Source of the DNA: Phycisphaerales bacterium
Lineage (GTDB): Bacteria; Planctomycetota; Phycisphaerae; Phycisphaerales; UBA1924
Direction: 5' to 3'
DNA length: 64,000 nucleotides
Assembly (NCBI GenBank): GCA_023382935.1
Contig: JAHDXL010000001.1
Coordinates: 283,003-347,002, forward strand
Shown: positions 1-64,000 of the stretch, piece by piece
Layout: every line of letters starts with the position of its first letter
Numbering within the stretch: the stretch's first letter is position 1
Position numbers and translations under genes: made by a program
Notes under the pieces: generated by a model
The model's database searches: none
What the model was told of the DNA's origin: nothing
What the model saw: only the letters and a program-made list of their open reading frames with translations

Positions 1-514
1 CTGACACTTCGCCTGGGAAGATGAAGTGGAAGATGTCGAGTCCGCCGGGGTCAGACACGGGCACGCTGCCCGCACCTGAGATCGCCAGGTAGTAAAGCCC
101 CGGCACCAGCACGGCCGAGCCGGTCGCGTCGGTCGCCTCGTTGAGCATGAAGACGTTGGGCTCGCCCGGACCGGCATCGAGATTGGCAAGTAGACCGCTC
201 CCGTCAGCGCTGAACAGCCACATCGAGGGGTCGAAGTCCGCAAACCCTTTGTAGGCAGGCAGTGTGGTGGCGCGGAACGCAATCGGATCGCAGATGTAGA
301 TCAGGTACATGTCCTGGAAGTCGTCCTGCACCCGGTGAGGCATCGACGAAGGCCCGTACAGGTCGCCGATGATCTTGGTCACCGGCCCCCCGCCGCCCGT
401 CACCGACTGGGCCGAACCGGGAACCGGGCCGGCGTCACCGGCTTCAATCCACTCCGGACCGGCCGCCGCCCATGAGCAGGCCAACCCCACCACCATGATG
501 ATGGTCGTTTTCAT
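1..514 (-). CDS. Secreted protein of unknown function, C-terminus cut by window edge
   Basis: This reading frame starts at ATG 514 and stays open to base 1, giving about 171 residues without the C-terminus. A good ribosome-binding site (AAGGAG) lies 7 nt upstream. The N-terminus (MKTTIMMVVGLACSWAAA) is a typical Sec signal peptide, so the product should be exported. The rest is acidic and rich in Gly, Pro and Asp, with no domain I recognise. Its missing end could carry a PEP-CTERM-like or dockerin-like tail, as other secreted proteins here do, but that cannot be seen. Confidence 0.7.
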   Translation of the reverse strand, partial: MKTTIIMVVGLACSWAAAGPEWIEAGDAGPVPGSAQSVTGGGGPVTKIIGDLYGPSSMPHRVQDDFQDMYLIYICDPIAFRATTLPAYKGFADFDPSMWLFSADGSGLLANLDAGPGEPNVFMLNEATDATGSAVLVPGLYYLAISGAGSVPVSDPGGLDIFHFIFPGEVS

Positions 515-640
515 CTCTGTCTCCTTCCGGGGAAATCGCCCGGCTCTCCGACACACAGGGTAGCGGCCCGGGCGTCCGCAACCAAGTGCGGAGTGGCCGA
601 TCGCACTGCCCCATCCCTGCGAAGGTCCGAGATTCGGGCC

Positions 641-1678
641 CTATACGCCTCCCACCTTGACAGGAACCCCAATCCGCATGCTTTCCCGTTCGGCCAGGAT
701 GGCTCGGGTGACGGCGCGGGCGTCGAGCAGCGAAGCCTGTGGATTGGCCGCCAGCCCCGCCGCCAGCGCCACTGCGTGGCGAATCTCCCCGTCGTACCCG
801 TTGCCCGGCGGCAGCGGAATTGCGTCGGACGAGTCGGCCCCATGCACCAGCAGCACCGGGTCGCGCAACAGGTCAAAGTCGGCCACCGCCCGCTCAAACT
901 CCACGATGTAGCGCATGCGGAAGGGGAACCTGGGCGAGGTGAGCCACCCACCCTCGGCCACCACCTGCCCGGGTACGTCAGCCAGGTTGAAGCAGGCGGT
1001 GACGTGCGCCGGTGTCCCCACCGCGTGCACCGACTCCGGCGGCCCGAAGAGAAAATGCACGAAGTCGACGTCATGCACATGGAGGTCGAAGAGCGCGCCG
1101 CCGCTGCGCTGCGGGTTGGCGTAGAAACCATCACCCCAGGCCGGGGCAGCGCCCAGGCGCTCAAACCGAGCCGACACCACGCGACCGTAGCGACGGTCCT
1201 GCGCGGCTTCCTTCAACCACGACCAGCCGGGCCAGAAGCGCATGCACATGGCCGGCATGCACACCTGCCCTGTGCGTGCCGACTCGGCGATCAACTCATC
1301 GACTCCATCGACCGTCAAAGCCACCGGCTTTTCCACCACGACGTGCCTGCCTGCACGCAGCGCCCGCAGCGCCAGGTCGACGTGCGTGTCGGTGTGCGTG
1401 CAGATGCTGACCAACTGCACGTCAGCGCGTGCGAGCAGCGCATCGACATCGCCCGTCGTGAAAACCTGCGCCGGATCGAACAGCCGCCCGCCGCTCGCGC
1501 CGCTGTCGAGGTTGCCGGCGCCGTCCGCGCGCGCGTTGAGTCGCTCGACGTTCTGGTCGCACACGCCCGCGACGCGGCAGGGCAGTCCGTCGGCCTGGGC
1601 CCGCTGGTAGGCCGCCACGTGGGTGCGCCCCATGAACCCAAGCCCGATGATGCCGACACCGACCGTTTGCGTGCTCAC
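641..1678 (-). CDS. Gfo/Idh/MocA family oxidoreductase
   Basis: This is a 345-residue NAD(P)-dependent sugar or cyclitol dehydrogenase. The N-terminal Rossmann fold begins VGIIGLGFMGRTH (residues 7-19), and the conserved EKPVAL motif is near residue 120. The C-terminal half has the substrate-binding region with HVHDVDFVHFLFG, whose DxxH-type histidine is typical of the family. There is no signal peptide, so it is cytoplasmic. It is the last gene of a three-gene minus-strand operon, 25 bp after the isomerase/epimerase gene. With that enzyme and the NagB/LmbE-like protein it probably processes a sugar or amino sugar. The substrate cannot be told from sequence. Confidence 0.9.
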   Translation of the reverse strand: MSTQTVGVGIIGLGFMGRTHVAAYQRAQADGLPCRVAGVCDQNVERLNARADGAGNLDSGASGGRLFDPAQVFTTGDVDALLARADVQLVSICTHTDTHVDLALRALRAGRHVVVEKPVALTVDGVDELIAESARTGQVCMPAMCMRFWPGWSWLKEAAQDRRYGRVVSARFERLGAAPAWGDGFYANPQRSGGALFDLHVHDVDFVHFLFGPPESVHAVGTPAHVTACFNLADVPGQVVAEGGWLTSPRFPFRMRYIVEFERAVADFDLLRDPVLLVHGADSSDAIPLPPGNGYDGEIRHAVALAAGLAANPQASLLDARAVTRAILAERESMRIGVPVKVGGV

Positions 1679-1703
1679 GCCTGGCCCCTTCCGGCTTGCC
1701 CGA

Positions 1704-2519
1704 TCACTTGGTGTTCGCCGCGATCAGTGCCAGCGCCGCGCGGATGTCACCGATGCGGTCGTCGCCGGCCTCGCGCTCGACCAACAGGTCGATCGATCGC
1801 TCGCACCGGCGGGCCGTCTCGAAAAACGCCTTCCAGTCAACCTTGCCCGTGCCCACCGGCACCTCGGTCCCCCAGTCGCCGGGCTGCCGAGCCGGCACCG
1901 CATCCTTGACGTGCGCCTGGATGATGCGCGATGACAACTTGCGCATCGCGTCGCCCGGGTCGCCCATGCCGTAGAGGATCATGTTCGCAGGGTCGAAGTT
2001 GACCGCCGCCCCGGGCAACTCGCCCAGCGCCTCGAGCAGGGTGCCGGCTGTCTCCTGACCGGTCTCAAATCCCACCGAGACGCCACGCGCGGCAAAGACG
2101 CGAATCACCTTGCCCAGCCGCTCCAACATGACCGCACGCTCCGGGTCGCTCCGCTCGTGCGGCAGGAAGCCGGCGTGAAACGTCACGATTCGCAACCCCA
2201 ATTCACTTGCCAGGCGTGCGTTGTCCTCGGCCGCACGGAGATTCTCCGCCCAGTGCTCGTCAGGACGCAGGCCGCCGGTCACGCGGATGGTCTCGAGCGT
2301 CGAATAGTCCTCGCCTTTCGTGGTCATCATGCCCGAGACAATGGCCACTCCGATGTCGGCGAGCGCCCGGACCGTGGCGCCGATGCCCCAGGCGCCGGTT
2401 CGCAATGGATCGAGTGCGATCTGCACGCCGGTGGCGCCGACGCGAGCCAACTTCACGGCCAGATCCTCGGGCCCGGTTGCCTGCAGCGACCACGAACACA
2501 CGCCCACGCGCCCAATCAC
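1704..2519 (-). CDS. Sugar phosphate isomerase/epimerase (xylose-isomerase-like TIM barrel)
   Basis: The product is 271 residues. The opening VGVCSWSLQ is the usual start of this AP endonuclease 2 / xylose-isomerase-like barrel family. Metal-ligand candidates are the H of TFHAGF, the E of GFETGQE, the D of NFDPANM and the H of IQAHVKD. The start is GTG 2519, which overlaps the stop of the upstream NagB/LmbE gene as GTGA, so the two are translationally coupled. It probably isomerises or epimerises a sugar handled by the adjoining dehydrogenase. The exact substrate is unknown. Confidence 0.88.
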   Translation of the reverse strand: MIGRVGVCSWSLQATGPEDLAVKLARVGATGVQIALDPLRTGAWGIGATVRALADIGVAIVSGMMTTKGEDYSTLETIRVTGGLRPDEHWAENLRAAEDNARLASELGLRIVTFHAGFLPHERSDPERAVMLERLGKVIRVFAARGVSVGFETGQETAGTLLEALGELPGAAVNFDPANMILYGMGDPGDAMRKLSSRIIQAHVKDAVPARQPGDWGTEVPVGTGKVDWKAFFETARRCERSIDLLVEREAGDDRIGDIRAALALIAANTK

Positions 2520-4540
2520 ACCCGTGCCTCCTCACGCCCGCGCTGCGCGGGGGCCAACGAGCCATCGGATTCACTCGGACGCCACAGCACGAAGCCCTCG
2601 ATCGCCTGGTACTCGGGTAGACCCAACTGATCGAACAACTGGGCCGTGTGACGGTTGCGTTCTTCGGCCCGCTGCCAAAACTCGCGCGAGTCGGTGGCGC
2701 CGGGGAATGGAGCCTTGTCCTTCTGGCTTTCGTGCTTGAAAATCGCGGTGCGTTTTCGCTCCACCTCGCTGGGGCTGAGCGGCACGGCCATGTCGATTTC
2801 GTGTGGCTCCCATTCCTGCCAGGCGCCGCGATACATCCACACTTCACAGTCCTTCATCCAGGCGCGGTCGGCCAGGCGATGCAGGGCCGTGGTCACCGCC
2901 GCCAGACACACCCGGTGCGTCCCGTGAGGGTCAGAGAGGTCGCCCGCCACGTAGATCATGTGCGGCCTGATCCGTTCGAGAATCTCCATGGTGATGCACA
3001 CGTCCTCTTCGCCCAGCGGCTTCTTCTTGACGCGCCCCGTTTCGTAGAAGGGCAGGTCGAGGAAGTGAATCCGCTCGGGTCGCACGCCCGAGTAGCGTGC
3101 CGCCGCCCGTGCCTCGCTGCGCCGGATCAAGCCCTTTACACGCTGCAGGTCGGGGCTGTCCACGTCGCCCGGGCGCTTGTTCCTGATGCACTCGGCCACT
3201 TCCGACGCCAGCGCCGCGGCCCGCTCGGACCCGAAACTCATGCTCTCGCACAACTCCTGCACGAAGTCGAGGTGTCGGATCACCTCGTCGTCAAACACCG
3301 CGATGTTGCCCGAGGTCTGGTAGGCCACATGCACTTCGTGCTTCTGGTCGCACAGGCGGATGAACGTGCCGCCCATCGAGATCACGTCGTCGTCCGGGTG
3401 CGGACTGAACACCAGCACACGCTTTGGGTAGATGTCCGGCCCGTTGGCCGCGTCCACACCCGTGCCCACCACAAAGCGCGGACGGTCCTTCTTCCCTCCC
3501 GGCCAGCCGGTTATGGTCTTCTGGAGCGACTTGAACACCTGGATGTTGATGTCGTACGCGCCCCCGCGCTCGCTGAGCAGTTCCTGCAGTCCATGTTCGT
3601 TGTAGTCCTCGTCCGTCAGTTTGAGGATCGGCTTCTTGAGTTGGAAGGCCAGCCACAGCACGGCGCGCTTGGTCAGGCCCGCGTCCCATTCTAGGCCGAA
3701 CTCCCGCACCGAGCCGACCAGCCACGGGCTGCGGAATCGCGTCAGGCTGGCCGCGGCCGACGGATCGAGCACGAAGCGCGCCCCAGGGTGGGCCTGGAGA
3801 TAACTGGCCGAGACGGCCGCGGTCATCGGGCCTTCGACCGCGTCGCGCACCACCGTCGCCTTGTGCTCGCCGAAGGCCATCAGGACCAGCCGACGCGCTT
3901 CGAGGATGGAGCCCACGCCCATCGTGATGGCCTTGCGCGGCACGTTGGCCTCACCGAAGAAGTCCGACGCCGCATCTCCGCGCGTCACCTTGTCCAGCGT
4001 GATGAGCCGCGTGCGGCTGTCGCGTGGTGACCCCGGCTCGTTGAACCCGATATGCCCGGTGCGACCGATGCCCAGCAACTGGAGATCGATCCCGCCGGCT
4101 TCTCGGATCTTCTGCTCGTAGTCCGCGCAGTACCGCTGCACGTCTTCCCGAGCAATGGTCCCGTCAGGCACGTGCGCGTGCTCCGGGTCGATGTCGATGT
4201 GGTCAAACAGATGCTCGCACATGAACCGCCGGTAACTCTGCAACTCGTCCGGGTTCATCGGCCAGTATTCGTCGAGATTGAACGTTGTCACGTTCGCGAA
4301 CGACAACCCCTCTTCCCGGTGCAGCCTCACCAGTTCGGCATAGACGCTCTGCGGTGTCGAGCCGGTGGCCAGCCCCAGCACCGCCCGTTGCCCCGACCTC
4401 TGCCGCGAGCGGATCAACTCGGCGATTTCCGCCGCCACCGCGACACTTGCCTGCCCGGCCGACGGGAACACCGTCACCGGCACCCGCTCAACGCCCCACG
4501 CCCGCATGTGTTCGCCGGTGTGCTCTGTCTGGCCACGCAT
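2516..4540 (-). CDS. NagB-like glucosamine-6-phosphate deaminase domain fused to a PIG-L/LmbE-like deacetylase
   Basis: The protein has about 674 residues in two domains. The N-terminal part resembles NagB, with FNLDEYWPM and GRTGHIGFNEPGS. The C-terminal part, from about residue 380, is an LmbE/PIG-L Zn-dependent deacetylase with VFSPHPDDDVISMGG and a DPHGTH metal motif. In E. coli NagB the second motif reads NDGHIAFNEP. Here the catalytic Asp position is Thr, which I recall is usual in this fused family, so classical deaminase activity is uncertain. The frame stays open upstream to a TTG at 4615. ATG 4540 is chosen, but ATG 4507 (MRAWGVERV) is also plausible. It is first in the operon with the next two genes and points to N-acetylamino-sugar degradation. 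Confidence 0.88.
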   Translation of the reverse strand: MRGQTEHTGEHMRAWGVERVPVTVFPSAGQASVAVAAEIAELIRSRQRSGQRAVLGLATGSTPQSVYAELVRLHREEGLSFANVTTFNLDEYWPMNPDELQSYRRFMCEHLFDHIDIDPEHAHVPDGTIAREDVQRYCADYEQKIREAGGIDLQLLGIGRTGHIGFNEPGSPRDSRTRLITLDKVTRGDAASDFFGEANVPRKAITMGVGSILEARRLVLMAFGEHKATVVRDAVEGPMTAAVSASYLQAHPGARFVLDPSAAASLTRFRSPWLVGSVREFGLEWDAGLTKRAVLWLAFQLKKPILKLTDEDYNEHGLQELLSERGGAYDINIQVFKSLQKTITGWPGGKKDRPRFVVGTGVDAANGPDIYPKRVLVFSPHPDDDVISMGGTFIRLCDQKHEVHVAYQTSGNIAVFDDEVIRHLDFVQELCESMSFGSERAAALASEVAECIRNKRPGDVDSPDLQRVKGLIRRSEARAAARYSGVRPERIHFLDLPFYETGRVKKKPLGEEDVCITMEILERIRPHMIYVAGDLSDPHGTHRVCLAAVTTALHRLADRAWMKDCEVWMYRGAWQEWEPHEIDMAVPLSPSEVERKRTAIFKHESQKDKAPFPGATDSREFWQRAEERNRHTAQLFDQLGLPEYQAIEGFVLWRPSESDGSLAPAQRGREEARV

Positions 4541-4673
4541 CGTCCATCTGCCCTCAAGTGGTTGTGAGAAGCCGCCACGACGATCGTAGTCGAAACAGTC
4601 AAGGCCGGTTTTCAACCTCCCTCGCGCTTACCATTCTCCTGGCGGGCTCTCCGCCCTTAGAAAGGTGCTCACC

Positions 4674-5555
4674 ATGAAAAAGGGTCTCAAGGCGCTCATC
4701 GCGCTGTTTGCCGGTCTGGTCGTTCTCCTCATCGTCCTCGTCGCCGGCGTTATGTTCTTCATCGACTCGATTGCCCGCAAGGGCGTCGAACAGGGCGCCA
4801 CCTACGCCCTGGCCGTTCCGACCTCGCTCGACTCGGCCGACGTCGGCGTCCTCTCCGGCTCGTTCGCGATGTCGGGCCTGAACGTCTCCAACCCGGAGGG
4901 CTTCGACAAGACCCACTTCCTCCGCCTCGGCTCGGGAGGCGTGAAGGTCTCGCTCGGCTCACTCCGCGAGGACTTGGTCACGCTTCCGAGCCTGGAACTC
5001 AAGAACATCGACATCAACGTCCAGCAGAGCGGCGCTTCCTCCAACGTCAAGTCCATCCTCGAAAACCTCAAGCGTTTCGAGTCGGGCGAAAAGCCCAAGA
5101 CCGAACCCGCGGGCGATGGCAAGCGATTCATCGTCAGGGAACTGCGGATCGAGAACGTCAAGGTAAACGTGAAGGCCTCAGCCCTGGGTGCGGGCATGGG
5201 CACCACCATCAACGTGCCGCAGATCGTGATGAAGGACATCGGCTCGGACACGGGCAGGGGCGTGCTGCTCGGCGAACTGGCCAACATTGTGGTCAAGGCG
5301 CTGGTCACCGCCATCCGAGACGCGGGGGCCGACATTCTCCCCGCCGACCTGCTCGGTCAGTTTGACGCCGGACTGGCCGACCTCACGTCGCTCAAGTCCA
5401 TGGGCATCGAGGTCGTCAACGACCTGGGCAAGCAGGCAACGGAGAAGATCGATCAGGCCAAGGACCAACTCGAAAAGAAGGCCGACGACCTGAAGGAGGA
5501 AGGCGAAAAAGCAATCGAAGGCCTCAAGGGCATTCTCAAGAAGCCGGGTGGTTGA
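4674..5555 (+). CDS. Membrane-anchored AsmA-like protein of unknown function
   Basis: The product is 293 residues. After MKKGLKALI comes a strongly hydrophobic segment (about residues 5-30), which is an anchor or uncleaved signal. The body (SLDSADVGVLSGSFAMSGLNV, here split by eye into its hydrophobic-polar rhythm) resembles the beta-rich periplasmic part of AsmA/DUF748-type proteins. The C-terminal 50 residues (from KQATEKIDQAKD) form a charged heptad-like coiled coil. ATG 4674 is preferred over the in-frame GTG 4665 because GAAAGG lies 8 nt before the ATG. Its stop codon abuts the stop of the convergent gene with no base between. Its function is unknown. Confidence 0.75.
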   Translation: MKKGLKALIALFAGLVVLLIVLVAGVMFFIDSIARKGVEQGATYALAVPTSLDSADVGVLSGSFAMSGLNVSNPEGFDKTHFLRLGSGGVKVSLGSLREDLVTLPSLELKNIDINVQQSGASSNVKSILENLKRFESGEKPKTEPAGDGKRFIVRELRIENVKVNVKASALGAGMGTTINVPQIVMKDIGSDTGRGVLLGELANIVVKALVTAIRDAGADILPADLLGQFDAGLADLTSLKSMGIEVVNDLGKQATEKIDQAKDQLEKKADDLKEEGEKAIEGLKGILKKPGG

Positions 5556-6116
5556 TTACGGGTACTGGTACCTCGGCGCCCATCCCAGCGGATCGCCGGG
5601 CAGCAACTCCCACAAGTGCCACACGGGGTTGAACTCGTCGCCCGGCCCGAAGTGCGCACAGCCCGTGCGCATGATCGCGCCGTCGTCCCGCTTCACAAAC
5701 GCCGACACGCCCGGCATCGGCAAGCCGTTGTGTTCGAACCCCATCGCCTTCGTGAATCCCGAGCCGGCCGTGGACACGCAGCGGAAGGTCCACCCGCGGC
5801 CGCGGGCAAACTCCCCCACCACCTCCGCCGGATCGGGCGAAGCCAGCACCAGCGACGCCCGGCTTTCGATGTGCCCCATCAGCGACACAAAGCCGTCGGC
5901 CCACATGGTGCAGTACACGCAGCGCTTGCCCATGTTGTGGATGACGAGCAGTTCGCGTTTTGAGCCGAAGAGGTCGCTCAGGCGAATGGCGCCACCGGCC
6001 GTGTCGGTCAGCACCCAGTCGCTCACCGCCTCGGGCCTGACCGCCGCCCGGGCCGCAGCCAGTTGCTTCTTCAACTCTGCCAGTTGACGCTCGAGTTCGC
6101 GCACCGCGTCGTTCAT
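5556..6116 (-). CDS. DUF899 family thioredoxin-fold protein
   Basis: The product is 186 residues. It opens with a short coiled coil (LERQLAELKKQLAAARA), followed by a thioredoxin-like fold holding a CxxC motif in GKRCVYCTMWADGF (about residues 83-96). The C-terminal WHLWELLPG element is typical of DUF899. Members are thought to be cytoplasmic thiol-disulfide proteins, but no substrate is established. Its end meets the end of the upstream convergent gene at bases 5555/5556, so the two transcripts must overlap. No hairpin with a T-tract is visible between them. Confidence 0.85.
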   Translation of the reverse strand: MNDAVRELERQLAELKKQLAAARAAVRPEAVSDWVLTDTAGGAIRLSDLFGSKRELLVIHNMGKRCVYCTMWADGFVSLMGHIESRASLVLASPDPAEVVGEFARGRGWTFRCVSTAGSGFTKAMGFEHNGLPMPGVSAFVKRDDGAIMRTGCAHFGPGDEFNPVWHLWELLPGDPLGWAPRYQYP

Positions 6117-6192
6117 TCCGAACCTCCTCGCGGACGATCGCCCGTCGGCCTGGTGGCAGAGCGTACCTGATTTGCGATGCTTCCGCGAGCGA

Positions 6193-6774
6193 TCAGCGGC
6201 GGCGGCGAGTCATCACCAGCACGCCCGCCGAAAGCGCCCACGCCCCCGGGGCCGGGACGAGACGGCTCTCAAACTCCCGGATGCCACCGATGGCGTTCCA
6301 GAACGTCGGCCCCACTTCCCACTGGAACGTGAAGTGCCGGATGCCCCAGTCCGGCAGGTGCAGGTCCGTCGGCAGCGCGTCGCTCTGAAAGGCTCCGCCG
6401 CCCAGATTGGTCATATTCACCACCGCCATGCTGATCGGCCCGGTCACGCTGGCGGTGTAACTGTCGCCGGCGAATCCGTCGTTGAGCACGAATATGTCGC
6501 CCGGGAAAGTCTGATGCCACGCTTGCGCACCAATTTTCACCCACGACCCATACATCGCGCCCCGGTAACTACCCACGTTCGGCGCTGCGTCTGAATCGTG
6601 CCAGTCCTCGTCAAACCGGTAGCGAAACTCGAAGGCGTCGCCCACGTGCACTGGCGCCGGCACCGCGCCGCCGACGTTGTCGATGGTGCCGCGGAACACG
6701 AACTCGTACAGGTCTGCCCGGACGCAGCCGGCCGCAACCACCCCAACCACCACGCCATACCACACGTCGCGCAT
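6193..6774 (-). CDS. Secreted protein with PEP-CTERM-like sorting tail
   Basis: The product is 193 residues. ATG 6774 is chosen because GGGAGGG lies about 4 nt before it; the frame stays open upstream to 6903. The N-terminus (MRDVWYGVVVGVVAAGCVRA) is a signal peptide. The C-terminus reads VPAPGAWALSAGVLVMTRRRR, a Pro-rich motif, hydrophobic helix and Arg cluster, which is the form of a PEP-CTERM/exosortase sorting signal used in Phycisphaerae. The middle is beta-rich with no known domain. It is probably exported and processed by an exosortase encoded elsewhere. Confidence 0.82.
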   Translation of the reverse strand: MRDVWYGVVVGVVAAGCVRADLYEFVFRGTIDNVGGAVPAPVHVGDAFEFRYRFDEDWHDSDAAPNVGSYRGAMYGSWVKIGAQAWHQTFPGDIFVLNDGFAGDSYTASVTGPISMAVVNMTNLGGGAFQSDALPTDLHLPDWGIRHFTFQWEVGPTFWNAIGGIREFESRLVPAPGAWALSAGVLVMTRRRR

Positions 6775-6881
6775 CACGCCCTCCCGGTGTCGGGTGCGTT
6801 CACGCCCACCCCGACCGATAACGCTCCCCCCCACAGAATCTACCCCGCATCCGGACATTTGCCAGAGAAAGTCCGGCTTGC

Positions 6882-7151
6882 TCACCCCGCCCCCGGCCCG
6901 CACCCGCAGCGTTCGAGAAAGTGCCGAATCTGCATCATCTCGTCCCGCGAGTTCACGGTCCGCCCGTGCGGGATATGGAAGGTCTCTTCCAGCCCGTTGA
7001 GCGTCACCTTCTCCCGCCCCCCGTTGACCACCTCCACCTTGGCCCCCAGCGACTCAAACATCTTCACGATGTCCGGCCACTTGATGTTCATACTCAGCGG
7101 GTGGGCGAAGACCTGATCGAGCGTGCGCCGGTGCTTGCTGCTCACGTCCAT
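6882..7151 (-). CDS. HicA-like small protein, no antitoxin partner visible
   Basis: This protein of about 89 residues reads SSKHRRTLDQVFAHP and later INxxDIVKMFESLGAKVE-like text, ending with HIPHGRTVNSRDEMMQIRHFL. The pattern of a short helix, beta strands carrying the NGLEETFHIPH segment and a final helix matches the dsRBD-like HicA mRNA-interferase family. HicA toxins normally sit beside hicB, and none is present here, so it may have a housekeeping role. The start is uncertain: ATG 7151 is directly behind GGAGGAGG, and GTG 7145 would have better spacing. Confidence 0.6.
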   Translation of the reverse strand: MDVSSKHRRTLDQVFAHPLSMNIKWPDIVKMFESLGAKVEVVNGGREKVTLNGLEETFHIPHGRTVNSRDEMMQIRHFLERCGCGPGAG

Positions 7152-7255
7152 CCTCCTCCGCCGCGGGGGCGGGTGGGCCGGCGCCAACTTGCACCGGGAC
7201 GCGCTTTGCCCCATCATACCGGCCGGTCACCCCATGCCACAAGACCGGAGCGGCC

Positions 7256-7783
7256 ATGCGCCTTGTCCTGCGACCCACCCGCCACCTGCCATCCACCCTC
7301 TCGGCCGACGAACTGCTCGCCCGCTGCGAGGACATGCTCAACCGCCCCGACTGCCCCTGCGAGGGCAACGTGCTCGGGCGGCACGTCACGCTGAAGATCC
7401 GCGACGCCGACCGGCGGTTCTGGTCGCCCTGGCTGAACATCGAGATCGAACCGCGACCCGACGGCGCCAGCATCCTGCACGCACGATTCAGCCCACACCC
7501 GAACATCTGGACCATCGTCGCACTCTCTTACATCGCCATGGCCGTGGTCATCATGATCGGCGGGTGCTTCGGACTTTCTCAGTGGTGGATCAACCAGCCG
7601 CCGACCGCTCTGTGGACGATCCCCTTCGCCCTGCTCGTTTCCGCCGCCCTGTTCATCGCCAGCCAGATCGGTCAGAAACTCGCGGCCGACGAAATGGACA
7701 TGCTCGACCGACTCATGCTCAAGGCGACGGGACTGCAAGCCAAACCCGATTCGTCGCCATCACCCCGGCCGGCACATGGCTGA
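7256..7783 (+). CDS. Two-TM membrane protein of unknown function
   Basis: The product is 175 residues. A soluble N-terminal part (about 1-85) contains CPCEGNVLGRHVTLKI and is followed by two hydrophobic segments, roughly residues 86-110 (IVALSYIAMAVVIMIGG) and 122-142 (WTIPFALLVSAALFIAS). A short charged tail follows. I do not recognise the family. It is divergent from the HicA-like gene and shares its upstream region. Confidence 0.65.
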   Translation: MRLVLRPTRHLPSTLSADELLARCEDMLNRPDCPCEGNVLGRHVTLKIRDADRRFWSPWLNIEIEPRPDGASILHARFSPHPNIWTIVALSYIAMAVVIMIGGCFGLSQWWINQPPTALWTIPFALLVSAALFIASQIGQKLAADEMDMLDRLMLKATGLQAKPDSSPSPRPAHG

Positions 7784-7882
7784 TGAGGTTCATGCCGGCA
7801 ACGCTGGCCCTGCAAGGTTGCCGCAGATCGCGCCCATGTCGCCCGACCGCAGCCTCCAGGGGCGGAGGTTGCTCGCACGGCT

Positions 7883-8542
7883 TCAACTCGTCACGATGGT
7901 CGGGATGATGATCGCTGTGACGATCGCCGCCTGGATCGCGTCGATCGCAGCCTTGGTGGCCTTGCCCACAGCCTCTCCATCCCGGATTGCCGCGATCCGC
8001 TTGCGCCGCAGCCGCAGATCCTTCTTCGGGAAGTTGCCCGCGAGCAAATCCGTCGCGCTGGCCAGCGCGACCAGCACGCTGGTGCGCGCGTCGATCTTCG
8101 CGTCGTCACTGAAGATCGCCATTCGCAGCCGGCCGATGATCGCCCGCTCGGGCCTGGGATCGACCTCGGGGTACACCGTACGGCTGAACAGCAGCATCAC
8201 CCGCTCGCTGCTCTCACGCAGCACGCCCTGATCGCACAGGCGCGAGGCGGCTGCGTGGTACAACTTCTGGTTCCCAAATCGCGAAATCCACGTCTGAACG
8301 CTGGCACGGCGCCTTCCTTCGGCGATCCGCAGCAGGCAGGCATCGAGCACTGGCTCGTGCATCGGCGCAGCATCCACCAATCTCACCAGCGATCGCTTGC
8401 CCTCGAGCACGACTCGCCGCTCCAGCGCCAGGTCGGCCAGCACGCCGCCAGCGATGGCCTGCATCGTCCACGACCCCATCGGCGTACCGCGCTGGTCACG
8501 TAGCGCAAGCAGCAGAATCTCCTGGTAAATCGGCAGAGGCAT
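7883..8542 (-). CDS. GPP34 (GOLPH3-like) family protein
   Basis: The product is 219 residues, beginning MPLPIYQEILLLALRDQRG, which matches the 'tL.eellLLalddekG' start of GPP34. Further family-like features are the GGVLADLALERRV segment and the closing three-helix region LRLRRKRIAAIRDGEAVGKATKAAIDAI. In eukaryotes GOLPH3 binds phosphatidylinositol-4-phosphate and retains glycosyltransferases in the Golgi. Bacterial homologues are known mostly from actinobacteria, with no settled role. Hydrophobic C-terminal residues (AAIVTAIIIPTIV) may touch membrane. The start at ATG 8542 was chosen because family homology begins there; no strong Shine-Dalgarno is visible. Confidence 0.8.
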   Translation of the reverse strand: MPLPIYQEILLLALRDQRGTPMGSWTMQAIAGGVLADLALERRVVLEGKRSLVRLVDAAPMHEPVLDACLLRIAEGRRRASVQTWISRFGNQKLYHAAASRLCDQGVLRESSERVMLLFSRTVYPEVDPRPERAIIGRLRMAIFSDDAKIDARTSVLVALASATDLLAGNFPKKDLRLRRKRIAAIRDGEAVGKATKAAIDAIQAAIVTAIIIPTIVTS

Positions 8543-8654
8543 GGATGGAGTGTACCTGCTGGCTCCCCGCGACGTTGTTGGGCGACGCAGGCGGCGCATT
8601 TCCTCGGGACCACAACTCACCATGTTCCACTGCCCTCTCCGTGCCCGTGTAGTT

Positions 8655-8690
8655 CAACAGAAAAGCCCCCCGCCGGTACAGGAGGCTCTG
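8655..8690 (-). terminator. Intrinsic terminator downstream of the proline catabolism gene
   Basis: Read on the minus strand, AGCCTCC (8687-8681) pairs with GGGGGCT (8670-8664) with one G-T wobble, and TTTTCTGTT follows. It lies about 80 nt after the stop codon at 8765. Confidence 0.65.
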
Positions 8691-8710
8691 AACACCAGGA
8701 ATCTCATCTG

Positions 8711-8735
8711 AACCCTCGCTGACGCTCCGGGTTCG
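8711..8735. repeat. Planctomycete-type interspersed short repeat (TRSVSEG element)
   Basis: The segment AACCCTCGCTGACGCTCCGG followed by GTTCG is an imperfect inverted repeat with AACCC/GGGTT ends. Translated on the minus strand it gives RTRSVSEG, a peptide I recall turning up in many spurious planctomycete ORFs because this short element is dispersed in their genomes. Only one copy is evident in this window, so its repetitive nature is from memory. Confidence 0.4.
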
Positions 8736-8764
8736 CTCATCGGGCCTGACAGCCGGTCGATCCG

Positions 8765-11764
8765 CTACAACTCGGGCGCAAACCCGCGCCGCATGGTGTT
8801 CTCGCTGCACGCACGCGGATCGGTGAAGTGCAGCAGGTAGTCCTCGCCGCCGGCCTTGGTGCCCACGCCCGACATGCCCGCGCCGCCGAACGGCTGGCGC
8901 CCCACCAGCGCCCCCGTCGACTTGTGGTTGATGTACAGGTTGCCCACGCGGAAGTTCCGCTTGGCCATCTCAATGTGCGACGGCTTGCGCGTATAGACCG
9001 CGCCAGTCAGTTTGTATTCGCTCGCGTTGGCGATATCGAGCGCCTCTTCAAAGGTCTTCGCGTGGAACACGCTGAGCACCGGGCCGAAGATCTCCTCCCT
9101 GCCAATCTTGTGCTCCATCGTCACGCGGCTGAAGATGTGCGGCCCGACCCAGTCGCGCCTGGTCTTCTCCTCCAGCCCCTCGGGGATCGGCATGCCCAGT
9201 TCGAGTTTGCACTCGCGCTTGCCATGCTCGATGTACTGCATGATGGTCTTCTTCGCGCTGGCGTTGATCACCGGGCCCAGGTCCGAGCCGGGCAGCATCG
9301 GGTCAGCGATGACCAGCGAACTGGTCGCCTCGACCAGCCGGCGCAGGAACGTGGTCGTGTGCTCACCCTCCGGCCCGTCTGGGTCGACAACGATGCAGCG
9401 CGAACAGGCGCTGCACTTCTGCCCCTGGTAGCCGAAGGCCGAGTAGCGCACGCCGAGCACCGCTTCATCAAGGTCGGCCGAGATGTCGACGATGATCGCG
9501 TTCTTGCCGCCCATCTCGGAGATGATCTTCTTGACGTTGTCCTGTCCGGGATGCACCTTGGCGGCGCCCTCGATGATGTCCAGCCCGACCTCCTTCGAGC
9601 CGGTGAAGGCGATCATCGACACGCGCGGGTCGCGCACCAGCACGGCGCCGACCGTCCGCCCCGGCGCGTGGCAGAAGTGCAGCACGTCGCGCGGAATGCC
9701 CGCCTCCCACAGGATCTCGGTCACCAGTTTGGCGATGCCCACCGTCGGCGCCGCGGGCTTGACGATGGCGCAGTTGCCCGTCACCAGGGCCGCGGTGGTC
9801 ATACCGCAGAAGATGGCCGACGGGAAGTTCCACGGGCTGATGATCACCGCCACGCCCTTAGGCTGGTACCACGTCTCGTCGAGTTCGCCGATGAACCTGC
9901 CTAGGCGCTTGCGCGCGAACATCGGCATCGCCAGGCGCGCATAATACTCGCAGAAGTCGATCGCCTCGCAGATGTCCGCGTCGGCCTCGCGCCAGGTCTT
10001 GCCTGCCTCCTTGATCATCACGCCCGACAATTCGTCGCGGCGCGCCCGCATCGCCGCCGCCGCCTTGACCAGGCACTGGGAGCGAACCACCTGGTCGGTG
10101 TCGCGCCAGCGCGGGAAGGCCTTGTACGCCTCGTCGAGCATCTTCACCGCCGCATCCGAGTCAATCATGTCGTGCGTCGGCACGTGCGCCTTCTGGATGG
10201 CGCTGGCAAACGCCTCGCGCTGCCCGGCCTGCGAGAAGTCGCGCGCCGGCTCGTTCACAAACGGCTTGCCATCGCCGATCTGAGGATGCGCCGGCGAGAG
10301 GTTGTGCCGCTCGGCCGCAATCTCGCACAGATCCGGTTTGGGCTTGTGATTCGGCGGCGCCGCCGGAGCCTTGAGCAACTGCTCGGGCGAAGCCAGATCG
10401 AGGAAGCCGGCCTTGAGCCAACTCTCGTTGCTCGTGTTCTCCAGCAGGCGGCGCACCAGGTACGCCATCCCGGGGATCATCTCGCCCACCGGCACGTACT
10501 CGCGCACACGCAGGCCCATCTCAGACGCGGCGTGCTTCAACTGGTCGCCCATCCCGTGCAGCATCTGGAGTTCGAGAGCGTTGTGTCCCAGCCCGCGCGC
10601 CTCGACGGCCGCCAGCACCGACGCGATCGACCGCACGTTGTGCGAGCCCAGCGCCAGTTTGATGCCGCCGTCGGTCGCCGACTTGGGCGTCGCATCGAGC
10701 AGGATGCGGGCCATCTGCTCGAAGCACGCATCGGTCTGCCACTTCTCGTTCCACACCGGGCAGGGCCAACCCATCTTCTCGGCGTGAATGGTCTCGAAGT
10801 CCCAATACGCACCCTTCACCAGGCGCACCGTGACCTGCCGACCGGTGCGCTTCGACCACTCGGCAATGCGATGCGCGTCTTCCGGCCCCGACTTGAGGTA
10901 CGCCTGCATCGCCAGACCCGCCTGGAAGTCAACCTCGGCGCAGCAGCGTTCGAACAGATCCAGCGTCAGATCCTTGAGTGAGTGCTGCTCGATGTCGAAG
11001 TTGATGAGCACGCCGTGCTCCTTCGCCGCGTTCAGGATCGGCAGCAGCCGCTTCATCGCGTCGCGAATGGCGCCCTGCGGGTCGATCGGGTCAAACTTGG
11101 CCGACAGCGACGAAACCTTGATCGAGACGTTCGTCCGCGGCACCTGGCCGATGTGGTCGGTCTCGAGTTTCGGATTCTCCTTCCACTCGGCCACCGCACG
11201 AGGCAGGTTGTTCACCAGGTCCAGGTACTTGTCGCGGTAGGCGTCTGCCTCCGCGTCCGACACACACGCCTCGCCCAGCAGGTCCACGCTGAACGCGATC
11301 CCCTCGTTCCACATCTTGGCCAGCCCGCCCAGCGCACTGGCCGCGTCGGTGCCGGCGATGAACTTGTTGGCCATCGACACGATCTGGCTGGAAATGGTCT
11401 TGGCCGCCAACCCCTTGGCCATGCCGCCCATCTTCAACCCGAGTTCCATCCCCGGCGGAGGCTTTACGCCCGGCTGCGTCAGATAGTCCACCAGGTGGTC
11501 ATGCACCATCTCCGGAGTCTTGAGCACCGGAAATGCGTCGACGAACCGGAACAACTGCACCTTGAACTCGTGGTCCTTCATCGACCAGTCCATCAACTTG
11601 TCCTGGTAGAACTTGGCCGACAGCAGCCCGACCTTGTGCTTGCGGGCGCGGTCGAGAATCTCCGAACCGATCTCGATAATTCGCTTCTCATCACCGGCCG
11701 GAACCTGCCGAACGCTTGCAGCACCATCGCCCGACGGTCTCGACTTGCGCGTGAAGATCGCCAT
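8765..11764 (-). CDS. putA: Bifunctional proline dehydrogenase / L-glutamate gamma-semialdehyde dehydrogenase
   Basis: The product is 999 residues and oxidises proline to glutamate in two steps. The N-terminal FAD proline-dehydrogenase barrel (about residues 30-460) shows VSIKVSSLSAKFDP, INFDIEQHSLKDL and VRLVKGAYWDFE. The C-terminal aldehyde dehydrogenase (about 500-990) shows VIISPWNFP, AFTGSKEVG, EMGGKNAIIVD and the catalytic Cys in GQKCSACSRC. There is no N-terminal ribbon-helix-helix DNA-binding domain, so unlike E. coli PutA it is not expected to regulate its own promoter. ATG 11764 has AGAGGTG upstream. A TATAAT box lies 43 nt before the start and an intrinsic terminator follows. Confidence 0.95.
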   Translation of the reverse strand: MAIFTRKSRPSGDGAASVRQVPAGDEKRIIEIGSEILDRARKHKVGLLSAKFYQDKLMDWSMKDHEFKVQLFRFVDAFPVLKTPEMVHDHLVDYLTQPGVKPPPGMELGLKMGGMAKGLAAKTISSQIVSMANKFIAGTDAASALGGLAKMWNEGIAFSVDLLGEACVSDAEADAYRDKYLDLVNNLPRAVAEWKENPKLETDHIGQVPRTNVSIKVSSLSAKFDPIDPQGAIRDAMKRLLPILNAAKEHGVLINFDIEQHSLKDLTLDLFERCCAEVDFQAGLAMQAYLKSGPEDAHRIAEWSKRTGRQVTVRLVKGAYWDFETIHAEKMGWPCPVWNEKWQTDACFEQMARILLDATPKSATDGGIKLALGSHNVRSIASVLAAVEARGLGHNALELQMLHGMGDQLKHAASEMGLRVREYVPVGEMIPGMAYLVRRLLENTSNESWLKAGFLDLASPEQLLKAPAAPPNHKPKPDLCEIAAERHNLSPAHPQIGDGKPFVNEPARDFSQAGQREAFASAIQKAHVPTHDMIDSDAAVKMLDEAYKAFPRWRDTDQVVRSQCLVKAAAAMRARRDELSGVMIKEAGKTWREADADICEAIDFCEYYARLAMPMFARKRLGRFIGELDETWYQPKGVAVIISPWNFPSAIFCGMTTAALVTGNCAIVKPAAPTVGIAKLVTEILWEAGIPRDVLHFCHAPGRTVGAVLVRDPRVSMIAFTGSKEVGLDIIEGAAKVHPGQDNVKKIISEMGGKNAIIVDISADLDEAVLGVRYSAFGYQGQKCSACSRCIVVDPDGPEGEHTTTFLRRLVEATSSLVIADPMLPGSDLGPVINASAKKTIMQYIEHGKRECKLELGMPIPEGLEEKTRRDWVGPHIFSRVTMEHKIGREEIFGPVLSVFHAKTFEEALDIANASEYKLTGAVYTRKPSHIEMAKRNFRVGNLYINHKSTGALVGRQPFGGAGMSGVGTKAGGEDYLLHFTDPRACSENTMRRGFAPEL

Positions 11765-11806
11765 GACACACCTCTCTGCGGCCACTCAAAATTGACCGGC
11801 TCGTCG

Positions 11807-11812
11807 ATTATA
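11807..11812 (-). promoter_or_regulatory. Probable -10 box for putA
   Basis: A perfect TATAAT hexamer on the minus strand lies 42 nt upstream of the ATG at 11764. At 16-18 bp spacing the -35 region (AGGGCG-like) is poor, so an activator or extended contacts may be needed. Confidence 0.45.
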
Positions 11813-11931
11813 GACCGCACCCTTTTTCCCGCCCTCCACAGCACAAACCTCAACCTCCGCGCGGTCGCCGACGACGGCACGGGCGTTCCGCTCGTGTCCG
11901 TTCACCGGCGCTCCAGACACCCCTCCCGGAG

Positions 11932-12891
11932 ATGCGCGGCCTACCGTCGCTCATGCCCCAGGCCACCGCGGTGAGCATCGGCAACTTTGACGGCGTGCAC
12001 ATGGGTCACGCCGCCCTGATGCACGCCGCTCGCGCGGAGGTCGGACCGGAAGGCCGGGTGGTCGCCATTGCCTTCGATCCGCACCCGGCGTCTGTTCTTC
12101 CCGGCCGCACCGCTCCTCCCCCCCTGACCACGTTCGACCGCCGGGCCGCCCTGCTCCGGCAGGCCGGCGCCGACGAGGTCATCCGCCTCGAACCCACCCC
12201 CGGCCTGTTGCGTCTTCACCCTGAAAACTTCCTGAGTCTGGTCGTGGATCGCTTCGCCCCCAGCGTCTTCGTCGAGGGACACGACTTCCGGTTCGGACGC
12301 GACCGCTTCGGCGATCTGGCGCTGCTCGAGGCTGCCGGCGACGTGATGGGCTTCCGCCTCCGCGCCGTCGATGGTGTCGACGTGGAACTGACCGACCAGA
12401 CCGTCGTCCGCGCCTCCAGCACACTGGCCCGATGGCTCCTCGCGCACGGTCGCGTCGAAGACGTCGCCGCCATTCTTGGGCGACCCCTGTGCCTCGAGGG
12501 CCCGGTCCGCCCCGGCGCCAGTCGCGGCCGCACCATTGGCTTCCCCACCGCCAACGTTGATGTCACCACCGCCCTGCCAGGCGACGGCGTCTACGCCGCA
12601 CTGGCGATTCTTCCCGAAGGTCGCTCCATGCCGGCCGCGGTCAACGTCGGCCGGCGACCCACCGTCGACAATAGAAAGCGCCTGGTCGAGGCGTGCGTGC
12701 TTGACGACCACGGCCGCCCTGCGCCGCTCGACATCGGGCGCTACGACTGGACGCTCGAACTCCACCTGCTCGCCTGGATGCGCGACCAGGTGCGCTTCCC
12801 AAGCCTGCATGCGTTGACCGAACAACTCCATCGCGACTGCGCCCGCGCCCTTGAACTGGGCGCCCTGACACGCGGAGAACCCATTGCCTGA
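11932..12891 (+). CDS. ribF: Bifunctional riboflavin kinase / FAD synthetase
   Basis: The product is 319 residues and makes FMN and then FAD from riboflavin. The N-terminal nucleotidyltransferase domain shows GNFDGVHMGHAAL and FDPHPAS (ATP-binding HIGH-type motif) and RASSTLARWLL. The C-terminal flavokinase domain begins near residue 180 with GRTIGFPTANVDV and then PGDGVYAAL. It is the first gene of a tight operon: nrnA overlaps it by 8 bp. ATG 11932 or ATG 11953 could be the start. No FMN riboswitch is visible upstream. Confidence 0.95.
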   Translation: MRGLPSLMPQATAVSIGNFDGVHMGHAALMHAARAEVGPEGRVVAIAFDPHPASVLPGRTAPPPLTTFDRRAALLRQAGADEVIRLEPTPGLLRLHPENFLSLVVDRFAPSVFVEGHDFRFGRDRFGDLALLEAAGDVMGFRLRAVDGVDVELTDQTVVRASSTLARWLLAHGRVEDVAAILGRPLCLEGPVRPGASRGRTIGFPTANVDVTTALPGDGVYAALAILPEGRSMPAAVNVGRRPTVDNRKRLVEACVLDDHGRPAPLDIGRYDWTLELHLLAWMRDQVRFPSLHALTEQLHRDCARALELGALTRGEPIA

Positions 12892-13930
12892 CGCCTGGCA
12901 GACCAACGCCACACTGGAACGGATCGCCGCCCGTATCGACGCGGCCCGCTCCATCGTCGTCCTCACCCATGTGAAACCCGATGGCGACGCCGTCGGCGGC
13001 ACCCTCGCCCTCGTCCGCGCCATCGCCGCCAGCCGGCGCACCTCGCCCAGCGGGGTCGCCTGCCCGGCCGAAGCATGGTACACCGGGCCCATGCCGCTCT
13101 TTTTCAATGCTGTCTCACGCCAGACCAAGACGCGCGCCTTCGGCGCCACCGACGAACTCCCGGCCTTCAACCCCGAATTGGTCGTCATCGTCGACACCGG
13201 CTCCTGGTCGCAACTGGACAACTTGGCCGACTGGGTCCGCCCCCGCGCTGACCGCACCATCGTGATCGACCACCACCGCAACGGCGACCCCGACACCGCG
13301 TCCATGCGCTTCATCGATACCACCGCCGCGGCCGTCTGCCAGACGCTCGGCGCCCTCTGCGCCCGCCTGACCGGAGTCAAATCTCCCGCCCAACTCGATG
13401 AGTCGATCGCCGAGCCGCTCTACCTCGGCCTGGCCACGGACACCGGCTGGTTCAAACACTCGAACGTCACACCCGCGGTCATGCGACTGGCCGCCGACCT
13501 CATCGAAGCGGGCGTCGCTCACGAACGCCTCTACCAGATCGTCGAGCAGCGCGACCGCCCCGCTCGCCTCCGCCTCATGGCCCGCGCCCTTGCCTCGCTC
13601 GAATTCACCATGAACGGCGTGTGCGCCATCATGAGCCTTCGGCAATCCGACTTCGACGAGACCGGTGCTGCCCCACAGGACGTCGGCGGCTTCGTAGACA
13701 TCCCCAAGTGCGTCGAGCAGGTGCTTGTCTCCTGCCTGCTGACCGAAATGGGCCCCGCCCACGCACCGGTGACCAAGATCAGCATGCGAAGCAAGGGCGG
13801 TCCAGACCTGATTGACGTCAATGCCGTCACCAACAAACTCGGCGGCGGCGGACACACCCAGGCGGCCGGCGCTCGCCTGTCGTGCTCCATCGAAGAAGCC
13901 AAACGCCGCATGCTCGAGGCCTTTGAATGA
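12884..13930 (+). CDS. nrnA: DHH/DHHA1 phosphoesterase, NrnA-like oligoribonuclease / pAp phosphatase
   Basis: The product is 348 residues. The DHH domain shows VLTHVKPDGDAVGG (motif I), VIVDTGSW (motif II) and VIDHHRNGDPD (DHH motif III). The C-terminal DHHA1 domain contains the substrate-binding GGGGHTQAAGA. NrnA degrades 2-5 nt RNAs to mononucleotides and dephosphorylates pAp. The start is TTG 12884, 7 nt after GGAG and inside the end of ribF, so it is translationally coupled. Planctomycetes lacking an Orn exonuclease would rely on it. Confidence 0.92.
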   Translation: MPDAWQTNATLERIAARIDAARSIVVLTHVKPDGDAVGGTLALVRAIAASRRTSPSGVACPAEAWYTGPMPLFFNAVSRQTKTRAFGATDELPAFNPELVVIVDTGSWSQLDNLADWVRPRADRTIVIDHHRNGDPDTASMRFIDTTAAAVCQTLGALCARLTGVKSPAQLDESIAEPLYLGLATDTGWFKHSNVTPAVMRLAADLIEAGVAHERLYQIVEQRDRPARLRLMARALASLEFTMNGVCAIMSLRQSDFDETGAAPQDVGGFVDIPKCVEQVLVSCLLTEMGPAHAPVTKISMRSKGGPDLIDVNAVTNKLGGGGHTQAAGARLSCSIEEAKRRMLEAFE

Positions 13931-14736
13931 GCCCCCCACGCAAGGCCGACCTCCGCAAGCGCGTCGACGACGCGGTGAGAAACCTCCCGCCCGAGAAGCC
14001 GCGCCGCCCGCGCCCCAAGCGCCCGCCCATGCGCATCTTCACCACCACCCTCTGGGAATATCCCAGCCAGCACTACGACTCCGAAAAGTCCGGCCCCATG
14101 CAGGGCGACAAGGCCTACGCCGGCGCGACCCCCTCTTGGGTCATCTGGCAACTCCTCCAACGCTACACGAGGCCCAACGACCTCGTCCTCGACCCCATGT
14201 GCGGCTCCGGCACCACCCTCGACGTCTGCCGCGACCTCCAACGCAACGGCGTCGGCTTTGACCTGGAGCCCTTTCGCCAGGACATCCGGCAGGCCGACGC
14301 ACGCGAACTCCCGCTCGATGACGAAGCCGCCGATTTCGTCTTCGTTGATCCCCCCTACTCCACGCACATCGACTACTCCGATGATCCCCGCTGCATCGGC
14401 AAACTCGACGCCGCAGCCGTCAACAACGAGGGTGTCAGCGAGTACTACATCGCGATGGAGGAAGTCATCTCCGAGATCCACCGCGTGTTGAAACCTCGTC
14501 GCTACATGGGGCTCTACGTCAGCGACTCTTTCCGCAAGACGAAGAAGGGCGGGGTATTCATGCCCATCGGCTTTGAACTCTTCGCCATCCTCCGCGACTA
14601 CTTCGAGCCGGTCGACATCATCGCCGTCGTCCGCCACAACACCAAACTCTCGCGCGGCAACTGGCACAAGAGCGCCGAGGAGCAGAACTTCTTCCTCCGC
14701 GGCTTCAACTACCTCTTCATCTGCCGAAAGACCTGA
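13927..14736 (+). CDS. DNA methyltransferase-like protein (DPPY motif)
   Basis: The product is 269 residues. S-adenosylmethionine motif I is LDPMCGSGTTLDV (about residues 78-90) and the catalytic motif IV is VFVDPPYST (about 138-146). That order, with motif I before DPPY, fits N6-adenine or N4-cytosine methylases. The N-terminus is very basic (PRKADLRKRV, RPRPKRPPMR), suited to nucleic-acid contact. The start ATGA overlaps the nrnA stop. No restriction enzyme lies nearby, so it is either an orphan methylase or an RNA methylase. The target is unknown. Confidence 0.8.
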   Translation: MSPPRKADLRKRVDDAVRNLPPEKPRRPRPKRPPMRIFTTTLWEYPSQHYDSEKSGPMQGDKAYAGATPSWVIWQLLQRYTRPNDLVLDPMCGSGTTLDVCRDLQRNGVGFDLEPFRQDIRQADARELPLDDEAADFVFVDPPYSTHIDYSDDPRCIGKLDAAAVNNEGVSEYYIAMEEVISEIHRVLKPRRYMGLYVSDSFRKTKKGGVFMPIGFELFAILRDYFEPVDIIAVVRHNTKLSRGNWHKSAEEQNFFLRGFNYLFICRKT

Positions 14737-14996
14737 TCACCACCCACCGTCTCACGCCGACAGACCTTCCTACCGCACCACGTCGCGGCCCCGGACCCCG
14801 CCGGGCGTGTGCGGCCCGTACACACCCTGCCCAAGCATGATGCCGGGGTAGATGCCTTCGCCGCTTGCAACCGGATCGACGAGGTCTGCTGGAGCCCAGC
14901 GCCCGGCCGTGCCGTCGCCTCAAACGTCTTCTTTCGCCGCAGGACATGGTGGGAGTGCTCGGCGAAGTGGTCGGCTTGGTCACGCGAACTTCTTCT
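14737..14996. other. Intergenic stretch with a possible gene remnant on the minus strand
   Basis: There is no complete gene here. On the minus strand, bases 14919-14773 form a 49-codon open stretch ending at TAG (14772-14770), with GC-rich third positions and a protein-like end (VYGPHTPGGV...GRDVVR). It has no start codon because an in-frame TGA (14922-14920) sits just upstream. It could be the 3' end of a lost gene, or chance in a GC-rich region. Confidence 0.25.
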
Positions 14997-16298
14997 TCAC
15001 TGCTGCGCCGCGCTGAACGCCTGCAGAAACACCTGCACATCAAAGAAGTTGCTCACCCCGTCACTGTTGAGATCGGCCCCGCCACCGGAAAACGAGCCGA
15101 GAAAAGCCTGCACATCGAAGAAATCAAAATCGCCGTCCCCGTTCCAGTCGGCCACCATCGCCTGATCGGCCGCCGCCGTGAGCAGGTTGTAGAGATATCC
15201 GCCAAAGTACGCTCCACCCGCCGGCGTGAGATGCACAATGCCGTTCATGTACCCCAGCGCGTTCATTTCGTCGAAGCCGCTGAACAGATCGTAGAAGTTG
15301 ACGAAACCGAGCCCGCGCGCTCGGGCGACGTCGAGAATGACATCCGCCTGCGGCCCGATTTCCGGCGTGAACGGATGATGCGTCACCAATATCATTCGCA
15401 CGCCCGGAAGTTGCGCGCGATACCAGTCCACCAGCGTTTCGAGATTCGCCCGATAGATGGCCGGCTGGTTGTTCCCGTCCCCCGCGGCCGCATCGAGCAT
15501 GACGATCAGCAGATCCAACTCAAGCGAGCGCAACAGGTCGGCATTGGCCTGGGTCATTGAATCCATGAATCGCGCCGGACCGCATCCGCCGCGCGCCAGT
15601 CGGTGGTACCGCAGCCCGCACGCCGCCGAGCGCATCTCCACCGCGTTGATCTGCACTGGAAGCGTCGAGGTCATCTCGAAGCGAATCGTCGACAGTGTGT
15701 TTGGGTCATCCTGCCCGGTATCGAGAACAAATCGCCCGGCCTGAGGCTCGCCTTCATCGAGATCCGTCTCGATCGTGGTTACCAACACGCCGTTGAGTTG
15801 GACATGAAACGGCCCTCCCCCGACGCGGCGCGTGTAGTGGATGACCACCTCACGCCCATAGGTCTTGAGCGTCCAGTTGCCCGGCGCCCGGTCGTAGCGC
15901 AGTTCGCCCCACATGCCGTCCGGGGTCGCGTAGCCCAGGGCCTCCCACGGGCCGGTGTCGTCCGAAACAAATGACCCCGGCCCGCGGATGGACTGAAGCC
16001 CGCAGCGGGGCCCGCCTCCATAAGACCCGCAGTTGCCGTCAAAGCGCGCCAGTGCCAGGTACCCGTCGCCCGCCGACCCGAAGCGGCTCCAGAAATGGTT
16101 CCGGAGTTGCCAGTTATAGGACGCATCGAGCAGGCTCACCGAGTCGCCAACAATGCCCAGCGACCCCACCCGCCCTCCATTCAGATCCCGATAAAGGGGG
16201 AGCACTTGCCGGTGCAGTCCCTCGGCGAGCGGACGGGTGGGCTGCGCCCCGGCCAAGCCGGCGCAGACCGCAAGCGCAACTATGGCGTTTCCCCTCAT
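14997..16298 (-). CDS. Secreted SGNH/GDSL-like hydrolase with C-terminal dockerin-like repeats
   Basis: The product is 433 residues. ATG 16298 starts a signal peptide (MRGNAIVALAVCAGLAGA). The SGNH-type esterase fold opens with GIVGDSVSLLDASY (catalytic Ser near residue 50) and ends with NGIVHLTPAGG, carrying the His. The Asp normally three residues before that His is absent. The tail has two Asp/Asn-rich calcium-loop repeats, DWNGDGDFDFFDVQAFL and DLNSDGVSNFFDVQVFL, a dockerin-like pair. Unlike two other proteins here it lacks a terminal GC. It is probably an extracellular carbohydrate esterase; the substrate is unknown. Confidence 0.8.
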   Translation of the reverse strand: MRGNAIVALAVCAGLAGAQPTRPLAEGLHRQVLPLYRDLNGGRVGSLGIVGDSVSLLDASYNWQLRNHFWSRFGSAGDGYLALARFDGNCGSYGGGPRCGLQSIRGPGSFVSDDTGPWEALGYATPDGMWGELRYDRAPGNWTLKTYGREVVIHYTRRVGGGPFHVQLNGVLVTTIETDLDEGEPQAGRFVLDTGQDDPNTLSTIRFEMTSTLPVQINAVEMRSAACGLRYHRLARGGCGPARFMDSMTQANADLLRSLELDLLIVMLDAAAGDGNNQPAIYRANLETLVDWYRAQLPGVRMILVTHHPFTPEIGPQADVILDVARARGLGFVNFYDLFSGFDEMNALGYMNGIVHLTPAGGAYFGGYLYNLLTAAADQAMVADWNGDGDFDFFDVQAFLGSFSGGGADLNSDGVSNFFDVQVFLQAFSAAQQ

Positions 16299-16464
16299 GA
16301 CACCACTGATACCGCGGGAAGAGTCCCAGCACAAGGGGATCCAAGCATTCGCCCGCTCGATCGGGCGGCGCCGCCGGTCTACACTGACCGTCCCGCGGCC
16401 AGCCGGGTCCGAAAGCCGGGCCTGACGCCTGCCCCGAGCCGGCGCGGAAGTCTTGGAGTTCGCC

Positions 16465-16791
16465 ATGTACGCGATCATCGAGGAATCGGGTGGACAGCGC
16501 AAGGTCGAGCAGGGGGAAGACATCCTCGTCGACCTGCTCGAACAGGGGCAGGCCCAGAAGGGCGCCAGGTTGACTTTTGACAAGGTGCTGGTCATCGGTG
16601 AAACCGGGGGCTCAGCCAGGATCGGCACCCCCTACGTCGGCGGCGCCAGCGTCACCGCCGAGGTCGTTGAGCCGGTCGTCAAGGGCGACAAGGTCTACAT
16701 CCACAAGTTCCGCTCGAAAAAGGGCTACAACCGCAAGACCGGACACCGGCAGCGGTTCACCCACGTCAGAATCACCGGCATCAACGGCTGA
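16465..16791 (+). CDS. rplU: 50S ribosomal protein L21
   Basis: The product is 108 residues, beginning MYAIIEESGGQRKVEQGE and ending HRQRFTHVRITGI, which are clear bL21 signatures. It is part of the large ribosomal subunit and binds 23S rRNA. The start is ATG 16465, with TGGAG 8 nt upstream. In most bacteria rpmA (L27) follows directly. Here an intrinsic terminator follows and the next gene is on the other strand, so the pair has been split. Confidence 0.97.
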   Translation: MYAIIEESGGQRKVEQGEDILVDLLEQGQAQKGARLTFDKVLVIGETGGSARIGTPYVGGASVTAEVVEPVVKGDKVYIHKFRSKKGYNRKTGHRQRFTHVRITGING

Positions 16792-16813
16792 TTTGCGCCG
16801 AAACCGATCGACG

Positions 16814-16846
16814 GGACCCTCCTTCGGGAGGGTTCTGCGTTTTTGT
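16814..16846 (+). terminator. Intrinsic terminator of rplU
   Basis: ACCCTCC (16816-16822) and GGAGGGT (16827-16833) form a 7-bp stem, extendable by a wobble, closed by the very stable TTCG tetraloop and followed by CTGCGTTTTTG. It lies 25 nt after the rplU stop codon. Confidence 0.85.
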
Positions 16847-16854
16847 TCCCACAC

Positions 16855-17292
16855 TCAGGCCAGCGAAGGGCTGAGCCGTGCCGCCAGCACCTGGGCCACA
16901 AACAACTCGTGGTCGGCCTCGAGGTCAAAGTGCCGGACCACCTCGCAATCGAGCACGAGCGGGGATATCGCCAGAATGGGTGATCCAGTCACCAGTCGAT
17001 CCACCACGAACGAGTCAAACGGGTCCTCCCCCTCCTCCGGCTCGGTGGAGAACTTGCGGAGGATCAATTTCTGCGTGGGATCGACTTTGCAGACCGCAAA
17101 ACAGTGCGAGTCGCGGATGAGCGGCTCGATGGGGTGCCCCTTCTTGGCAGCCACGCATATCAGCAGCGGCTCAGTGGCGCAGCGGAAGACCGATAAAACC
17201 CGCATTCCAGCGCGCTGATCCTCGAACGACGCCGTCATCACGAAAGCGTCCCCCTCGAGTAACTGAAGTGCTCGGGCGATCAGGTCTCCCAT
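16855..17292 (-). CDS. Flavin-reductase-like FMN-binding protein
   Basis: The product is about 145 residues, beginning MGDLIARALQLLEGDAF. The motifs GDAFVMTASFEDQRAGMRVLSV and later VLDCEVVRHFDLEADHELFVAQV correspond to the split-barrel flavin reductase domain, whose members bind FMN and reduce flavins or act as partners of monooxygenases. There is no signal peptide. The frame is open upstream to 17442, but ATG 17292 fits the family start. It diverges from mraZ. No partner oxygenase is seen. Confidence 0.78.
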   Translation of the reverse strand: MGDLIARALQLLEGDAFVMTASFEDQRAGMRVLSVFRCATEPLLICVAAKKGHPIEPLIRDSHCFAVCKVDPTQKLILRKFSTEPEEGEDPFDSFVVDRLVTGSPILAISPLVLDCEVVRHFDLEADHELFVAQVLAARLSPSLA

Positions 17293-17393
17293 GGACGCGA
17301 GCAGTGTACCGCTCCAGAGCGGGGTTCGCCGGGCCCGGATCGTGGGTGCAGGATTGAACTCCGTGGGCGAAAGCGCCGAAAATATGTGGTGAT

Positions 17394-17419
17394 GTGTTGC
17401 ATTGTGGGGCAAAGTGGGA
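17394..17419 (+). promoter_or_regulatory. MraZ operator: three boxes at 10-bp spacing
   Basis: GTGTTG (17394), GTGGGG (17404) and GTGGGA (17414) repeat at exactly 10 bp. This matches the known MraZ operator, direct TGGGN repeats with 5-nt spacers. They fill the spacer of the mraZ promoter, so MraZ binding should block its own transcription. Confidence 0.75.
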
Positions 17420-17425
17420 TAGCAT
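17397..17425 (+). promoter_or_regulatory. mraZ promoter
   Basis: A -35 TTGCAT (17397-17402) and a -10 TAGCAT (17420-17425) are separated by 17 bp. The expected start is near 17432, 25 nt before the mraZ ATG. The MraZ boxes overlap the -35 and the spacer. Confidence 0.6.
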
Positions 17426-17456
17426 AAGGTCGTCATGAGCATGGAGGCGTCTGTAC

Positions 17457-17915
17457 ATGCTGTTTACCGGCCAGGCGGAGTTGACCGTCGACGCCAAGCA
17501 GCGTCTCGCGCTTCCCGCCAAGTTTCGCTCGCGGTGGGATCCGGAGCGGGACGGTCCGACGTGGTATTGCGTCCCCTGGCCCCACGAGGGGGTGCTGCGT
17601 CTGTATACGGAACGGCGTTTCGAGCAGATGGCCGAACGCCAGGAAGAGTCACTCACACCCGGACAGGATGTGGCGGATCTGGAAGCCACCCTGTTCGGGT
17701 ATACGGAACAACTGGACGTCGACTCGGCGTCGCGGATTCGACTCCCGGCCTGGCACATCGACTTGGTCAAACTCCCTCGGGAGGTTGTGCTGGTCGGTGC
17801 GCGCAACCGACTGGAGATTCGCGCTCGCGAAGCATGGGTCGGGCGTCGAGAGGATCGGTTCAACGAGTTGCGGCAGTTGGTCGCACGGCTGGAAGCACAC
17901 AAGGGCGGACAGTGA
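17457..17915 (+). CDS. mraZ: Transcriptional regulator MraZ
   Basis: The product is 152 residues with two SpoVT/AbrB-like repeats: residues 1-55 (MLFTGQAELTVDAKQRLALP) and about 75-130 (QLDVDSASRIRLPAWHIDL). MraZ forms dodecameric rings that bind repeats upstream of the dcw cluster. The start ATG 17457 has GGAGG 9 nt upstream. Unusually, rsmH, ftsL and ftsI do not follow. The next 450 nt are non-coding and structured. The operator in its own promoter suggests autoregulation persists. Confidence 0.95.
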   Translation: MLFTGQAELTVDAKQRLALPAKFRSRWDPERDGPTWYCVPWPHEGVLRLYTERRFEQMAERQEESLTPGQDVADLEATLFGYTEQLDVDSASRIRLPAWHIDLVKLPREVVLVGARNRLEIRAREAWVGRREDRFNELRQLVARLEAHKGGQ

Positions 17916-17939
17916 CGCCCCGCGACGGAAGAGGAGAGA

Positions 17940-18220
17940 TCCCGGGTCGACTTTGACACCGGGACGCGTCCGCCACGGGCTTGGAAGGGCCTGGCAGGAC
18001 GATTGATTCGAGATGTGTGACCGGCGCACGGATCTGGCGCCGGAGCGGTTGATCGCCAAGGATGGCGAGTTGGGGAATGGAATCCCCCGGCCGCCGACAA
18101 GCAAGGCGAAGTCCCGTCGGTCCTCATGGATCGTGAGGTCAATGCGCAAGGACGCGCATCCGACTCCCGGCTTCGCGAAGCGTTGCGTTCGTTCGACAGG
18201 ATGTCGCACGAACGCTTTTC
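17940..18220 (+). ncRNA. Candidate CsrA/RsmA-binding small RNA: nine hairpins, seven with GGA in the loop
   Basis: Nothing is coded between mraZ and the aldo/keto reductase gene, but the plus strand folds by eye into consecutive stem-loops. Their stems are 17940-17964, 17972-17995, 18021-18043, 18053-18068, 18072-18087, 18122-18138, 18142-18159, 18170-18181 and 18185-18215. GGA lies in the loop of seven: loops TTGGAAGG, ACGGATCTG, AAGGAT, ATGGAA, TGGATCG, AAGGAC and GGA. One (CAAGGATG) matches the CsrA consensus core CARGGAUG. The last hairpin is followed by TTTT and serves as terminator. This is the architecture of CsrB/RsmZ sponge RNAs. No separate promoter was found; it may be cut from the mraZ 3' UTR. 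Confidence 0.5.
18185..18220 (+). terminator. Intrinsic terminator after mraZ / candidate small RNA
   Basis: GCGTTCGT (18185-18192) pairs with ACGAACGC (18208-18215). After one T-C mismatch CGACA pairs with TGTCG, and the loop is GGA. TTTTC follows directly. It is a strong 8+5 bp stem. Confidence 0.8.
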
Positions 18221-18370
18221 AACTTGCCCACCAACAGGATCGGCTCGCACGATCTCCCGATCGCCGATCCGCACCCGGCCCGAGCGGCATCCCACCGCCG
18301 GGCTCTTTTCATTGCTCAAGCGGATGGATGTCGTCCTCTTGCATGTGGCGTTGCGCTATATGCTGGGCGC

Positions 18371-19375
18371 ATGAAGGAGCACACTTCGGCGTGGACGCGG
18401 CGGACGTTTCTCTCCGCCTCGGCGGGGGCGGCGCTGGCGGGGCTGGGCGGGCTCGGCCGCCTTTGGCAGGACTCCTCCGCAGCCGCGGGTCAATCGGCCG
18501 CCTTGCCGACGGCCGCACTGGGGCGAACCGGACGGGTACTGCCGCGGCTGGGGCTGGGATGTTTCCCGGTGGGCGGGCTGGCCAACGAGGACGATGCGGC
18601 CGCGGTGCTCGATGCGGCGCTGAGTGCGGGCGTGCGTTACCTCGACACGGCGCCGTCATACCACGCGGGCCGGTCGGAGTCGCGCGTGGGTTCGGCCATC
18701 AAGCGCTGGACCGAGGCCCACGGACCCGAGGCGCGGAACCAGTTGTACGTGGCGACCAAGACGCTCGATCGCACGGCCGACGGGGCGCGGCGCGAACTCG
18801 AGGCCTCGCTGAAGCGACTTGGCATCGACTGCGTGGACTGCATCCAGTGCCACGAGGTGCACGACGACTGGGAGAGTCTGTTCGCAAAGGACGGCGCGCT
18901 CGCAGGTCTGGAGAAGGCGCGCGACGAGGGACTGGCCCGGCACATCGGTATCACCTGCCACCGCGACCCGAGTTACGCCATCAGCGCAATCAGGCGGTTC
19001 CCGTTTGTGACGGCCCTGGTGCCGATCAATCCGATCGACGTGCAGCACCACTCGTTCGTGCGTGGGTTCCTGCCATTTGCGGCCGAGAACGGGGTGGCGG
19101 TGGTCGCGATGAAAGTGTTTGGCGGCGGATTCCTTCTCACCACGCGCGACGAGAAGGGCGAGCGCGTGTTCACGCCGGGAGATCTGCTGCGGTATGCGTT
19201 GGCGCAGCCGGGCGTGGCGGTGTGCGTTCCGGGATGCGAGACGCTGGAGCACGTGCGCGTCGATGCGGTGGCGGTGCGGGGTTTCGAGCAGCCGGACGCG
19301 GCGTGGCTTGAGGGGGTGGAAGCCAAGGCGGGCAGGCACGAGGGGAAGAGCACAGAGTGGTACAAGGACGGGTGA
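18371..19375 (+). CDS. Aldo/keto reductase family protein with Tat signal
   Basis: The product is 334 residues. The N-terminus has a twin-arginine signal (WTRRTFLSASAGAALAG), so it is exported folded. The AKR barrel shows LGLGCFPVGGL, the catalytic Asp/Tyr in YLDTAPSYHAGRSE, Lys in VATKTLDR and His in IQCHEVHDDWE. Substrate and electron donor are unknown, because NADPH is absent outside the cytoplasm and such Tat-AKRs may be vestigial or use another cofactor. ATG 18371 has no clear Shine-Dalgarno. Confidence 0.88.
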   Translation: MKEHTSAWTRRTFLSASAGAALAGLGGLGRLWQDSSAAAGQSAALPTAALGRTGRVLPRLGLGCFPVGGLANEDDAAAVLDAALSAGVRYLDTAPSYHAGRSESRVGSAIKRWTEAHGPEARNQLYVATKTLDRTADGARRELEASLKRLGIDCVDCIQCHEVHDDWESLFAKDGALAGLEKARDEGLARHIGITCHRDPSYAISAIRRFPFVTALVPINPIDVQHHSFVRGFLPFAAENGVAVVAMKVFGGGFLLTTRDEKGERVFTPGDLLRYALAQPGVAVCVPGCETLEHVRVDAVAVRGFEQPDAAWLEGVEAKAGRHEGKSTEWYKDG

Positions 19376-19457
19376 GGGGCATCGACTCGGCGATCTGTGT
19401 GATTCGCGAGGCACACCCATCAATGCATGGTGTGTCCCGAGATGCCAACAATGGTGC

Positions 19458-19982
19458 ATGCGGCACCTTGAACACGATCGCGAAGCAGTGTGCGGGCTGC
19501 TGGAGCGTGCGGGCATCGTCATCACGGACGCAGAGCGGCAGGGCATGGAACTGACCGATCTCGGGCTTGGGAACTTCGAGGCCGAAGGGCTGAGCCTGGT
19601 GGTGTACGAGAACAACGATCGATACTGCGCCAAGGAACTGGTGCTTCTTCCGTGGCAGACGTGCCCGGAGCATCGGCACCCACCGGTGGGGGCCGACCCG
19701 GGGAAGATGGAGACTTTCCGTGTGCGACTGGGCGAGGTGTACCTGCACGTGGAGGGCGAGCCCACGGCACACGTGCGGGCGCGCGTGCCGCACGGGAAGG
19801 AAGCGTTCTACGCGGGGGCGCTGCGCGAGGTGGTGTTGAGGCCTGGCGAACAGTTCACGATTCCGCCGAACACGTTGCACTGGTTCCAGGCCGGGGCCGA
19901 GGGCGCGGTGGTGAGCGAGTTCAGCAGCACCAGCCGCGACGAGTTCGACGTGTTCAGCGATCCGGGCGTGCAGCGGGTGTGA
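19458..19982 (+). CDS. D-mannose/D-lyxose isomerase, YdaE-type cupin
   Basis: The product is 174 residues, close in size to B. subtilis YdaE (about 167), which it resembles along its length. The shared pieces are RAGIVITDAE, YENNDRYCAKELVLLP, QTCPEHRHPP, FTIPPNTLHWFQAG and SSTSRDEFDVFSDP. Metal ligands of the cupin are the two His in EHRH, the Glu in KMETFRVR and the His in NTLHWF. It should interconvert D-mannose/D-fructose or D-lyxose/D-xylulose in the cytoplasm. ATG 19458 lies 82 nt after the aldo/keto reductase gene. The frame is open upstream, but family similarity starts near this ATG. Confidence 0.88.
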   Translation: MRHLEHDREAVCGLLERAGIVITDAERQGMELTDLGLGNFEAEGLSLVVYENNDRYCAKELVLLPWQTCPEHRHPPVGADPGKMETFRVRLGEVYLHVEGEPTAHVRARVPHGKEAFYAGALREVVLRPGEQFTIPPNTLHWFQAGAEGAVVSEFSSTSRDEFDVFSDPGVQRV

Positions 19983-20111
19983 CGTCCGCGGGCGCAGTTG
20001 AGGCGCCGACTCGGTTCCGGATAACTCGGGGACAGCAAGCGATTCTGCGGATGGCGGGCTGGTTTTCGCCCCATACGGCCGATTTTGGGTGGTTGCGTTG
20101 GCAAATTGCGG

Positions 20112-20117
20112 CATAAT
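20112..20117 (+). promoter_or_regulatory. Possible -10 box before the secreted-protein gene
   Basis: CATAAT lies 37 nt before the ATG at 20154. No -35 hexamer at 16-18 bp is convincing. Confidence 0.3.
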
Positions 20118-20153
20118 AGGATATGTCGGTCCGTTGAAGAGAGGAGGGATTCC

Positions 20154-20717
20154 ATGCGTGTCATCGCATTTTCGTTGGCGATGGGGGCGATTTGTGCCTC
20201 CGGGTCGGCGGGGTATAGCAACGTCGCGTATGGGCGTCCGGTCAGCGTGGTGCAGGGGTCGTTCGCGGGCGCCGGGCTGGACACGCTGGTAGACGACGTG
20301 TTCAGGCCTCGCGGAACTTCGTGGACGAGCGACACGGTCTACTGGAACGGGTTGAACACGGTGATCGAGATCAACCTGCTGGGCACGTATCGGCTCATGG
20401 GCGGCATCGTGCAATGCGACGACAACGACGCCTTCCGAATCCTCTACCGCAACATGGACACAGGCGCGTTCGAGACGCTGTGGGACGTGCCGAACTACGA
20501 CGGGTACGGCAACGGGATGCAGACACGCCCGAATCCGACGAACGACGACGAGATCTACTTTTTCGGCGTGCCGCGGGTGACGGACACGATCCGGTTCGTG
20601 GCCGTGTCGGGCGACAACAGTTACTCCGTGTCAGAAATCCAGGTGTATATCCCGGCTCCGGCGACGGCTGGCCTGCTGGCGCTGGGCGGGCTGGTGAGTT
20701 TGCGTCGTCGGCGTTGA
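20154..20717 (+). CDS. Secreted protein with PEP-CTERM-like sorting tail
   Basis: The product is 187 residues. ATG 20154 has an excellent ribosome-binding site (GAGGAGGG, 5 nt). The signal peptide is MRVIAFSLAMGAICASGSAG. The body (NVAYGRPVSVVQGSF..., then a discoidin-like beta pattern with VIEINLLGTYRLMGGIVQCDDND) looks like a galactose-binding-like fold. The end, VYIPAPATAGLLALGGLVSLRRRR when read in pieces, is a PA-rich motif, hydrophobic helix and Arg cluster, so it is probably exosortase-processed. An intrinsic terminator follows. Confidence 0.85.
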   Translation: MRVIAFSLAMGAICASGSAGYSNVAYGRPVSVVQGSFAGAGLDTLVDDVFRPRGTSWTSDTVYWNGLNTVIEINLLGTYRLMGGIVQCDDNDAFRILYRNMDTGAFETLWDVPNYDGYGNGMQTRPNPTNDDEIYFFGVPRVTDTIRFVAVSGDNSYSVSEIQVYIPAPATAGLLALGGLVSLRRRR

Positions 20718-20743
20718 CCGACACCGAGCGGAGGACAGAGAAT

Positions 20744-20785
20744 GGAGCCGCGCGGGCCGTTCGCGCGGCTATTTCGTTTTCTGAA
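20744..20785 (+). terminator. Intrinsic terminator after the PEP-CTERM-like gene
   Basis: AGCCGCGCG (20746-20754) pairs perfectly with CGCGCGGCT (20762-20770) across a 7-nt loop, followed by ATTTCGTTTTC. Confidence 0.75.
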
Positions 20786-20805
20786 GGCCCCTATGGTTTG
20801 CGGCC

Positions 20806-23682
20806 ATGTCGGACCCCCACGACAGTTCGTACTTCCCGACCAGCGACGATGCCGGAGCGGCCAGCGGCTGGAACCCGCTGGAGGCGTCAACCGCGCAGAG
20901 CGTGCCGGCACCCGAGTCCGGCGAGATGGTCGGGCGGTATCGACTGATCGAGCGACTGGGCGAGGGGGGGTTCGGCGTGGTATGGCGTGCCGAGCAGGTC
21001 GAGCCGGTGCGCCGCAGCGTGGCGGTGAAGTTGATCAAACCGGGGATGGACAGCCGAGCGGTGCTGGGGCGTTTCGAGGCCGAACGGCAGGCCTTGGCGG
21101 TGATGGACCACCCGTGCATCGCGCGGGTGTTCGACGGGGGCGCGACGGCGCGGGGGTATCCGTACTTCGTGATGGAGTTGGTGCGCGGCGAGCCGATCAC
21201 GAGTTTCTGTGACCGGCAGCGGCTGACGATCGAGCAGCGCGTGGAGTTGTTCATCCGCGTGTGCGAGGCGGTACAGCACGCGCACATGAAGGGGGTGATC
21301 CACCGCGATCTCAAGCCGGCCAACGTACTGGTGTCGATGAGCGCCGAGGGCAGGCCGGAGCCAAAGGTGATCGACTTCGGAATCGCCAAGGCGCTGTCGG
21401 ACCGGGCGGTGGATCGCAGCCTGATGACGCAGCAGGGGCAGTTGGTGGGCACTCCGGCGTACATGAGCCCCGAGCAGGCCGACCCGGGCGGACTGGACAT
21501 CGACACGCGAACGGATGTGTATGCGCTCGGGGTGATGCTGTACGAGATTCTGACCGGCACGCTGCCGTTCGACCGCAAGAAGATGCGGGAAGCGGCGATG
21601 GTCGAGGTACAGCGGCTGATCCTGGAGGTGGACCCGCCCAGGCCGAGCACGCGCGTCGGCTCGCTGGCGACCTCTGGGCGCATGCGTGCGCCGGTGGAAG
21701 AGGACATATCGCAGATCACCGAGGCCAGGCGGGTGGAAGTCGGGGCGTTGCGTTCGGTGCTGCGCCGCGACCTGGACTGGGTCGTGATGAAGTGCATGGA
21801 GAAGGAGCGAGGGCGGCGGTACGCGACACCGGCGGAAGTGGCGGCCGAACTGCAGCGATTTCTGGACAACGAGCCGGTGCTGGCCGGTCCGCCGTCGGCG
21901 GCGTATCGGTTCAGCAAACTGGTACGCCGACACAGGCTGGCGTTCGCGTTGGGCGGGGCGATGGCGGCAGTGCTGGTGGCGGCGACGGTGGTATCGGTCG
22001 CGTTTGCGATTCATGCAAAGAGGCAGAGCACGCTGGCGAAGGAGGCGCAAGGCAAGGCCGAGCAGGCCGGCGCCGCCGAACGCGAGCGTGCGGACCAGTT
22101 GGACCGGGTGGCTCGCTTTCAGTCAAACATGATCGCGGGGCTTCAGGTCGAGGTGATGGGACGAGAACTGCTGCGGCGGGTGGAGCGCGAGTCGCAATCG
22201 GCGATGCGCCGACGCCAGGAACCCGACGCAGCGGCTCGCCTGGCCGAACTGGATCGCCTGCTGGCTGGGACGAACGGGACCAACGTGGCGACGGCCCTAC
22301 TGGACGAGTTTCTGCTCAAGCGGGCCGAGAACGCGATCAATGAGCAGTTCGGCAGAGAACCGCTGATGAGGGCGCGCCTGCTGGAAACGGTGGGCGATGC
22401 GCTGGCCGACCTTGGGCTGCACGAGCGCGCTCTCGCGGTGTATCGGCAGGCGCTGGGCGAACGCGAGGTCGTGCAGGGGCCAACCCATTCGGAGACGCTG
22501 GTCACGCAGAGCAACATCGCCAACGTGCTGGCCGAGATGGGGCGGGCGGAGGAGGCGATGCCGATGCACGAGCGTGCGCTGGCGGGATTGCGCCAGTCGC
22601 TGGGCGACGAGTCGCCGTACACGCTGACGGCCATGTTGAATTTGGCCGCGTGCTATCGCGCCGTGGGACGTTACGAAGATTCGCTGGCCCTGTACGAATC
22701 GGGGCTGCCCCTGTTCGAGAAGGTGCACGGCCCTGAAGCGCGGGACACCCTGCAGTTGCGCAACAACCTGGCGGTGCTGTATCAGACGCTCGATCGGGTG
22801 GAAGATGCGCTGCGCCTGCATCAGGCGGTGCTCGAGACTCGCATGCGGGTTCAGGGCCCGGACCACCTCGAGACGCTGCGTTCGATGGCCAATACTGCGC
22901 TGGCGCACGAGGCGGCCGGCAACCTGAACGAGGCCATCGACCTGTATCAGCGGGCGCTGCGCGGGCTGCGTGCGGCGCTGGGCGACGAGCATCCGCAGAC
23001 GCTGCAACTGATGAGCAACCTGAGCGTGAGTCTCTACACGGTCGGGCGCATCGATGAGGCGATCGCCGTGGTGAGCGAAGCGCTCCACGCCTGCCGGCGC
23101 GTGCTGGGCGATGAGCACCCGGACACGCTGCTGGCGGTGGGTAACCTGGGCGCGATGCTCGAGGCGCAAGGGAAGGTCGAAGAGGCGCTGCCCTACTACC
23201 GCGAGGCGCTGGACGTGCGAACCCGCCTGCTGGGCCCGCGCGATCCCGACCGCCTGGTGGCGCTGTCGAACATGAGTTACCTGCTCGAGTCGCTGGGACG
23301 GCTGGAGGAGTCGCTGGAACTCGGGCAGGAGGCGTTGCGGCTTCGGCGCGAGGTGATCGGCAACGAACACACGGACACGATTTCGTCGATGAGCAATGTC
23401 GGGGCGGTGTTGCGCGCGATGGGTCGGCTGGAGGAAGCCGATGCGCTGGGGGCCGAGGCCGTGGCGACGGCGCGGAGGGCGCTTCCGGAAGGGCACTGGA
23501 TCATCGGGGCGATGCTGGTGCAGCACGGGCGGACGCTCAACGCGATGAACCGGCATACCGAGGCGCTGGTCGAGTTGGAAGAGGCGCGGCGGCTGCTGGT
23601 AAGCGCGCTGGGCGAGGATCACGCTCGCGTGGCGGCGGTGGACAAAGACATCGCCGAGGCTCGCTCGCACGGCAGGCCGTGA
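20806..23682 (+). CDS. Membrane-anchored Ser/Thr protein kinase with TPR repeats
   Basis: The product is 958 residues. The Hanks-type kinase domain (about 42-355) shows LGEGGFGVVWRAEQ, the lysine in VAVKLIKPG, catalytic VIHRDLKPANVLV, VIDFGIAKAL and GTPAYMSPEQ, so all catalytic residues are present. A single membrane segment lies at about residues 378-402 (ALGGAMAAVLVAATVV). A coiled coil follows, then about ten kinesin-light-chain-type TPRs (about 520-930), many beginning LGDEHP or LGPRDP. The kinase should face the cytoplasm and the TPR region should lie across the membrane, where it may sense partners. Such kinases are expanded in planctomycetes. Neighbours do not identify targets. Confidence 0.93.
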   Translation: MSDPHDSSYFPTSDDAGAASGWNPLEASTAQSVPAPESGEMVGRYRLIERLGEGGFGVVWRAEQVEPVRRSVAVKLIKPGMDSRAVLGRFEAERQALAVMDHPCIARVFDGGATARGYPYFVMELVRGEPITSFCDRQRLTIEQRVELFIRVCEAVQHAHMKGVIHRDLKPANVLVSMSAEGRPEPKVIDFGIAKALSDRAVDRSLMTQQGQLVGTPAYMSPEQADPGGLDIDTRTDVYALGVMLYEILTGTLPFDRKKMREAAMVEVQRLILEVDPPRPSTRVGSLATSGRMRAPVEEDISQITEARRVEVGALRSVLRRDLDWVVMKCMEKERGRRYATPAEVAAELQRFLDNEPVLAGPPSAAYRFSKLVRRHRLAFALGGAMAAVLVAATVVSVAFAIHAKRQSTLAKEAQGKAEQAGAAERERADQLDRVARFQSNMIAGLQVEVMGRELLRRVERESQSAMRRRQEPDAAARLAELDRLLAGTNGTNVATALLDEFLLKRAENAINEQFGREPLMRARLLETVGDALADLGLHERALAVYRQALGEREVVQGPTHSETLVTQSNIANVLAEMGRAEEAMPMHERALAGLRQSLGDESPYTLTAMLNLAACYRAVGRYEDSLALYESGLPLFEKVHGPEARDTLQLRNNLAVLYQTLDRVEDALRLHQAVLETRMRVQGPDHLETLRSMANTALAHEAAGNLNEAIDLYQRALRGLRAALGDEHPQTLQLMSNLSVSLYTVGRIDEAIAVVSEALHACRRVLGDEHPDTLLAVGNLGAMLEAQGKVEEALPYYREALDVRTRLLGPRDPDRLVALSNMSYLLESLGRLEESLELGQEALRLRREVIGNEHTDTISSMSNVGAVLRAMGRLEEADALGAEAVATARRALPEGHWIIGAMLVQHGRTLNAMNRHTEALVELEEARRLLVSALGEDHARVAAVDKDIAEARSHGRP

Positions 23683-23721
23683 ATTGTCATCGCCCACCCA
23701 TGCGAAGATCAACGAGATCAT

Positions 23722-26190
23722 TCATGGACAACCCGCGCTGAAGTACGCGAGGAATGCCGCGACATCGAAGAAATCCCAGGCCTGATCGTTGTTCAGATCG
23801 GCGCCTGCCTGGTGGCTGCTGAAAGCCGACAGATAGGCTGAGACATCGAAGAAGTCGAGCACGCCGAAGGGCGGGGCCATGTCCGCCGGGCTGCAGGTTT
23901 GCACCGACCTCCACAGAATCGCCTGCGAGCGACCCGTGGCGGCGCTGTAGGCGCTGCCGACCACGGAGATCGTGCCGTCGGCGGTGACATCGATGCCATG
24001 GGCGGCCGAAGCAAGGAACTCCGGACCAACCCATGCGCCCAGATCGATGCCCACAGTTGGGCTGCCCGCCCAGAGATACGCCGAGCCATCAGCGGCCCCG
24101 ACCTGGAAGCCCTCTCCACAGCCGTACACGCTGGCGGAGTTTGCGCCGTCGGGTTGAAGTGACACGAACGATGCGGGTGATCCGGACCAGAGCCCGGCGA
24201 CACTCGTCGCGCCGAACTGAGCGAAACCGACCTGTTGTCCATCGCGTGCTGCGGCAATGCTGCTGCGCGAGGCGCCCACCGGTTGAAGGTCAACAAAGGA
24301 CGAAGGCGTACCCGTCCACATTGCGGCATGCTGCACCGGGCCCGGAAATGGAGTGTGGATCCAGCCGAACTGATGAGGACCGTCGATCGCGGTCAAACCA
24401 CTCTTCGATGCGAGCGAACCAGGATGCAGGTCCAGCGGGGAGAAGGTCGGGCCGCGCCAGACATAGGCATGGGTGTAGAAGTTTCCGGAGGCATCGTCGG
24501 TCGTCACGCTGCCCACATGCCAGGCGCCGTCTGTGTCGGCCATGGAGTGGTACTCCCAGCCGGACTCGGTCGGGTAGGAGTGCATGCCGGCGGGGTTCCA
24601 TGTGCTCGCCCGCTGGTAGTAACAGGTCACCCAGTGTCCATTGACATAGCACTGGAAGGGCCTCCACCACCAGCCCACGAGCGCGTCGCCGGAGATCGCG
24701 AGAATCGCTCCCCCCTGCGAATCAGGCGGAGTCACGTCCCATGCGGACCCGGCGGAACCGTGCCAAATGGTCGGGTGGCTGATGGAGGTGTATTCGGGCG
24801 TGTCATACACCGCCTCGCCGACCTGGATATCTCCCTCCACGTCATACGCGACCGAACTTTCCGCGTAGGAGGGATGGAGCACGATCACGCTCCAGGTGAT
24901 CGGCAGCGGCACCTGAGTTCGCACGGTCACCACCGCTTCGTGACTCACGCGCGAGCCGCAGGCATTGACTGCGACGAGTCGATAGATCCCGCCGTCCTCG
25001 GGTTGGATGTTGGTAAGGGTGAGGGTGGTTGCCTGCGCGCCGGAGATGATGCTGCCGTGCGGGGTGGGGCCTTCTGCGAGCGGCTGCGCGTCGCGTTCCC
25101 ATTGAAGCGTGATGTCCCCGCCGCCGACGACTTCCGTCTGGAAGACGAGCCGCGATCCGCGCCAGATCGTGGTGCTCGTCGGGTGGGTATTGAACACCGG
25201 GCAGGCGGAGGGGCGAATCCGCTCGGCGGTGTTGGTGCCGCCGGAATCGTTGTCGCCACCCATGACGTAGATGTACTCATCCGCTCCAAGGGTGGCGGCA
25301 AATCCTCGCCTCGGCATGGCCATGGACGGGCCCGATGACCATGCCTGCGTCGCCGGGTCGTACACCAGCACTTCGCGTCGCGTGGTGCCGCCGCGCATGG
25401 GGCCTGAGAGTCCGCCGATCAAATGGATCTTGCCGTTGGCGTCGCGGACGGCCCGGGCCTCTGAGACCGCGACGGGAAGATCGGGCACAGCGGCTGTGCT
25501 CCAAGTTCCGTTGCCGACATCGAACTGCTGAACTTCGGTCAGACGGGTGTCGCCGGTCTGCGAGACGCCGCCGATGATGAGAATGTGACCCAGCCCGTCG
25601 TTGACCGCGGCCGCTGCGCCGCACGGCACCGGCAATGGTGTGAGAACTTGCCATTGATTGCTCTGGGGAACGTACCGCTCCACTCGATTCGAGTTCGGGT
25701 TGCCCGATGTGGCCCATTCACCCGGGCCTCCGCCCAGCGAATAGACGCGGCCGGCATCATCGGTGCAGTAGGCGAAGTTGCGCAGCGGTGCCGACGTGCT
25801 GCGCAGGGCTAGGGTATGCCAAGGCCCCTCCTGAGGATCCCACTCGAAGGTCTTGCCGGAGTCACCCGGATTCTCCGTGTCCTCGCCGCCGAAGATCAGG
25901 ATTCGCCCGAGCGCGTCAATGCCGCCCCCTTGCGAGATGACCGGCCCGATGCCATCGAAACTGAGTTCTTCGGTCCAAACGGAACCACCGAATGGCATGG
26001 AGAACACGGTGCCGTCGCCGCCGCCGGTCCAGGGCGTACCGCCGAGCACGTAGATCCGCCCGTTGAGCGTGGCTCCGACCCCGCTCATCTTCGCGGCCCC
26101 GCCGGTGGGCAGGCTGGGCAGCATCTCCCATGTCTGGGCCCCGGCGCATCCCGTCGTAAGGGCCAGGATGATCGCGAACCGCTTGATCAT
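23722..26190 (-). CDS. Large secreted kelch-repeat protein with Ig-like domain and dockerin-like tail
   Basis: The product is 822 residues. ATG 26190 has GGAAGG upstream, and the signal peptide is MIKRFAIILALTTGCAGA. Residues 20-360 hold kelch repeats (GRIYVLGG, GRILIFGGE, GRVYSLGGG, GHILIIGG, GKIHLIGG, EYIYVMGGD), forming one beta propeller. An Ig-like segment (about 370-440) follows with TLTNIQPEDGGIYRLVAVNACG. A second part (about 455-765) has repeated AxxWxGxPxSFVxLxP units, a pattern seen in planctomycete secreted proteins. The tail from CSPADMAPPFG has two FFDV repeats and ends SAGCP, fitting the 'GC-type' dockerin-like anchor. Probably surface-exposed; ligand unknown. Confidence 0.85.
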   Translation of the reverse strand: MIKRFAIILALTTGCAGAQTWEMLPSLPTGGAAKMSGVGATLNGRIYVLGGTPWTGGGDGTVFSMPFGGSVWTEELSFDGIGPVISQGGGIDALGRILIFGGEDTENPGDSGKTFEWDPQEGPWHTLALRSTSAPLRNFAYCTDDAGRVYSLGGGPGEWATSGNPNSNRVERYVPQSNQWQVLTPLPVPCGAAAAVNDGLGHILIIGGVSQTGDTRLTEVQQFDVGNGTWSTAAVPDLPVAVSEARAVRDANGKIHLIGGLSGPMRGGTTRREVLVYDPATQAWSSGPSMAMPRRGFAATLGADEYIYVMGGDNDSGGTNTAERIRPSACPVFNTHPTSTTIWRGSRLVFQTEVVGGGDITLQWERDAQPLAEGPTPHGSIISGAQATTLTLTNIQPEDGGIYRLVAVNACGSRVSHEAVVTVRTQVPLPITWSVIVLHPSYAESSVAYDVEGDIQVGEAVYDTPEYTSISHPTIWHGSAGSAWDVTPPDSQGGAILAISGDALVGWWWRPFQCYVNGHWVTCYYQRASTWNPAGMHSYPTESGWEYHSMADTDGAWHVGSVTTDDASGNFYTHAYVWRGPTFSPLDLHPGSLASKSGLTAIDGPHQFGWIHTPFPGPVQHAAMWTGTPSSFVDLQPVGASRSSIAAARDGQQVGFAQFGATSVAGLWSGSPASFVSLQPDGANSASVYGCGEGFQVGAADGSAYLWAGSPTVGIDLGAWVGPEFLASAAHGIDVTADGTISVVGSAYSAATGRSQAILWRSVQTCSPADMAPPFGVLDFFDVSAYLSAFSSHQAGADLNNDQAWDFFDVAAFLAYFSAGCP

Positions 26191-26286
26191 CTCGATTCCT
26201 TCCCCCTGCCGGTTTGATCGCGAGAGACAAGACGAACGCATCGCTTGCAACTTCCGTGCCCGACTGAAATCGACCAACTTCAACCC

Positions 26287-26321
26287 AAAATGAAAACGGG
26301 GCGGCCACATGTGGCCACCCG
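26287..26321 (-). terminator. Intrinsic terminator of the OmpH/Skp-like gene
   Basis: On the minus strand GGGTGGCCA and TGGCCGCCC form a 9-bp stem with one T-G wobble around a CATG loop, followed by CGTTTTCATTTT. The core is the 14-bp palindrome GGCCACATGTGGCC at 26303-26316. Confidence 0.75.
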
Positions 26322-26365
26322 GGGCAGATTCTGTCACCACTTGTCAGGCCGCTTCACCTCGTGCG

Positions 26366-27046
26366 TCAGGGCTGGCCGCCACCCTCGGACCCTCCGGCGG
26401 CCCCAGGCTCGCCCGCTCCCGGTTCGCCCTGCACCGGTTCGTCGGGCGGGACTTTATATCCGAGTTTTTGACGGACGCGGTCAGTCAGGTCGTCGCCTGC
26501 GGGGTAAAGCAGCGCCGGGCGCGCGAGGATGCCCTGCGTCACCATCGCGATGGTCTCATCTTCATCGAGCACCGATCCGGCGCGCGTCGCGATGACATGG
26601 GTGTAGCCGGCTTCCGTGGCCAGAGCCACGGCGGCTTCGTAGATCTGCGTGTAGGCGGCGGCCGCCTGCTCGCCGGAGAGGGCCTGGAACTCGCGCACGC
26701 GCTGGTCGGCCAATTGGCGATACTGGTTCTGCTTCTGCTGCATGTCGTTGTACATCAACTGCCCGCGGGTGCGTTCTTCCGGCGTGACCAGTTGCAGTTC
26801 GGCCTGAATGCGCCGGATTTCGTTCTCGAGCGTCTTGAGTTCACCTTCTGAGGCAATGCGCATCTGCTCTCGCGGCTGCTCGTACTCGTCGGTGCGGAGC
26901 ATTTCTTGCAGGATCTCGATAACATCGACGGTTGCGATGCGTGATTCATTGGCGCGGCCGGCGCCGGCGCCGGTGGCCAGCAACGTGGCGCCGACGGCGC
27001 CGGACATGCACAGCCCGGCGATGAGCGCGCGTGCAAACCTGGACAT
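26366..27046 (-). CDS. OmpH/Skp family periplasmic chaperone-like protein
   Basis: The product is 226 residues. A signal peptide (MSRFARALIAGLCMSGAVGA) precedes RIATVDVIEILQEML, the Skp-type strand-helix start. A long coiled coil (about residues 55-125) and a C-terminal strand (AGYTHVIATRAGSVLDEDE) follow. The last 30 residues are Gly/Pro/Glu-rich and disordered. Skp holds unfolded outer-membrane proteins in the periplasm. Here it stands alone, not beside bamA or lpxD. Its terminator follows and it diverges from the aminopeptidase gene. Confidence 0.82.
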   Translation of the reverse strand: MSRFARALIAGLCMSGAVGATLLATGAGAGRANESRIATVDVIEILQEMLRTDEYEQPREQMRIASEGELKTLENEIRRIQAELQLVTPEERTRGQLMYNDMQQKQNQYRQLADQRVREFQALSGEQAAAAYTQIYEAAVALATEAGYTHVIATRAGSVLDEDETIAMVTQGILARPALLYPAGDDLTDRVRQKLGYKVPPDEPVQGEPGAGEPGAAGGSEGGGQP

Positions 27047-27118
27047 GAAGAACCTCCGTGAGATTGACGAACCACGGGAGTGTAGCGGGGTGTATGCTCA
27101 GGCCAAGGAGGGTCACTC

Positions 27119-28258
27119 ATGCGTGATGCACGGCTTGATCGTCTGGCTGACGTGCTGGTCGGATACTCGACGCGGGTGAAACGGGGCGATCTGGTGGCCA
27201 TCACCGCCGATCCCACCGCCTTTCCGGGCGTGGAAGCGGTGTATCGGAAGGTGATCGAGGCCGGAGGGCATCCGTTCTGGAACGCGCGGGCCGAGGCACT
27301 GGCCGAGATCGACCTGCTGCACGCGACGAGCGAACAGTTGGCGTACCTGTCCCCCCTCTCCATGCACATGGTGGAGACCATCGACGTGCAGATCAGTCTG
27401 TGGGCGGAGAACAACACCCGATCAATGGGCCGGATCGACCCCGCCCGCGTGGCCACCCACCGGCAGGCGCGACGTCCGTTCATGCACCGCTTTCTCGACC
27501 GCGCGGCCAAGGGAGAACTGCGCTGGGTGGGCACGCAGTATCCCACGCTCGCGTCAGCGCAGGACGCGGAGATGAGCCTCGAGCAGTACGAGGACTTTGT
27601 CTTCCGGGGCGGGCTGCTGCACCTGCCCGACCCGGTCGCCGCGTGGCGCGCCATCAAGGAGCGTCAGCAGGCGGTGTGCGACTATCTGCAAGGCAGACGG
27701 GTGGTGCGATTCCGTGCGGCCGCGTGCGACGGGCACGACGGCACCGATCTCGCGGTCGACGTGTCGCGCGGCATCTGGATCAACTGCGCAGGGCTGGAGA
27801 ACTTCCCCGACGGCGAGGTGTTCGCCGGCCCGCAGGGCGCCGACGGGCATGTGAACTTCACCTATCCGGCCGTGTACGACGGGCGCGAAGTCGAGGGCGT
27901 GCGGCTGGTGTTCAAGGGCGGGCGCGTGGTCGATGCGACGGCGCGCAAGAACGAGGCTTTCCTCATCGCCATGCTCGACCAGGACGAGGGCGCGCGGACG
28001 ATGGGCGAAATTGCCATCGGAACCAACTACGCCATCACCGAGTTCACGCGCAATACGCTCTTCGATGAGAAGATCGGTGGGACGTTCCATATGGCCTGCG
28101 GCGCCGGATACCCGGAGAGCGGGAGCACCAACGAGTCGGCCCTGCACTGGGACATGGTGTGCGATCTGCGGCGGGGCGGGAGCATCGAGGCCGACGGCGA
28201 AGTCTTCTATCGCGACGGCGCGTTCCTGAACAGGGCCTGGCCCGGCGTTGGCGCCTGA
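27119..28258 (+). CDS. M29 family aminopeptidase
   Basis: The product is 379 residues and removes N-terminal amino acids from peptides. Metal-binding signatures of the M29 (AmpS/PepS/AmpT) family are present: the Glu in NFPDGEVF, the Glu in MGEIAIGTN, the His in EKIGGTFHMACG and the His/Asp in ALHWDMVCDL. There is no signal peptide, so it acts in the cytoplasm. Its ATG 27119 follows AAGGAGG. Its end lies 3 bp from the end of convergent murQ. Confidence 0.92.
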   Translation: MRDARLDRLADVLVGYSTRVKRGDLVAITADPTAFPGVEAVYRKVIEAGGHPFWNARAEALAEIDLLHATSEQLAYLSPLSMHMVETIDVQISLWAENNTRSMGRIDPARVATHRQARRPFMHRFLDRAAKGELRWVGTQYPTLASAQDAEMSLEQYEDFVFRGGLLHLPDPVAAWRAIKERQQAVCDYLQGRRVVRFRAAACDGHDGTDLAVDVSRGIWINCAGLENFPDGEVFAGPQGADGHVNFTYPAVYDGREVEGVRLVFKGGRVVDATARKNEAFLIAMLDQDEGARTMGEIAIGTNYAITEFTRNTLFDEKIGGTFHMACGAGYPESGSTNESALHWDMVCDLRRGGSIEADGEVFYRDGAFLNRAWPGVGA

Positions 28259-28261
28259 CCG

Positions 28262-29170
28262 TCAACGTGCGCTCGTCAGCACGTCGCCCAGCCGCCCGGC
28301 GCACGCGCCAAGCCGCGCCTCGGCCTGTCCGCGATCAAGCCCGAGGTGATGCATGACCACCGCGGTCTTCACCGCCCCGCCGGCCTGGTCGAGCAGCGCA
28401 AAACTCGCTTCGCGATCGAGTCCCGTCAGCGTCGAGACGATGCGGGCGGCCCGGTCGCGCAACTTGTCGTTGGTGGCACGCAGATCGACCATCAGATTCT
28501 CAAACACGCGACCTTCGCGGATCATCAGCGTGGTGGAGATGGTGTTGAGCGCCAGTTTCGTGGCCGTGCCGGCTTTCATCCGGGTCGAACCCGTAATGAC
28601 CTCTGGCCCGGTCTCGAGCACCACGAGATGCCGAACCGCGGCGGGCCGCTCGATCGGCGCGCAGACGATCAGCGCGGTCTGTGCTCCAAAGCCGCCCGCG
28701 ATGTCGAGGGCACCGAGCACGAACGGCGTCGTGCCCCCGGCCGCGATGCCGATGACCGTGTCGCGCGGGGTGAGGCACAGCGCCTCGAGTTCGGCTTCGG
28801 CCCCGCGCGGGTCGTCTTCCTTCGACTCGCTGCTCTTGCGCAGCGCCGCATCGCCGCCGGCGATGATGCCGACCACACGCCCTATCTCGACTTGGAACGT
28901 CGGCGGGGCTTCCGAGGCATCAAGCACCCCCAGGCGCCCCGACGTACCCGCGCCCACGTACACCAGCCGCCCGCCGGCGACGAAGCCCGGTTCGGCCGCT
29001 TCAATGAGCGCGGTGAGCGGGCCGCGAGCCTTCTCCATCGCCACCAGCACGGCCCGATCCTCCTGCGCGATGAGCGACACGCACTCGGAAACCGACAGCG
29101 CATGGAGGTTCATCGTGCGCGGGTTGCGCTGCTCGGTGACAATGTGCGATCGATCGGGAGGTCGAGCCAT
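28262..29170 (-). CDS. murQ: N-acetylmuramic acid 6-phosphate etherase
   Basis: The product is 302 residues, of usual length. The SIS fold shows VYVGAGTSGRLGVLDASE (phosphosugar site with the catalytic Glu) and GIAAGGTTPFVLGAL. ITGSTRMKAGTATK is the classic MurQ/GckR signature. It cleaves the lactyl ether of MurNAc-6-P to give GlcNAc-6-P and D-lactate in peptidoglycan recycling. The GH20 hexosaminidase gene lies 122 bp upstream on the same strand, which suggests a small recycling unit. No murK or anmK is in view. Confidence 0.95.
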   Translation of the reverse strand: MARPPDRSHIVTEQRNPRTMNLHALSVSECVSLIAQEDRAVLVAMEKARGPLTALIEAAEPGFVAGGRLVYVGAGTSGRLGVLDASEAPPTFQVEIGRVVGIIAGGDAALRKSSESKEDDPRGAEAELEALCLTPRDTVIGIAAGGTTPFVLGALDIAGGFGAQTALIVCAPIERPAAVRHLVVLETGPEVITGSTRMKAGTATKLALNTISTTLMIREGRVFENLMVDLRATNDKLRDRAARIVSTLTGLDREASFALLDQAGGAVKTAVVMHHLGLDRGQAEARLGACAGRLGDVLTSAR

Positions 29171-29292
29171 GGGCGGGAGAACTGTATCGGGCGACGGGAC
29201 GAGCGGCTCGTGCTTCGGGCTTCTGCCAAGCCACGCTCCACCTCGGTCAGGATTCCCGCACCGCCATCAACGTCGCTCCGCTGCTTCTGCAC

Positions 29293-31128
29293 TCACCGTC
29301 CCCGCGCGAGCAGACGGGTTCGAAGGATCTCGAAGGTGCTCGCGCTCTCTGCCAGGCCACCCGGGCGGGAGGTGGCGTGCCACAGGCGTACGTGATCGCG
29401 GGCGACGAGGTCGAGGTCAGCCGGCCAGGTTGCAGGGAGCCGGAGCCCGCGCGCCTGCGCCTCCCCCACCAACGCGGCAAACGTGGCGAAGCGCAGCGTG
29501 TGTTCGAGTTGATCGCGCAGCAACGGCGACAGATCACCCGGCAGTGCGTCGGCCAGTGCGGCAAGACGCTCGCGTGTGGCACGCCACTTCGCTTCGTCAT
29601 CGGGGATGACGTACCCCTCGCGCGCGGGCCACAGCGAGGTGAACAGCACCGTCGCGTTGTGCAGTTTCACCGCTCCCGGCGGCGGCGTGGCCATCGCCCG
29701 TCGAAGGTCCACGTCGGCATCGCCCACGGCATCCAGCCACGAGCCGACCTGGAGCGACGCATCGCCGAACACCTGCAGAGACTCGGCCCTGGAAATGTCA
29801 CGCTCGGGTTTGCCCGTCCATGCCGCGTCGGCCGCGTGCGCCAGCGCGTGCAGCCCGATCGGCCACTGCTGGAGATGACCCGCGTCGCCCCAGTCACACA
29901 CCAGCATCCCGCTCGCGCCGCTTTCAAGCCCTTCGCACACAGCCCGGGCGATGTTCCCGCGCCGCTCGCTTGTGCGCCCGGTGATGCTCCGCCACGAACT
30001 CGTGCCGGGGCAGACCCAGGTTTCGTGCCCGCGGGCGCGACAGGTGCGACACCACTGGGCAAACGCGGCCGAAGGCTCGTAACTCCACGCCAGCGCGATC
30101 GCCTCGTCGGGCAGCAGGTCAAGGGCTTCGGGGTGTTCCAGGGCAATGTCGGCCCAAAACAGGGGTCGAGCGCCGCTCGCAATGACGCGCTGGCAGACCT
30201 GCGCGACAAATGACCCATAGACGTGCGCGCGCCCGTGGCGCTCCACCGCGTCGCGGCTGCGCCCCTGCCCCACGTCATACGTTTCGTCGCATCCGACGTT
30301 GATGAGATGGCTGGACACGCAGGCCAGTTGCTGGGAGACGAGGTCTTCGACCAGCGCCAGACAGCGCGGGTCGGTCGGACACAGACTGAACGCCCCAAGA
30401 CGATGCATGTCCTGGAAGTACCACTGGCCATGCGTCTCGGCCAGGTCGGCGTAGCGCTCGCACGCCAGCCAGCGGTGCATGTGACCGAAGCAGTTCTGGT
30501 TGGCGGCCAGTGTGAGGCCCCTGGCGCGGCAGTGATCGTCGATCCGGCGCAGTTCGTCAGGCGTGACGGGGCTGACGCCGTCGGAGATGACTTCATGCCC
30601 GCGGTAACGGAAGGCGTGCTCGATGTAGAGTTGGACGTGGTTGAACTTCAGAAGAGCGAGTTGGTCGATCGCGCCGAGCAGGTGTGTCATGGTCGGCACG
30701 CGCAGGCGTGAAACGTCGAGCATCACGCCCCGGATGGGCAGAGCGGAGGCATCTTCGATCTCGCAGGCGGGAAGCACATCCCGCGTCGATCCGCTCTCTG
30801 GGCCGAAACAGGCCCGCGCCAGTTGCACCAGCGTCGCCCGCGCGTTGCGGAATCCCTCATCATCCGACGCAGCGAGCGTGACGCGCGATCGCTCCGCGGG
30901 GGGAACCGACAGCCGGTAGCCTCCAGCCGCAAGCGCCGAATCCCGCTCATGTAAAAGGCCCAGTTCGTCGGCATGGCCAACCCACGCACCGGAGTCGAGC
31001 CCGTGAGCGCGGGCAAACGCGCGCAGCGGCGCGGCCGCGAGGGCCGATGGTCCCACAAGTCGGCAGGCGCGCGGACGTGGAATCAGGAGATCAAGCGGGG
31101 CGAGCGACGAACGGACGGCCGTTGGCAT
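29293..31128 (-). CDS. Glycoside hydrolase family 20-like beta-N-acetylhexosaminidase, without signal peptide
   Basis: The product is 611 residues. A GH20b-like N-terminal domain (about 1-130) precedes a TIM barrel beginning IRGVMLDVSRLRVPT. The catalytic Asp-Glu pair is in INVGCDETYDVGQG (about residue 275), and HVQLYIEHAFRYRGHE and LFWADIALEHPE are further barrel strands. It should release terminal GlcNAc or GalNAc. The N-terminus (MPTAVRSSLAPLDLLIPRPR) is not a signal peptide, so it probably acts on fragments inside the cell. Its location before murQ supports a role in muropeptide sugar recycling. Confidence 0.85.
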   Translation of the reverse strand: MPTAVRSSLAPLDLLIPRPRACRLVGPSALAAAPLRAFARAHGLDSGAWVGHADELGLLHERDSALAAGGYRLSVPPAERSRVTLAASDDEGFRNARATLVQLARACFGPESGSTRDVLPACEIEDASALPIRGVMLDVSRLRVPTMTHLLGAIDQLALLKFNHVQLYIEHAFRYRGHEVISDGVSPVTPDELRRIDDHCRARGLTLAANQNCFGHMHRWLACERYADLAETHGQWYFQDMHRLGAFSLCPTDPRCLALVEDLVSQQLACVSSHLINVGCDETYDVGQGRSRDAVERHGRAHVYGSFVAQVCQRVIASGARPLFWADIALEHPEALDLLPDEAIALAWSYEPSAAFAQWCRTCRARGHETWVCPGTSSWRSITGRTSERRGNIARAVCEGLESGASGMLVCDWGDAGHLQQWPIGLHALAHAADAAWTGKPERDISRAESLQVFGDASLQVGSWLDAVGDADVDLRRAMATPPPGAVKLHNATVLFTSLWPAREGYVIPDDEAKWRATRERLAALADALPGDLSPLLRDQLEHTLRFATFAALVGEAQARGLRLPATWPADLDLVARDHVRLWHATSRPGGLAESASTFEILRTRLLARGR

Positions 31129-31212
31129 CAGGCGAACTGTATCGCGGGCGTGCCACGCCGCGTCAGGATCGTGACTGGAAGTTCGGGCAACCGCTCGCCG
31201 AATGTATCCAGA

Positions 31213-32310
31213 TCAACCGGCCGTTTGCCGCCGGCGCGCGGTATGCAGGGCGAAGAACAGGCTGAAGGCGATCCCCAGTCCCGCCAGCGGCAGGGCGATC
31301 CACAGCCCGACGCGGTAGGCGGGCAGGGCTTCGTTGCCCGTGGCTGAGAGAAACAGGTAGACGACATACGCCACGTAGGACAGAAGGAGCAACACGCCCT
31401 CCCACCGCGAGATGCGCCCACCGGTGATGAACAGCGGCAGGCAGACGACCGTGGCGGCCATCATGACGGGGAAATCCAGTTGTAGCGCGTTTGGTTCGAC
31501 GGCCATCGGGTCCGGCGCGACCGAGGCCGCCCCGCCCAGCACCGCAAGCATGTTGAAAATGTTGCTGCCGACGATGTTCCCAACGGCGATATCGCGCTGC
31601 CCGCGGATGGCGGCCACGAGCGAGGTGGCAATCTCCGGCAGCGACGTGCCAATGGCCACCACCGTCAGCCCGATCAGCAGGTCGCTCACCCCCATCGCCT
31701 GCGCCAGCGAGGTGGCCCCGCTCACCAGCACGCGAGCGCCGACCACCAGCAACACCAGCCCGACGACCGTGAGGACAGCCGAGGGCAGCACCCGCGGCGC
31801 CGGCTGGGGGGGTTGGGCTGCCTCGTCGGGCGTGCAGAGCGGAATCGGGTCGCTGGCGTCACACCCTCGCCGCAGTCCCAGCGTGATGAGCAGCCCGGTG
31901 TAGAGCACCAGCAGCGCGAAGAGCACGAGCCCTTCCCATCGCACGATCTGTCCATTGCGCGCGAAGAGCCACGCCAGGCCCGCCACGCCGATCATCACCG
32001 GCACATCCAGACGGACCAGTTGCGTGGACACCAGCAGCGGCGCGACGATGGCGGAAAGCCCGAGGATGAGCAGGATGTTGCACGTGTTGCTGCCAATCGC
32101 GTTGCCCAGCGCAATGCCGGGGTCGCCCGTGTAGGCAGCCCCGATGCTGACAGCGATCTCGGGGGCGCTGGTGCCGAAGGCAACGATCGTCAGACCGATG
32201 ATCAGGCTGGGAAGCCCGATGGCCCTGGCCAGCCCGCTGCCGCCGCGAATCAGCGCCTCGGCGCCGATGGTCAGCAGAATCAGTCCAACGATCATCAACA
32301 GGATGGTCAC
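31213..32310 (-). CDS. Calcium/sodium antiporter (CaCA family, YrbG-like)
   Basis: The product is 365 residues with about ten membrane helices. The two inverted alpha-repeats are present: GLTIVAFGTSAPEIAVS with GNAIGSNTCNILLILG, and GLTVVAIGTSLPEIATS with GNIVGSNIFNMLAVLG. Together they form the ion site. GTG 32310 is chosen as start because GGAGAG lies 6 nt upstream and the first helix begins at residue 2; the open frame reaches back to 32457. It exchanges Ca2+ for Na+ or H+ at the inner membrane. Confidence 0.93.
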   Translation of the reverse strand: MTILLMIVGLILLTIGAEALIRGGSGLARAIGLPSLIIGLTIVAFGTSAPEIAVSIGAAYTGDPGIALGNAIGSNTCNILLILGLSAIVAPLLVSTQLVRLDVPVMIGVAGLAWLFARNGQIVRWEGLVLFALLVLYTGLLITLGLRRGCDASDPIPLCTPDEAAQPPQPAPRVLPSAVLTVVGLVLLVVGARVLVSGATSLAQAMGVSDLLIGLTVVAIGTSLPEIATSLVAAIRGQRDIAVGNIVGSNIFNMLAVLGGAASVAPDPMAVEPNALQLDFPVMMAATVVCLPLFITGGRISRWEGVLLLLSYVAYVVYLFLSATGNEALPAYRVGLWIALPLAGLGIAFSLFFALHTARRRQTAG

Positions 32311-32471
32311 GCCAATCTCTCCGTAGCACCCCGCCTTGAGTCTTCGCCCTGACCGATTGGGCCAGATGGTAGGGGACAATCGCCCGCGGTCGAATCCGTT
32401 GCAGGATGGCTCCCCTCCGTCCTGCTTCTCCGCCGACGTGGACCCCAGGGCGCCCAAGCCGCTGCGAACTC

Positions 32472-32924
32472 TCAGTCTCGGTCAGCGGGCTCGAATCGCA
32501 GGAGGACGCCGCTCTCGTTCAACAGCGTCAGCGTCCTGCCATCGCACTCATAGCGGCGTGCCTCCTGCAGAAATCCGAGGAAGCGACTCTCCAGTTGCAT
32601 GGCCTGCGGGGGGCCGGCCATGCGCGTCGCAATGACTGGCCCCACCTCAAAGCGATGCTGCGCCAGCACGCCGGCGGGCACGGACGAACCGTACTGGTTC
32701 ACCCCGGCCGTGCCGGAGACCAGGCCCTCGTGGTCGATCGTCAGGGTCGGCACCTTGGCAGTTTTCGGAACGGCCGTCTCCACCGACTCGCCTCGTATCT
32801 GCCACAGCGTCCACGAGCCGACGGGCGAGAAGTTCACGCCAAGCGTTGGGCGGCCTGCACTCGCACTGCACGCGGACACGGCCAGCGCCAGGGCGCCCAT
32901 GACGAGCATCAGAATCGACTTCAT
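32472..32924 (-). CDS. META (HslJ-like) domain lipoprotein
   Basis: The product is 150 residues. MKSILMLVMGALALAVSACSAS is a signal peptide with a lipobox-like LAVSAC, so Cys19 may be lipidated. The META domain follows, with GSWTLWQIRGESV, VSGTAGVNQYGSS (C replaced by V in the usual GCN motif) and a closing LTLLNESGVLLRFEPA. HslJ-type proteins sit at the outer membrane and are linked to stress, but their activity is unknown. GGAGG 7 nt before ATG 32924 fixes the start. Confidence 0.8.
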   Translation of the reverse strand: MKSILMLVMGALALAVSACSASAGRPTLGVNFSPVGSWTLWQIRGESVETAVPKTAKVPTLTIDHEGLVSGTAGVNQYGSSVPAGVLAQHRFEVGPVIATRMAGPPQAMQLESRFLGFLQEARRYECDGRTLTLLNESGVLLRFEPADRD

Positions 32925-33015
32925 GCGGCATCCTCCGGGCATGTTTACACGCGAACGTGCGGGATTGTTCCCACGCGGTCCGGCTGAAAACACACGGACG
33001 CCCGACGCAGAACCC

Positions 33016-34794
33016 TCACGTCTGCAGGACACCCGTCCGGAACTGTCGCGTGTAGTCCCAGCCCTGCGCTGCCGCGTCGAGGGCAAAGATCAGTTCCTCG
33101 CGCGTCCTGCGCGGGTCGATGATGCGATCGACCCAGCCACGGGCCGCCCCGTAGCGGATGTCCTGCTGCTCGTTGTAACTGGCTCGCACCGCGTCGAGAA
33201 TCTGCTTGTGCGTTTCGGGGTCGATCTTCTCGCCCCTGCGTTCGCGGCTGCGCTCTTCGATCATCGCCAGCGTCCCGCTCGCCTGGGCCGCGCCCATCAC
33301 GGCACACCGGGCGCCGGGCCACGCGAAAGTGAGGAACGGCTCAAACGCGCGCCCGCACATGGCGTAGTTGCCCGCACCGTAACTCCCGCCCATGATGACC
33401 ACGATCTTGGGCACCACGCTGTTGCTCATCGCGTTGACCATCTTGGCCCCTGCCCGGATGATGCCGCCCTGCTCGCTCTCTCGCCCCACCATGAAGCCGG
33501 TCGTGTCGTGCAGAAAGATCAGCGGAATCTTGCGCTGATTGCAGTCCATGATGAACCGCGCCGCCTTGTCGGCCGACGTGTGATAAATCACCCGCGGCAT
33601 GTTGGCGCTCTTCTTCGGCGCCGCCAGCCCGCCGATGTGCGTCTGGTCGGTCAGTCTGCCCTGGTTGGCCACGATCCCGCACGGGTGCCCGCCGATGCGG
33701 GCGTACCCGCACACCAGCGAGGCGCCGTAGTCGGGCTTGTACTCGTCGAAGTTGGGCGCCAGCGACTCGTGCCCGTGGTCATTGGGCTCGGCCCGCGCAT
33801 CCACCAGCCGGTTGATGATGTCGTGAACGTCATACTGACGACCCGGCTCGATCGTGAAGACTCTGTCCATGTCCTCGCCGCTGTAGACCGCGGCCAGAGC
33901 GCTGGTCGCTCGATCCTCCACGGCGCGCGGCGCGCCCGACTTGCCCAGGATCGTGCTCACGCGAAAGAGGCAGGTCTCGTCGTCCGGCTCCTTGAAGTCG
34001 ATCGTCCCCGAAATTTCGGCGTGCATGCTCGCGCCGCCCAGATCTTCGTCGGACACGTCCTGCGCAATGGCCGCCTTCACCAGCGCTGGCCCGGCCAGGT
34101 ACAGGCCCGATCCCTCGGTCATCAGCAGCGTGTCGCACAGCACGGGCAGGTATCCACCGCCGGCCACGCAATAGCCCATGATCGCCGCGACCTGCGGGAT
34201 CCCCTCGGCGCTGAGCACGCTGTTCAGGTAGAAGATGCGCCCGAAGTCATCGGTGTCGGGAAAAACGTCTTCCTGCAAAGGCAGATACACGCCGGCCGAA
34301 TCGACCAGGTACACCAGCGGCAGGCGCGCCATGCGCGCGATGTGCTGGGCGCGGATGATCTTCTTGCAGGTCATCGGAAAGAACGCGCCGGCCTTCACGG
34401 TCGCGTCGTTGGCGATGATCATGTGCCGTCGCCCGCGGATGATGCCGATGCCGGTGACCACCCCAGCCGCGGGAGCGCCCCCGTGCTCGGCGTACATCCC
34501 GTAGGCCGCCCACAGTCCGAGTTCCTGGAAATTCGGGATCTCGTCACGGTGCGGGTCAAACTGGGCAGATCGGCTCGAGCGGCTTTCCGAGCCGATGCTC
34601 GGTTGCGCCGCGTCCGCCATGTCTGCACGGATTGCCGATCGACCCACCGGGTCCACAAGCCGCGCAATGCGTTCGCGAGCGGTCAGGCGGCCCTTCTCGT
34701 GCTGGCGCTCGATCGCCTTGGCCCCGCCGCCCTGGCGAATGGTGCGCTCAATCTCTCGAAACTGGTCCGTGGCTTCCTGAAGTGTGCTGCTCAT
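33016..34794 (-). CDS. Acyl-CoA carboxylase carboxyltransferase (beta) subunit
   Basis: The product is 592 residues. The N-terminal crotonase-like half carries KGRLTARERIARLVD and MGYCVAGGGYLPVLCDT. The C-terminal half carries IFLHDTTGFMVGRESEQGG and IMGGSYGAGNYAMCGRA, which form the two oxyanion holes. The sequence most resembles methylcrotonyl-CoA or geranyl-CoA carboxylase beta chains, although propionyl-CoA carboxylase is possible. It transfers CO2 from carboxybiotin to an acyl-CoA, in leucine or branched-chain acid degradation. The biotin carboxylase/carrier subunit is not in this window. Confidence 0.9.
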   Translation of the reverse strand: MSSTLQEATDQFREIERTIRQGGGAKAIERQHEKGRLTARERIARLVDPVGRSAIRADMADAAQPSIGSESRSSRSAQFDPHRDEIPNFQELGLWAAYGMYAEHGGAPAAGVVTGIGIIRGRRHMIIANDATVKAGAFFPMTCKKIIRAQHIARMARLPLVYLVDSAGVYLPLQEDVFPDTDDFGRIFYLNSVLSAEGIPQVAAIMGYCVAGGGYLPVLCDTLLMTEGSGLYLAGPALVKAAIAQDVSDEDLGGASMHAEISGTIDFKEPDDETCLFRVSTILGKSGAPRAVEDRATSALAAVYSGEDMDRVFTIEPGRQYDVHDIINRLVDARAEPNDHGHESLAPNFDEYKPDYGASLVCGYARIGGHPCGIVANQGRLTDQTHIGGLAAPKKSANMPRVIYHTSADKAARFIMDCNQRKIPLIFLHDTTGFMVGRESEQGGIIRAGAKMVNAMSNSVVPKIVVIMGGSYGAGNYAMCGRAFEPFLTFAWPGARCAVMGAAQASGTLAMIEERSRERRGEKIDPETHKQILDAVRASYNEQQDIRYGAARGWVDRIIDPRRTREELIFALDAAAQGWDYTRQFRTGVLQT

Positions 34795-34857
34795 GCGCTC
34801 GCCCTGAAGGTGAGTTCAAGGGTAGACGCAGGCGCCCCACAAAACCCCGCAATGGGA

Positions 34858-35172
34858 TCATCTGGCCCGGCGCATCAGGTAGACCCATTCGCGCTCGGTC
34901 TGATCCACGCTGATAATCTCCCACCCCACGTCGGTGAGCAGATCGAGTGCGTACAACTTGGCGCGCGGCGCCGAGGCCCGCAGCACGGCCGGCACCTCGA
35001 AGGTCGTCTCCTCTTTGCTGGTGACGAATCGCACGTCTACCGCCGATCGCGCTGACTGAAGTTCGCCGAACTCCCAGTCGAGTTTGGGCGGGACCGACCA
35101 GGCCGCTCCCCCCGCGACGATGACAACGGCCAGCAACGACAGACCGGCGATGCGGACGCGACGATTCACCAT
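34858..35172 (-). CDS. Small membrane-anchored protein with DUF4177-like C-terminus
   Basis: The product is 104 residues. ATG 35172 has AAGGAG 8 nt upstream. One hydrophobic segment (IAGLSLLAVVIVAGGAAWSV, about residues 8-28) anchors it. The C-terminal half (LYALDLLTDVGWEIISVDQ... WVYLMRRAR) has the 'GWE(L/I)VSV...Y(L/V)L+R' pattern of DUF4177-type domains. Function unknown; it diverges from recA across a 428-bp gap. Confidence 0.6.
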   Translation of the reverse strand: MVNRRVRIAGLSLLAVVIVAGGAAWSVPPKLDWEFGELQSARSAVDVRFVTSKEETTFEVPAVLRASAPRAKLYALDLLTDVGWEIISVDQTEREWVYLMRRAR

Positions 35173-35324
35173 GAGCACGCTCCTTCCGTGCCTTGGCACC
35201 GCGATCGGGTGCCCGACACTGACGGTCATTTCGTCGGCCTGGCCGAATGCCCCGCCCGCCCGTGCGCGGAAAGGCGCGCACGGCGGCGTGCGCCGGGGCC
35301 CCCGCCACCGAGCGTGCCGCACAC

Positions 35325-35333
35325 TTATCCACA
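35325..35333 (+). promoter_or_regulatory. Single DnaA-box-like site upstream of recA
   Basis: TTATCCACA is a perfect match to the DnaA box consensus, 26 bp upstream of the recA -35. No cluster of further boxes or AT-rich element is present, so it is not an origin. It may let DnaA modulate recA, or be chance. Confidence 0.4.
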
Positions 35334-35358
35334 ACTACCTGATTATTCTCCGAACAGT

Positions 35359-35387
35359 TTGACAGCGTGTTTGGGTTCTGATACTGT
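35359..35387 (+). promoter_or_regulatory. recA promoter
   Basis: A consensus -35 TTGACA (35359-35364) and -10 TACTGT (35382-35387) are separated by 17 bp. Transcription would start near 35394, giving a leader of about 207 nt before ATG 35601. AACA and TGTT half-sites flank the -35 (35353-35371) as a weak dyad. No E. coli-type CTGT-N8-ACAG or Bacillus-type LexA box is visible. The rest of the 35173-35600 gap shows nothing else. Confidence 0.75.
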
Positions 35388-35600
35388 CCTCGCGTCGGGC
35401 TCGCGAAGACGCCGCCCCCGATATGTTGGATGGTCCGCGTGGTCCTCCACTATTCGTCGCGTCGTGCCCCAAGCGCCCACAAGGCTGCGTCGTTGTCTGC
35501 CTCGTCCGATCGCCTGTGACCAGCGTGGTCCCGCCTGATCGAACCGAGCAACCCGGCAAGATGCCCGAGGCTCCGCGAGGGGAAAAAAGGAGTTGGAATC

Positions 35601-36719
<1,119 letters not shown>

Positions 36720-36770
36720 CGAGCCCGACGCTCTTCAGAGCCCCCGCGCAAGCAGGGCAACAAGACGTCC

Positions 36771-36796
36771 GAGCCTCCCGCGAGAGCGGGAGGCTC
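36771..36796 (+). terminator. Hairpin after recA, likely terminator
   Basis: GAGCCTCCCGC and GCGGGAGGCTC form a perfect 11-bp stem around GAGA, 52 nt after the recA stop. The downstream GCTTCGTC lacks a T-tract, so termination may need Rho or may occur poorly. A second stem, GGCCGCCCG/CGGGCGGCC (36822-36830, 36841-36849), sits between the convergent genes. Confidence 0.55.
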
Positions 36797-36882
36797 GCTT
36801 CGTCATGGAATCGACACAACAGGCCGCCCGTCGCTCAGGGCGGGCGGCCCCGCCACGAGCACATCGTGCGATTCAAGGGATC

Positions 36883-37812
36883 TCAGCAGCCGGCCGAGAA
36901 CGACGCGAGGAACATCTGCACGTCGAAGAAGTCAAACGCGCCGTCGCCGTTGACATCGGCCTGATCGTCGCCCGAGGCAAACTGGTCGAGGAACAGAAGC
37001 GCGTCGAAGAAGTTCAGCACGCCGTCGTTGTTGACGTCGGGCGGACATGCGTCAATCGCGGGGTTGGTGAGGTTGACCATGGTTCCCGCTTCCACATAGA
37101 TGTCGTCGAGGTAGATCGGCCCGTCGTTGGGGTCGCTGGCCCCGCCCGATGTCTTGAGGTAGAACGTGACCAGGTCGCTGTTCGTGCCGGTGCGGAAGGC
37201 GAAGGTCGCGTGCCCGTCCGGCGCCGAAAGTGCATCAGAGGCCTCTGCGTCGCGCCCCACCCCCTCGTTGAGCCACAGGCGATAGGTGTTGGTGTACGTG
37301 TCGAGGATGCACCACAGGTTGTACCACCGGTCCGGCTCGAGTTGAGCCACTTCCTGATAGTGCCCGATGTCTTCGTCCCAGACGCGCAGGTTCAGATCGT
37401 CGGCGCCGTTGGCCATCCCGATCTCGTTGGCAAAGTCGCTGTACTCGTCCGGCGACGTGAACGGCGAAAGACCCAGTGAAAACGTCTGCTTGCGCGCCAC
37501 GCGCAGACGCATGAACGTCATGCGCTGCGTCAAGTCGGGCACGTTGATCCCTTCGCTGCCCAGTGACTTGCGCAGAATGGAAGAGTTTGAAGGCACCAGG
37601 AGCACCTGGTTGAACGGATCCGCCGGGTCCACGGCCGCGACGATCCCGGCACTCCAGGCCACCCACCCGTCCTGCCCGCTGATCGGCCCTGGCGTCTTGT
37701 CCTCAAAGTCATCGAAGAGTTGGAACTGTGCCACGGCCACGGGAGCGCCGATCAGCGCCAGGATCAGGCCGATCGCAGGGGCACGCCTGACACGAGTTGA
37801 AGTATGAACCAT
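36883..37812 (-). CDS. Secreted protein with GC-terminated dockerin-like tail
   Basis: The product is 309 residues. ATG 37812 has GAGGAG upstream. A signal peptide (APAIGLILALIGAPVAVAQ) follows a basic start. Residues about 30-240 form a beta-sandwich that resembles a concanavalin-type lectin domain (FQLFDDFEDKTPGPISGQDG, FKxRV-like strands, WYNLWCILDTYTNTYRLWL). The tail ACPPDVNNDGVLNFFDALLFL ... DVNGDGAFDFFDVQMFL and final SAGC are paired calcium-loop repeats ending in GC. It is probably displayed outside the cell. Function unknown. Confidence 0.83.
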   Translation of the reverse strand: MVHTSTRVRRAPAIGLILALIGAPVAVAQFQLFDDFEDKTPGPISGQDGWVAWSAGIVAAVDPADPFNQVLLVPSNSSILRKSLGSEGINVPDLTQRMTFMRLRVARKQTFSLGLSPFTSPDEYSDFANEIGMANGADDLNLRVWDEDIGHYQEVAQLEPDRWYNLWCILDTYTNTYRLWLNEGVGRDAEASDALSAPDGHATFAFRTGTNSDLVTFYLKTSGGASDPNDGPIYLDDIYVEAGTMVNLTNPAIDACPPDVNNDGVLNFFDALLFLDQFASGDDQADVNGDGAFDFFDVQMFLASFSAGC

Positions 37813-38198
37813 GTTGTTCTCCTCTTGTAGACCGAATCCCGTCGGCCCCGCGAGGCGAACCCCCGTCACGCGGGGTCGACACTTCGGCTATTCCGGAGCA
37901 AAATGTCTGCCATCGCTCCGGAGCCGTCGATACCCACCACAGGCCCGGAAACCGGCATCATCGTGTTCGCGTCAGCGTGGCGCTGGCGAAAACTGGCCAT
38001 CGCCGGCTTCCAGTGTCGTCAGTGTCCCCACGGGTGCACTGCCGCCCGAAGGTGCCGTGCCTCGGACCACCAGCGCGGACGAGTGCACAGCGGCCCCGAA
38101 GGTGGCAGGAAGGTGCCGAACCGCCGCCCAACTGGTGCGACGCCACATGGGCCTCGCCAGTTTCGTGACCCGGCGTCCGGCTTTGCGAAACCAGTCCT
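37813..38198. other. Gap with two tandem inverted repeats, no gene seen
   Basis: Downstream of clpP and upstream of the secreted-protein gene (both on the minus strand) lie two inverted repeats. One is CCCCGCG/CGCGGGG (37846-37852, 37869-37875). The other is TCCGGAGC/GCTCCGGA (37892-37899, 37915-37922). Neither has a T-tract. They would lie in the 5' leader of the downstream gene or help end clpP transcripts. The remaining 270 bp show no convincing coding frame. Confidence 0.4.
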
Positions 38199-38834
38199 CT
38201 ACTGGACCTTCGACCGTTTCGGCAGGCTCGTGAGCACGTCGTCCACCAGCCCGTACTCGCGCATCTCCTTGTCGTCCAACCACAGGTTGCGATCGCAGTC
38301 GGCGGCGATCTTCTCCACCGGCTGTCCGGACGCCTCGGCATAGATCTGGTACAGGCGATCGCGCAGGCGCAGCATCTCGCGGGCCTCGATCTCGATGTCC
38401 GTCGCCTGTCCTTCCAGCACTCCGCTCATCAGCGGCTGGTGCATCAGATTGCGGCTGTTCCGCAAAGCGAAACGCTTGCCCTTCTCACCCGCGGCCGCGA
38501 TCACCGAGCCCATGCTGGCCGCCTGCCCGATGATGTACGTGCATACCTTGGGCGAGATGTACTGCATCGTGTCCACAATCGCCAGGCCGGCCGTCACCGA
38601 CCCGCCCGGCGAGTTGACGTACAGGTGTACCTCCGACTCCGGATCTTCGTTCTGGAGGAACAGCAATTGGGCGACGACCAGATTGGCCATCTCGTCCATG
38701 ATCGGGCCGGTGACAAACACGATGCGGTCCTTGAGTAGTCGGCTGAAGATGTCGTAGGAGCGTTCGCCCCGTCCGGTCTGCTCGACGACGATGGGAACCA
38801 AGGTGTTGGCGCTGGGCATGTGGTGGTTGTTCAT
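38199..38834 (-). CDS. clpP: ATP-dependent Clp protease proteolytic subunit (second copy)
   Basis: The product is about 211 residues. The ClpP serine protease shows [14 protein letters not shown], the catalytic Ser in [14 protein letters not shown] and His in LMHQPLMSG, with the Asp near [10 protein letters not shown]. The tetradecamer degrades proteins delivered by ClpX, ClpA or ClpC. ATG 38834 has GGAG 6 nt upstream; a GTG at 38858 overlaps the previous clpP stop as GTGA and is an alternative start. It is the second of two adjacent clpP genes, which may form a mixed ClpP1P2 particle. Confidence 0.95.
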
Positions 38835-38854
38835 GGAGGTCTCCGTTGAGTTGT

Positions 38855-39448
38855 TCACGACACGCCCCCGACACCCTTGACCGGGGTGGAAAGTACCTCA
38901 TCGACGAGCCCGTATTGCTTGGCCTCGGTTGCAGTGAAGTACTTGTCGCGCTCCGAGTCCTTCCGGACCTGCTCGACGGGCTGTCCGGTGTGGGCCGCGA
39001 TGATCTCGGTGAGCAGGGTCTTACTCTTGATGATCTGCTCGGCCTGGAGTTTGATGTCCTCTGCCGGGCCGGTCACCCCGCCGTAGGGCTGGTGGATCAT
39101 CACCTTGGCGTGCGGGAGGATGAAGCGCCGTCCCTTGGTGCCCGCGGTGAGGAGCAGCGCCGCCCCGGAGTAGGCCCTTCCGATGCAGTAGGTCGCCACG
39201 TCGGAGGAGAGGAATCGCATGGTGTCGTAGATGGCCAGGGTGTCATCGACCACGCCCCCCGGCGAGTTGATGTACAGGCTGATCTCCTGGGATCGCCGTT
39301 GGTTTTCGAGATAGAGCATCTGCATCATGACGCGGGCGGCCGAGGCGTAGTTGATTTCCCCGATCAAGAAGACGATGCGGTTTTCGAGCAGCAACTCGTC
39401 GATCGTCATCTCGCGCGTTCGCTGGTAGGTCACGTTGGCGGCTGGCAT
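38855..39448 (-). CDS. clpP: ATP-dependent Clp protease proteolytic subunit (first copy)
   Basis: The product is 197 residues, with [14 protein letters not shown], Ser in [14 protein letters not shown] and His in VMIHQPYGG. The catalytic serine is kept, but its surround (AYSGAA) differs from the usual AASMGA, so this subunit has diverged from its downstream paralogue. The start is ATG 39448 after GCGAGGA; the frame is open far upstream but family similarity begins here. The upstream gap to the divergent phosphoesterase gene holds the promoters for both directions. Confidence 0.93.
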
Positions 39449-39625
39449 TGGGTTCCTCGCGGGGGTCGCCCGGTATCGGTTCGGGGTTGGGGGACCTGGG
39501 GTGCTCAAGAGGCCGGGCACACGCCGGCTCTGCCCCATCGGCCAGAGGTCGATGGCCGCATGATAGCGCCCCCCTGCGTGAGCCTGACGCGCAGGTCTCG
39601 CTTGCCCCGGTTGAGGGCCCACTCG

Positions 39626-39654
39626 TTGCCCAGTTCTCCGTGAAGCGATAGCAT
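39626..39654 (+). promoter_or_regulatory. Possible promoter of the phosphoesterase-yidC-mnmE block
   Basis: TTGCCC (39626-39631) and TAGCAT (39649-39654) are spaced by 17 bp, about 65 bp before the TTG start at 39723. Confidence 0.35.
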
Positions 39655-39722
39655 GGATGATTTTCGGACGGGCGAGCAGGCCGGGGGCTGCGCGAGCCTG
39701 ACCCTGAAGGGAGTGCGCTGCC

Positions 39723-40502
39723 TTGCCCACCGCCGTCATCAGTGACATCCACGGCAACGCCGAAGCCCTGAAGCGCGTCCTCGACGATATCCACAAATCA
39801 GGCATCCAGAGGATCATCAACCTCGGCGATGTCGTTGGGTACGGTCCGGACCCACTGGAAGTGGTTGATCTGGTCCGCGAACACTGCGAGTGGACTCTCA
39901 TGGGCAACCACGACTTCGGGGTGCTCTACGAGCCCACCAACTTCAACCCGGTCGCCGAGTCCAGCGCCTTCTGGACCAGGCGCCAGTTCGACGCCGAGCA
40001 GGACCACGACCTTCGCGCGGCCCGCTACGACTTCCTCGGGCGCCTGCGGGTGCGTGTGGTGGAGGCGCTTCCCGAGTCCGACGTTCCCGTGCTGGCCGTC
40101 CACGCCTCGCCCCGACGCCCGATCAACGAATACATATTCCCCGACGACGCCGCCGACGCCCCGGACAAGTTGGAGTCCATCTTCGAGCGAGTTGAGCGGG
40201 TGGCGCTGGTGGGGCACACCCACGTTCCCGGCGTCTTCACCGACGAACCGGACTTCTACCCCCCGGACGAACTGGGCGACTCACGCTGCTACTTCTTCAC
40301 GCCCGACGAGAAGGTCGTCATCAATGTCGGCTCGGTCGGGCAGCCGCGCGATTCCGACCCCAGGGCCAGTTACGCCGTGCTCCATCCGGACCGCGTCGAG
40401 TTCCGCCGGGTCGAATACGACATCAAGGTCACGGCCAACAAGATCAAGTCCATCCCGGACTTGCACGACTGGCTGGGAGACCGGCTCTTCGAAGGACGCT
40501 AA
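39723..40502 (+). CDS. Metallophosphoesterase, calcineurin-like
   Basis: The product is 259 residues. The metal-binding motifs occur in order: DIHGN (residue 8), GDVVGYGPDP, GNHD, H in AVHASPRRP and GHTH. It ends with NVGSVGQPRDSDPRASY, typical of YfcE/MJ0936-like phosphodiesterases. There is no signal peptide, so it is cytoplasmic. The start is TTG 39723, placed by GAAGGGA upstream and by the family start (TAVISDIHGN). The substrate is unknown. Confidence 0.88.
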   Translation: MPTAVISDIHGNAEALKRVLDDIHKSGIQRIINLGDVVGYGPDPLEVVDLVREHCEWTLMGNHDFGVLYEPTNFNPVAESSAFWTRRQFDAEQDHDLRAARYDFLGRLRVRVVEALPESDVPVLAVHASPRRPINEYIFPDDAADAPDKLESIFERVERVALVGHTHVPGVFTDEPDFYPPDELGDSRCYFFTPDEKVVINVGSVGQPRDSDPRASYAVLHPDRVEFRRVEYDIKVTANKIKSIPDLHDWLGDRLFEGR

Positions 40503-40591
40503 CCCGAATCCGTCCGCAAGGCATTCGCCCGCGTTGCCAAAGAGTGTCTATCGTTGTCCCCGGCGCTTCCCCGTCGGAGCAGAACGCTCTC

Positions 40592-42829
40592 ATGGCCAAG
40601 CAGAAAAGCACACTCCGCCTCATCGTACCTCTGGTTATCCTTCTCGCGGGAGTCGGAGTGGCGATCCTGGTCGCCCAGACCGGGGGCAAGCCGCGGTCAA
40701 GCCAACCCCAGCCGACGCCCGACGCGGTGGCAGACCAGACCACGCAGGCCCAGCCTCGTCCGGCCGAACAGCCCGGGGAGAAGCCCGCGCCGGTCGAACC
40801 TGAAACCCGGGTCGTTCCCATCGAGGGTTTGCACGCGCGGGTGGCTCCCGGACCGGTCGACCTGGGCACGCTCGGCAGTGTCCAGCAGGATTCGGGCTAC
40901 GAGGTGCGGGCGGTCATTTCACCGCTCGGCGCCGGCCTCGAGTCCCTGGAACTGACGGGACATTTCGAGGATCTCGATCGCCTCCAGCACGTCATGCTTC
41001 AGAAGACCCAACCGCTGCGCCTCGGACAGGCCGAAGCCACGGCCGTGCCGTTTGCACTCACCGCCCTGGTGGTCAACGGCACGCGCGTGGACCTGACCAG
41101 CGGGCCGGCGGGCGAACCGGTGTGGACTCGCCGCGCCGGAGGCGGACCGGGTGAACTCGAGGCCACCATCCTCGACGCGGAAGGCCGCGAGATCGTGCGC
41201 ATCGAGCGCACGCTGCGCGTACAGCCGCGCTCGCACATGGTGGAGATCGTTCAGCGGGCCGTGAACCTGACCGGCGAGCCGCTGAGCATCCGCTGGGTGC
41301 ACACCGGACCGGTGAGTTTCGAGTCCAGCGGCGGCGGCTATGGCGGCGACAAGCGGCGCCTGCGCTTCGGATACTGGCTGAACCCAAAGGCCCAGGCCAA
41401 TGACCCGGCCGTGCTCTCCTACGAGTTCACCGAGCCGCTGCCCAGCGTGGTCGGCGTGCATCGCGCCCCCAACGGGCTCTACACCGCCACGGTGTCTGAG
41501 GAAGTCTGGCCAAACCCGGTGAGCACCAAGCGCGGGCTGCGCCTGGTGTGGATGGGCATCACCGGGCGCTACTTCGGCGTGGCGCTGCATCCGCTTGTCG
41601 ATGCCTCGACGACGGACAAGACGCTCAACGCCGAGCGCGTGCTGCGCATCGCGGGGGTGGACCCGGCCACGCCGATCAACGCGGACCGCAATGACATCCT
41701 GAAAGGCGCGGTGGTGCTGGGCTTGCTGGAGAGCCGGGCCGTGAGTGTTCCGGCGGGCGGCTCTGCTTCATTTGACCTGGGCGCCTATGCCGGGCCGCTG
41801 TCGCGCAGCGCCATCAACGAAGAGCCGATGGCCAAGAGCCTCGGGCTCGACGGGCTGGTGCTGTACAACTTCGGGGGAATGTGCGCGTGGTGCACCTTCC
41901 AGCCGCTGGCGCGCCTGCTGCTGGCGGTGCTGCGTTCGGTGGATTCGTTCACGGGTGACTGGGGCATCTCGATCATCATCCTGGTGATCATCGTGCGGAC
42001 GATCCTGCACCCGGTGAACCGTTGGAGCCAGATCCGTGTCCAGCGATTCGGGGCACAGATGCAGGGCATCGCTCCGAAGATGCAGAAGATCAAGGAGAAG
42101 TTCAAGGACGACCCGAAACGCCAGCAGCAGGAGACGACCAAACTTTGGAAGGAAGAGGGCATCAACCCGGCCGGCATGCTGGGCTGCCTGCCCATGTTCC
42201 TCCAGAGCCCGATCTGGATCGCGCTGTACGCGACGCTCTACTTCGCCGTCGAATTGCGTCACCAGCCGGCCTTTTACGGGGTGTTCCAGAAGATCAACGG
42301 GTGGCCTTTCCTGGCCGACCTGTCGCAGTCGGACAACGCCATTCCGCTGGGTCACACCGTCAACCTGTGGCTCGTGTCGTTCAGCGCGATCAACCTGCTG
42401 CCGATCCTGCTGGGGCTGGTGTTCTACTTCCACCAGAAGTACCTGACGCCCCCCACCACCGCGACGCTGACGCCCGAGCAGGAATCGACGCAGAAGATGG
42501 TGAAGATCATGACCGTGGTGATGTTCCCGGTGCTCATGTACGCCGCGCCCTCGGGCCTGTCGCTCTACTTCATCACCAACTCGGTGCTGGCAATCGGCGA
42601 AAACAAGTGGATCCGGCATCACATGAACAAGCATGGGCTGCTCGATCCGGACAAGATTCGCGAGCAGGCCAGGGCCCGGCGCCAGGGCGGCTTCCTCGCA
42701 CGACTCCAGCAACTCGCCCAGCAGCAGCAGGCGGGTCAGCAGGCCAGCAACCGCATGATGCGCCGGGTCAAGAATGTCGCGCCGGACAAGCCGGACCGCG
42801 GCGAGCCGAAGTTCAAGAAGCGGAAGTAA
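40592..42829 (+). CDS. yidC: Membrane protein insertase YidC
   Basis: The product is about 745 residues. After an N-terminal membrane helix (LIVPLVILLAGVGVAILVA) and a Pro/Gln-rich linker comes a large periplasmic beta-supersandwich domain (about 90-430). The conserved insertase core follows (about 440-700), with WGISIIILVIIVRTILHPV, the cytoplasmic coil KMQKIKEKFKDDPKRQQQE, GINPAGMLGCLPMFLQSPIW and the final TM pair. YidC inserts inner-membrane proteins alone or with SecYEG. In most bacteria rpmH-rnpA precede it; here a phosphoesterase does, and mnmE follows by 3 bp, keeping part of the ancestral order. GTG 40544 is an alternative start. Confidence 0.95.
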   Translation: MAKQKSTLRLIVPLVILLAGVGVAILVAQTGGKPRSSQPQPTPDAVADQTTQAQPRPAEQPGEKPAPVEPETRVVPIEGLHARVAPGPVDLGTLGSVQQDSGYEVRAVISPLGAGLESLELTGHFEDLDRLQHVMLQKTQPLRLGQAEATAVPFALTALVVNGTRVDLTSGPAGEPVWTRRAGGGPGELEATILDAEGREIVRIERTLRVQPRSHMVEIVQRAVNLTGEPLSIRWVHTGPVSFESSGGGYGGDKRRLRFGYWLNPKAQANDPAVLSYEFTEPLPSVVGVHRAPNGLYTATVSEEVWPNPVSTKRGLRLVWMGITGRYFGVALHPLVDASTTDKTLNAERVLRIAGVDPATPINADRNDILKGAVVLGLLESRAVSVPAGGSASFDLGAYAGPLSRSAINEEPMAKSLGLDGLVLYNFGGMCAWCTFQPLARLLLAVLRSVDSFTGDWGISIIILVIIVRTILHPVNRWSQIRVQRFGAQMQGIAPKMQKIKEKFKDDPKRQQQETTKLWKEEGINPAGMLGCLPMFLQSPIWIALYATLYFAVELRHQPAFYGVFQKINGWPFLADLSQSDNAIPLGHTVNLWLVSFSAINLLPILLGLVFYFHQKYLTPPTTATLTPEQESTQKMVKIMTVVMFPVLMYAAPSGLSLYFITNSVLAIGENKWIRHHMNKHGLLDPDKIREQARARRQGGFLARLQQLAQQQQAGQQASNRMMRRVKNVAPDKPDRGEPKFKKRK

Positions 42830-42832
42830 GCC

Positions 42833-44254
42833 ATGACCCTCGGCGACACCATCGTCGCCCGCGCCAGTGCGCCCGGCGCCGGACGCCGGGCGATCGTGCG
42901 CGTATCGGGCTCCCACTGCGTCGATGCCTTGCGAGCAGTGGGCATCGACGAGGACTCGCAACGGGCCGCCCGCCCCGCGATGTGTGCCGTCCCGGTGTTC
43001 GCTGACGCGGTGCATCGAGCGGCTTCGACCAGTTTCCCGATCGCAGTGCCTGCGTCGCGTCAACAACATCGCCCTCAGCACGAGTCGAGGACGCGACTGC
43101 CCGTGCTTCTTCTCACCTTCGAGCAGGGCCGCTCGTATACCGGCGAATCCAGCGCCGAGTTGCACCTGCCCAACTGCCGCCCGCTGATCGAGCGATTGAT
43201 CGATTGCATGTGTGCTTTGCCGGGCGTCCGCCGTGCCGAGCCGGGCGAGTTCACGGCCCGGGCGTACCTGGCCGGTCGCCTCACTCTTGCGCAGGCCGAG
43301 GGAGTGGCCGCCAAGATCAGCGCCGAGTCGGAGCGGCAACTCGAGGCCGCCGACCGCCTGCTGGCCGGTCGCGCCGGCGACGACTACCGCGCCTGGTCCG
43401 ACGAAATTGCGTCGCTGCTGGCCCTGGTCGAGGCCGGCATTGACTTCGTCGATCAGGAGGACGTCACGCCCATCCATCCGGCCGTCCTACACGCGAGACT
43501 GGAATCTCTCATCGCTTCAATCGAGCCGCTGCTCGGTTCGTCGCCCGCACCCGACTGGGGCGCTGCCCGGCCCCTGGTCGTCCTGACAGGTCCGCCCAAC
43601 GCGGGCAAGTCCACGCTTTTCAACGCCCTGCTCGGGCGCACGCGAGCCGTCACGTCACCCATCTCCGGCACGACGCGCGATGCGATCATTGAGCCGCTCA
43701 ACCTGCACGACGTCGCGGGCCCCAGCGTCGATCTGGCCGACCTGCCCGGGCTTGATGCTTCACCGGCAGGTTCGCTTGAACATGCGATGCGTCAGCGTGC
43801 CCTGGACGTGATCGCCCGTGCCGACGTGGTGATCGCCTGCGACCCGTCCGGACGTTTTGACCATCCGTCCGCCGCAGACACTCCGACCCTGCGCGTCCGC
43901 ACCAAGGCCGATGAGCACCTGCCTGCTCCCGAGGCCGGGGTATCCGTCTGCGCCCTCGACGGCTGGCACCTGCCCAGTTTGCGCCGCGCCATCGCTGAAC
44001 AGTGCGCCAGTGTGCGACGCGACGATGACGCCCTGCTCATTCCGCGCCACCGACAGGTCGTGGTTGAATCCCTGGCCTGCCTGCGTGAGGCGTCCACACT
44101 CGCCCGTGCGCAGCCAGAAGGCGGCCTGCGCGAGGCTGAGTTCATCTCCCTGCGATTGCGCGAAGCCCTGGACCGGCTCGGGGAACTGGCCGGCGCCATC
44201 ACCCCCGATGCCATCATCGGACGCATCTTCGCTACCTTCTGCATCGGCAAGTAA
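42833..44254 (+). CDS. mnmE: tRNA modification GTPase MnmE
   Basis: The product is 473 residues. The N-terminal tetrahydrofolate-binding domain starts [22 protein letters not shown] and includes [21 protein letters not shown]. The inserted G domain has G1 GPPNAGKST and G2 ISGTTRD. G3 reads DLPGLD instead of DTAGxR and G4 reads TKAD instead of NKxD. The C-terminal FCIGK carries the conserved Cys. With MnmG it makes 5-substituted wobble uridines in tRNA. The altered G3/G4 loops suggest changed GTP hydrolysis. It is tightly coupled to yidC. Confidence 0.92.
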
Positions 44255-44303
44255 GTGCCCACTTCACTGGAGTGAGCCGGGCCCGGTGCGGTAGACTGAA
44301 GTC

Positions 44304-44606
44304 ATGAGCGAATCCAGGGTCATGGACAAGCCGACCACCTCCTCTTCAACCGCGCCGCCAAAACTTGATCGCCTGCCGCCCTTCCATCTCATCCTGCACA
44401 ATGATGACGTGAACGACATGGGGCACGTGGTCGATGCGCTGACGAGCGTCACGCCGGTACGCGAGAGCGACGCGCGGAAGATCATGATCACGGCCCACTT
44501 CCGCGGGCGTGCCATCGTCATGACCACCCACCGCGAACGAGCCGAACTTTATCGTGACCGTCTGCGCAGCAAGTTCCTGATCGCGACGGTTGAACCGGCC
44601 GAGTGA
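44304..44606 (+). CDS. clpS: ClpS-like Clp protease adaptor
   Basis: The product is 100 residues. After a disordered Ser/Pro-rich start, the domain reads FHLILHNDDVNDMGHVV (binding-site NDD element) and later HFRGRAIVMTTHRERAELYRDRL. This matches ClpS, which hands N-degron substrates to ClpA or ClpC. In most bacteria it adjoins clpA; here it follows mnmE, a few kb from the two clpP genes. Divergent residues leave some doubt about N-end binding. Confidence 0.85.
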   Translation: MSESRVMDKPTTSSSTAPPKLDRLPPFHLILHNDDVNDMGHVVDALTSVTPVRESDARKIMITAHFRGRAIVMTTHRERAELYRDRLRSKFLIATVEPAE

Positions 44607-44792
44607 GCGTCGAGCCAGCCGGCCCGATTTTCTGCGGTTTCTCGCCGTCGCGACCGGCGCAGGCACTCCAGCCTGCATCGGGCGTTCAGGTTCCGGCCAT
44701 CGATCTGCCAGTTCCATGCCTTCGTCAACGCTTCCGGAAGCGGGGCCGATGCATTCGCCGGGCAGGGGTTGCCCCTTGGGAAAGGATTCGCC

Positions 44793-45275
44793 ATGTCCGT
44801 TCGCCTCGGCGAGGTCCTCGTCGCTCGTGGATTGCTCAGCGAAGCGCAGAGGGCCCGGATCCTCGAAGCACAGGAGACCTCCGGGCGTCCATTCGGTGTG
44901 CTGGCCGAACAGATGTTCAACGTCAGCCCGCGCGATGTCGAGCAGGCCTGGGCCGAACAGTTTGCTCTCGAGGCCGAGCGGGTCGATCCAGCCGCCACGA
45001 CCCCCTTTCCCGAGGCCCTGGCCAGCATCGAGCGTCGCCAGGCCTGGCAGTTCCGCGTCCTGCCGATGCGTTTCGAACGGGGCGAACTGCTGATCGCCAC
45101 CGACGTAGTGTCGCTGCCGCGCGCCATGCGCTTTGCAGGCTGGCGCGTGGCCGCCCCGTGCCGATTCCTGATCGCCGAGCCCGACGCGCTTTCCGCCGCG
45201 CTGCAGGCGTTCTACCCCATGCCGGGGTTCAAGCCCAGCGAACTGGCGGCCCTGCTCAAGCAGGCGGCGAACTGA
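44793..45275 (+). CDS. Stand-alone MshEN/GspE N-terminal-like domain protein
   Basis: The product is about 160 residues. RLGEVLVARGLLSEAQRARILEAQ is the helical start of the type II secretion/pilus ATPase N-terminal domain (MshEN). It is followed by the ADLLPLRF-like strand set QFRVLPMRFERGELLIATDV and a closing AALQAFYP. MshEN domains can bind cyclic di-GMP. No ATPase domain follows, so this is a free copy. Its partner is unknown. A GGDEF protein is encoded 9.5 kb away. ATG 44793 has AAAGGA upstream. Confidence 0.75.
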   Translation: MSVRLGEVLVARGLLSEAQRARILEAQETSGRPFGVLAEQMFNVSPRDVEQAWAEQFALEAERVDPAATTPFPEALASIERRQAWQFRVLPMRFERGELLIATDVVSLPRAMRFAGWRVAAPCRFLIAEPDALSAALQAFYPMPGFKPSELAALLKQAAN

Positions 45276-45304
45276 TCGGGCGCAGCGGCGATACAGTTCG
45301 GGCC

Positions 45305-47077
45305 ATGCCCGATCGCCCCGACAAGACGCCATTTGCGGACCAGGAGATCCGGACGGTCTCGTTCGTCAGTCTGGGCTGCCCCAAGAACCTGGTCGACTCG
45401 GAGAAGATGCTCGGGCTGCTGGCCGAGGACGGCATCGCGCCGGTTTCGGCCGAATCGGTCGATGTCGGCGAGCACACCGACCTGTCCATCTCCGGCTCCG
45501 AGCAGGACTGCTCGGGCGGGGGCGGTCGCATCACTCCGGCCGATGCGGTCGTCATCAACACCTGCGGATTCCTGGAGGCGTCCAAGCAGGAGTCGCTGGG
45601 GGTCATCCAAGAGGCCATCGCCGCCAAGGAGCGCGGCGAAGTGAAGCGCGTCGTGGTCGCCGGGTGCCTGGTGCAGCGCCACCGGGCCAGGATGCTCGAG
45701 TGGGCACCCGGGATTGACGCGATGATCGGCGTTTTTGATCGCGACAAGGTGCTCGATGCCGTGCGCGGCCAGCGGGCCGAGCGCGAAACCTTTGAACAAG
45801 CGGCCGCGAAAGGCCCGCAGTATTGGGTCTCTTCCAACGCGCTGGTCAAGGCCAGGGCCAGCGGCATGAACACCGTCGGGCTGACGGTCAACGGACAGGA
45901 CGGGAAAGGCGTCGGCTACTTCGAGTCAGACGCGGCCCGCCTGCGCCTCACGCCGCGACACTACGCCTACCTGCGCATCAGCGAGGGATGCAACCAGAAC
46001 TGCGCCTTCTGCACCATTCCGTCCATTCGCGGCAAGATGCGCTCCAAGCCGGCCGATCGCATCGTCGAAGAGGCCCGCGAACTGCTGCGCGACGGCGCCT
46101 TTGAACTGCTTCTCATCGGACAGGACACCACCAGTTATGGCGACGACGTGGGAATGGGACTCTCATCACCCAGACGCGGCGGCTTCCAGCCGCCCGTGCG
46201 GCAGGATGCAGCCCCTCCTGCAAACGCTTTGTTCTCCGTCGGCCTCCCGCACGTTCTCAAGTCACTCTCCGACATGGTGCGACAGGAGACGGGCAGGGCC
46301 TGGCTGCGCCTCATGTACGCTTATCCCTCGAACTTCTCCGACAAGATCATCGACGCCTTCGCCGCGCTCGTGGCCGAGGGCAACCTGCTGCCCTACATCG
46401 ACATCCCGCTCCAGCACGCCTCCGATCGCATGCTCTCCGCCATGCGGCGCCATGTTCGGGCCGAGCAGCAGCGCGAACTGATGCACAGACTGCGCGAGCG
46501 AGTACCCGGCATGGCCATCCGCACCACCTTCGTCACCGGCTTCCCCGGCGAAACCGAGGAAGACCACGAAGAACTGCTCGCCTTCATCGAAGAGGTCAAC
46601 TTCGACGCCGTCGGCTGCTTTCAGTTTTCGGCCGAAGAGGGCACCGTTGCCGCCCGCATGGAGGCCGACCCGAAACTGGCGGTTGACTCCGAGACCAAGC
46701 AGCGGCGGCACGACGAGATCATGGCGCTGCAGCAGGAGATCGCGCACGCTCAGGCCGCCTACGTTGCCGAGCAGTTCGACTCCGAACACCCCCTCGAGTC
46801 CGGCTGTCAGTTCGACGTGCTCATCGACCGATCCTCCCCCGCCGGGGGAGGTAACCGAGTCTTCGAGGCCGGAGGGGGTACGTCAGCCGCCCGCGTCTAC
46901 CAAGGCCGCACCTACTTCCAAGCCCCCCAGATCGACGCTGTCACCCTCGTGCACAGCACCGCGGAACTGGCGCCCGGCGAACTGGTCCGCTGCACCATCG
47001 TCGGCTCCGATGGCTACGACCTCATCGCCCGCCCCGTCAGCGAACTCGAACGGCGCGTCTCGCTCAGGACGCTGTGA
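45305..47077 (+). CDS. rimO: Ribosomal protein S12 methylthiotransferase RimO, with inserted segments
   Basis: The product is 590 residues, against about 440 usual. The methylthiotransferase N-terminal domain has SLGCPKNLVDSE and NTCGF with [4Fe-4S] cysteines, plus AGCLVQRH. The radical SAM cluster is GCNQNCAFCTIP (about residue 230) and a TRAM domain ends the protein. It methylthiolates an Asp of ribosomal protein S12. Three extra segments interrupt it: about residues 55-80, 286-313 and 508-525. The last two are encoded by palindromic repeats. All catalytic motifs are intact, so it should be functional. ATG 45305 has little Shine-Dalgarno. Confidence 0.93.
   Translation: MPDRPDKTPFADQEIRTVSFVSLGCPKNLVDSEKMLGLLAEDGIAPVSAESVDVGEHTDLSISGSEQDCSGGGGRITPADAVVINTCGFLEASKQESLGVIQEAIAAKERGEVKRVVVAGCLVQRHRARMLEWAPGIDAMIGVFDRDKVLDAVRGQRAERETFEQAAAKGPQYWVSSNALVKARASGMNTVGLTVNGQDGKGVGYFESDAARLRLTPRHYAYLRISEGCNQNCAFCTIPSIRGKMRSKPADRIVEEARELLRDGAFELLLIGQDTTSYGDDVGMGLSSPRRGGFQPPVRQDAAPPANALFSVGLPHVLKSLSDMVRQETGRAWLRLMYAYPSNFSDKIIDAFAALVAEGNLLPYIDIPLQHASDRMLSAMRRHVRAEQQRELMHRLRERVPGMAIRTTFVTGFPGETEEDHEELLAFIEEVNFDAVGCFQFSAEEGTVAARMEADPKLAVDSETKQRRHDEIMALQQEIAHAQAAYVAEQFDSEHPLESGCQFDVLIDRSSPAGGGNRVFEAGGGTSAARVYQGRTYFQAPQIDAVTLVHSTAELAPGELVRCTIVGSDGYDLIARPVSELERRVSLRTL
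46178..46194 (+). repeat. Palindromic repeat inside rimO (GGFQPP-type)
   Basis: GGCGGCT-TCC-AGCCGCC is a perfect 7-bp inverted repeat with a 3-nt loop, translated as GGFQPP. The surrounding reading (SPRRGGFQPPVRQDAAP) interrupts RimO. I recall GGFQPP peptides recurring across planctomycete proteins as insertions of a dispersed element. Confidence 0.6.
46833..46851 (+). repeat. Second palindromic repeat inside rimO
   Basis: CCTCCCCC-GCC-GGGGGAGG is a perfect 8-bp inverted repeat with a 3-nt loop, coding SSPAGGGNRVFEAGGGTS within the TRAM region. Its sequence differs from the first, so two element types may have entered this gene. Confidence 0.55.
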
Positions 47078-47103
47078 CGTCTGCTTCATTTTTCAGACTT
47101 CGT

Positions 47104-47132
47104 TTGACCGATTCTTCAACGCCACCTAGTCT
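47104..47132 (+). promoter_or_regulatory. Probable promoter of the lysine operon leader
   Basis: TTGACC (47104-47109) and TAGTCT (47127-47132) are separated by 17 bp. A start near 47139 would place the leader peptide ATG (47161) about 22 nt into the transcript. Confidence 0.5.
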
Positions 47133-47160
47133 CTTGCCGATTACAAACGGCACAGCCCCC

Positions 47161-47256
47161 ATGATGTCCCTGATCTCCAAAGCCGCCAAAGCCAAAGACG
47201 CCAAAAGCGTCCGGGGCATCGCTGCGGCCGGGTTGATCGGGGTCCACCAAGCCTGA
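47161..47256 (+). CDS. Lysine-rich leader peptide of the lysW operon (attenuator)
   Basis: This is a 31-codon ORF. Codons 7-15 read K-A-A-K-A-K-D-A-K, and all four lysines are AAA in a genome that nearly always uses AAG. It ends 92 nt before lysW. The base pairs expected for attenuation are all present. GACGC (47197-47201) pairs with GCGTC (47207-47211). GTCCGGGGCAT (47209-47219) pairs with ATGCCCCCGGAC (47280-47291), and that second segment is also the left arm of the terminator. Ribosome stalling at uncharged Lys codons would favour read-through. The Shine-Dalgarno is weak. A longer frame from GTG 47074 exists. Confidence 0.6.
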   Translation: MMSLISKAAKAKDAKSVRGIAAAGLIGVHQA

Positions 47257-47279
47257 TTCAACAGCCAACCAGCAGCCAG

Positions 47280-47316
47280 ATGCCCCCGGACACGTCCCCC
47301 GGGGGCTTGTCGTTTT
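47280..47316 (+). terminator. Intrinsic terminator/attenuator upstream of lysW
   Basis: GCCCCCGG (47282-47289) and CCGGGGGC (47299-47306) form an 8-bp stem around a 9-nt loop, followed by TTGTCGTTTTG. It ends 33 nt before the lysW ATG, so it controls entry into the operon as well as ending rimO transcripts. Confidence 0.75.
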
Positions 47317-47348
47317 GCCACCACTCGCACCCAGGAAAGGATCCACAC

Positions 47349-47537
47349 ATGACCAGCAATACCATGACCCTCTCGACCGAATGCCCCGAATGCGGCGGCG
47401 GCGTCGCGTTCAACCGATCGCCCCTGGCCGGCGAAGTCGTCGTCTGCGGCGGCTGCTCGGCCGAACTCGAGGTCACCAGCCGCGAACCCCTCCGCGTCGA
47501 ACTGGCCCCGGAAGTCGAAGAGGACTGGGGCGAGTGA
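47349..47537 (+). CDS. lysW: Amino-group carrier protein LysW
   Basis: The product is 62 residues. Two CxxC zinc pairs (CPECGG and CGGCSAE) form a zinc ribbon, and the acidic C-terminus ends EDWGE, the signature whose last Glu is joined to the alpha-amino group of aminoadipate or glutamate. All later intermediates stay attached to it. ATG 47349 has AAAGGA upstream. It is the first gene of the lysWXYZK cluster, right after the attenuator. Confidence 0.95.
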   Translation: MTSNTMTLSTECPECGGGVAFNRSPLAGEVVVCGGCSAELEVTSREPLRVELAPEVEEDWGE

Positions 47538-47677
47538 TCGGGAGCCGGGTGCCATCACTCGCCGTCCGCGGCGCAGCGATGGATGGATCACCGAGTCCAT
47601 GAGCACGATGGCGCCGAAGACGCCGCGCCGTGGCTCCCATTCTGGTTCTCACATTGAAACTGCACACGGAACCTTCC

Positions 47678-48586
47678 ATGCACATCGCCCTGCTCCACCT
47701 CCGCGTCCGCGTTGAAGAACGCCTGCTTTTCGAGGCCCTCGAATCACTCGGAGCCGCGGTCGAGATGATCGACCTGCGCTCCGTGGTGTTCGATCCGGCC
47801 ACTCTCGGAGACTGGTCTCGCTTCGACGCCGTTCTCGACCGCTCGCTCAGCCTGACTTCCTCGCTCAACGCCACCCGCATCCTCGAAGGCCTCGGGCTGC
47901 GCTGCGTCAACCCCTCGCACACCGCTGATGTCTGCGGCGACAAGTTGCGCACCACCATTGCCCTCGAACAGGCCGGCATTCCCACTCCTGCCGTGCGCGT
48001 CGCACTCGACCCGGAGTCCGCGCTCCGGGCGGTCGAGCAGATCGGCTACCCCGCCGTGCTCAAGCCCATCGTCGGCTCATGGGGGCGCATGGTCGCCCGC
48101 GTCAATGACCGCGACGCCGCCGAAGCCATCATCGAACACCGCGACCAACTCGGCTCGGCCCAGCAGCACGTCTACTACGTGCAGGAGCACATCAACAAGC
48201 CCGGGCGCGACATCCGCGTCTTCGTCGTCGGCGGGCGCGCCATCGCCGCCATCGTCCGCACCAGCGCGCACTGGGTCACCAACACCGCCCGAGGCGCCAG
48301 GGCCTCGGGTCTGCCCGTCAGCGACGATATCGCCAGTCTCTGCACGAGATCGGCCGCAGCCGTCGACGCCGACGTGTGTGCCATCGACCTGCTCGAATGT
48401 CCCCGCCGCGGACTGCTCGTCAACGAGGTCAACCATTCGATGGAGTTCCGCAACTCGATCGACACCACCGGCGTCAACATTCCCCTACACATTGCCGAGC
48501 ATGTGCTGACCATCGCCCGCGAGCAGCACGCCGCCCGCGAGCCCGTCCAGCCCGTCGTCCGCACCGCTCAAGGGGCTATCGCGTGA
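47678..48586 (+). CDS. lysX: LysW-aminoadipate ligase LysX (ATP-grasp)
   Basis: The product is 302 residues, of the RimK-like ATP-grasp family. Features are AVLKPIVGSWGRMVARV (ATP-grasp loop), YYVQEHINKPGRDIRVFVVG and NEVNHSMEFRNSIDTTGVNIP at the active site. It joins the amino group of alpha-aminoadipate to the C-terminal Glu of LysW. The HSMEF stretch resembles, as I recall, Thermus-type LysX (HTMEF) more than glutamate-specific ArgX, which favours lysine synthesis. ATG 47678 is chosen because family similarity starts there. Its stop overlaps lysY as GTGA. Confidence 0.92.
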   Translation: MHIALLHLRVRVEERLLFEALESLGAAVEMIDLRSVVFDPATLGDWSRFDAVLDRSLSLTSSLNATRILEGLGLRCVNPSHTADVCGDKLRTTIALEQAGIPTPAVRVALDPESALRAVEQIGYPAVLKPIVGSWGRMVARVNDRDAAEAIIEHRDQLGSAQQHVYYVQEHINKPGRDIRVFVVGGRAIAAIVRTSAHWVTNTARGARASGLPVSDDIASLCTRSAAAVDADVCAIDLLECPRRGLLVNEVNHSMEFRNSIDTTGVNIPLHIAEHVLTIAREQHAAREPVQPVVRTAQGAIA

Positions 48587-49611
48587 GTTTCACCGCGTCC
48601 ATCGTCGGCGCCAGCGGCTACACCGGGGGCGAACTGCTCCGCCTCCTGCTCGCCCATCCCCACGTCAGGCCCGTCCAGATCACCAGCCGTTCCCTTGTCG
48701 GGCAGCCCGCGCACCGCGCCCACCCCAACCTGCGCGGACACACAGGCCTGCTTTTCACCGCCCCCACCGAGCGCGAGACGTGCGACGTCGTCTTCCTCTG
48801 TCTGCCCCACGGTGAATCGGCACCGCTCGTCGAACACTACCTCGAAAAGGCCCGACTCGTCGTCGATCTCTCGGCCGACCTGCGCCTGCGCGACCCGGCG
48901 GCCTACGAACGCTGGTACGGCAAGCCGCACCCGGTGCCATCGCTCCTCCCCCGCGCGGTCTACGGGCTGCCGGAACTGACGCGCGCGTCGCTCCGCAACG
49001 CGAGCGTCGTCTCCGGTGTGGGCTGCAACGCCACCGCCATGAACCTCGCCCTGCTGCCCCTCGTCCGCGCCGGCCTGGTCGAACGCGCCATCTGCGACAT
49101 CAAGGTCGGCTCTTCCGAGGCTGGCGCCGAGCCCTCGGCCTCTTCGCATCACCCCGACCGCGCGAGGGCCGTCCGCACCTACTCGCCCGCCGGACACCGA
49201 CACCTCGGAGAAGTCGAGCAGGCACTCGGCCCGCTGCCGATCGATGCCACCATCACCGCGATCGAGATGGTCCGCGGCGTCCTGTGCACCGCGCACGTCA
49301 CCCCCACTCGCCCGCTCACGCAGAAGGATCTGTGGCAGGTCTACCGCGAGGCGTACAGTGCCGAGCCCTTCGTCCGCCTCGTCGCCGACCGCAACGGGTT
49401 GCATCGCCTGCCCGATCCGAAGATCCTCGCCGGCAGCAATCACGCCGACGTGGGCTTTGCCATCGACGAACGTTCGGGGCGCATCATCGCGCTGTGCGCC
49501 ATCGACAACCTCATGAAGGGCGCCGCCGGCTCGGCCGTCCAGTCCATGAACCTCGCCCTGGGTCTGCCCGAATCGGCCGGGCTGACCTTCCCCGGGCTGA
49601 ACCCCGCGTAA
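48583..49611 (+). CDS. lysY: LysW-aminoadipyl-6-phosphate reductase LysY (ArgC-like)
   Basis: The product is 342 residues of the ArgC/LysY family. The NADPH fold starts VGASGYTGGELLRLLLAHP, and the catalytic Cys is in SGVGCNATAMNLALLPL. It reduces the phosphorylated aminoadipyl group on LysW to the semialdehyde. The start is GTG 48583, whose bases overlap the lysX stop. The operon position defines it as LysY rather than ArgC, though a dual role cannot be excluded. Confidence 0.9.
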   Translation: MSFTASIVGASGYTGGELLRLLLAHPHVRPVQITSRSLVGQPAHRAHPNLRGHTGLLFTAPTERETCDVVFLCLPHGESAPLVEHYLEKARLVVDLSADLRLRDPAAYERWYGKPHPVPSLLPRAVYGLPELTRASLRNASVVSGVGCNATAMNLALLPLVRAGLVERAICDIKVGSSEAGAEPSASSHHPDRARAVRTYSPAGHRHLGEVEQALGPLPIDATITAIEMVRGVLCTAHVTPTRPLTQKDLWQVYREAYSAEPFVRLVADRNGLHRLPDPKILAGSNHADVGFAIDERSGRIIALCAIDNLMKGAAGSAVQSMNLALGLPESAGLTFPGLNPA

Positions 49612-49652
49612 CTCCGCCGCACGATCTCGCTTCGCCTTTCCGGGAGAACTTC

Positions 49653-50483
49653 ATGAGCAACGTCATCGTCATCAAGATCGGCGGCGGCAAGGGCATCGCG
49701 CTCGAACCCATCGCCGACCAGTTCGCCTCGCTGGTCCGCGCCGGCACGCGGGCCGTGCTTGTGCACGGCGGCTCGCATGAAACCGACCAACTGGCCGAGG
49801 CCCTCGGTCACCCCCCGCGGCGCCTCGTCAGCCCCTCCGGGCACGAGAGTCGTCGCACCGACCGGCGCACGCTCGAAATCTTCGAGATGGCCTACTGCGG
49901 CAAGGTGAACAAGGGCCTGGTCGAGATGCTCCGCGCCCGCGGCGTCGACGCCGTCGGGCTCTCCGGCCTGGACGGCGGTATCTGGATCGGCTCGCGCAAG
50001 GACGCCATCCGAGCCATCGAAGGCGGGCGTGTGGTCATCATCCGTGACGACCTCTCCGGACGCGTCGAGCGCGTCGACACGTCGCTGCTCGAACTGCTGC
50101 TGAATTGCGGGCGCACGCCGGTCCTGACCCCGCCGGCCGTCACCGCCGAGGGCATCGCGATCAACGTCGACGCCGACCGCGCCGCCGCCATGACCGCCGC
50201 GGCCCTGGGCGCCACCGAACTCCTGCTGCTCTCCAACGTCCCAGGCGTGTTGGCCGATGGAAACGACCCCACCAGCCTCATCGCCCGCGCCGACGCGGGC
50301 AACCTGGAGCGCGTCCGTGAGGCCGCAAAGGGTCGCATGAAGAACAAGGTTCTCGCCGCCGAGGAAGCCCTGAACGCCGGCGTCGCGCGCGTCGTCATCG
50401 GCTCGGCCCGCGGCGACGACGCCATCACCCGCGCCCGCGCCGGGGCCGGCACTGTCTTCGAGGGCGCCCATGCCAACGCTTGA
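49653..50483 (+). CDS. lysZ: LysW-aminoadipate kinase LysZ (ArgB-like)
   Basis: The product is 276 residues of the amino-acid kinase family. VIKIGGGKGI is the phosphate-binding Lys/Gly segment, HGGSHETDQLAEALG follows and DADRAAAMTAAALGATELLLLSNVPGV (read as its parts) closes the ATP site. It phosphorylates the side-chain carboxyl of LysW-bound aminoadipate. ATG 49653 has GGAG 7 nt upstream. It overlaps lysK by 14 bp. Usual pathway order would place it before lysY; the gene order here is W-X-Y-Z-K. Confidence 0.92.
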   Translation: MSNVIVIKIGGGKGIALEPIADQFASLVRAGTRAVLVHGGSHETDQLAEALGHPPRRLVSPSGHESRRTDRRTLEIFEMAYCGKVNKGLVEMLRARGVDAVGLSGLDGGIWIGSRKDAIRAIEGGRVVIIRDDLSGRVERVDTSLLELLLNCGRTPVLTPPAVTAEGIAINVDADRAAAMTAAALGATELLLLSNVPGVLADGNDPTSLIARADAGNLERVREAAKGRMKNKVLAAEEALNAGVARVVIGSARGDDAITRARAGAGTVFEGAHANA

Positions 50484-51606
50484 CCGCACGACATCCCCTC
50501 GCGTGTCCGTCGAAATCATGGCGCCGACCGACGACCTGGCCACACAGGTTCTCCACGACCTCGTCGCCACGCCGAGCCTGTCAGGCAACGAGCGTCCGGC
50601 CGTCGATCGCTTCGTCGCCGCCGCTCGCTCACTGGGCTTGGCCACCTCCATCGACGAAGCCGGCAACGGGATCGCCACCCGCCGCACCGACGACCAGCCC
50701 CGCCGCACCATCGCCCTGCTCGGGCACATCGACACCGTGCCCGGCGACATTCCCGTGCGCATCGAGGACGGCGTCCTCCACGGGCGAGGCTCGGTCGACG
50801 CCAAGGGACCGCTGGTCACCCTGCTGTTCGCCGCCGCCCGGGCCCGACTCCCTCCCGACGTTGAACTCGTCGTTATCGCGGCCGTGGGAGAGGAAACCCC
50901 GCACTCGCCCGGCGCCACCTTCATCCGCGATCGTCTGCGCCCGCACGCCTGCATCATCGGCGAGCCGAGCGGCTGGGACGGCGTCGCACTCGGGTACAAA
51001 GGACGACTCATCGTCCACGCCACAGCGACGCGGCACTGCGCCCACACCGCCGGCCCGGAGACCTCGGCCCCCGACGCGCTGCTCGCATGGTGGGCAGAAG
51101 TCCTCGTCGAAGTCGCACGCCGCAACGACGGCGTCCAGAAGGTCTTCGATCAACTCCAGGCAGGTGTGCGACGCATCACAAGCGAATCCAACGGCCTCTC
51201 CGACACCGCGCGCCTCACGGCCGGCTTCCGCCTGCCACCCTCTATCCTGCCCGGACAACTCGAAGAACTGCTCGCAGGTCTTGCCGCGACCCATGACGTC
51301 GCGCTCGATTTTCAGGGGCGTGAACAGGCTTATGCGACGGACCGCCGCGATCCGGTGGTGCGCGCCATCTCCGCGAGCATCCGCACCGCGGGCGCCACGC
51401 CGAGACCAAAACTCAAGACCGGCACCGCCGACCTGAACATCGTCGCGCCGGCGTGGCGCTGCCCCATCGCCGCCTATGGCCCCGGCGACAGCACCCTCGA
51501 CCACACCCCCGTCGAACACCTGCCCCTGGCCGACCTTCACCGCGCGATTGCCGTGCTGGCCGCCGCCCTGCGAACCTTGGCCGAGGAACTGGTCGCACAC
51601 GATTGA
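50470..51606 (+). CDS. lysK: LysW-lysine hydrolase LysK (M20 family)
   Basis: The product is 378 residues of the M20/DapE-like zinc peptidase family. Metal and catalytic residues are H and D in LLGHIDTVPG, D in GRGSVDAKGPL, the Glu pair in VGEETPHSPG, E in IIGEPSGWDG and H in DHTPVEHLP. It releases lysine from LysW at the last step. No lysJ aminotransferase gene for the step before is present here, so it or a general aminotransferase must be elsewhere. Confidence 0.9.
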   Translation: MPTLDRTTSPRVSVEIMAPTDDLATQVLHDLVATPSLSGNERPAVDRFVAAARSLGLATSIDEAGNGIATRRTDDQPRRTIALLGHIDTVPGDIPVRIEDGVLHGRGSVDAKGPLVTLLFAAARARLPPDVELVVIAAVGEETPHSPGATFIRDRLRPHACIIGEPSGWDGVALGYKGRLIVHATATRHCAHTAGPETSAPDALLAWWAEVLVEVARRNDGVQKVFDQLQAGVRRITSESNGLSDTARLTAGFRLPPSILPGQLEELLAGLAATHDVALDFQGREQAYATDRRDPVVRAISASIRTAGATPRPKLKTGTADLNIVAPAWRCPIAAYGPGDSTLDHTPVEHLPLADLHRAIAVLAAALRTLAEELVAHD

Positions 51607-51731
51607 CCTCGTGCCCAACGGATCGGCCGTCCGGCGTGCCGGCAGTGCCTGATTTCGGACGTTGCCGCACGCTCATCGCTTCGGGTTCGCCCTCCAACTC
51701 GCCGTCAGCCGGACCCATGACCGCACCGCAA

Positions 51732-51756
51732 TCGGCGTAGCAACGCCGACCTTTAC
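51732..51756 (+). terminator. Weak intrinsic terminator after lysK
   Basis: TCGGCGT and ACGCCGA form a perfect 7-bp stem around AGCA (51732-51749), followed by CCTTTACC. The T-tract is short, so some read-through into the ftsW/rodA-like gene is likely. Confidence 0.45.
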
Positions 51757-51823
51757 CAACCTCCTCCTCACTTCGCGATCGCCCCTCTCGCCTCCTCCCC
51801 CTCACCCTGCCGATAATCCCTTC

Positions 51824-53062
51824 ATGCTCCGCTCCGGGCACATCATCGTTCTTTGCGCCCTGGCCCTACTGACCGTCGGTGTCGTCATGGTCAACTCAGC
51901 CGAAATGGCCGTCGCTCCCATCGCCACCAATCCCGACGGCTCCACCACTGGCGTGGCCACCCAGGGCGTCACCTTCGAGTCCATCGTCACCAGCACTGCC
52001 GCCATCCACCTCGTTCTGGCCATGGCCGCACTCGCCCTCGCCGCCCTTTTGCCCATCGAAAGGATCGCCCACCTCGCGACCCATCTGCCGCGCCTGGCTC
52101 GCCCCCACTATCTGCTCGGTTTCGGCGTCTTCATCCTCCTTCTCGGGCTTTCCACCGTCTACTGGCCTGTCATCTCCAACCCGCAGAACGGCTCACACCG
52201 ATGGATCACCATCGGGCCCATCCGCTCCATCCAGCCTTCCGAGCCTGCAAAGTGGCTCATCATCTGGCTCGCCGCCGCCTACGCCATCTGGATCGGACGC
52301 GAGCGCCTCCATCGCTTCTGGACCGGCTTCTTCCCCGGATTGGCCGCGGTCGGCATCGTCTCGGCCGTCGTCGTGCATGAAGACCTCGGCACCGGCGTGC
52401 TCATGGCCTCGGCCGCCAGCGTTGTCCTCCTCGCCGCCGGTGCGCGCTTCTGGCACTTCGCCCTCTTCATCCCCCTCGGGCTGCTCGGCATCATCGGCGC
52501 CATTGTCCAGAACCCCTACCGCATCGACCGCATCGCCGCCTTCCTCAACCCCTACGCCGACCCACAGCAGACCGGCTTCCACATGATCCAATCCATGGCC
52601 ACCGTCGCCGGCGGCGGCTTCACCGGGCGCGGTCTCGGCTATGGCCTGCAAAAGTTCGGCTACCTGCCTGAAGACCAGACCGACTTTCTCTTTGCCGTCA
52701 TCTGCGAAGAACTCGGCACCGCCGGCGCTTCGCTCATCCTCGTCCTCTATGCCGTCCTCGCGTGGACTTTGCTTGCGGTGGTACGCCGCGAGCCACACCC
52801 GCTGCTGCGCCTTGGCGGGCTGGGCATCCTCAGCGTGCTCACGCTTCAGGCCACCATCAACCTCATGGTCGTCACCGGCTTGGGCCCCACCAAGGGCATC
52901 GCCCTCCCGCTCCTCAGCGCCGGGGGCACCGGCTGGATCCTCACCGCCGCTTCCCTCGGCCTCTTGGTCGCCATGGACCGCCGACACGCACGCGCCTTCC
53001 GCGGAGAGGCGTCACTGGCGTTGGCCTTGGACGCCCCGGCGGCAAGGGCATCCCACCTGTGA
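51824..53062 (+). CDS. FtsW/RodA/SpoVE family glycan polymerase
   Basis: The product is 412 residues with about ten membrane helices. The SEDS signatures are HRWITIGPIRSIQPSEPAKW, NPYADPQQTGFHMIQS and GLGPTKGIALPLLSAGGT. SEDS proteins polymerise lipid II into glycan strands with a class B PBP. Loop 4 carries the Asp in HEDLGTGVLMA. ATG 51824 is chosen because the first helix starts there; no strong Shine-Dalgarno is visible. It overlaps murG as GTGA. FtsW and RodA cannot be separated from sequence alone, but linkage to murG favours FtsW. Confidence 0.9.
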   Translation: MLRSGHIIVLCALALLTVGVVMVNSAEMAVAPIATNPDGSTTGVATQGVTFESIVTSTAAIHLVLAMAALALAALLPIERIAHLATHLPRLARPHYLLGFGVFILLLGLSTVYWPVISNPQNGSHRWITIGPIRSIQPSEPAKWLIIWLAAAYAIWIGRERLHRFWTGFFPGLAAVGIVSAVVVHEDLGTGVLMASAASVVLLAAGARFWHFALFIPLGLLGIIGAIVQNPYRIDRIAAFLNPYADPQQTGFHMIQSMATVAGGGFTGRGLGYGLQKFGYLPEDQTDFLFAVICEELGTAGASLILVLYAVLAWTLLAVVRREPHPLLRLGGLGILSVLTLQATINLMVVTGLGPTKGIALPLLSAGGTGWILTAASLGLLVAMDRRHARAFRGEASLALALDAPAARASHL

Positions 53063-54165
53063 GCCTCCGGGCCATCATCTTCGCCGGCGGCGGCACGGGC
53101 GGACACATTTTCCCCGCCATTGCCATCCTCGAATCCCTGCACGCCGAGCAGCCCAACCTGCCGGCTCTGTTCCTGTGCTCCACACGCGACATTGACCGGC
53201 GCATCCTCGATCCCCGAGGCCTGGCGTTTGAACAAGTTCCCGCTCGCCCCTTCTCGCTCCGCCCCCCACAGTTGCTCCAGTTCGCCCGGACTTGGTCCGC
53301 AGTGGTGCAAGCCTGCTCGAACGCGATTACGTCGTGTCTTCGACAACACGAGGTGACCCCCGCCTCGGCGGCCCTGCTCGCCACCGGCGGCTTCGTCTCC
53401 GCTCCCGCCGTCGCGGCCGCACGCAGGCTCAACCTTCGCACCGCCCTGGTCAACCTCGACGCCATTCCCGGCAAGGCCAACCGCTACTTGGCGTCCAGGA
53501 CCAGCCTGGTGTTCAGCACCTACCAAGCCCTGGACGCACACATCGTCGGCCCGATCGTGCGCCGCGATGCGAGGACGCTTGCCGACCGTTCCACATGCCG
53601 ACGTCGATTTGGACTTGACCCGGACCGTCGCACGCTGCTGGTCACCGGCGCCAGCCAAGGCGCCGAGTCGCTCAACCGCTTCGTTCCGTTGCTCGTCGCG
53701 CACCATCCGCGAGCCTTCGCCGACTGGCAGATTCTTCATCAGGCCGGTCCGGATCGCAGTGCCGACGTACGGGCCGCCTACGCCCCGCTGCCCATCCGCG
53801 CCGAGGTGGTCGAACTGATCGAAGACGTCGGCTCGATGTGGGGCGCCGCCGACCTGGCCATCGCCCGCGCCGGCGCCGGTACCGTCGCCGAGGCCTGGAT
53901 CAACCGAGTTCCCGCCGTCTTTTTGCCATATCCCTACCACAAGGACGAGCACCAACGCCACAACGCGCTTCCGCTGGTGCGCGCCGGCGCCGCCCTGGTC
54001 TGCAAGGATCTGATCGAGCCCGAACGCAATCTTGCGGCGCATGCTGAGAGACTGGCTGGCCTGCTCACTGAATCTCGGGGGCTGCTTGACATGCGCTCCG
54101 CCTTCGAACGTCTCAACGCCAGCGATGGGGCGGCTGCAATCGCTTCCCACCTCCGAAACTTGTGA
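53059..54165 (+). CDS. murG: UDP-N-acetylglucosamine--lipid I GlcNAc transferase MurG
   Basis: The product is 368 residues of the GT-B fold. The signature IFAGGGTGGHIFPAIAI lies at residues 7-23; LLATGGFVSAPAVAAARR (read as TGGF...P) and the C-terminal donor site LLVTGASQGAESLN with RAGAGTVAEAWINRVPAVFLPYP follow. It adds GlcNAc to lipid I at the inner membrane face. GTG 53059 overlaps the ftsW-like stop. The pair is a fragment of a dcw cluster; murC, ddl, ftsQ, ftsA and ftsZ do not follow. Confidence 0.93.
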   Translation: MSLRAIIFAGGGTGGHIFPAIAILESLHAEQPNLPALFLCSTRDIDRRILDPRGLAFEQVPARPFSLRPPQLLQFARTWSAVVQACSNAITSCLRQHEVTPASAALLATGGFVSAPAVAAARRLNLRTALVNLDAIPGKANRYLASRTSLVFSTYQALDAHIVGPIVRRDARTLADRSTCRRRFGLDPDRRTLLVTGASQGAESLNRFVPLLVAHHPRAFADWQILHQAGPDRSADVRAAYAPLPIRAEVVELIEDVGSMWGAADLAIARAGAGTVAEAWINRVPAVFLPYPYHKDEHQRHNALPLVRAGAALVCKDLIEPERNLAAHAERLAGLLTESRGLLDMRSAFERLNASDGAAAIASHLRNL

Positions 54166-54291
54166 GGCTCATTCTCGTATATCGCTTAGGTGATCGGAGA
54201 GGGCGTTCTGAAAAGCCCAACCCAACGATGTGCTGAGATGCGTGATGAACCCCGCGCTTGGCTCGCCCCGCGCAGACGTAGACTTGGAGCC

Positions 54292-54843
54292 ATGAGCCTC
54301 GAAACCGGTCAAACTCCCCAGACGCATCAGGCCTGGTGCGTCATCTGGCGCGCGCCGCACACCGCGGTGCCCGCCGAGTTGCGCGGAGCGCTCGATCGTC
54401 GAGGCGTGCACGCGGTGGAGTGCGATAACGCGTGCTGGGCCACGGCCGAGTTGTGCCGACTTCATGCCGCCGAGCCGGAGTCGCCGGTGATCCTGCTGCT
54501 GCTTGACCCCGGCTCGCTGGACGAGATCCACGAGGTGATCGCCGTGGCCGAGCACTATGCGCCGCACGCGACTGCGTGGGTATACGACCCCGAAGCCAGC
54601 CCGCCGCTGCGCGCATTGGAGCGACCGAATCGCGGGGGGAGACAGAGCGAGGATAGAAATGGCCGAAGCCCGGATGACGGTGCCGGACTCCGGCTGACCG
54701 AAGTGCCCGGCCATGACGACGAGCCGAAGACCGATAACCCGACCCTCAGTTGTGAAACGGGGCAAGAGTCGCCTTCCGTTTTGTCGCGAGATGAACTTGC
54801 TTCTCTCAAACACCCTGATCGGGTGAGTGGTCCTGAGGCATGA
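54292..54843 (+). CDS. Unknown protein coupled to a GGDEF protein, possible degenerate receiver
   Basis: The product is 183 residues. The first 95 (TYPICALLY WCVIWRAPHTAV..., ESPVILLLLDPGSLDEIHEVI) alternate strands and helices like a response-regulator receiver, but the phosphoryl-accepting Asp set is not clear. The rest is low-complexity and charged. ATG 54292 has TTGGAG upstream. Its end overlaps the GGDEF gene start by 17 bp, so the two are likely translated together. The receiver idea is inference. Confidence 0.5.
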   Translation: MSLETGQTPQTHQAWCVIWRAPHTAVPAELRGALDRRGVHAVECDNACWATAELCRLHAAEPESPVILLLLDPGSLDEIHEVIAVAEHYAPHATAWVYDPEASPPLRALERPNRGGRQSEDRNGRSPDDGAGLRLTEVPGHDDEPKTDNPTLSCETGQESPSVLSRDELASLKHPDRVSGPEA

Positions 54844-56173
54844 TGTCAGGGACCGAGCACTTCGACAGGCGAGTACCAGAGTGGCAAGCACCCGAGAAAA
54901 CAATCCGGGCGATCCCCGCTCGCGCGGGATTCTGGCGGTCATTGTCGGCCCGCAAGGGGACCTCTCGCGACTGGTGCGCGATGCGGCCTTCACTCTCCGG
55001 CGCGTGCCCACGCTCCTCGACGCCGTGGCCTTGCTCGCCAGCCTTCCCCCTGAAGCGGGGCTGGAACGGATCGTCCTGATCTCTCAGGGCTCGGCCACCG
55101 CGCAAACCCTTCAGGATTTCATCGAAGCATTGCGGCACGTCGATCGTACCGTCAGTGTGGCGCATATCGGGCCGTGTGAGCCCCAGATGCGAGGCCTGGT
55201 CGACGGCGTGGTCAGCAGCGTGATGGAGCCAGAGGAAGTCAGGTCGATCATCGACGGGCGCGAGCGTCTGGTGCCCGATCTGCCCGTGCAGGTGCTCACG
55301 AGCACCCCCGCGCGGCGCGCCCGTAACGCCGACATCGGCGATGCCGCCCTGGTCCACAAACTCATGCTGGGTGAAGACGTGCTGGAGGCGGCGGTGGATC
55401 TGCTGCTCTCCCGTGAGGCAGCCGCCCGGTATCGCGACGCCGACGAGCCTCCGACCGCCGGGGCCGTGCGCGCAGAAGTGCGCCGCGAGCACGACGTCGT
55501 CGGCGTGCTGGAAGCCCCCGGCTCGTTCGACGCCGGCGTGCTGGGCGCTCACGCCGCCTGGCTGTCCGCGTGGCTCACGCTCGAGTCGCGCTATCGCGAA
55601 CAGCGCATCGAGGCCCTGACCGACCCACTGACCGGCGCATGGAACCGGCGCTACTTCGAGCGTTACCTGGCCATGGCCATCGAGCAGGCCAAGCAGGCAC
55701 GCCTCACCGTCACCGTGCTTGTGTTCGACATCGACGAGTTCAAGCGGTACAACGACGCCTTCGGTCATGCGGCCGGGGACGAGATTCTCCGCGAAACCGT
55801 GCGCATGTTGCGCAGCGTGATCCGACCTTCGGACCGCGTGTGTCGCATCGGGGGCGACGAGTTTGCGGTGATCTTCTACGAGCCGCGCGGGCCCCGCGTT
55901 CCGGCCAGCAAGCCGCCCGAGTCGATCTACCGCCTGGCCAAACGGTTCCAGTCGCAGATCTCCGGGCACCGCTTCCCCAAACTCGGGCGCGACGCCCCCG
56001 GCACGCTGACCATCTCCGGCGGCCTGGCGACCTATCCGTGGGACGGGCAGGATCCGCGCACCCTGCTGGAGCGGGCCGACGAACTGGCCATCCAGAGCAA
56101 GAAGGCCGGCAAGAACGTCATCACGCTGGGCCCCGGCGCGCTGCGCGAATGTGTGGACCCCCTCGACGAGTGA
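54827..56173 (+). CDS. Diguanylate cyclase (GGDEF) with N-terminal pseudo-receiver region
   Basis: The product is 448 residues. Residues about 30-150 look like a receiver-type alpha/beta domain (AVIVGPQGDLSRLVRDAA..., RIVLISQGSAT). A helix (about 240-265) leads into the GGDEF domain: TDPLTGAWNRRYFE, FDIDEFKRYND and the intact active site RIGGDEFAVIF. An RxxD inhibitory I-site (RPSD) sits five residues before GGDEF. It should make cyclic di-GMP with product inhibition. The start is GTG 54827. No EAL or HD-GYP gene is nearby. Confidence 0.88.
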   Translation: MVLRHDVRDRALRQASTRVASTRENNPGDPRSRGILAVIVGPQGDLSRLVRDAAFTLRRVPTLLDAVALLASLPPEAGLERIVLISQGSATAQTLQDFIEALRHVDRTVSVAHIGPCEPQMRGLVDGVVSSVMEPEEVRSIIDGRERLVPDLPVQVLTSTPARRARNADIGDAALVHKLMLGEDVLEAAVDLLLSREAAARYRDADEPPTAGAVRAEVRREHDVVGVLEAPGSFDAGVLGAHAAWLSAWLTLESRYREQRIEALTDPLTGAWNRRYFERYLAMAIEQAKQARLTVTVLVFDIDEFKRYNDAFGHAAGDEILRETVRMLRSVIRPSDRVCRIGGDEFAVIFYEPRGPRVPASKPPESIYRLAKRFQSQISGHRFPKLGRDAPGTLTISGGLATYPWDGQDPRTLLERADELAIQSKKAGKNVITLGPGALRECVDPLDE

Positions 56174-56286
56174 CGCAGATCGAGGCGGTGACGTTCCGAA
56201 CCGGCAGACGCCACCCGCGCCATTGAAGTGGGCAGACCGCCCTGTATCGACCCGTGGTTCTGACGACCTGACCCGCGCTCCAGCCT

Positions 56287-58878
56287 TCAGCCGCCTCTGC
56301 CGGCCCGGTCAATCCATCCCTCGAGCCGACGACGATCGCCCGGGTTCCTCGTTCGCTCAAGGCGCCGCTGGAGCAGGTCGACCGCCCACGGTCCGCCGAT
56401 CGCCGCGATCTGCTCGGCCGCCTCTTCCCAGGCGCGACGCTCGCGATCGTTCAACGCCTCACCCAACATCGCCCGCACCACTGCGTCGTCATGCACCATG
56501 AGCCGCCTGGCCGCGGCAATCGCAACCGGCCGCGTGCGATCATGCGAGCCTGGACGCGCGTAGCGCAGCACCACCGGCAGCGCCTCGGGCAGGTTCAGAT
56601 CACCCAGGCTCTCCAGCGCGGCGCGACGGATTGCGTCCTGTGGCGATTCGACATCGGCGGCCGTCATGACGATGTTCCCCGCGCCTGTCGCCCGCATCAC
56701 GCCCAGCGCGCGCACCGCCGACGCGCGCACCTTCGAACTCGGGTCATTGAGTGCCCGCTCAACAAGCAGGGCGATAATCTGCTCGCGCGCCTTGCCCATC
56801 GAGCCGGTCGGGTGGTCATGCCCCATGCGACCCAGCGCCGCCATAATCTCCTCGCGGACCGACGCAAGCCCGATCGAGCCGGGGTTGCTCGGCGGCACGA
56901 GGAAGAACACGCGCGACAGGTCGCCTTGCGCCTCGAGCGCCTTGACGGCCGCGAGGCGCAGCGCCTCGGGCGCGCTTTCATCTCGGGCGGTGGCGAACAG
57001 CAGCATCGCCCCGGGCTTGCCGTCCGCGTTGGCAAACGCGCGGGCGGCCTGGATCTTCGCCGCCACCGTCGGACCCGACGCCAATTGCTCCAGCCAGAGC
57101 GACGCCGCCTGATCGATCTTCAGTTCGGCCAGCACCGAGAGGTCGTGGTTGTACGCGACGATGTCAGGCCTGGCGGGCAGGGCAATACGCATCGATGCCG
57201 AGCGTGTGTCCATCGACAGCGTCTCGACGCGCGACTGCACGCCGCCCTGCCCCGGATAGCGCAGCCAGATCGGCAGGTCGAACACGAACGCGGGGTTGTG
57301 CTCGTCGATGGTCTGCGTCTGCTCGACGCTCACAACCAGTTCCGACGCCGCCTCGTCCCACGCGGTGCTGATCGCCAGGCGCGGAATGCCCGGACGGAAC
57401 ACCCACTGATCGAAAAACTGCTCGAGCGATTCCCCGCTGACATCTTCCATCGCCCGCCGGAAATCGTCGGTCTCGACGGTGCTCAGGCGGTGTCGGTTGA
57501 TGTACTCGGCCACGCCGGCAAAGAAACGCCGATCGCCGAGTTTGCGCCGCAGCATGTGCAGGATGCTCGCGCCCTTCGGATATGGGTTGGCCGCCCGCCC
57601 AAAGGTTTCCCACGGATGGTCATAAATCTTGCTGGCCATGCCGGGCGTGTTCGGGGCCGTGCCGCGGTCATTGGCGATCAGCCCGTCCATGCTGCCCATG
57701 ACGCCGGCCAGATAGGCCGCCGGGCCCTGCTCGTGCTCACGCCACAGATGGCTCAGGTACGTCGCGAACCCCTCGTTGAGCCAGATGTGCTCCCACGAGT
57801 TGCAGGTGATCAGATCCCCGAACCACTGGTGCCCCAGTTCGTGGGCGATCAGCCCGTCAAAGTCCTGGTCGATCGCGTCGGCCTGGCCAAAGAGCGCGCC
57901 GTCGAACATCGACGTGGCGCTGGTGTTCTCCATCCCTCCGGCCCCAAAGTTCCATACCAGCACCTGGGCATACTTCGACCACGGATATGGCTCGTCGAGG
58001 ATGCGACCAAAGAACTCGATCATCTTCGGCGTGTCGCCATAGGTTACCTTCACGTCGCCGCCGCGACCGGGCGGCACGTATACCGGCATCGGCAACTTCG
58101 GCGTGCCCAGGTCCACCACGTCAAACTTGCCCACCACCAACGTGACGAGATAGGGCGTGTGATTGCCGCCGGCCTGCTCGTCCTGCGACCAGTGCCAGAG
58201 GTCATACCACTTGAGATCGTGCCGCCCGTCAAGATCGACTCCTCGGACGACCTTGCGGTCCTTGCCCACCAGCCGCCCGTTTGACACCACCTGGTATCCC
58301 TGCGGACTGGTGACGATCAGTTCGGTCGTGAGCCGGTCATTCGGGAAATCGTGGCATGGAAACCAGAAACTGTTGCTCTCTGGCTGACCCTGGGTGTGGA
58401 TCTGCGCCGCCCGCCCCGGGAACGCGGGCGACTGCGTCGTCCACATCAGCCCGCGCGGCGGATCAACGATCCGGTAGCGCGTGATGAGCTCCACTCGCTC
58501 GCCCACCGGCGCCGGCGGATCGAACCGCACCACCAGCGTGCGCCCGTCGGCCTCGAAACTCGTCACGTAGCCCGGCGCCTCGACCGACGCAATCTCCAGC
58601 AACTGCGCATCCAGCGTCAGTTCCGACAGTTCATACGCGATCGCGCGAAGATACAAACGCTGCGTCGCGTCGATCTCCGGCGTGTTCATGTCCGCAATTT
58701 CGAGTTCCAGACGCATGTGCTCAAAGTCGGCGTCCAGCGGCGGCGGGAAGTTCATCGTGCCCGCCGGCGTTTCCTGGCGCGGACGCGGATCGGGCGCGTG
58801 CCCGCACCAGTCATCCCCAGAGCAGACAGCGCCGGCCGAGACGACCAGCCCGAGAATCAGTGTCGCATACGTGGTCAT
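56287..58878 (-). CDS. Secreted M1 family aminopeptidase with C-terminal HEAT-like repeats
   Basis: The product is 863 residues. A signal peptide (MTTYATLILGLVVSAGAVCSG) precedes an N-terminal beta domain and the M1 catalytic domain: GAGGMENTSA exopeptidase motif and HELGHQWFGDLITCN...WLNEGFATY, giving HExxH-18-E. The C-terminal 230 residues hold HEAT-like alpha repeats (VRASAVRALGVM, IRRAALESLGDL). ATG 58878 overlaps the upstream paralogue stop as ATGA, so the two are coupled. It cleaves N-terminal residues from peptides outside the cytoplasm. Confidence 0.92.
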   Translation of the reverse strand: MTTYATLILGLVVSAGAVCSGDDWCGHAPDPRPRQETPAGTMNFPPPLDADFEHMRLELEIADMNTPEIDATQRLYLRAIAYELSELTLDAQLLEIASVEAPGYVTSFEADGRTLVVRFDPPAPVGERVELITRYRIVDPPRGLMWTTQSPAFPGRAAQIHTQGQPESNSFWFPCHDFPNDRLTTELIVTSPQGYQVVSNGRLVGKDRKVVRGVDLDGRHDLKWYDLWHWSQDEQAGGNHTPYLVTLVVGKFDVVDLGTPKLPMPVYVPPGRGGDVKVTYGDTPKMIEFFGRILDEPYPWSKYAQVLVWNFGAGGMENTSATSMFDGALFGQADAIDQDFDGLIAHELGHQWFGDLITCNSWEHIWLNEGFATYLSHLWREHEQGPAAYLAGVMGSMDGLIANDRGTAPNTPGMASKIYDHPWETFGRAANPYPKGASILHMLRRKLGDRRFFAGVAEYINRHRLSTVETDDFRRAMEDVSGESLEQFFDQWVFRPGIPRLAISTAWDEAASELVVSVEQTQTIDEHNPAFVFDLPIWLRYPGQGGVQSRVETLSMDTRSASMRIALPARPDIVAYNHDLSVLAELKIDQAASLWLEQLASGPTVAAKIQAARAFANADGKPGAMLLFATARDESAPEALRLAAVKALEAQGDLSRVFFLVPPSNPGSIGLASVREEIMAALGRMGHDHPTGSMGKAREQIIALLVERALNDPSSKVRASAVRALGVMRATGAGNIVMTAADVESPQDAIRRAALESLGDLNLPEALPVVLRYARPGSHDRTRPVAIAAARRLMVHDDAVVRAMLGEALNDRERRAWEEAAEQIAAIGGPWAVDLLQRRLERTRNPGDRRRLEGWIDRAGRGG

Positions 58879-60713
58879 TGCTTTGTCCCCGCTGATGATT
58901 CGGCCCCGCCCGCGGGCTCGAGGCTTCGGACAATGTTGTACCCGGCCGCCACCGTCATGTTCGGATCGATCTTCACACTCACGACCGGGCGGCCCAGGCG
59001 GAAGGTCTGACGGGCCGTCGGCCCCTCGACGTTCACGTACACGTATCGCCCCGTTCCGTCGGCAAACTGAACATACAACGGCAGCACGAAGCCATAAGCC
59101 GGATTCAGCGCATCGATGCGCTGGGTCTGCATCACTTCGACGCTCAGGTTTGAGCCGTCGGACTCCAAGCCCACATCCAGCCGCGCAATGCCCGGGCGGT
59201 GGCACCACTGCTCGAAAAACCGTTCCAGACTCCGCCCGCTGACGTCTTCGAGCGCTCGACGGAAATCGGCAGTCTCAGCCTGATCGAATCGCATGCGGTC
59301 CAGGTACAGTCGCGTGCCCGCGAAGAAGGTCTCGTCACCCAGCCCCATCCGCAACATGTGCAGCACCCACGGGCCTTTCGTGTACGGGTTGTCCACCTTC
59401 ATGAACGGCTCGTCCGCGTTTGGATACAGGTTGGACACCAGCGGCGCCTGCTCGGGAGAGCCCCCAAAGTTGGAACTCCGCTGCGCGCTGGCCCACTCGG
59501 CCACCGTCGCCAGGTAAGCCGAGCGCCGGGCGGCCGGGTCGTCACCGGCCATTTCCTCGTTCCACAGCGCCTCGGCGTAACTGGCCCACCCCTCGTTGAG
59601 CCACAGGTGGTCCCAGCCCTTGCAGGTCACCAGGTCACCGAACCACTGGTGCGCCAGTTCGTGCGCCACAATGTCGCGCAGTTCCTCCCGGCTCTGGTAC
59701 GCCGCCGCCGGATAGAAAGTCGTCGCCGACGTGTTCTCCATCGCGCCCCAGTCAAACCCCCGCGTGATGACCTGGTCATACTTGTCCCAGGGATACGGCT
59801 CGTCGAAGAGGCGCTCAAAGTACGCGATCATGGCCGGCGTCTCGCCGAAACTCTCGCGCACGTGCTCTCCGCGCCCGATCGACGCCCACACGCCGATGGG
59901 CAGCCCCGGCCGGGCCGAATCGGGCCCACCCAGTTCCACCCGCTCAAAAACCCCGATCACCAGCGTCACCAGGTAGTTGACGTGGGGCTGGCTCTGGAGC
60001 CAGTGAAACCGTATCCGTCCGCCCGGCAGTTTCCTCCGCTCGATCAGCGAGCCGTTGGACACCGCCTGAAGGGGGTCGTCAACCGTGACGATCAGTTCCG
60101 TCGACAGGCGCTCGTTCGGGAAGTCGTGGCAGGCGAACCACTTCGAGTTGTGCTCCGCCTGACCCTGGCTGGAGATCACCGGCCAACGCGCTGAGTCGTT
60201 GTCGGCGTCCGGATCACCCGCAGTGATGCTCAGCCCCTGCCCCTGGGGCATGAAGTTGGTGATGCGGTAGTCGATCGTCACTTCGATCGTCTCGCCCACT
60301 TCGGCCGGCACCTCCAGGTCCATGACCAGACTCGTCCCGTCGTAGGTGTGGGTGACGCCCTGCAACCGGCGCAATCGTGAGCGATGATCGGGCGTTCGCC
60401 GCAACCTCACCGACTCGATCTCCAGGTTCACCGCATCCAGACGAATCTGCGAGCGCGCCTGCCCGATCGGAGTCATCCGAAGCGTCTCCCTCGCTCGAAA
60501 CACCGGCGGGTCCAGCGAGACCAGGTCCAGTTCCAAACGCATGTGCAGGTGGTCGAAGTGGCGCGGGTGAGGCCAGTTTGCCAAACTACGGCCGGTGTCC
60601 GGGTCGATGCGCCGGACGGCCGCGAATGGTTGGAACGACGGCTGGGCGCACGCGACTCCCCCCAGGATGAGTACCCAGCAGGCGATAACCCGACCGAAGA
60701 AGAGTGGGTGCAT
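58875..60713 (-). CDS. Secreted M1 family aminopeptidase (shorter paralogue)
   Basis: The product is about 612 residues. The signal peptide is MHPLFFGRVIACWVLILGGVACA, and the M1 catalytic core is GAMENTSATTFY and HELAHQWFGDLVTCKG...WLNEGWASY. It lacks the long HEAT-like tail of its downstream neighbour. The start region is duplicated: AGTGGGTGCAT occurs at 60703-60713 and 60727-60737, giving in-frame ATGs at 60713 and 60737, both before MHPL. The gene is first in the two-gene M1 operon and diverges from pyrG. Confidence 0.9.
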   Translation of the reverse strand: MHPLFFGRVIACWVLILGGVACAQPSFQPFAAVRRIDPDTGRSLANWPHPRHFDHLHMRLELDLVSLDPPVFRARETLRMTPIGQARSQIRLDAVNLEIESVRLRRTPDHRSRLRRLQGVTHTYDGTSLVMDLEVPAEVGETIEVTIDYRITNFMPQGQGLSITAGDPDADNDSARWPVISSQGQAEHNSKWFACHDFPNERLSTELIVTVDDPLQAVSNGSLIERRKLPGGRIRFHWLQSQPHVNYLVTLVIGVFERVELGGPDSARPGLPIGVWASIGRGEHVRESFGETPAMIAYFERLFDEPYPWDKYDQVITRGFDWGAMENTSATTFYPAAAYQSREELRDIVAHELAHQWFGDLVTCKGWDHLWLNEGWASYAEALWNEEMAGDDPAARRSAYLATVAEWASAQRSSNFGGSPEQAPLVSNLYPNADEPFMKVDNPYTKGPWVLHMLRMGLGDETFFAGTRLYLDRMRFDQAETADFRRALEDVSGRSLERFFEQWCHRPGIARLDVGLESDGSNLSVEVMQTQRIDALNPAYGFVLPLYVQFADGTGRYVYVNVEGPTARQTFRLGRPVVSVKIDPNMTVAAGYNIVRSLEPAGGAESSAGTKQ

Positions 60714-60737
60714 AAGGCCCCTTCCGAGTGGGTGCAT
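60703..60737. repeat. 11-bp direct repeat at the start of the M1 peptidase gene
   Basis: AGTGGGTGCAT occurs twice, 24 bp apart in phase (60703-60713 and 60727-60737). On the coding strand each copy contains ATGCACCCACT, so two equivalent starts exist. Confidence 0.7.
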
Positions 60738-60835
60738 CGGTACAGAGGGTACCCGGCGAGAAGAAAGACCGCCTGCGCATGTTTTGTGGACAACCGGCGA
60801 CTTGGAGCGCCGGCTCCGCATTGATACCATGGGCC

Positions 60836-62779
60836 ATGCACCGTGTTTCCGATGAGCCCACCCGACCCGGTCAGACCCGGGACCAGTATCGCCCTGCCCG
60901 TCAGACAGGCGGCGACGACGCCGACGCCGCCGGTCTGGCCCAGCAGATGCTCGCCGCCGCCGGCGAGTCCAGCCCGTACACCGAGTTCTATTCCCCAGTT
61001 CCCGACGGGTACCGCCGAGGGTTTCACAAGTACGTCGCCGTTTTCGGCACCGTCATGTCTGGGCTGGGCAAGGGAATTTTCGCCTCCAGCGTGGCCAAGG
61101 TGCTCAAGGACAAGGGTCTGTGCGTCGCCCCCATCAAAATGGAGGGCTATCTCAACATCGACTCGGGCACCCTCAACCCCTACCGACACGGCGAAGTCTT
61201 CGTCCTCGAAGACGGCACCGAGTGCGACATGGACCTGGGCACCTACGAGCGCATGCTCGACCAGAATCTGACCCGGCGCAACTTCGTCACTTCCGGACGC
61301 ATCTTCACGGAAATCCTCGACCGCGAGCGACAGGGGGTCTACCTCGGACGCGACGTGCAGATGATCCCCCACGTCACCGGGGAGGTGAAGCGCAAACTGC
61401 GCGAACTGGCCCTCCGCGGCGACGGAAATCGCCCGGCCGATGTCGTCTTCGTCGAAGTCGGCGGCACCGTTGGCGACTACGAGAACGGGTTCTACATCGA
61501 GGCGCTCCGCGAACTGGCGTTTGAAGAAGGCCCCGGCTCGTGCTGCTTCGTCGCCCTCACCTACGTCATCGAACCCGAGTCGCTCGGCGAGCAGAAATCC
61601 AAGGCCGCCCAACTCGGAATCAAGCGACTACTCGAAGCCGGCATCCAGCCGCAACTGATCGCCTGTCGCGCCACCAACCCGGTGCAGGAGAAGGTCCGCG
61701 AGAAGATCGCCATGTTCAGCAACGTGCAGCTGCGCCGCGTGTTCAGCATGCACGATCGCCCCAGCATCTACACCATCCCCGACGAACTGCGCTCCGAAGG
61801 CCTCGACCGCGAGATCCTCTCCATCCTCGGGCTGCACGACCGCGTCGACGCCCGCAGCGAAGACCGCTGCCGCGAAAACTGGTCCCGCTTCACCACCAAA
61901 CTCACCGCACCGCGTGAAAACACCGTCCGCATCGGCATCACCGGCAAGTACGCCCAACTCCGTGACGCCTACGCCTCCATCGACAAGGCCCTCGAACACT
62001 GCTCGGCCCACCTCCAAATCGGAATCGAGCAACACTGGATCGAGACTACCGACATCACCCCCAAGAACGTCGAGCAGACCCTTCGCGACCTCGACGGAGT
62101 CATCGTCCCCGGCGGCTTCGGCTCCCGCGGCGTCGAGGGCAAGATCCAGTGCGTGCGCCACTGCCGTCAGAATGCCCTGCCCTACCTGGGCATCTGCCTC
62201 GGCTTCCAGGTCGCCGTCATCGAGTTCGCGCGCAACGTCCTAGGCATGGCCGATGCCTCCAGCACCGAGTTCAACCCCGCCTGCGAATCGGCCGTCATCA
62301 GCGAGTTGCCGGAACAGAAGAAGATCGAAGGCCTCGGCGGCACCATGCGCCTCGGCGCCCAGGCTGTGCAAGTCGAACCCGGCACACTCGCACAGTTCCT
62401 GTTCCAGGGTCGATCCAGCGTGACCGAGCGCTTCCGCCACCGCTACGAAGTCGACCCCCGCTACATCGAGCGGCTCGAGGCCAAGGGACTCGTGTTCAGC
62501 GGACGCCATCCTTCGCAGCCCATCATGCAGATCCTCGAACTGCCCGACGCACCTGGCCCGGAGGGGCAGCCGTGGCACCCCTACTTCATCGGCGCCCAGT
62601 TCCACCCCGAACTGACCAGCCGTCCGCTGCGCCCGCAGCCCCTGTTCATGGGCCTGATCGCCGCCGCCATCCGTCGCCGCTTCGAGAACGATGCCAAGAC
62701 CTGGAACGACATCACCCGCCGCACCGAGATCAGACGCTGGCTGCGTCAGAACGTGAACAGCACCGAAGCGCGGGTGTAG
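60836..62779 (+). CDS. pyrG: CTP synthase, with N-terminal extension
   Basis: The product is about 647 residues, against about 540 usual; the extra N-terminal 60 (EPTRPGQTRDQYRPARQ...) look disordered. The amidoligase domain has MSGLGKGIFASSVAKVL, IDSGTLNPYRHGEVFVLEDG, DMDLGTYERM and VEVGGTVGDYEN. The glutaminase has LGICLGFQ (Cys) and GAQFHPELTS (His-x-Glu). It makes CTP from UTP with ATP and glutamine. The usual KxDPYxNxDPGTM motif reads KMEGYLNIDSGTL here. The start is ATG 60836, though ATG in the same frame at 60728 also exists. Confidence 0.95.
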   Translation: MHRVSDEPTRPGQTRDQYRPARQTGGDDADAAGLAQQMLAAAGESSPYTEFYSPVPDGYRRGFHKYVAVFGTVMSGLGKGIFASSVAKVLKDKGLCVAPIKMEGYLNIDSGTLNPYRHGEVFVLEDGTECDMDLGTYERMLDQNLTRRNFVTSGRIFTEILDRERQGVYLGRDVQMIPHVTGEVKRKLRELALRGDGNRPADVVFVEVGGTVGDYENGFYIEALRELAFEEGPGSCCFVALTYVIEPESLGEQKSKAAQLGIKRLLEAGIQPQLIACRATNPVQEKVREKIAMFSNVQLRRVFSMHDRPSIYTIPDELRSEGLDREILSILGLHDRVDARSEDRCRENWSRFTTKLTAPRENTVRIGITGKYAQLRDAYASIDKALEHCSAHLQIGIEQHWIETTDITPKNVEQTLRDLDGVIVPGGFGSRGVEGKIQCVRHCRQNALPYLGICLGFQVAVIEFARNVLGMADASSTEFNPACESAVISELPEQKKIEGLGGTMRLGAQAVQVEPGTLAQFLFQGRSSVTERFRHRYEVDPRYIERLEAKGLVFSGRHPSQPIMQILELPDAPGPEGQPWHPYFIGAQFHPELTSRPLRPQPLFMGLIAAAIRRRFENDAKTWNDITRRTEIRRWLRQNVNSTEARV

Positions 62780-62787
62780 CGATCTGG

Positions 62788-63459
62788 CTAGTTCGTGGTC
62801 CTGGATGGCGCAACTTTCCGCTCCATGTCCCCACGCAGCGTGCGTGCCGCGTCGAGCATGAGGCAAGCCGAAAAGCGATCCGGACGACCTCGCCCCACCA
62901 TCGTCGCGTGCAGCAGCATCTCGGCGTGCACCCACGCCTCTTCCAGCCCGCACTCCCCGGCACAGATGGCAAACCCGTGCAGCGCCCAGGCGTGCGCCGT
63001 CGCGTTGTCGGGCTGCAGTTCCGCCACGTGCCAGCACGTCGCCTCCAGGCACCGCGCCCGTAACCCCGCGTCGCACCGGTCGATGGCCAGATCCCACAAC
63101 GCGTGCAGCGCGCCCAGTTCGATCTGCGTCCACAGTTCAATGCCCTGGTCATCTCGCCGGCACGTCAGCGGGCCGGAAGTCTCAATCTCCGGCGTTTCGC
63201 CGTCATCGAACAGCGCCCACCACAGCCGCACGTCCAGCGACTCCGTGTCCAACGGTTCCGGGCGAACACCCGACAACCGACCCAGCAGCGCCCGGTCGAT
63301 CACGCGCCGGTGCCCCAGTTCGTCCGAGAAGTTGCTCACCCATTCGACGACCTCTTCATGCGAAAAGCCGCCACGCACGAGCGGCGTTCCGCTCAGCACC
63401 CCTCCGGCCAGTCGCTCCAGCAGGTCGGCCCAGTCGTGTAACCGCGCGGTTGACATCAT
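62788..63459 (-). CDS. Hypothetical protein
   Basis: The product is 223 residues, not recognised. It is helical and soluble, rich in Trp, Cys and His (ARCLEATCWHVAELQPDNATAHAWALHGFAIC, of a loose TPR-like rhythm, about residues 130-160). There is no signal peptide or membrane segment. It ends 8 bp from the end of pyrG and diverges from the zinc-ribbon gene. Two ATGs (63459, 63456) lie at the start. Confidence 0.6.
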   Translation of the reverse strand: MMSTARLHDWADLLERLAGGVLSGTPLVRGGFSHEEVVEWVSNFSDELGHRRVIDRALLGRLSGVRPEPLDTESLDVRLWWALFDDGETPEIETSGPLTCRRDDQGIELWTQIELGALHALWDLAIDRCDAGLRARCLEATCWHVAELQPDNATAHAWALHGFAICAGECGLEEAWVHAEMLLHATMVGRGRPDRFSACLMLDAARTLRGDMERKVAPSRTTN

Positions 63460-63520
63460 GGATGTGATTCAGCGCAAGATGCTCTTCCATCGCCCGCCTC
63501 CCGACGGTAGGCTGAGCGCC

Positions 63521-63805
63521 ATGCCGCGTACGTTTCGGCGCGCCACCAGGGTTGATCTTGCACGCAGGCGGTGCCTCCGCTGCGGGTATGACGGCCCGGC
63601 CGTGCAGGACGGGTCGATCGAGTTCCTCTGCCCCCACTGCGGGCAGGATCTCTACGCCCGCCCGCCCCGCAGTTACCTCGAACTCGAGGGCATCCGCCGG
63701 GCCGAACCCGAACGCCCCCATCGCGTCGGCTTCCGGCGATGGGTTGCCTGGGTCGCTCGACTTTTCGGACGCGCCGGCGCCGCCGCCCGTTGGCCAAACG
63801 ACTGA
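63521..63805 (+). CDS. Small zinc-ribbon protein
   Basis: The product is 94 residues. Two zinc knuckles (CLRCGYDG and CPHCGQDL) are 20 residues apart, giving a zinc ribbon of about 30 residues near the N-terminus. A basic, amphipathic C-terminus (RRWVAWVARLFGRAG) follows and may touch membrane. The family is not recognised. The frame is open upstream, but ATG 63521 starts a compact domain. Confidence 0.6.
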   Translation: MPRTFRRATRVDLARRRCLRCGYDGPAVQDGSIEFLCPHCGQDLYARPPRSYLELEGIRRAEPERPHRVGFRRWVAWVARLFGRAGAAARWPND

Positions 63806-63922
63806 ATCTCTCCGGGTCGGTTTCCGATCGCCCCGGCTGTAGGACCGCACGCCGGCGCACGACTGCCTATTTGGCCAAAGTCACCTGGGCACCGCGACGA
63901 TCATTTCGGTCGTGGAGGCTTC

Positions 63923-64000
63923 ATGCGGCCGACCGGTCCCCTTTTCCACCCTGACAGTTCCGCTTCGGCTCCCCCGGGACACCGTGCCCACAACGATGCC
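63923..64000 (+). CDS. Start of a gene running out of the window
   Basis: ATG 63923 is preceded by GGAGG at 6 nt, and the frame stays open for 26 codons to the window edge. The visible start (MRPTGPLFHPDSSASAPPGH) is not distinctive, so product and reality are uncertain. Confidence 0.4.
   Translation, partial: MRPTGPLFHPDSSASAPPGHRAHNDA

Follow-up and report, generated by a model that had tools for sequence, protein, structure and literature searches.

An array of CsrA-type hairpins conserved downstream of mraZ in Phycisphaerae, a candidate CsrA-titrating RNA element

The 300-400 nt that follow mraZ in a Phycisphaerales genome of 3.7 Mb hold an array of hairpins with GGA in their loops, and we consider it probable, at roughly three chances in four (about 0.77), that this stretch is a CsrA-titrating RNA element transcribed with mraZ. 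The locus studied lies on the plus strand at 17940-18220 of a 64,000-nt window, i.e., the whole stretch of DNA that was analysed, which corresponds to positions 283003-347002 of contig C1. The hairpins, the specificity of their loops, their conservation, strand and position, the co-occurrence with csrA and the pattern of terminators were all computed directly.

In the window, mraZ (a transcriptional regulator of the division/cell-wall cluster; Pfam PF02381, 6.7e-16) occupies positions 17457-17915 of the plus strand and has the array as its 3' neighbour. The gene downstream of the array, an aldo/keto reductase according to Pfam, starts at 18371. The interval between the two genes is non-coding, and its alignment with relatives contains indels, several of them of 5 nt, that break any reading frame. 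The first hairpin begins a mere 25 nt or so past the mraZ stop codon. Directly after mraZ and just 5' of this hairpin, a purine-rich block, GAAGAGGAGAGATCCC (17926-17943, plus strand), forms near-invariant alignment columns in four relatives; it may serve as a processing site or belong to the array.

The initial annotation had described seven hairpins with a GGA loop, and all of them are present as local hairpins on the plus strand. The array opens with a hairpin whose loop lacks GGA (hairpin 1, 17940-17964; present in the MFE fold, with 85% of the cells paired over four relatives). It is followed by hairpin 2 (17967-18001, loop GGAA at 17983-17986), also in the MFE fold, with 90.6% of the cells paired and one pair changed on both sides, and by hairpin 3 (18021-18043), in which a perfect 7-bp stem with two pairs changed on both sides closes the loop ACGGATCTG at 18028-18036. 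Three hairpins carry a strict CsrA-type hexaloop, as identified by the motif scan described below and in the four-genome alignment: hairpin 4 (18053-18068, loop AAGGAT at 18058-18063), hairpin 5 (18072-18087, loop ATGGAA at 18077-18082) and hairpin 7 (18142-18159, loop AAGGAC at 18148-18153). The last of these loops reads AAGGAC, AGGGAC, ACGGAA and ACGGAT in the four genomes, i.e., the A and the GGA are constant and the variable positions vary. Hairpin 6 (18122-18138, loop TGGATCG at 18127-18133) has a 5-bp stem with two pairs changed on both sides. Only three of the seven GGA loops of the window are canonical ANGGAN hexaloops, and only 4-5 of the seven are present simultaneously in the single best global fold because of competing long-range pairings.

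The last hairpin (18185-18215; 8+5 bp, loop GGA at 18199-18201, four pairs changed on both sides), which is followed by TTTTC, had been read as the end of the transcript. The hairpin, its GGA loop and the T-run are indeed there, but with a T-run (CTTTTC) this short, one of two terminator searches picks the hairpin up and the other rejects it, which leaves a weak terminator candidate. A second terminator-like hairpin on the same strand (about 18274-18309; CCCGGC..GCCGGG, then CTCTTTT) is the likelier transcript end: its position is kept in the relatives G002 and G001, and in G001 it consists of a perfect GC-rich stem with TTTTT.

What is improbable in this interval is the placement of GGA in loops, not the number of GGA triplets, which is mildly raised (11 against 8.5 expected). 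The global MFE fold of 17940-18220 (281 nt) places five GGA triplets in hairpin loops, a count that dinucleotide-preserving shuffles of the interval do not match (mean of 0.54 GGA loops, with none of 600 reaching five) and that is reached by none of the 912 stretches of equal length taken from both strands of the window. The folding energy of the interval is 3.6 sd below that of the shuffles, i.e., the fold is more stable. Our strict CsrA-type motif is an ANGGAN hexaloop, the loop of RsmE-RNA structures (PMC7652899), on a stem of 4 bp or more. The 864 kb of the genome that were scanned on both strands (about 23% of it) contain 57 such motifs, and the mraZ 3' locus, with three, is the sole site in those 864 kb with at least two of them per 300 nt. 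A looser count, which accepts any GGA loop of 3-8 nt on a stem of 4 bp or more, discriminates weakly because GC-rich shuffles yield about 1.8 per region; the strict motif separates sharply.

The secondary structure of the array is conserved with covariation in close relatives, a set of only four sequences (the window and three relatives) compared over the eight-hairpin structure. Standard pairs fill 85.2% of the cells of this structure, a share that drops to 35-43% if the partner column is slid. Nine pairs are changed on both sides, compared with 3.6 in shuffles.

Beyond these close relatives, hairpins and GGA loops are kept across the order and in most families of the class. Folded by MFE in 55 genomes from the family and order of the window, the 300 nt 3' of mraZ present 160 GGA loops, compared with 28.4 in shuffles (the largest shuffled sum being 38) and with five on the reverse strand. 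The strict motif occurs 107 times in sense and never in antisense 3' of mraZ in 63 genomes of the order, mostly in the first 300 nt or so past the stop codon: successive bins of 100 nt contain 28, 41, 32, 3, 3, 0 and 1 motifs, and then none up to 1400 nt. About 16% of the order genomes are without any strict motif. When all six-nt loops closed by stems of at least 5 bp are considered in this region of the order, half of them (64 of 128) are ANGGAN, with C as the commonest last base, and the next commonest central triplet has seven occurrences. The same loop accounts for 0 of 154 hexaloops on the reverse strand and 4 of 111 in the mraZ coding sequence. This dominance of ANGGAN implies that what is conserved is the CsrA loop specifically and not hairpins generally. 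Between genera, the positions of the sites shift and the stems differ.

With its definition fixed, the strict motif was then sought in additional genomes from the class and the phylum. Among the 147 csrA-bearing genomes of the class, we found 184 motifs in sense and one in antisense, and 102 genomes have at least one. This includes 49 of the 84 csrA-bearing genomes that belong to the class and lie outside the order, over a third of which are without a motif. Families f9, f14 and f15 are rich in motifs, and three f9 genomes have the same anatomy in a cleaner form, with many ANGGA hairpins followed by a long GC-rich stem and TTTTTTT; in family f8, csrA is present and the array absent. In other classes of the phylum, a single motif was found in only 3 of 40 genomes, and the array was not found beyond the class. 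The motif is present in 104 of the 160 csrA-bearing genomes and in 2 of the 34 csrA-less ones (these genomes are related and not independent). None of the six genomes of family f16 (G070, G080, G088, G101, G108, G114) has a csrA match or a motif; this is the clearest case of apparent csrA loss, and the only clear loss at the family level in the sample. Genome G078 (87% complete) has no csrA match, yet three motifs.

The gene that follows the array differs among genomes (it can encode RsmH, CsrA, an aldo/keto reductase or a laccase-like protein) and mraZ is constant, which favours an action of the array in trans. In families f9, f15, f20, f22 and f23, the next gene is often rsmH, placing the array between mraZ and rsmH, and this interval is probably the ancestral place of the array.

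The genome of the window encodes three CsrA-family genes. Beside the first, csrA1, lie fliW and a gene of the flagellin family; csrA2, located elsewhere in the genome, carries an insertion of four residues; and the third is a weak match (L003:1477-1695), divergent, barely above the Pfam cut-off and with unusual neighbours. The RNA-binding arginine R44 is invariant in all three when they are set against what we take to be the E. coli CsrA sequence. Among relatives, csrA is found in 61 of 61 and fliW in 60 of 61. In family f2, a gene of the csrA2 type directly follows the array in all six genomes, in either orientation. Genome G024, in which csrA1 and fliW are absent and csrA2 and the array are kept, fits the idea that the array serves CsrA2 only, unlike family f5, where a csrA1-type gene is the sole csrA in most genomes and where the arrays are weaker and several are kept. 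As a general rule, an array for CsrA2 only is ruled out by the several f5 genomes that keep arrays with csrA1-type genes alone. In this family (L039, L044, L046, L050, L054, L057), all six genomes examined also have an ANGGAN hairpin some 25-31 nt 5' of the mraZ match, and since this is a CsrA-type hairpin just 5' of mraZ, it is plausible that CsrA also controls mraZ (its translation) there. In another class of the phylum, the csrA family is unusually expanded in genomes of family f48 (G218, G241, G261, G278, G295), with 9-17 genes per genome.

The array is most simply read as the 3' UTR of the mraZ mRNA. In 39 of 62 order genomes (5.4 expected), a terminator-like hairpin and its T-rich tail are found 150-500 nt past the mraZ stop, with a median end 359 nt after the stop, and just one of the 62 has such a hairpin in the interval from mraZ to the array. 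Because terminators follow the array and almost never precede it, a single transcript made of mraZ and a hairpin-rich 3' UTR is the simplest arrangement, which favours the origin from the mraZ 3' UTR suggested by the initial annotation. The window's own terminator signals are weak candidates only, and scans of the window for sigma-70 promoters (which cover planctomycete promoters poorly) and for terminators found none. The GacA-type palindrome TGTAAG-N6-CTTACA was not found near the locus and is rarer than chance in the window. Upstream of mraZ, there is a MraZ-type double box of the form TGGG-N6-TGGG, TGGGGCAAAGTGGGA (17405-17419, plus strand), which is likely to be the autoregulatory operator of mraZ; 35 of the 63 genomes of the order have this pattern in the 200 nt 5' of mraZ, against 0.9 expected.

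We propose that transcription would begin at a promoter controlled by MraZ and pass mraZ without meeting a terminator, adding a 3' UTR of about 4-8 hairpins with loops that present A-N-G-G-A, and would halt at a GC-rich hairpin with a T-run. Each loop would accommodate one of the binding surfaces of a CsrA dimer. Several dimers, of CsrA1 and/or CsrA2, would then be held by the RNA, either as an intact mRNA tail or as a cleaved stable fragment, and the control exerted by CsrA on other mRNAs would be relieved in trans. We infer this sponge role, with its binding, titration, cotranscription with mraZ and coupling of MraZ to Csr, from sequence patterns, and titration in trans is favoured by the presence of several CsrA-type sites per RNA, by the changes of downstream gene among genomes and by the association with csrA. 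A broader proposal, to which we give even odds, is that a class-wide RNA antagonist of CsrA in Phycisphaerae is the mraZ 3' UTR, and that MraZ autoregulation may set the level of free CsrA, tying a division/cell-wall regulator to Csr alongside FliW.

The main rival to titration is regulation in cis, in which CsrA bound to the array would control the mraZ mRNA (its stability or its 3' end) or the passage into the downstream gene, e.g., rsmH, with no titration. The array does lie between mraZ and rsmH in many families of the class, and the f5 hairpins in front of mraZ would suit such a control. However, several sites per RNA exceed the usual need in cis, the array is constant while the downstream gene changes, and a terminator-like hairpin parts the array from the following gene in most genomes of the order. 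We thus consider it unlikely that regulation in cis is the whole explanation, although it could hold together with titration. An independent sRNA gene, transcribed from a promoter of its own within mraZ or immediately 3' of it and in other respects a CsrA sponge of the CsrB/RsmZ type, is a variant of the titrating element proposed here, and our confidences in the two overlap. The anatomy of the array, hairpins and then a terminator, is CsrB-like, and a planctomycete promoter might well be missed by the scan. Still, the space between the mraZ stop and the first hairpin is short, no promoter-like site was recognised and no GacA-type palindrome lies nearby, which makes this variant possible but rather doubtful.

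Two further explanations concern the hairpins themselves. They might serve another protein that binds GGA loops or the general stability of the 3' end, for hairpins at this position are commonly stabilising elements, but the loop A-N-GGA(C) is conserved while the stems vary, and the array is mostly missing from genomes that are csrA-less; we regard this explanation as very improbable. The high GC content lifts the numbers of stems and of GGA triplets, so that the array could have been an artefact of composition, given how little the raw GGA count exceeds expectation. This is refuted by the controls, as in dozens of genomes neither dinucleotide shuffles nor the opposite strand, the coding sequence of mraZ or flanks of 1 kb reproduce the motif. 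Of the computational grounds for refutation that the initial annotation had listed (hairpins and GGA loops not conserved in relatives, no csrA, as many GGA loops in shuffles), each was examined and none held.

A CsrA-titrating array of this kind resembles the gamma-proteobacterial CsrB/CsrC and RsmX/RsmY/RsmZ RNAs in its several GGA loops, its ANGGAN hexaloops, the terminator at its end and the presence of csrA in the genome. Unlike them, it occurs in another phylum, is attached to the 3' end of mraZ instead of being a stand-alone gene, is without a GacA-type site found and coexists with FliW. A search of Rfam at gathering and relaxed thresholds returned no Csr/Rsm sRNA family, only unrelated matches with E values of 6 or worse. 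By analogy, the array would work like CsrB/RsmZ. The TwoAYGGAY RNA motif shares with it the GGA in hairpin loops. That motif was reported from gamma-proteobacteria, Clostridiales and the human gut (PMC2864571); the report neither extends to planctomycetes nor connects the motif with mraZ. The decRNAs of E. coli, stable pieces excised from the mraZ-rsmH-ftsL-ftsI mRNA (PMC6156199), come from the same operon as the mraZ array, but lie within coding sequence and are not CsrA arrays. We found no description of the array in the literature on mraZ and CsrA or on planctomycete CsrA sRNAs, in a search that covered mainly papers outside subscription journals.

The FliW-CsrA system of Bacillus subtilis and Campylobacter jejuni is shared here in that fliW stands beside csrA1 and is nearly universal among the relatives. 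FliW, however, is a protein antagonist, whereas the mraZ array is an RNA locus unlinked to fliW. The antagonism of CsrA by sRNAs and by FliW has been termed mutually exclusive (review PMC7366521). Antagonistic sRNAs have been tied mainly to gamma-proteobacteria, while Planctomycetes have been listed among the likely users of FliW, with the existence of inhibitory sRNAs in FliW species left open (PMC4682653). Dozens of genera are found here to carry both fliW and a conserved CsrA-type array, so that this exclusivity becomes directly testable. If the proposed titration is true, the widespread and poorly understood MraZ would gain a link to global post-transcriptional control.

In the named collection, the nearest relatives of the window are two MAGs, Planctomycetota bacterium J022 and one mislabelled Cyanobacteria, and a Phycisphaeraceae MAG has a more distant mraZ match (52% identity). 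The mislabelled entry is the public MAG 'Cyanobacteria bacterium CYA N2_1' (L123, RHKP01000004.1). Its label is evidently wrong, because its mraZ is 96% identical to that of the window and it corresponds to G002, of the window's genus.
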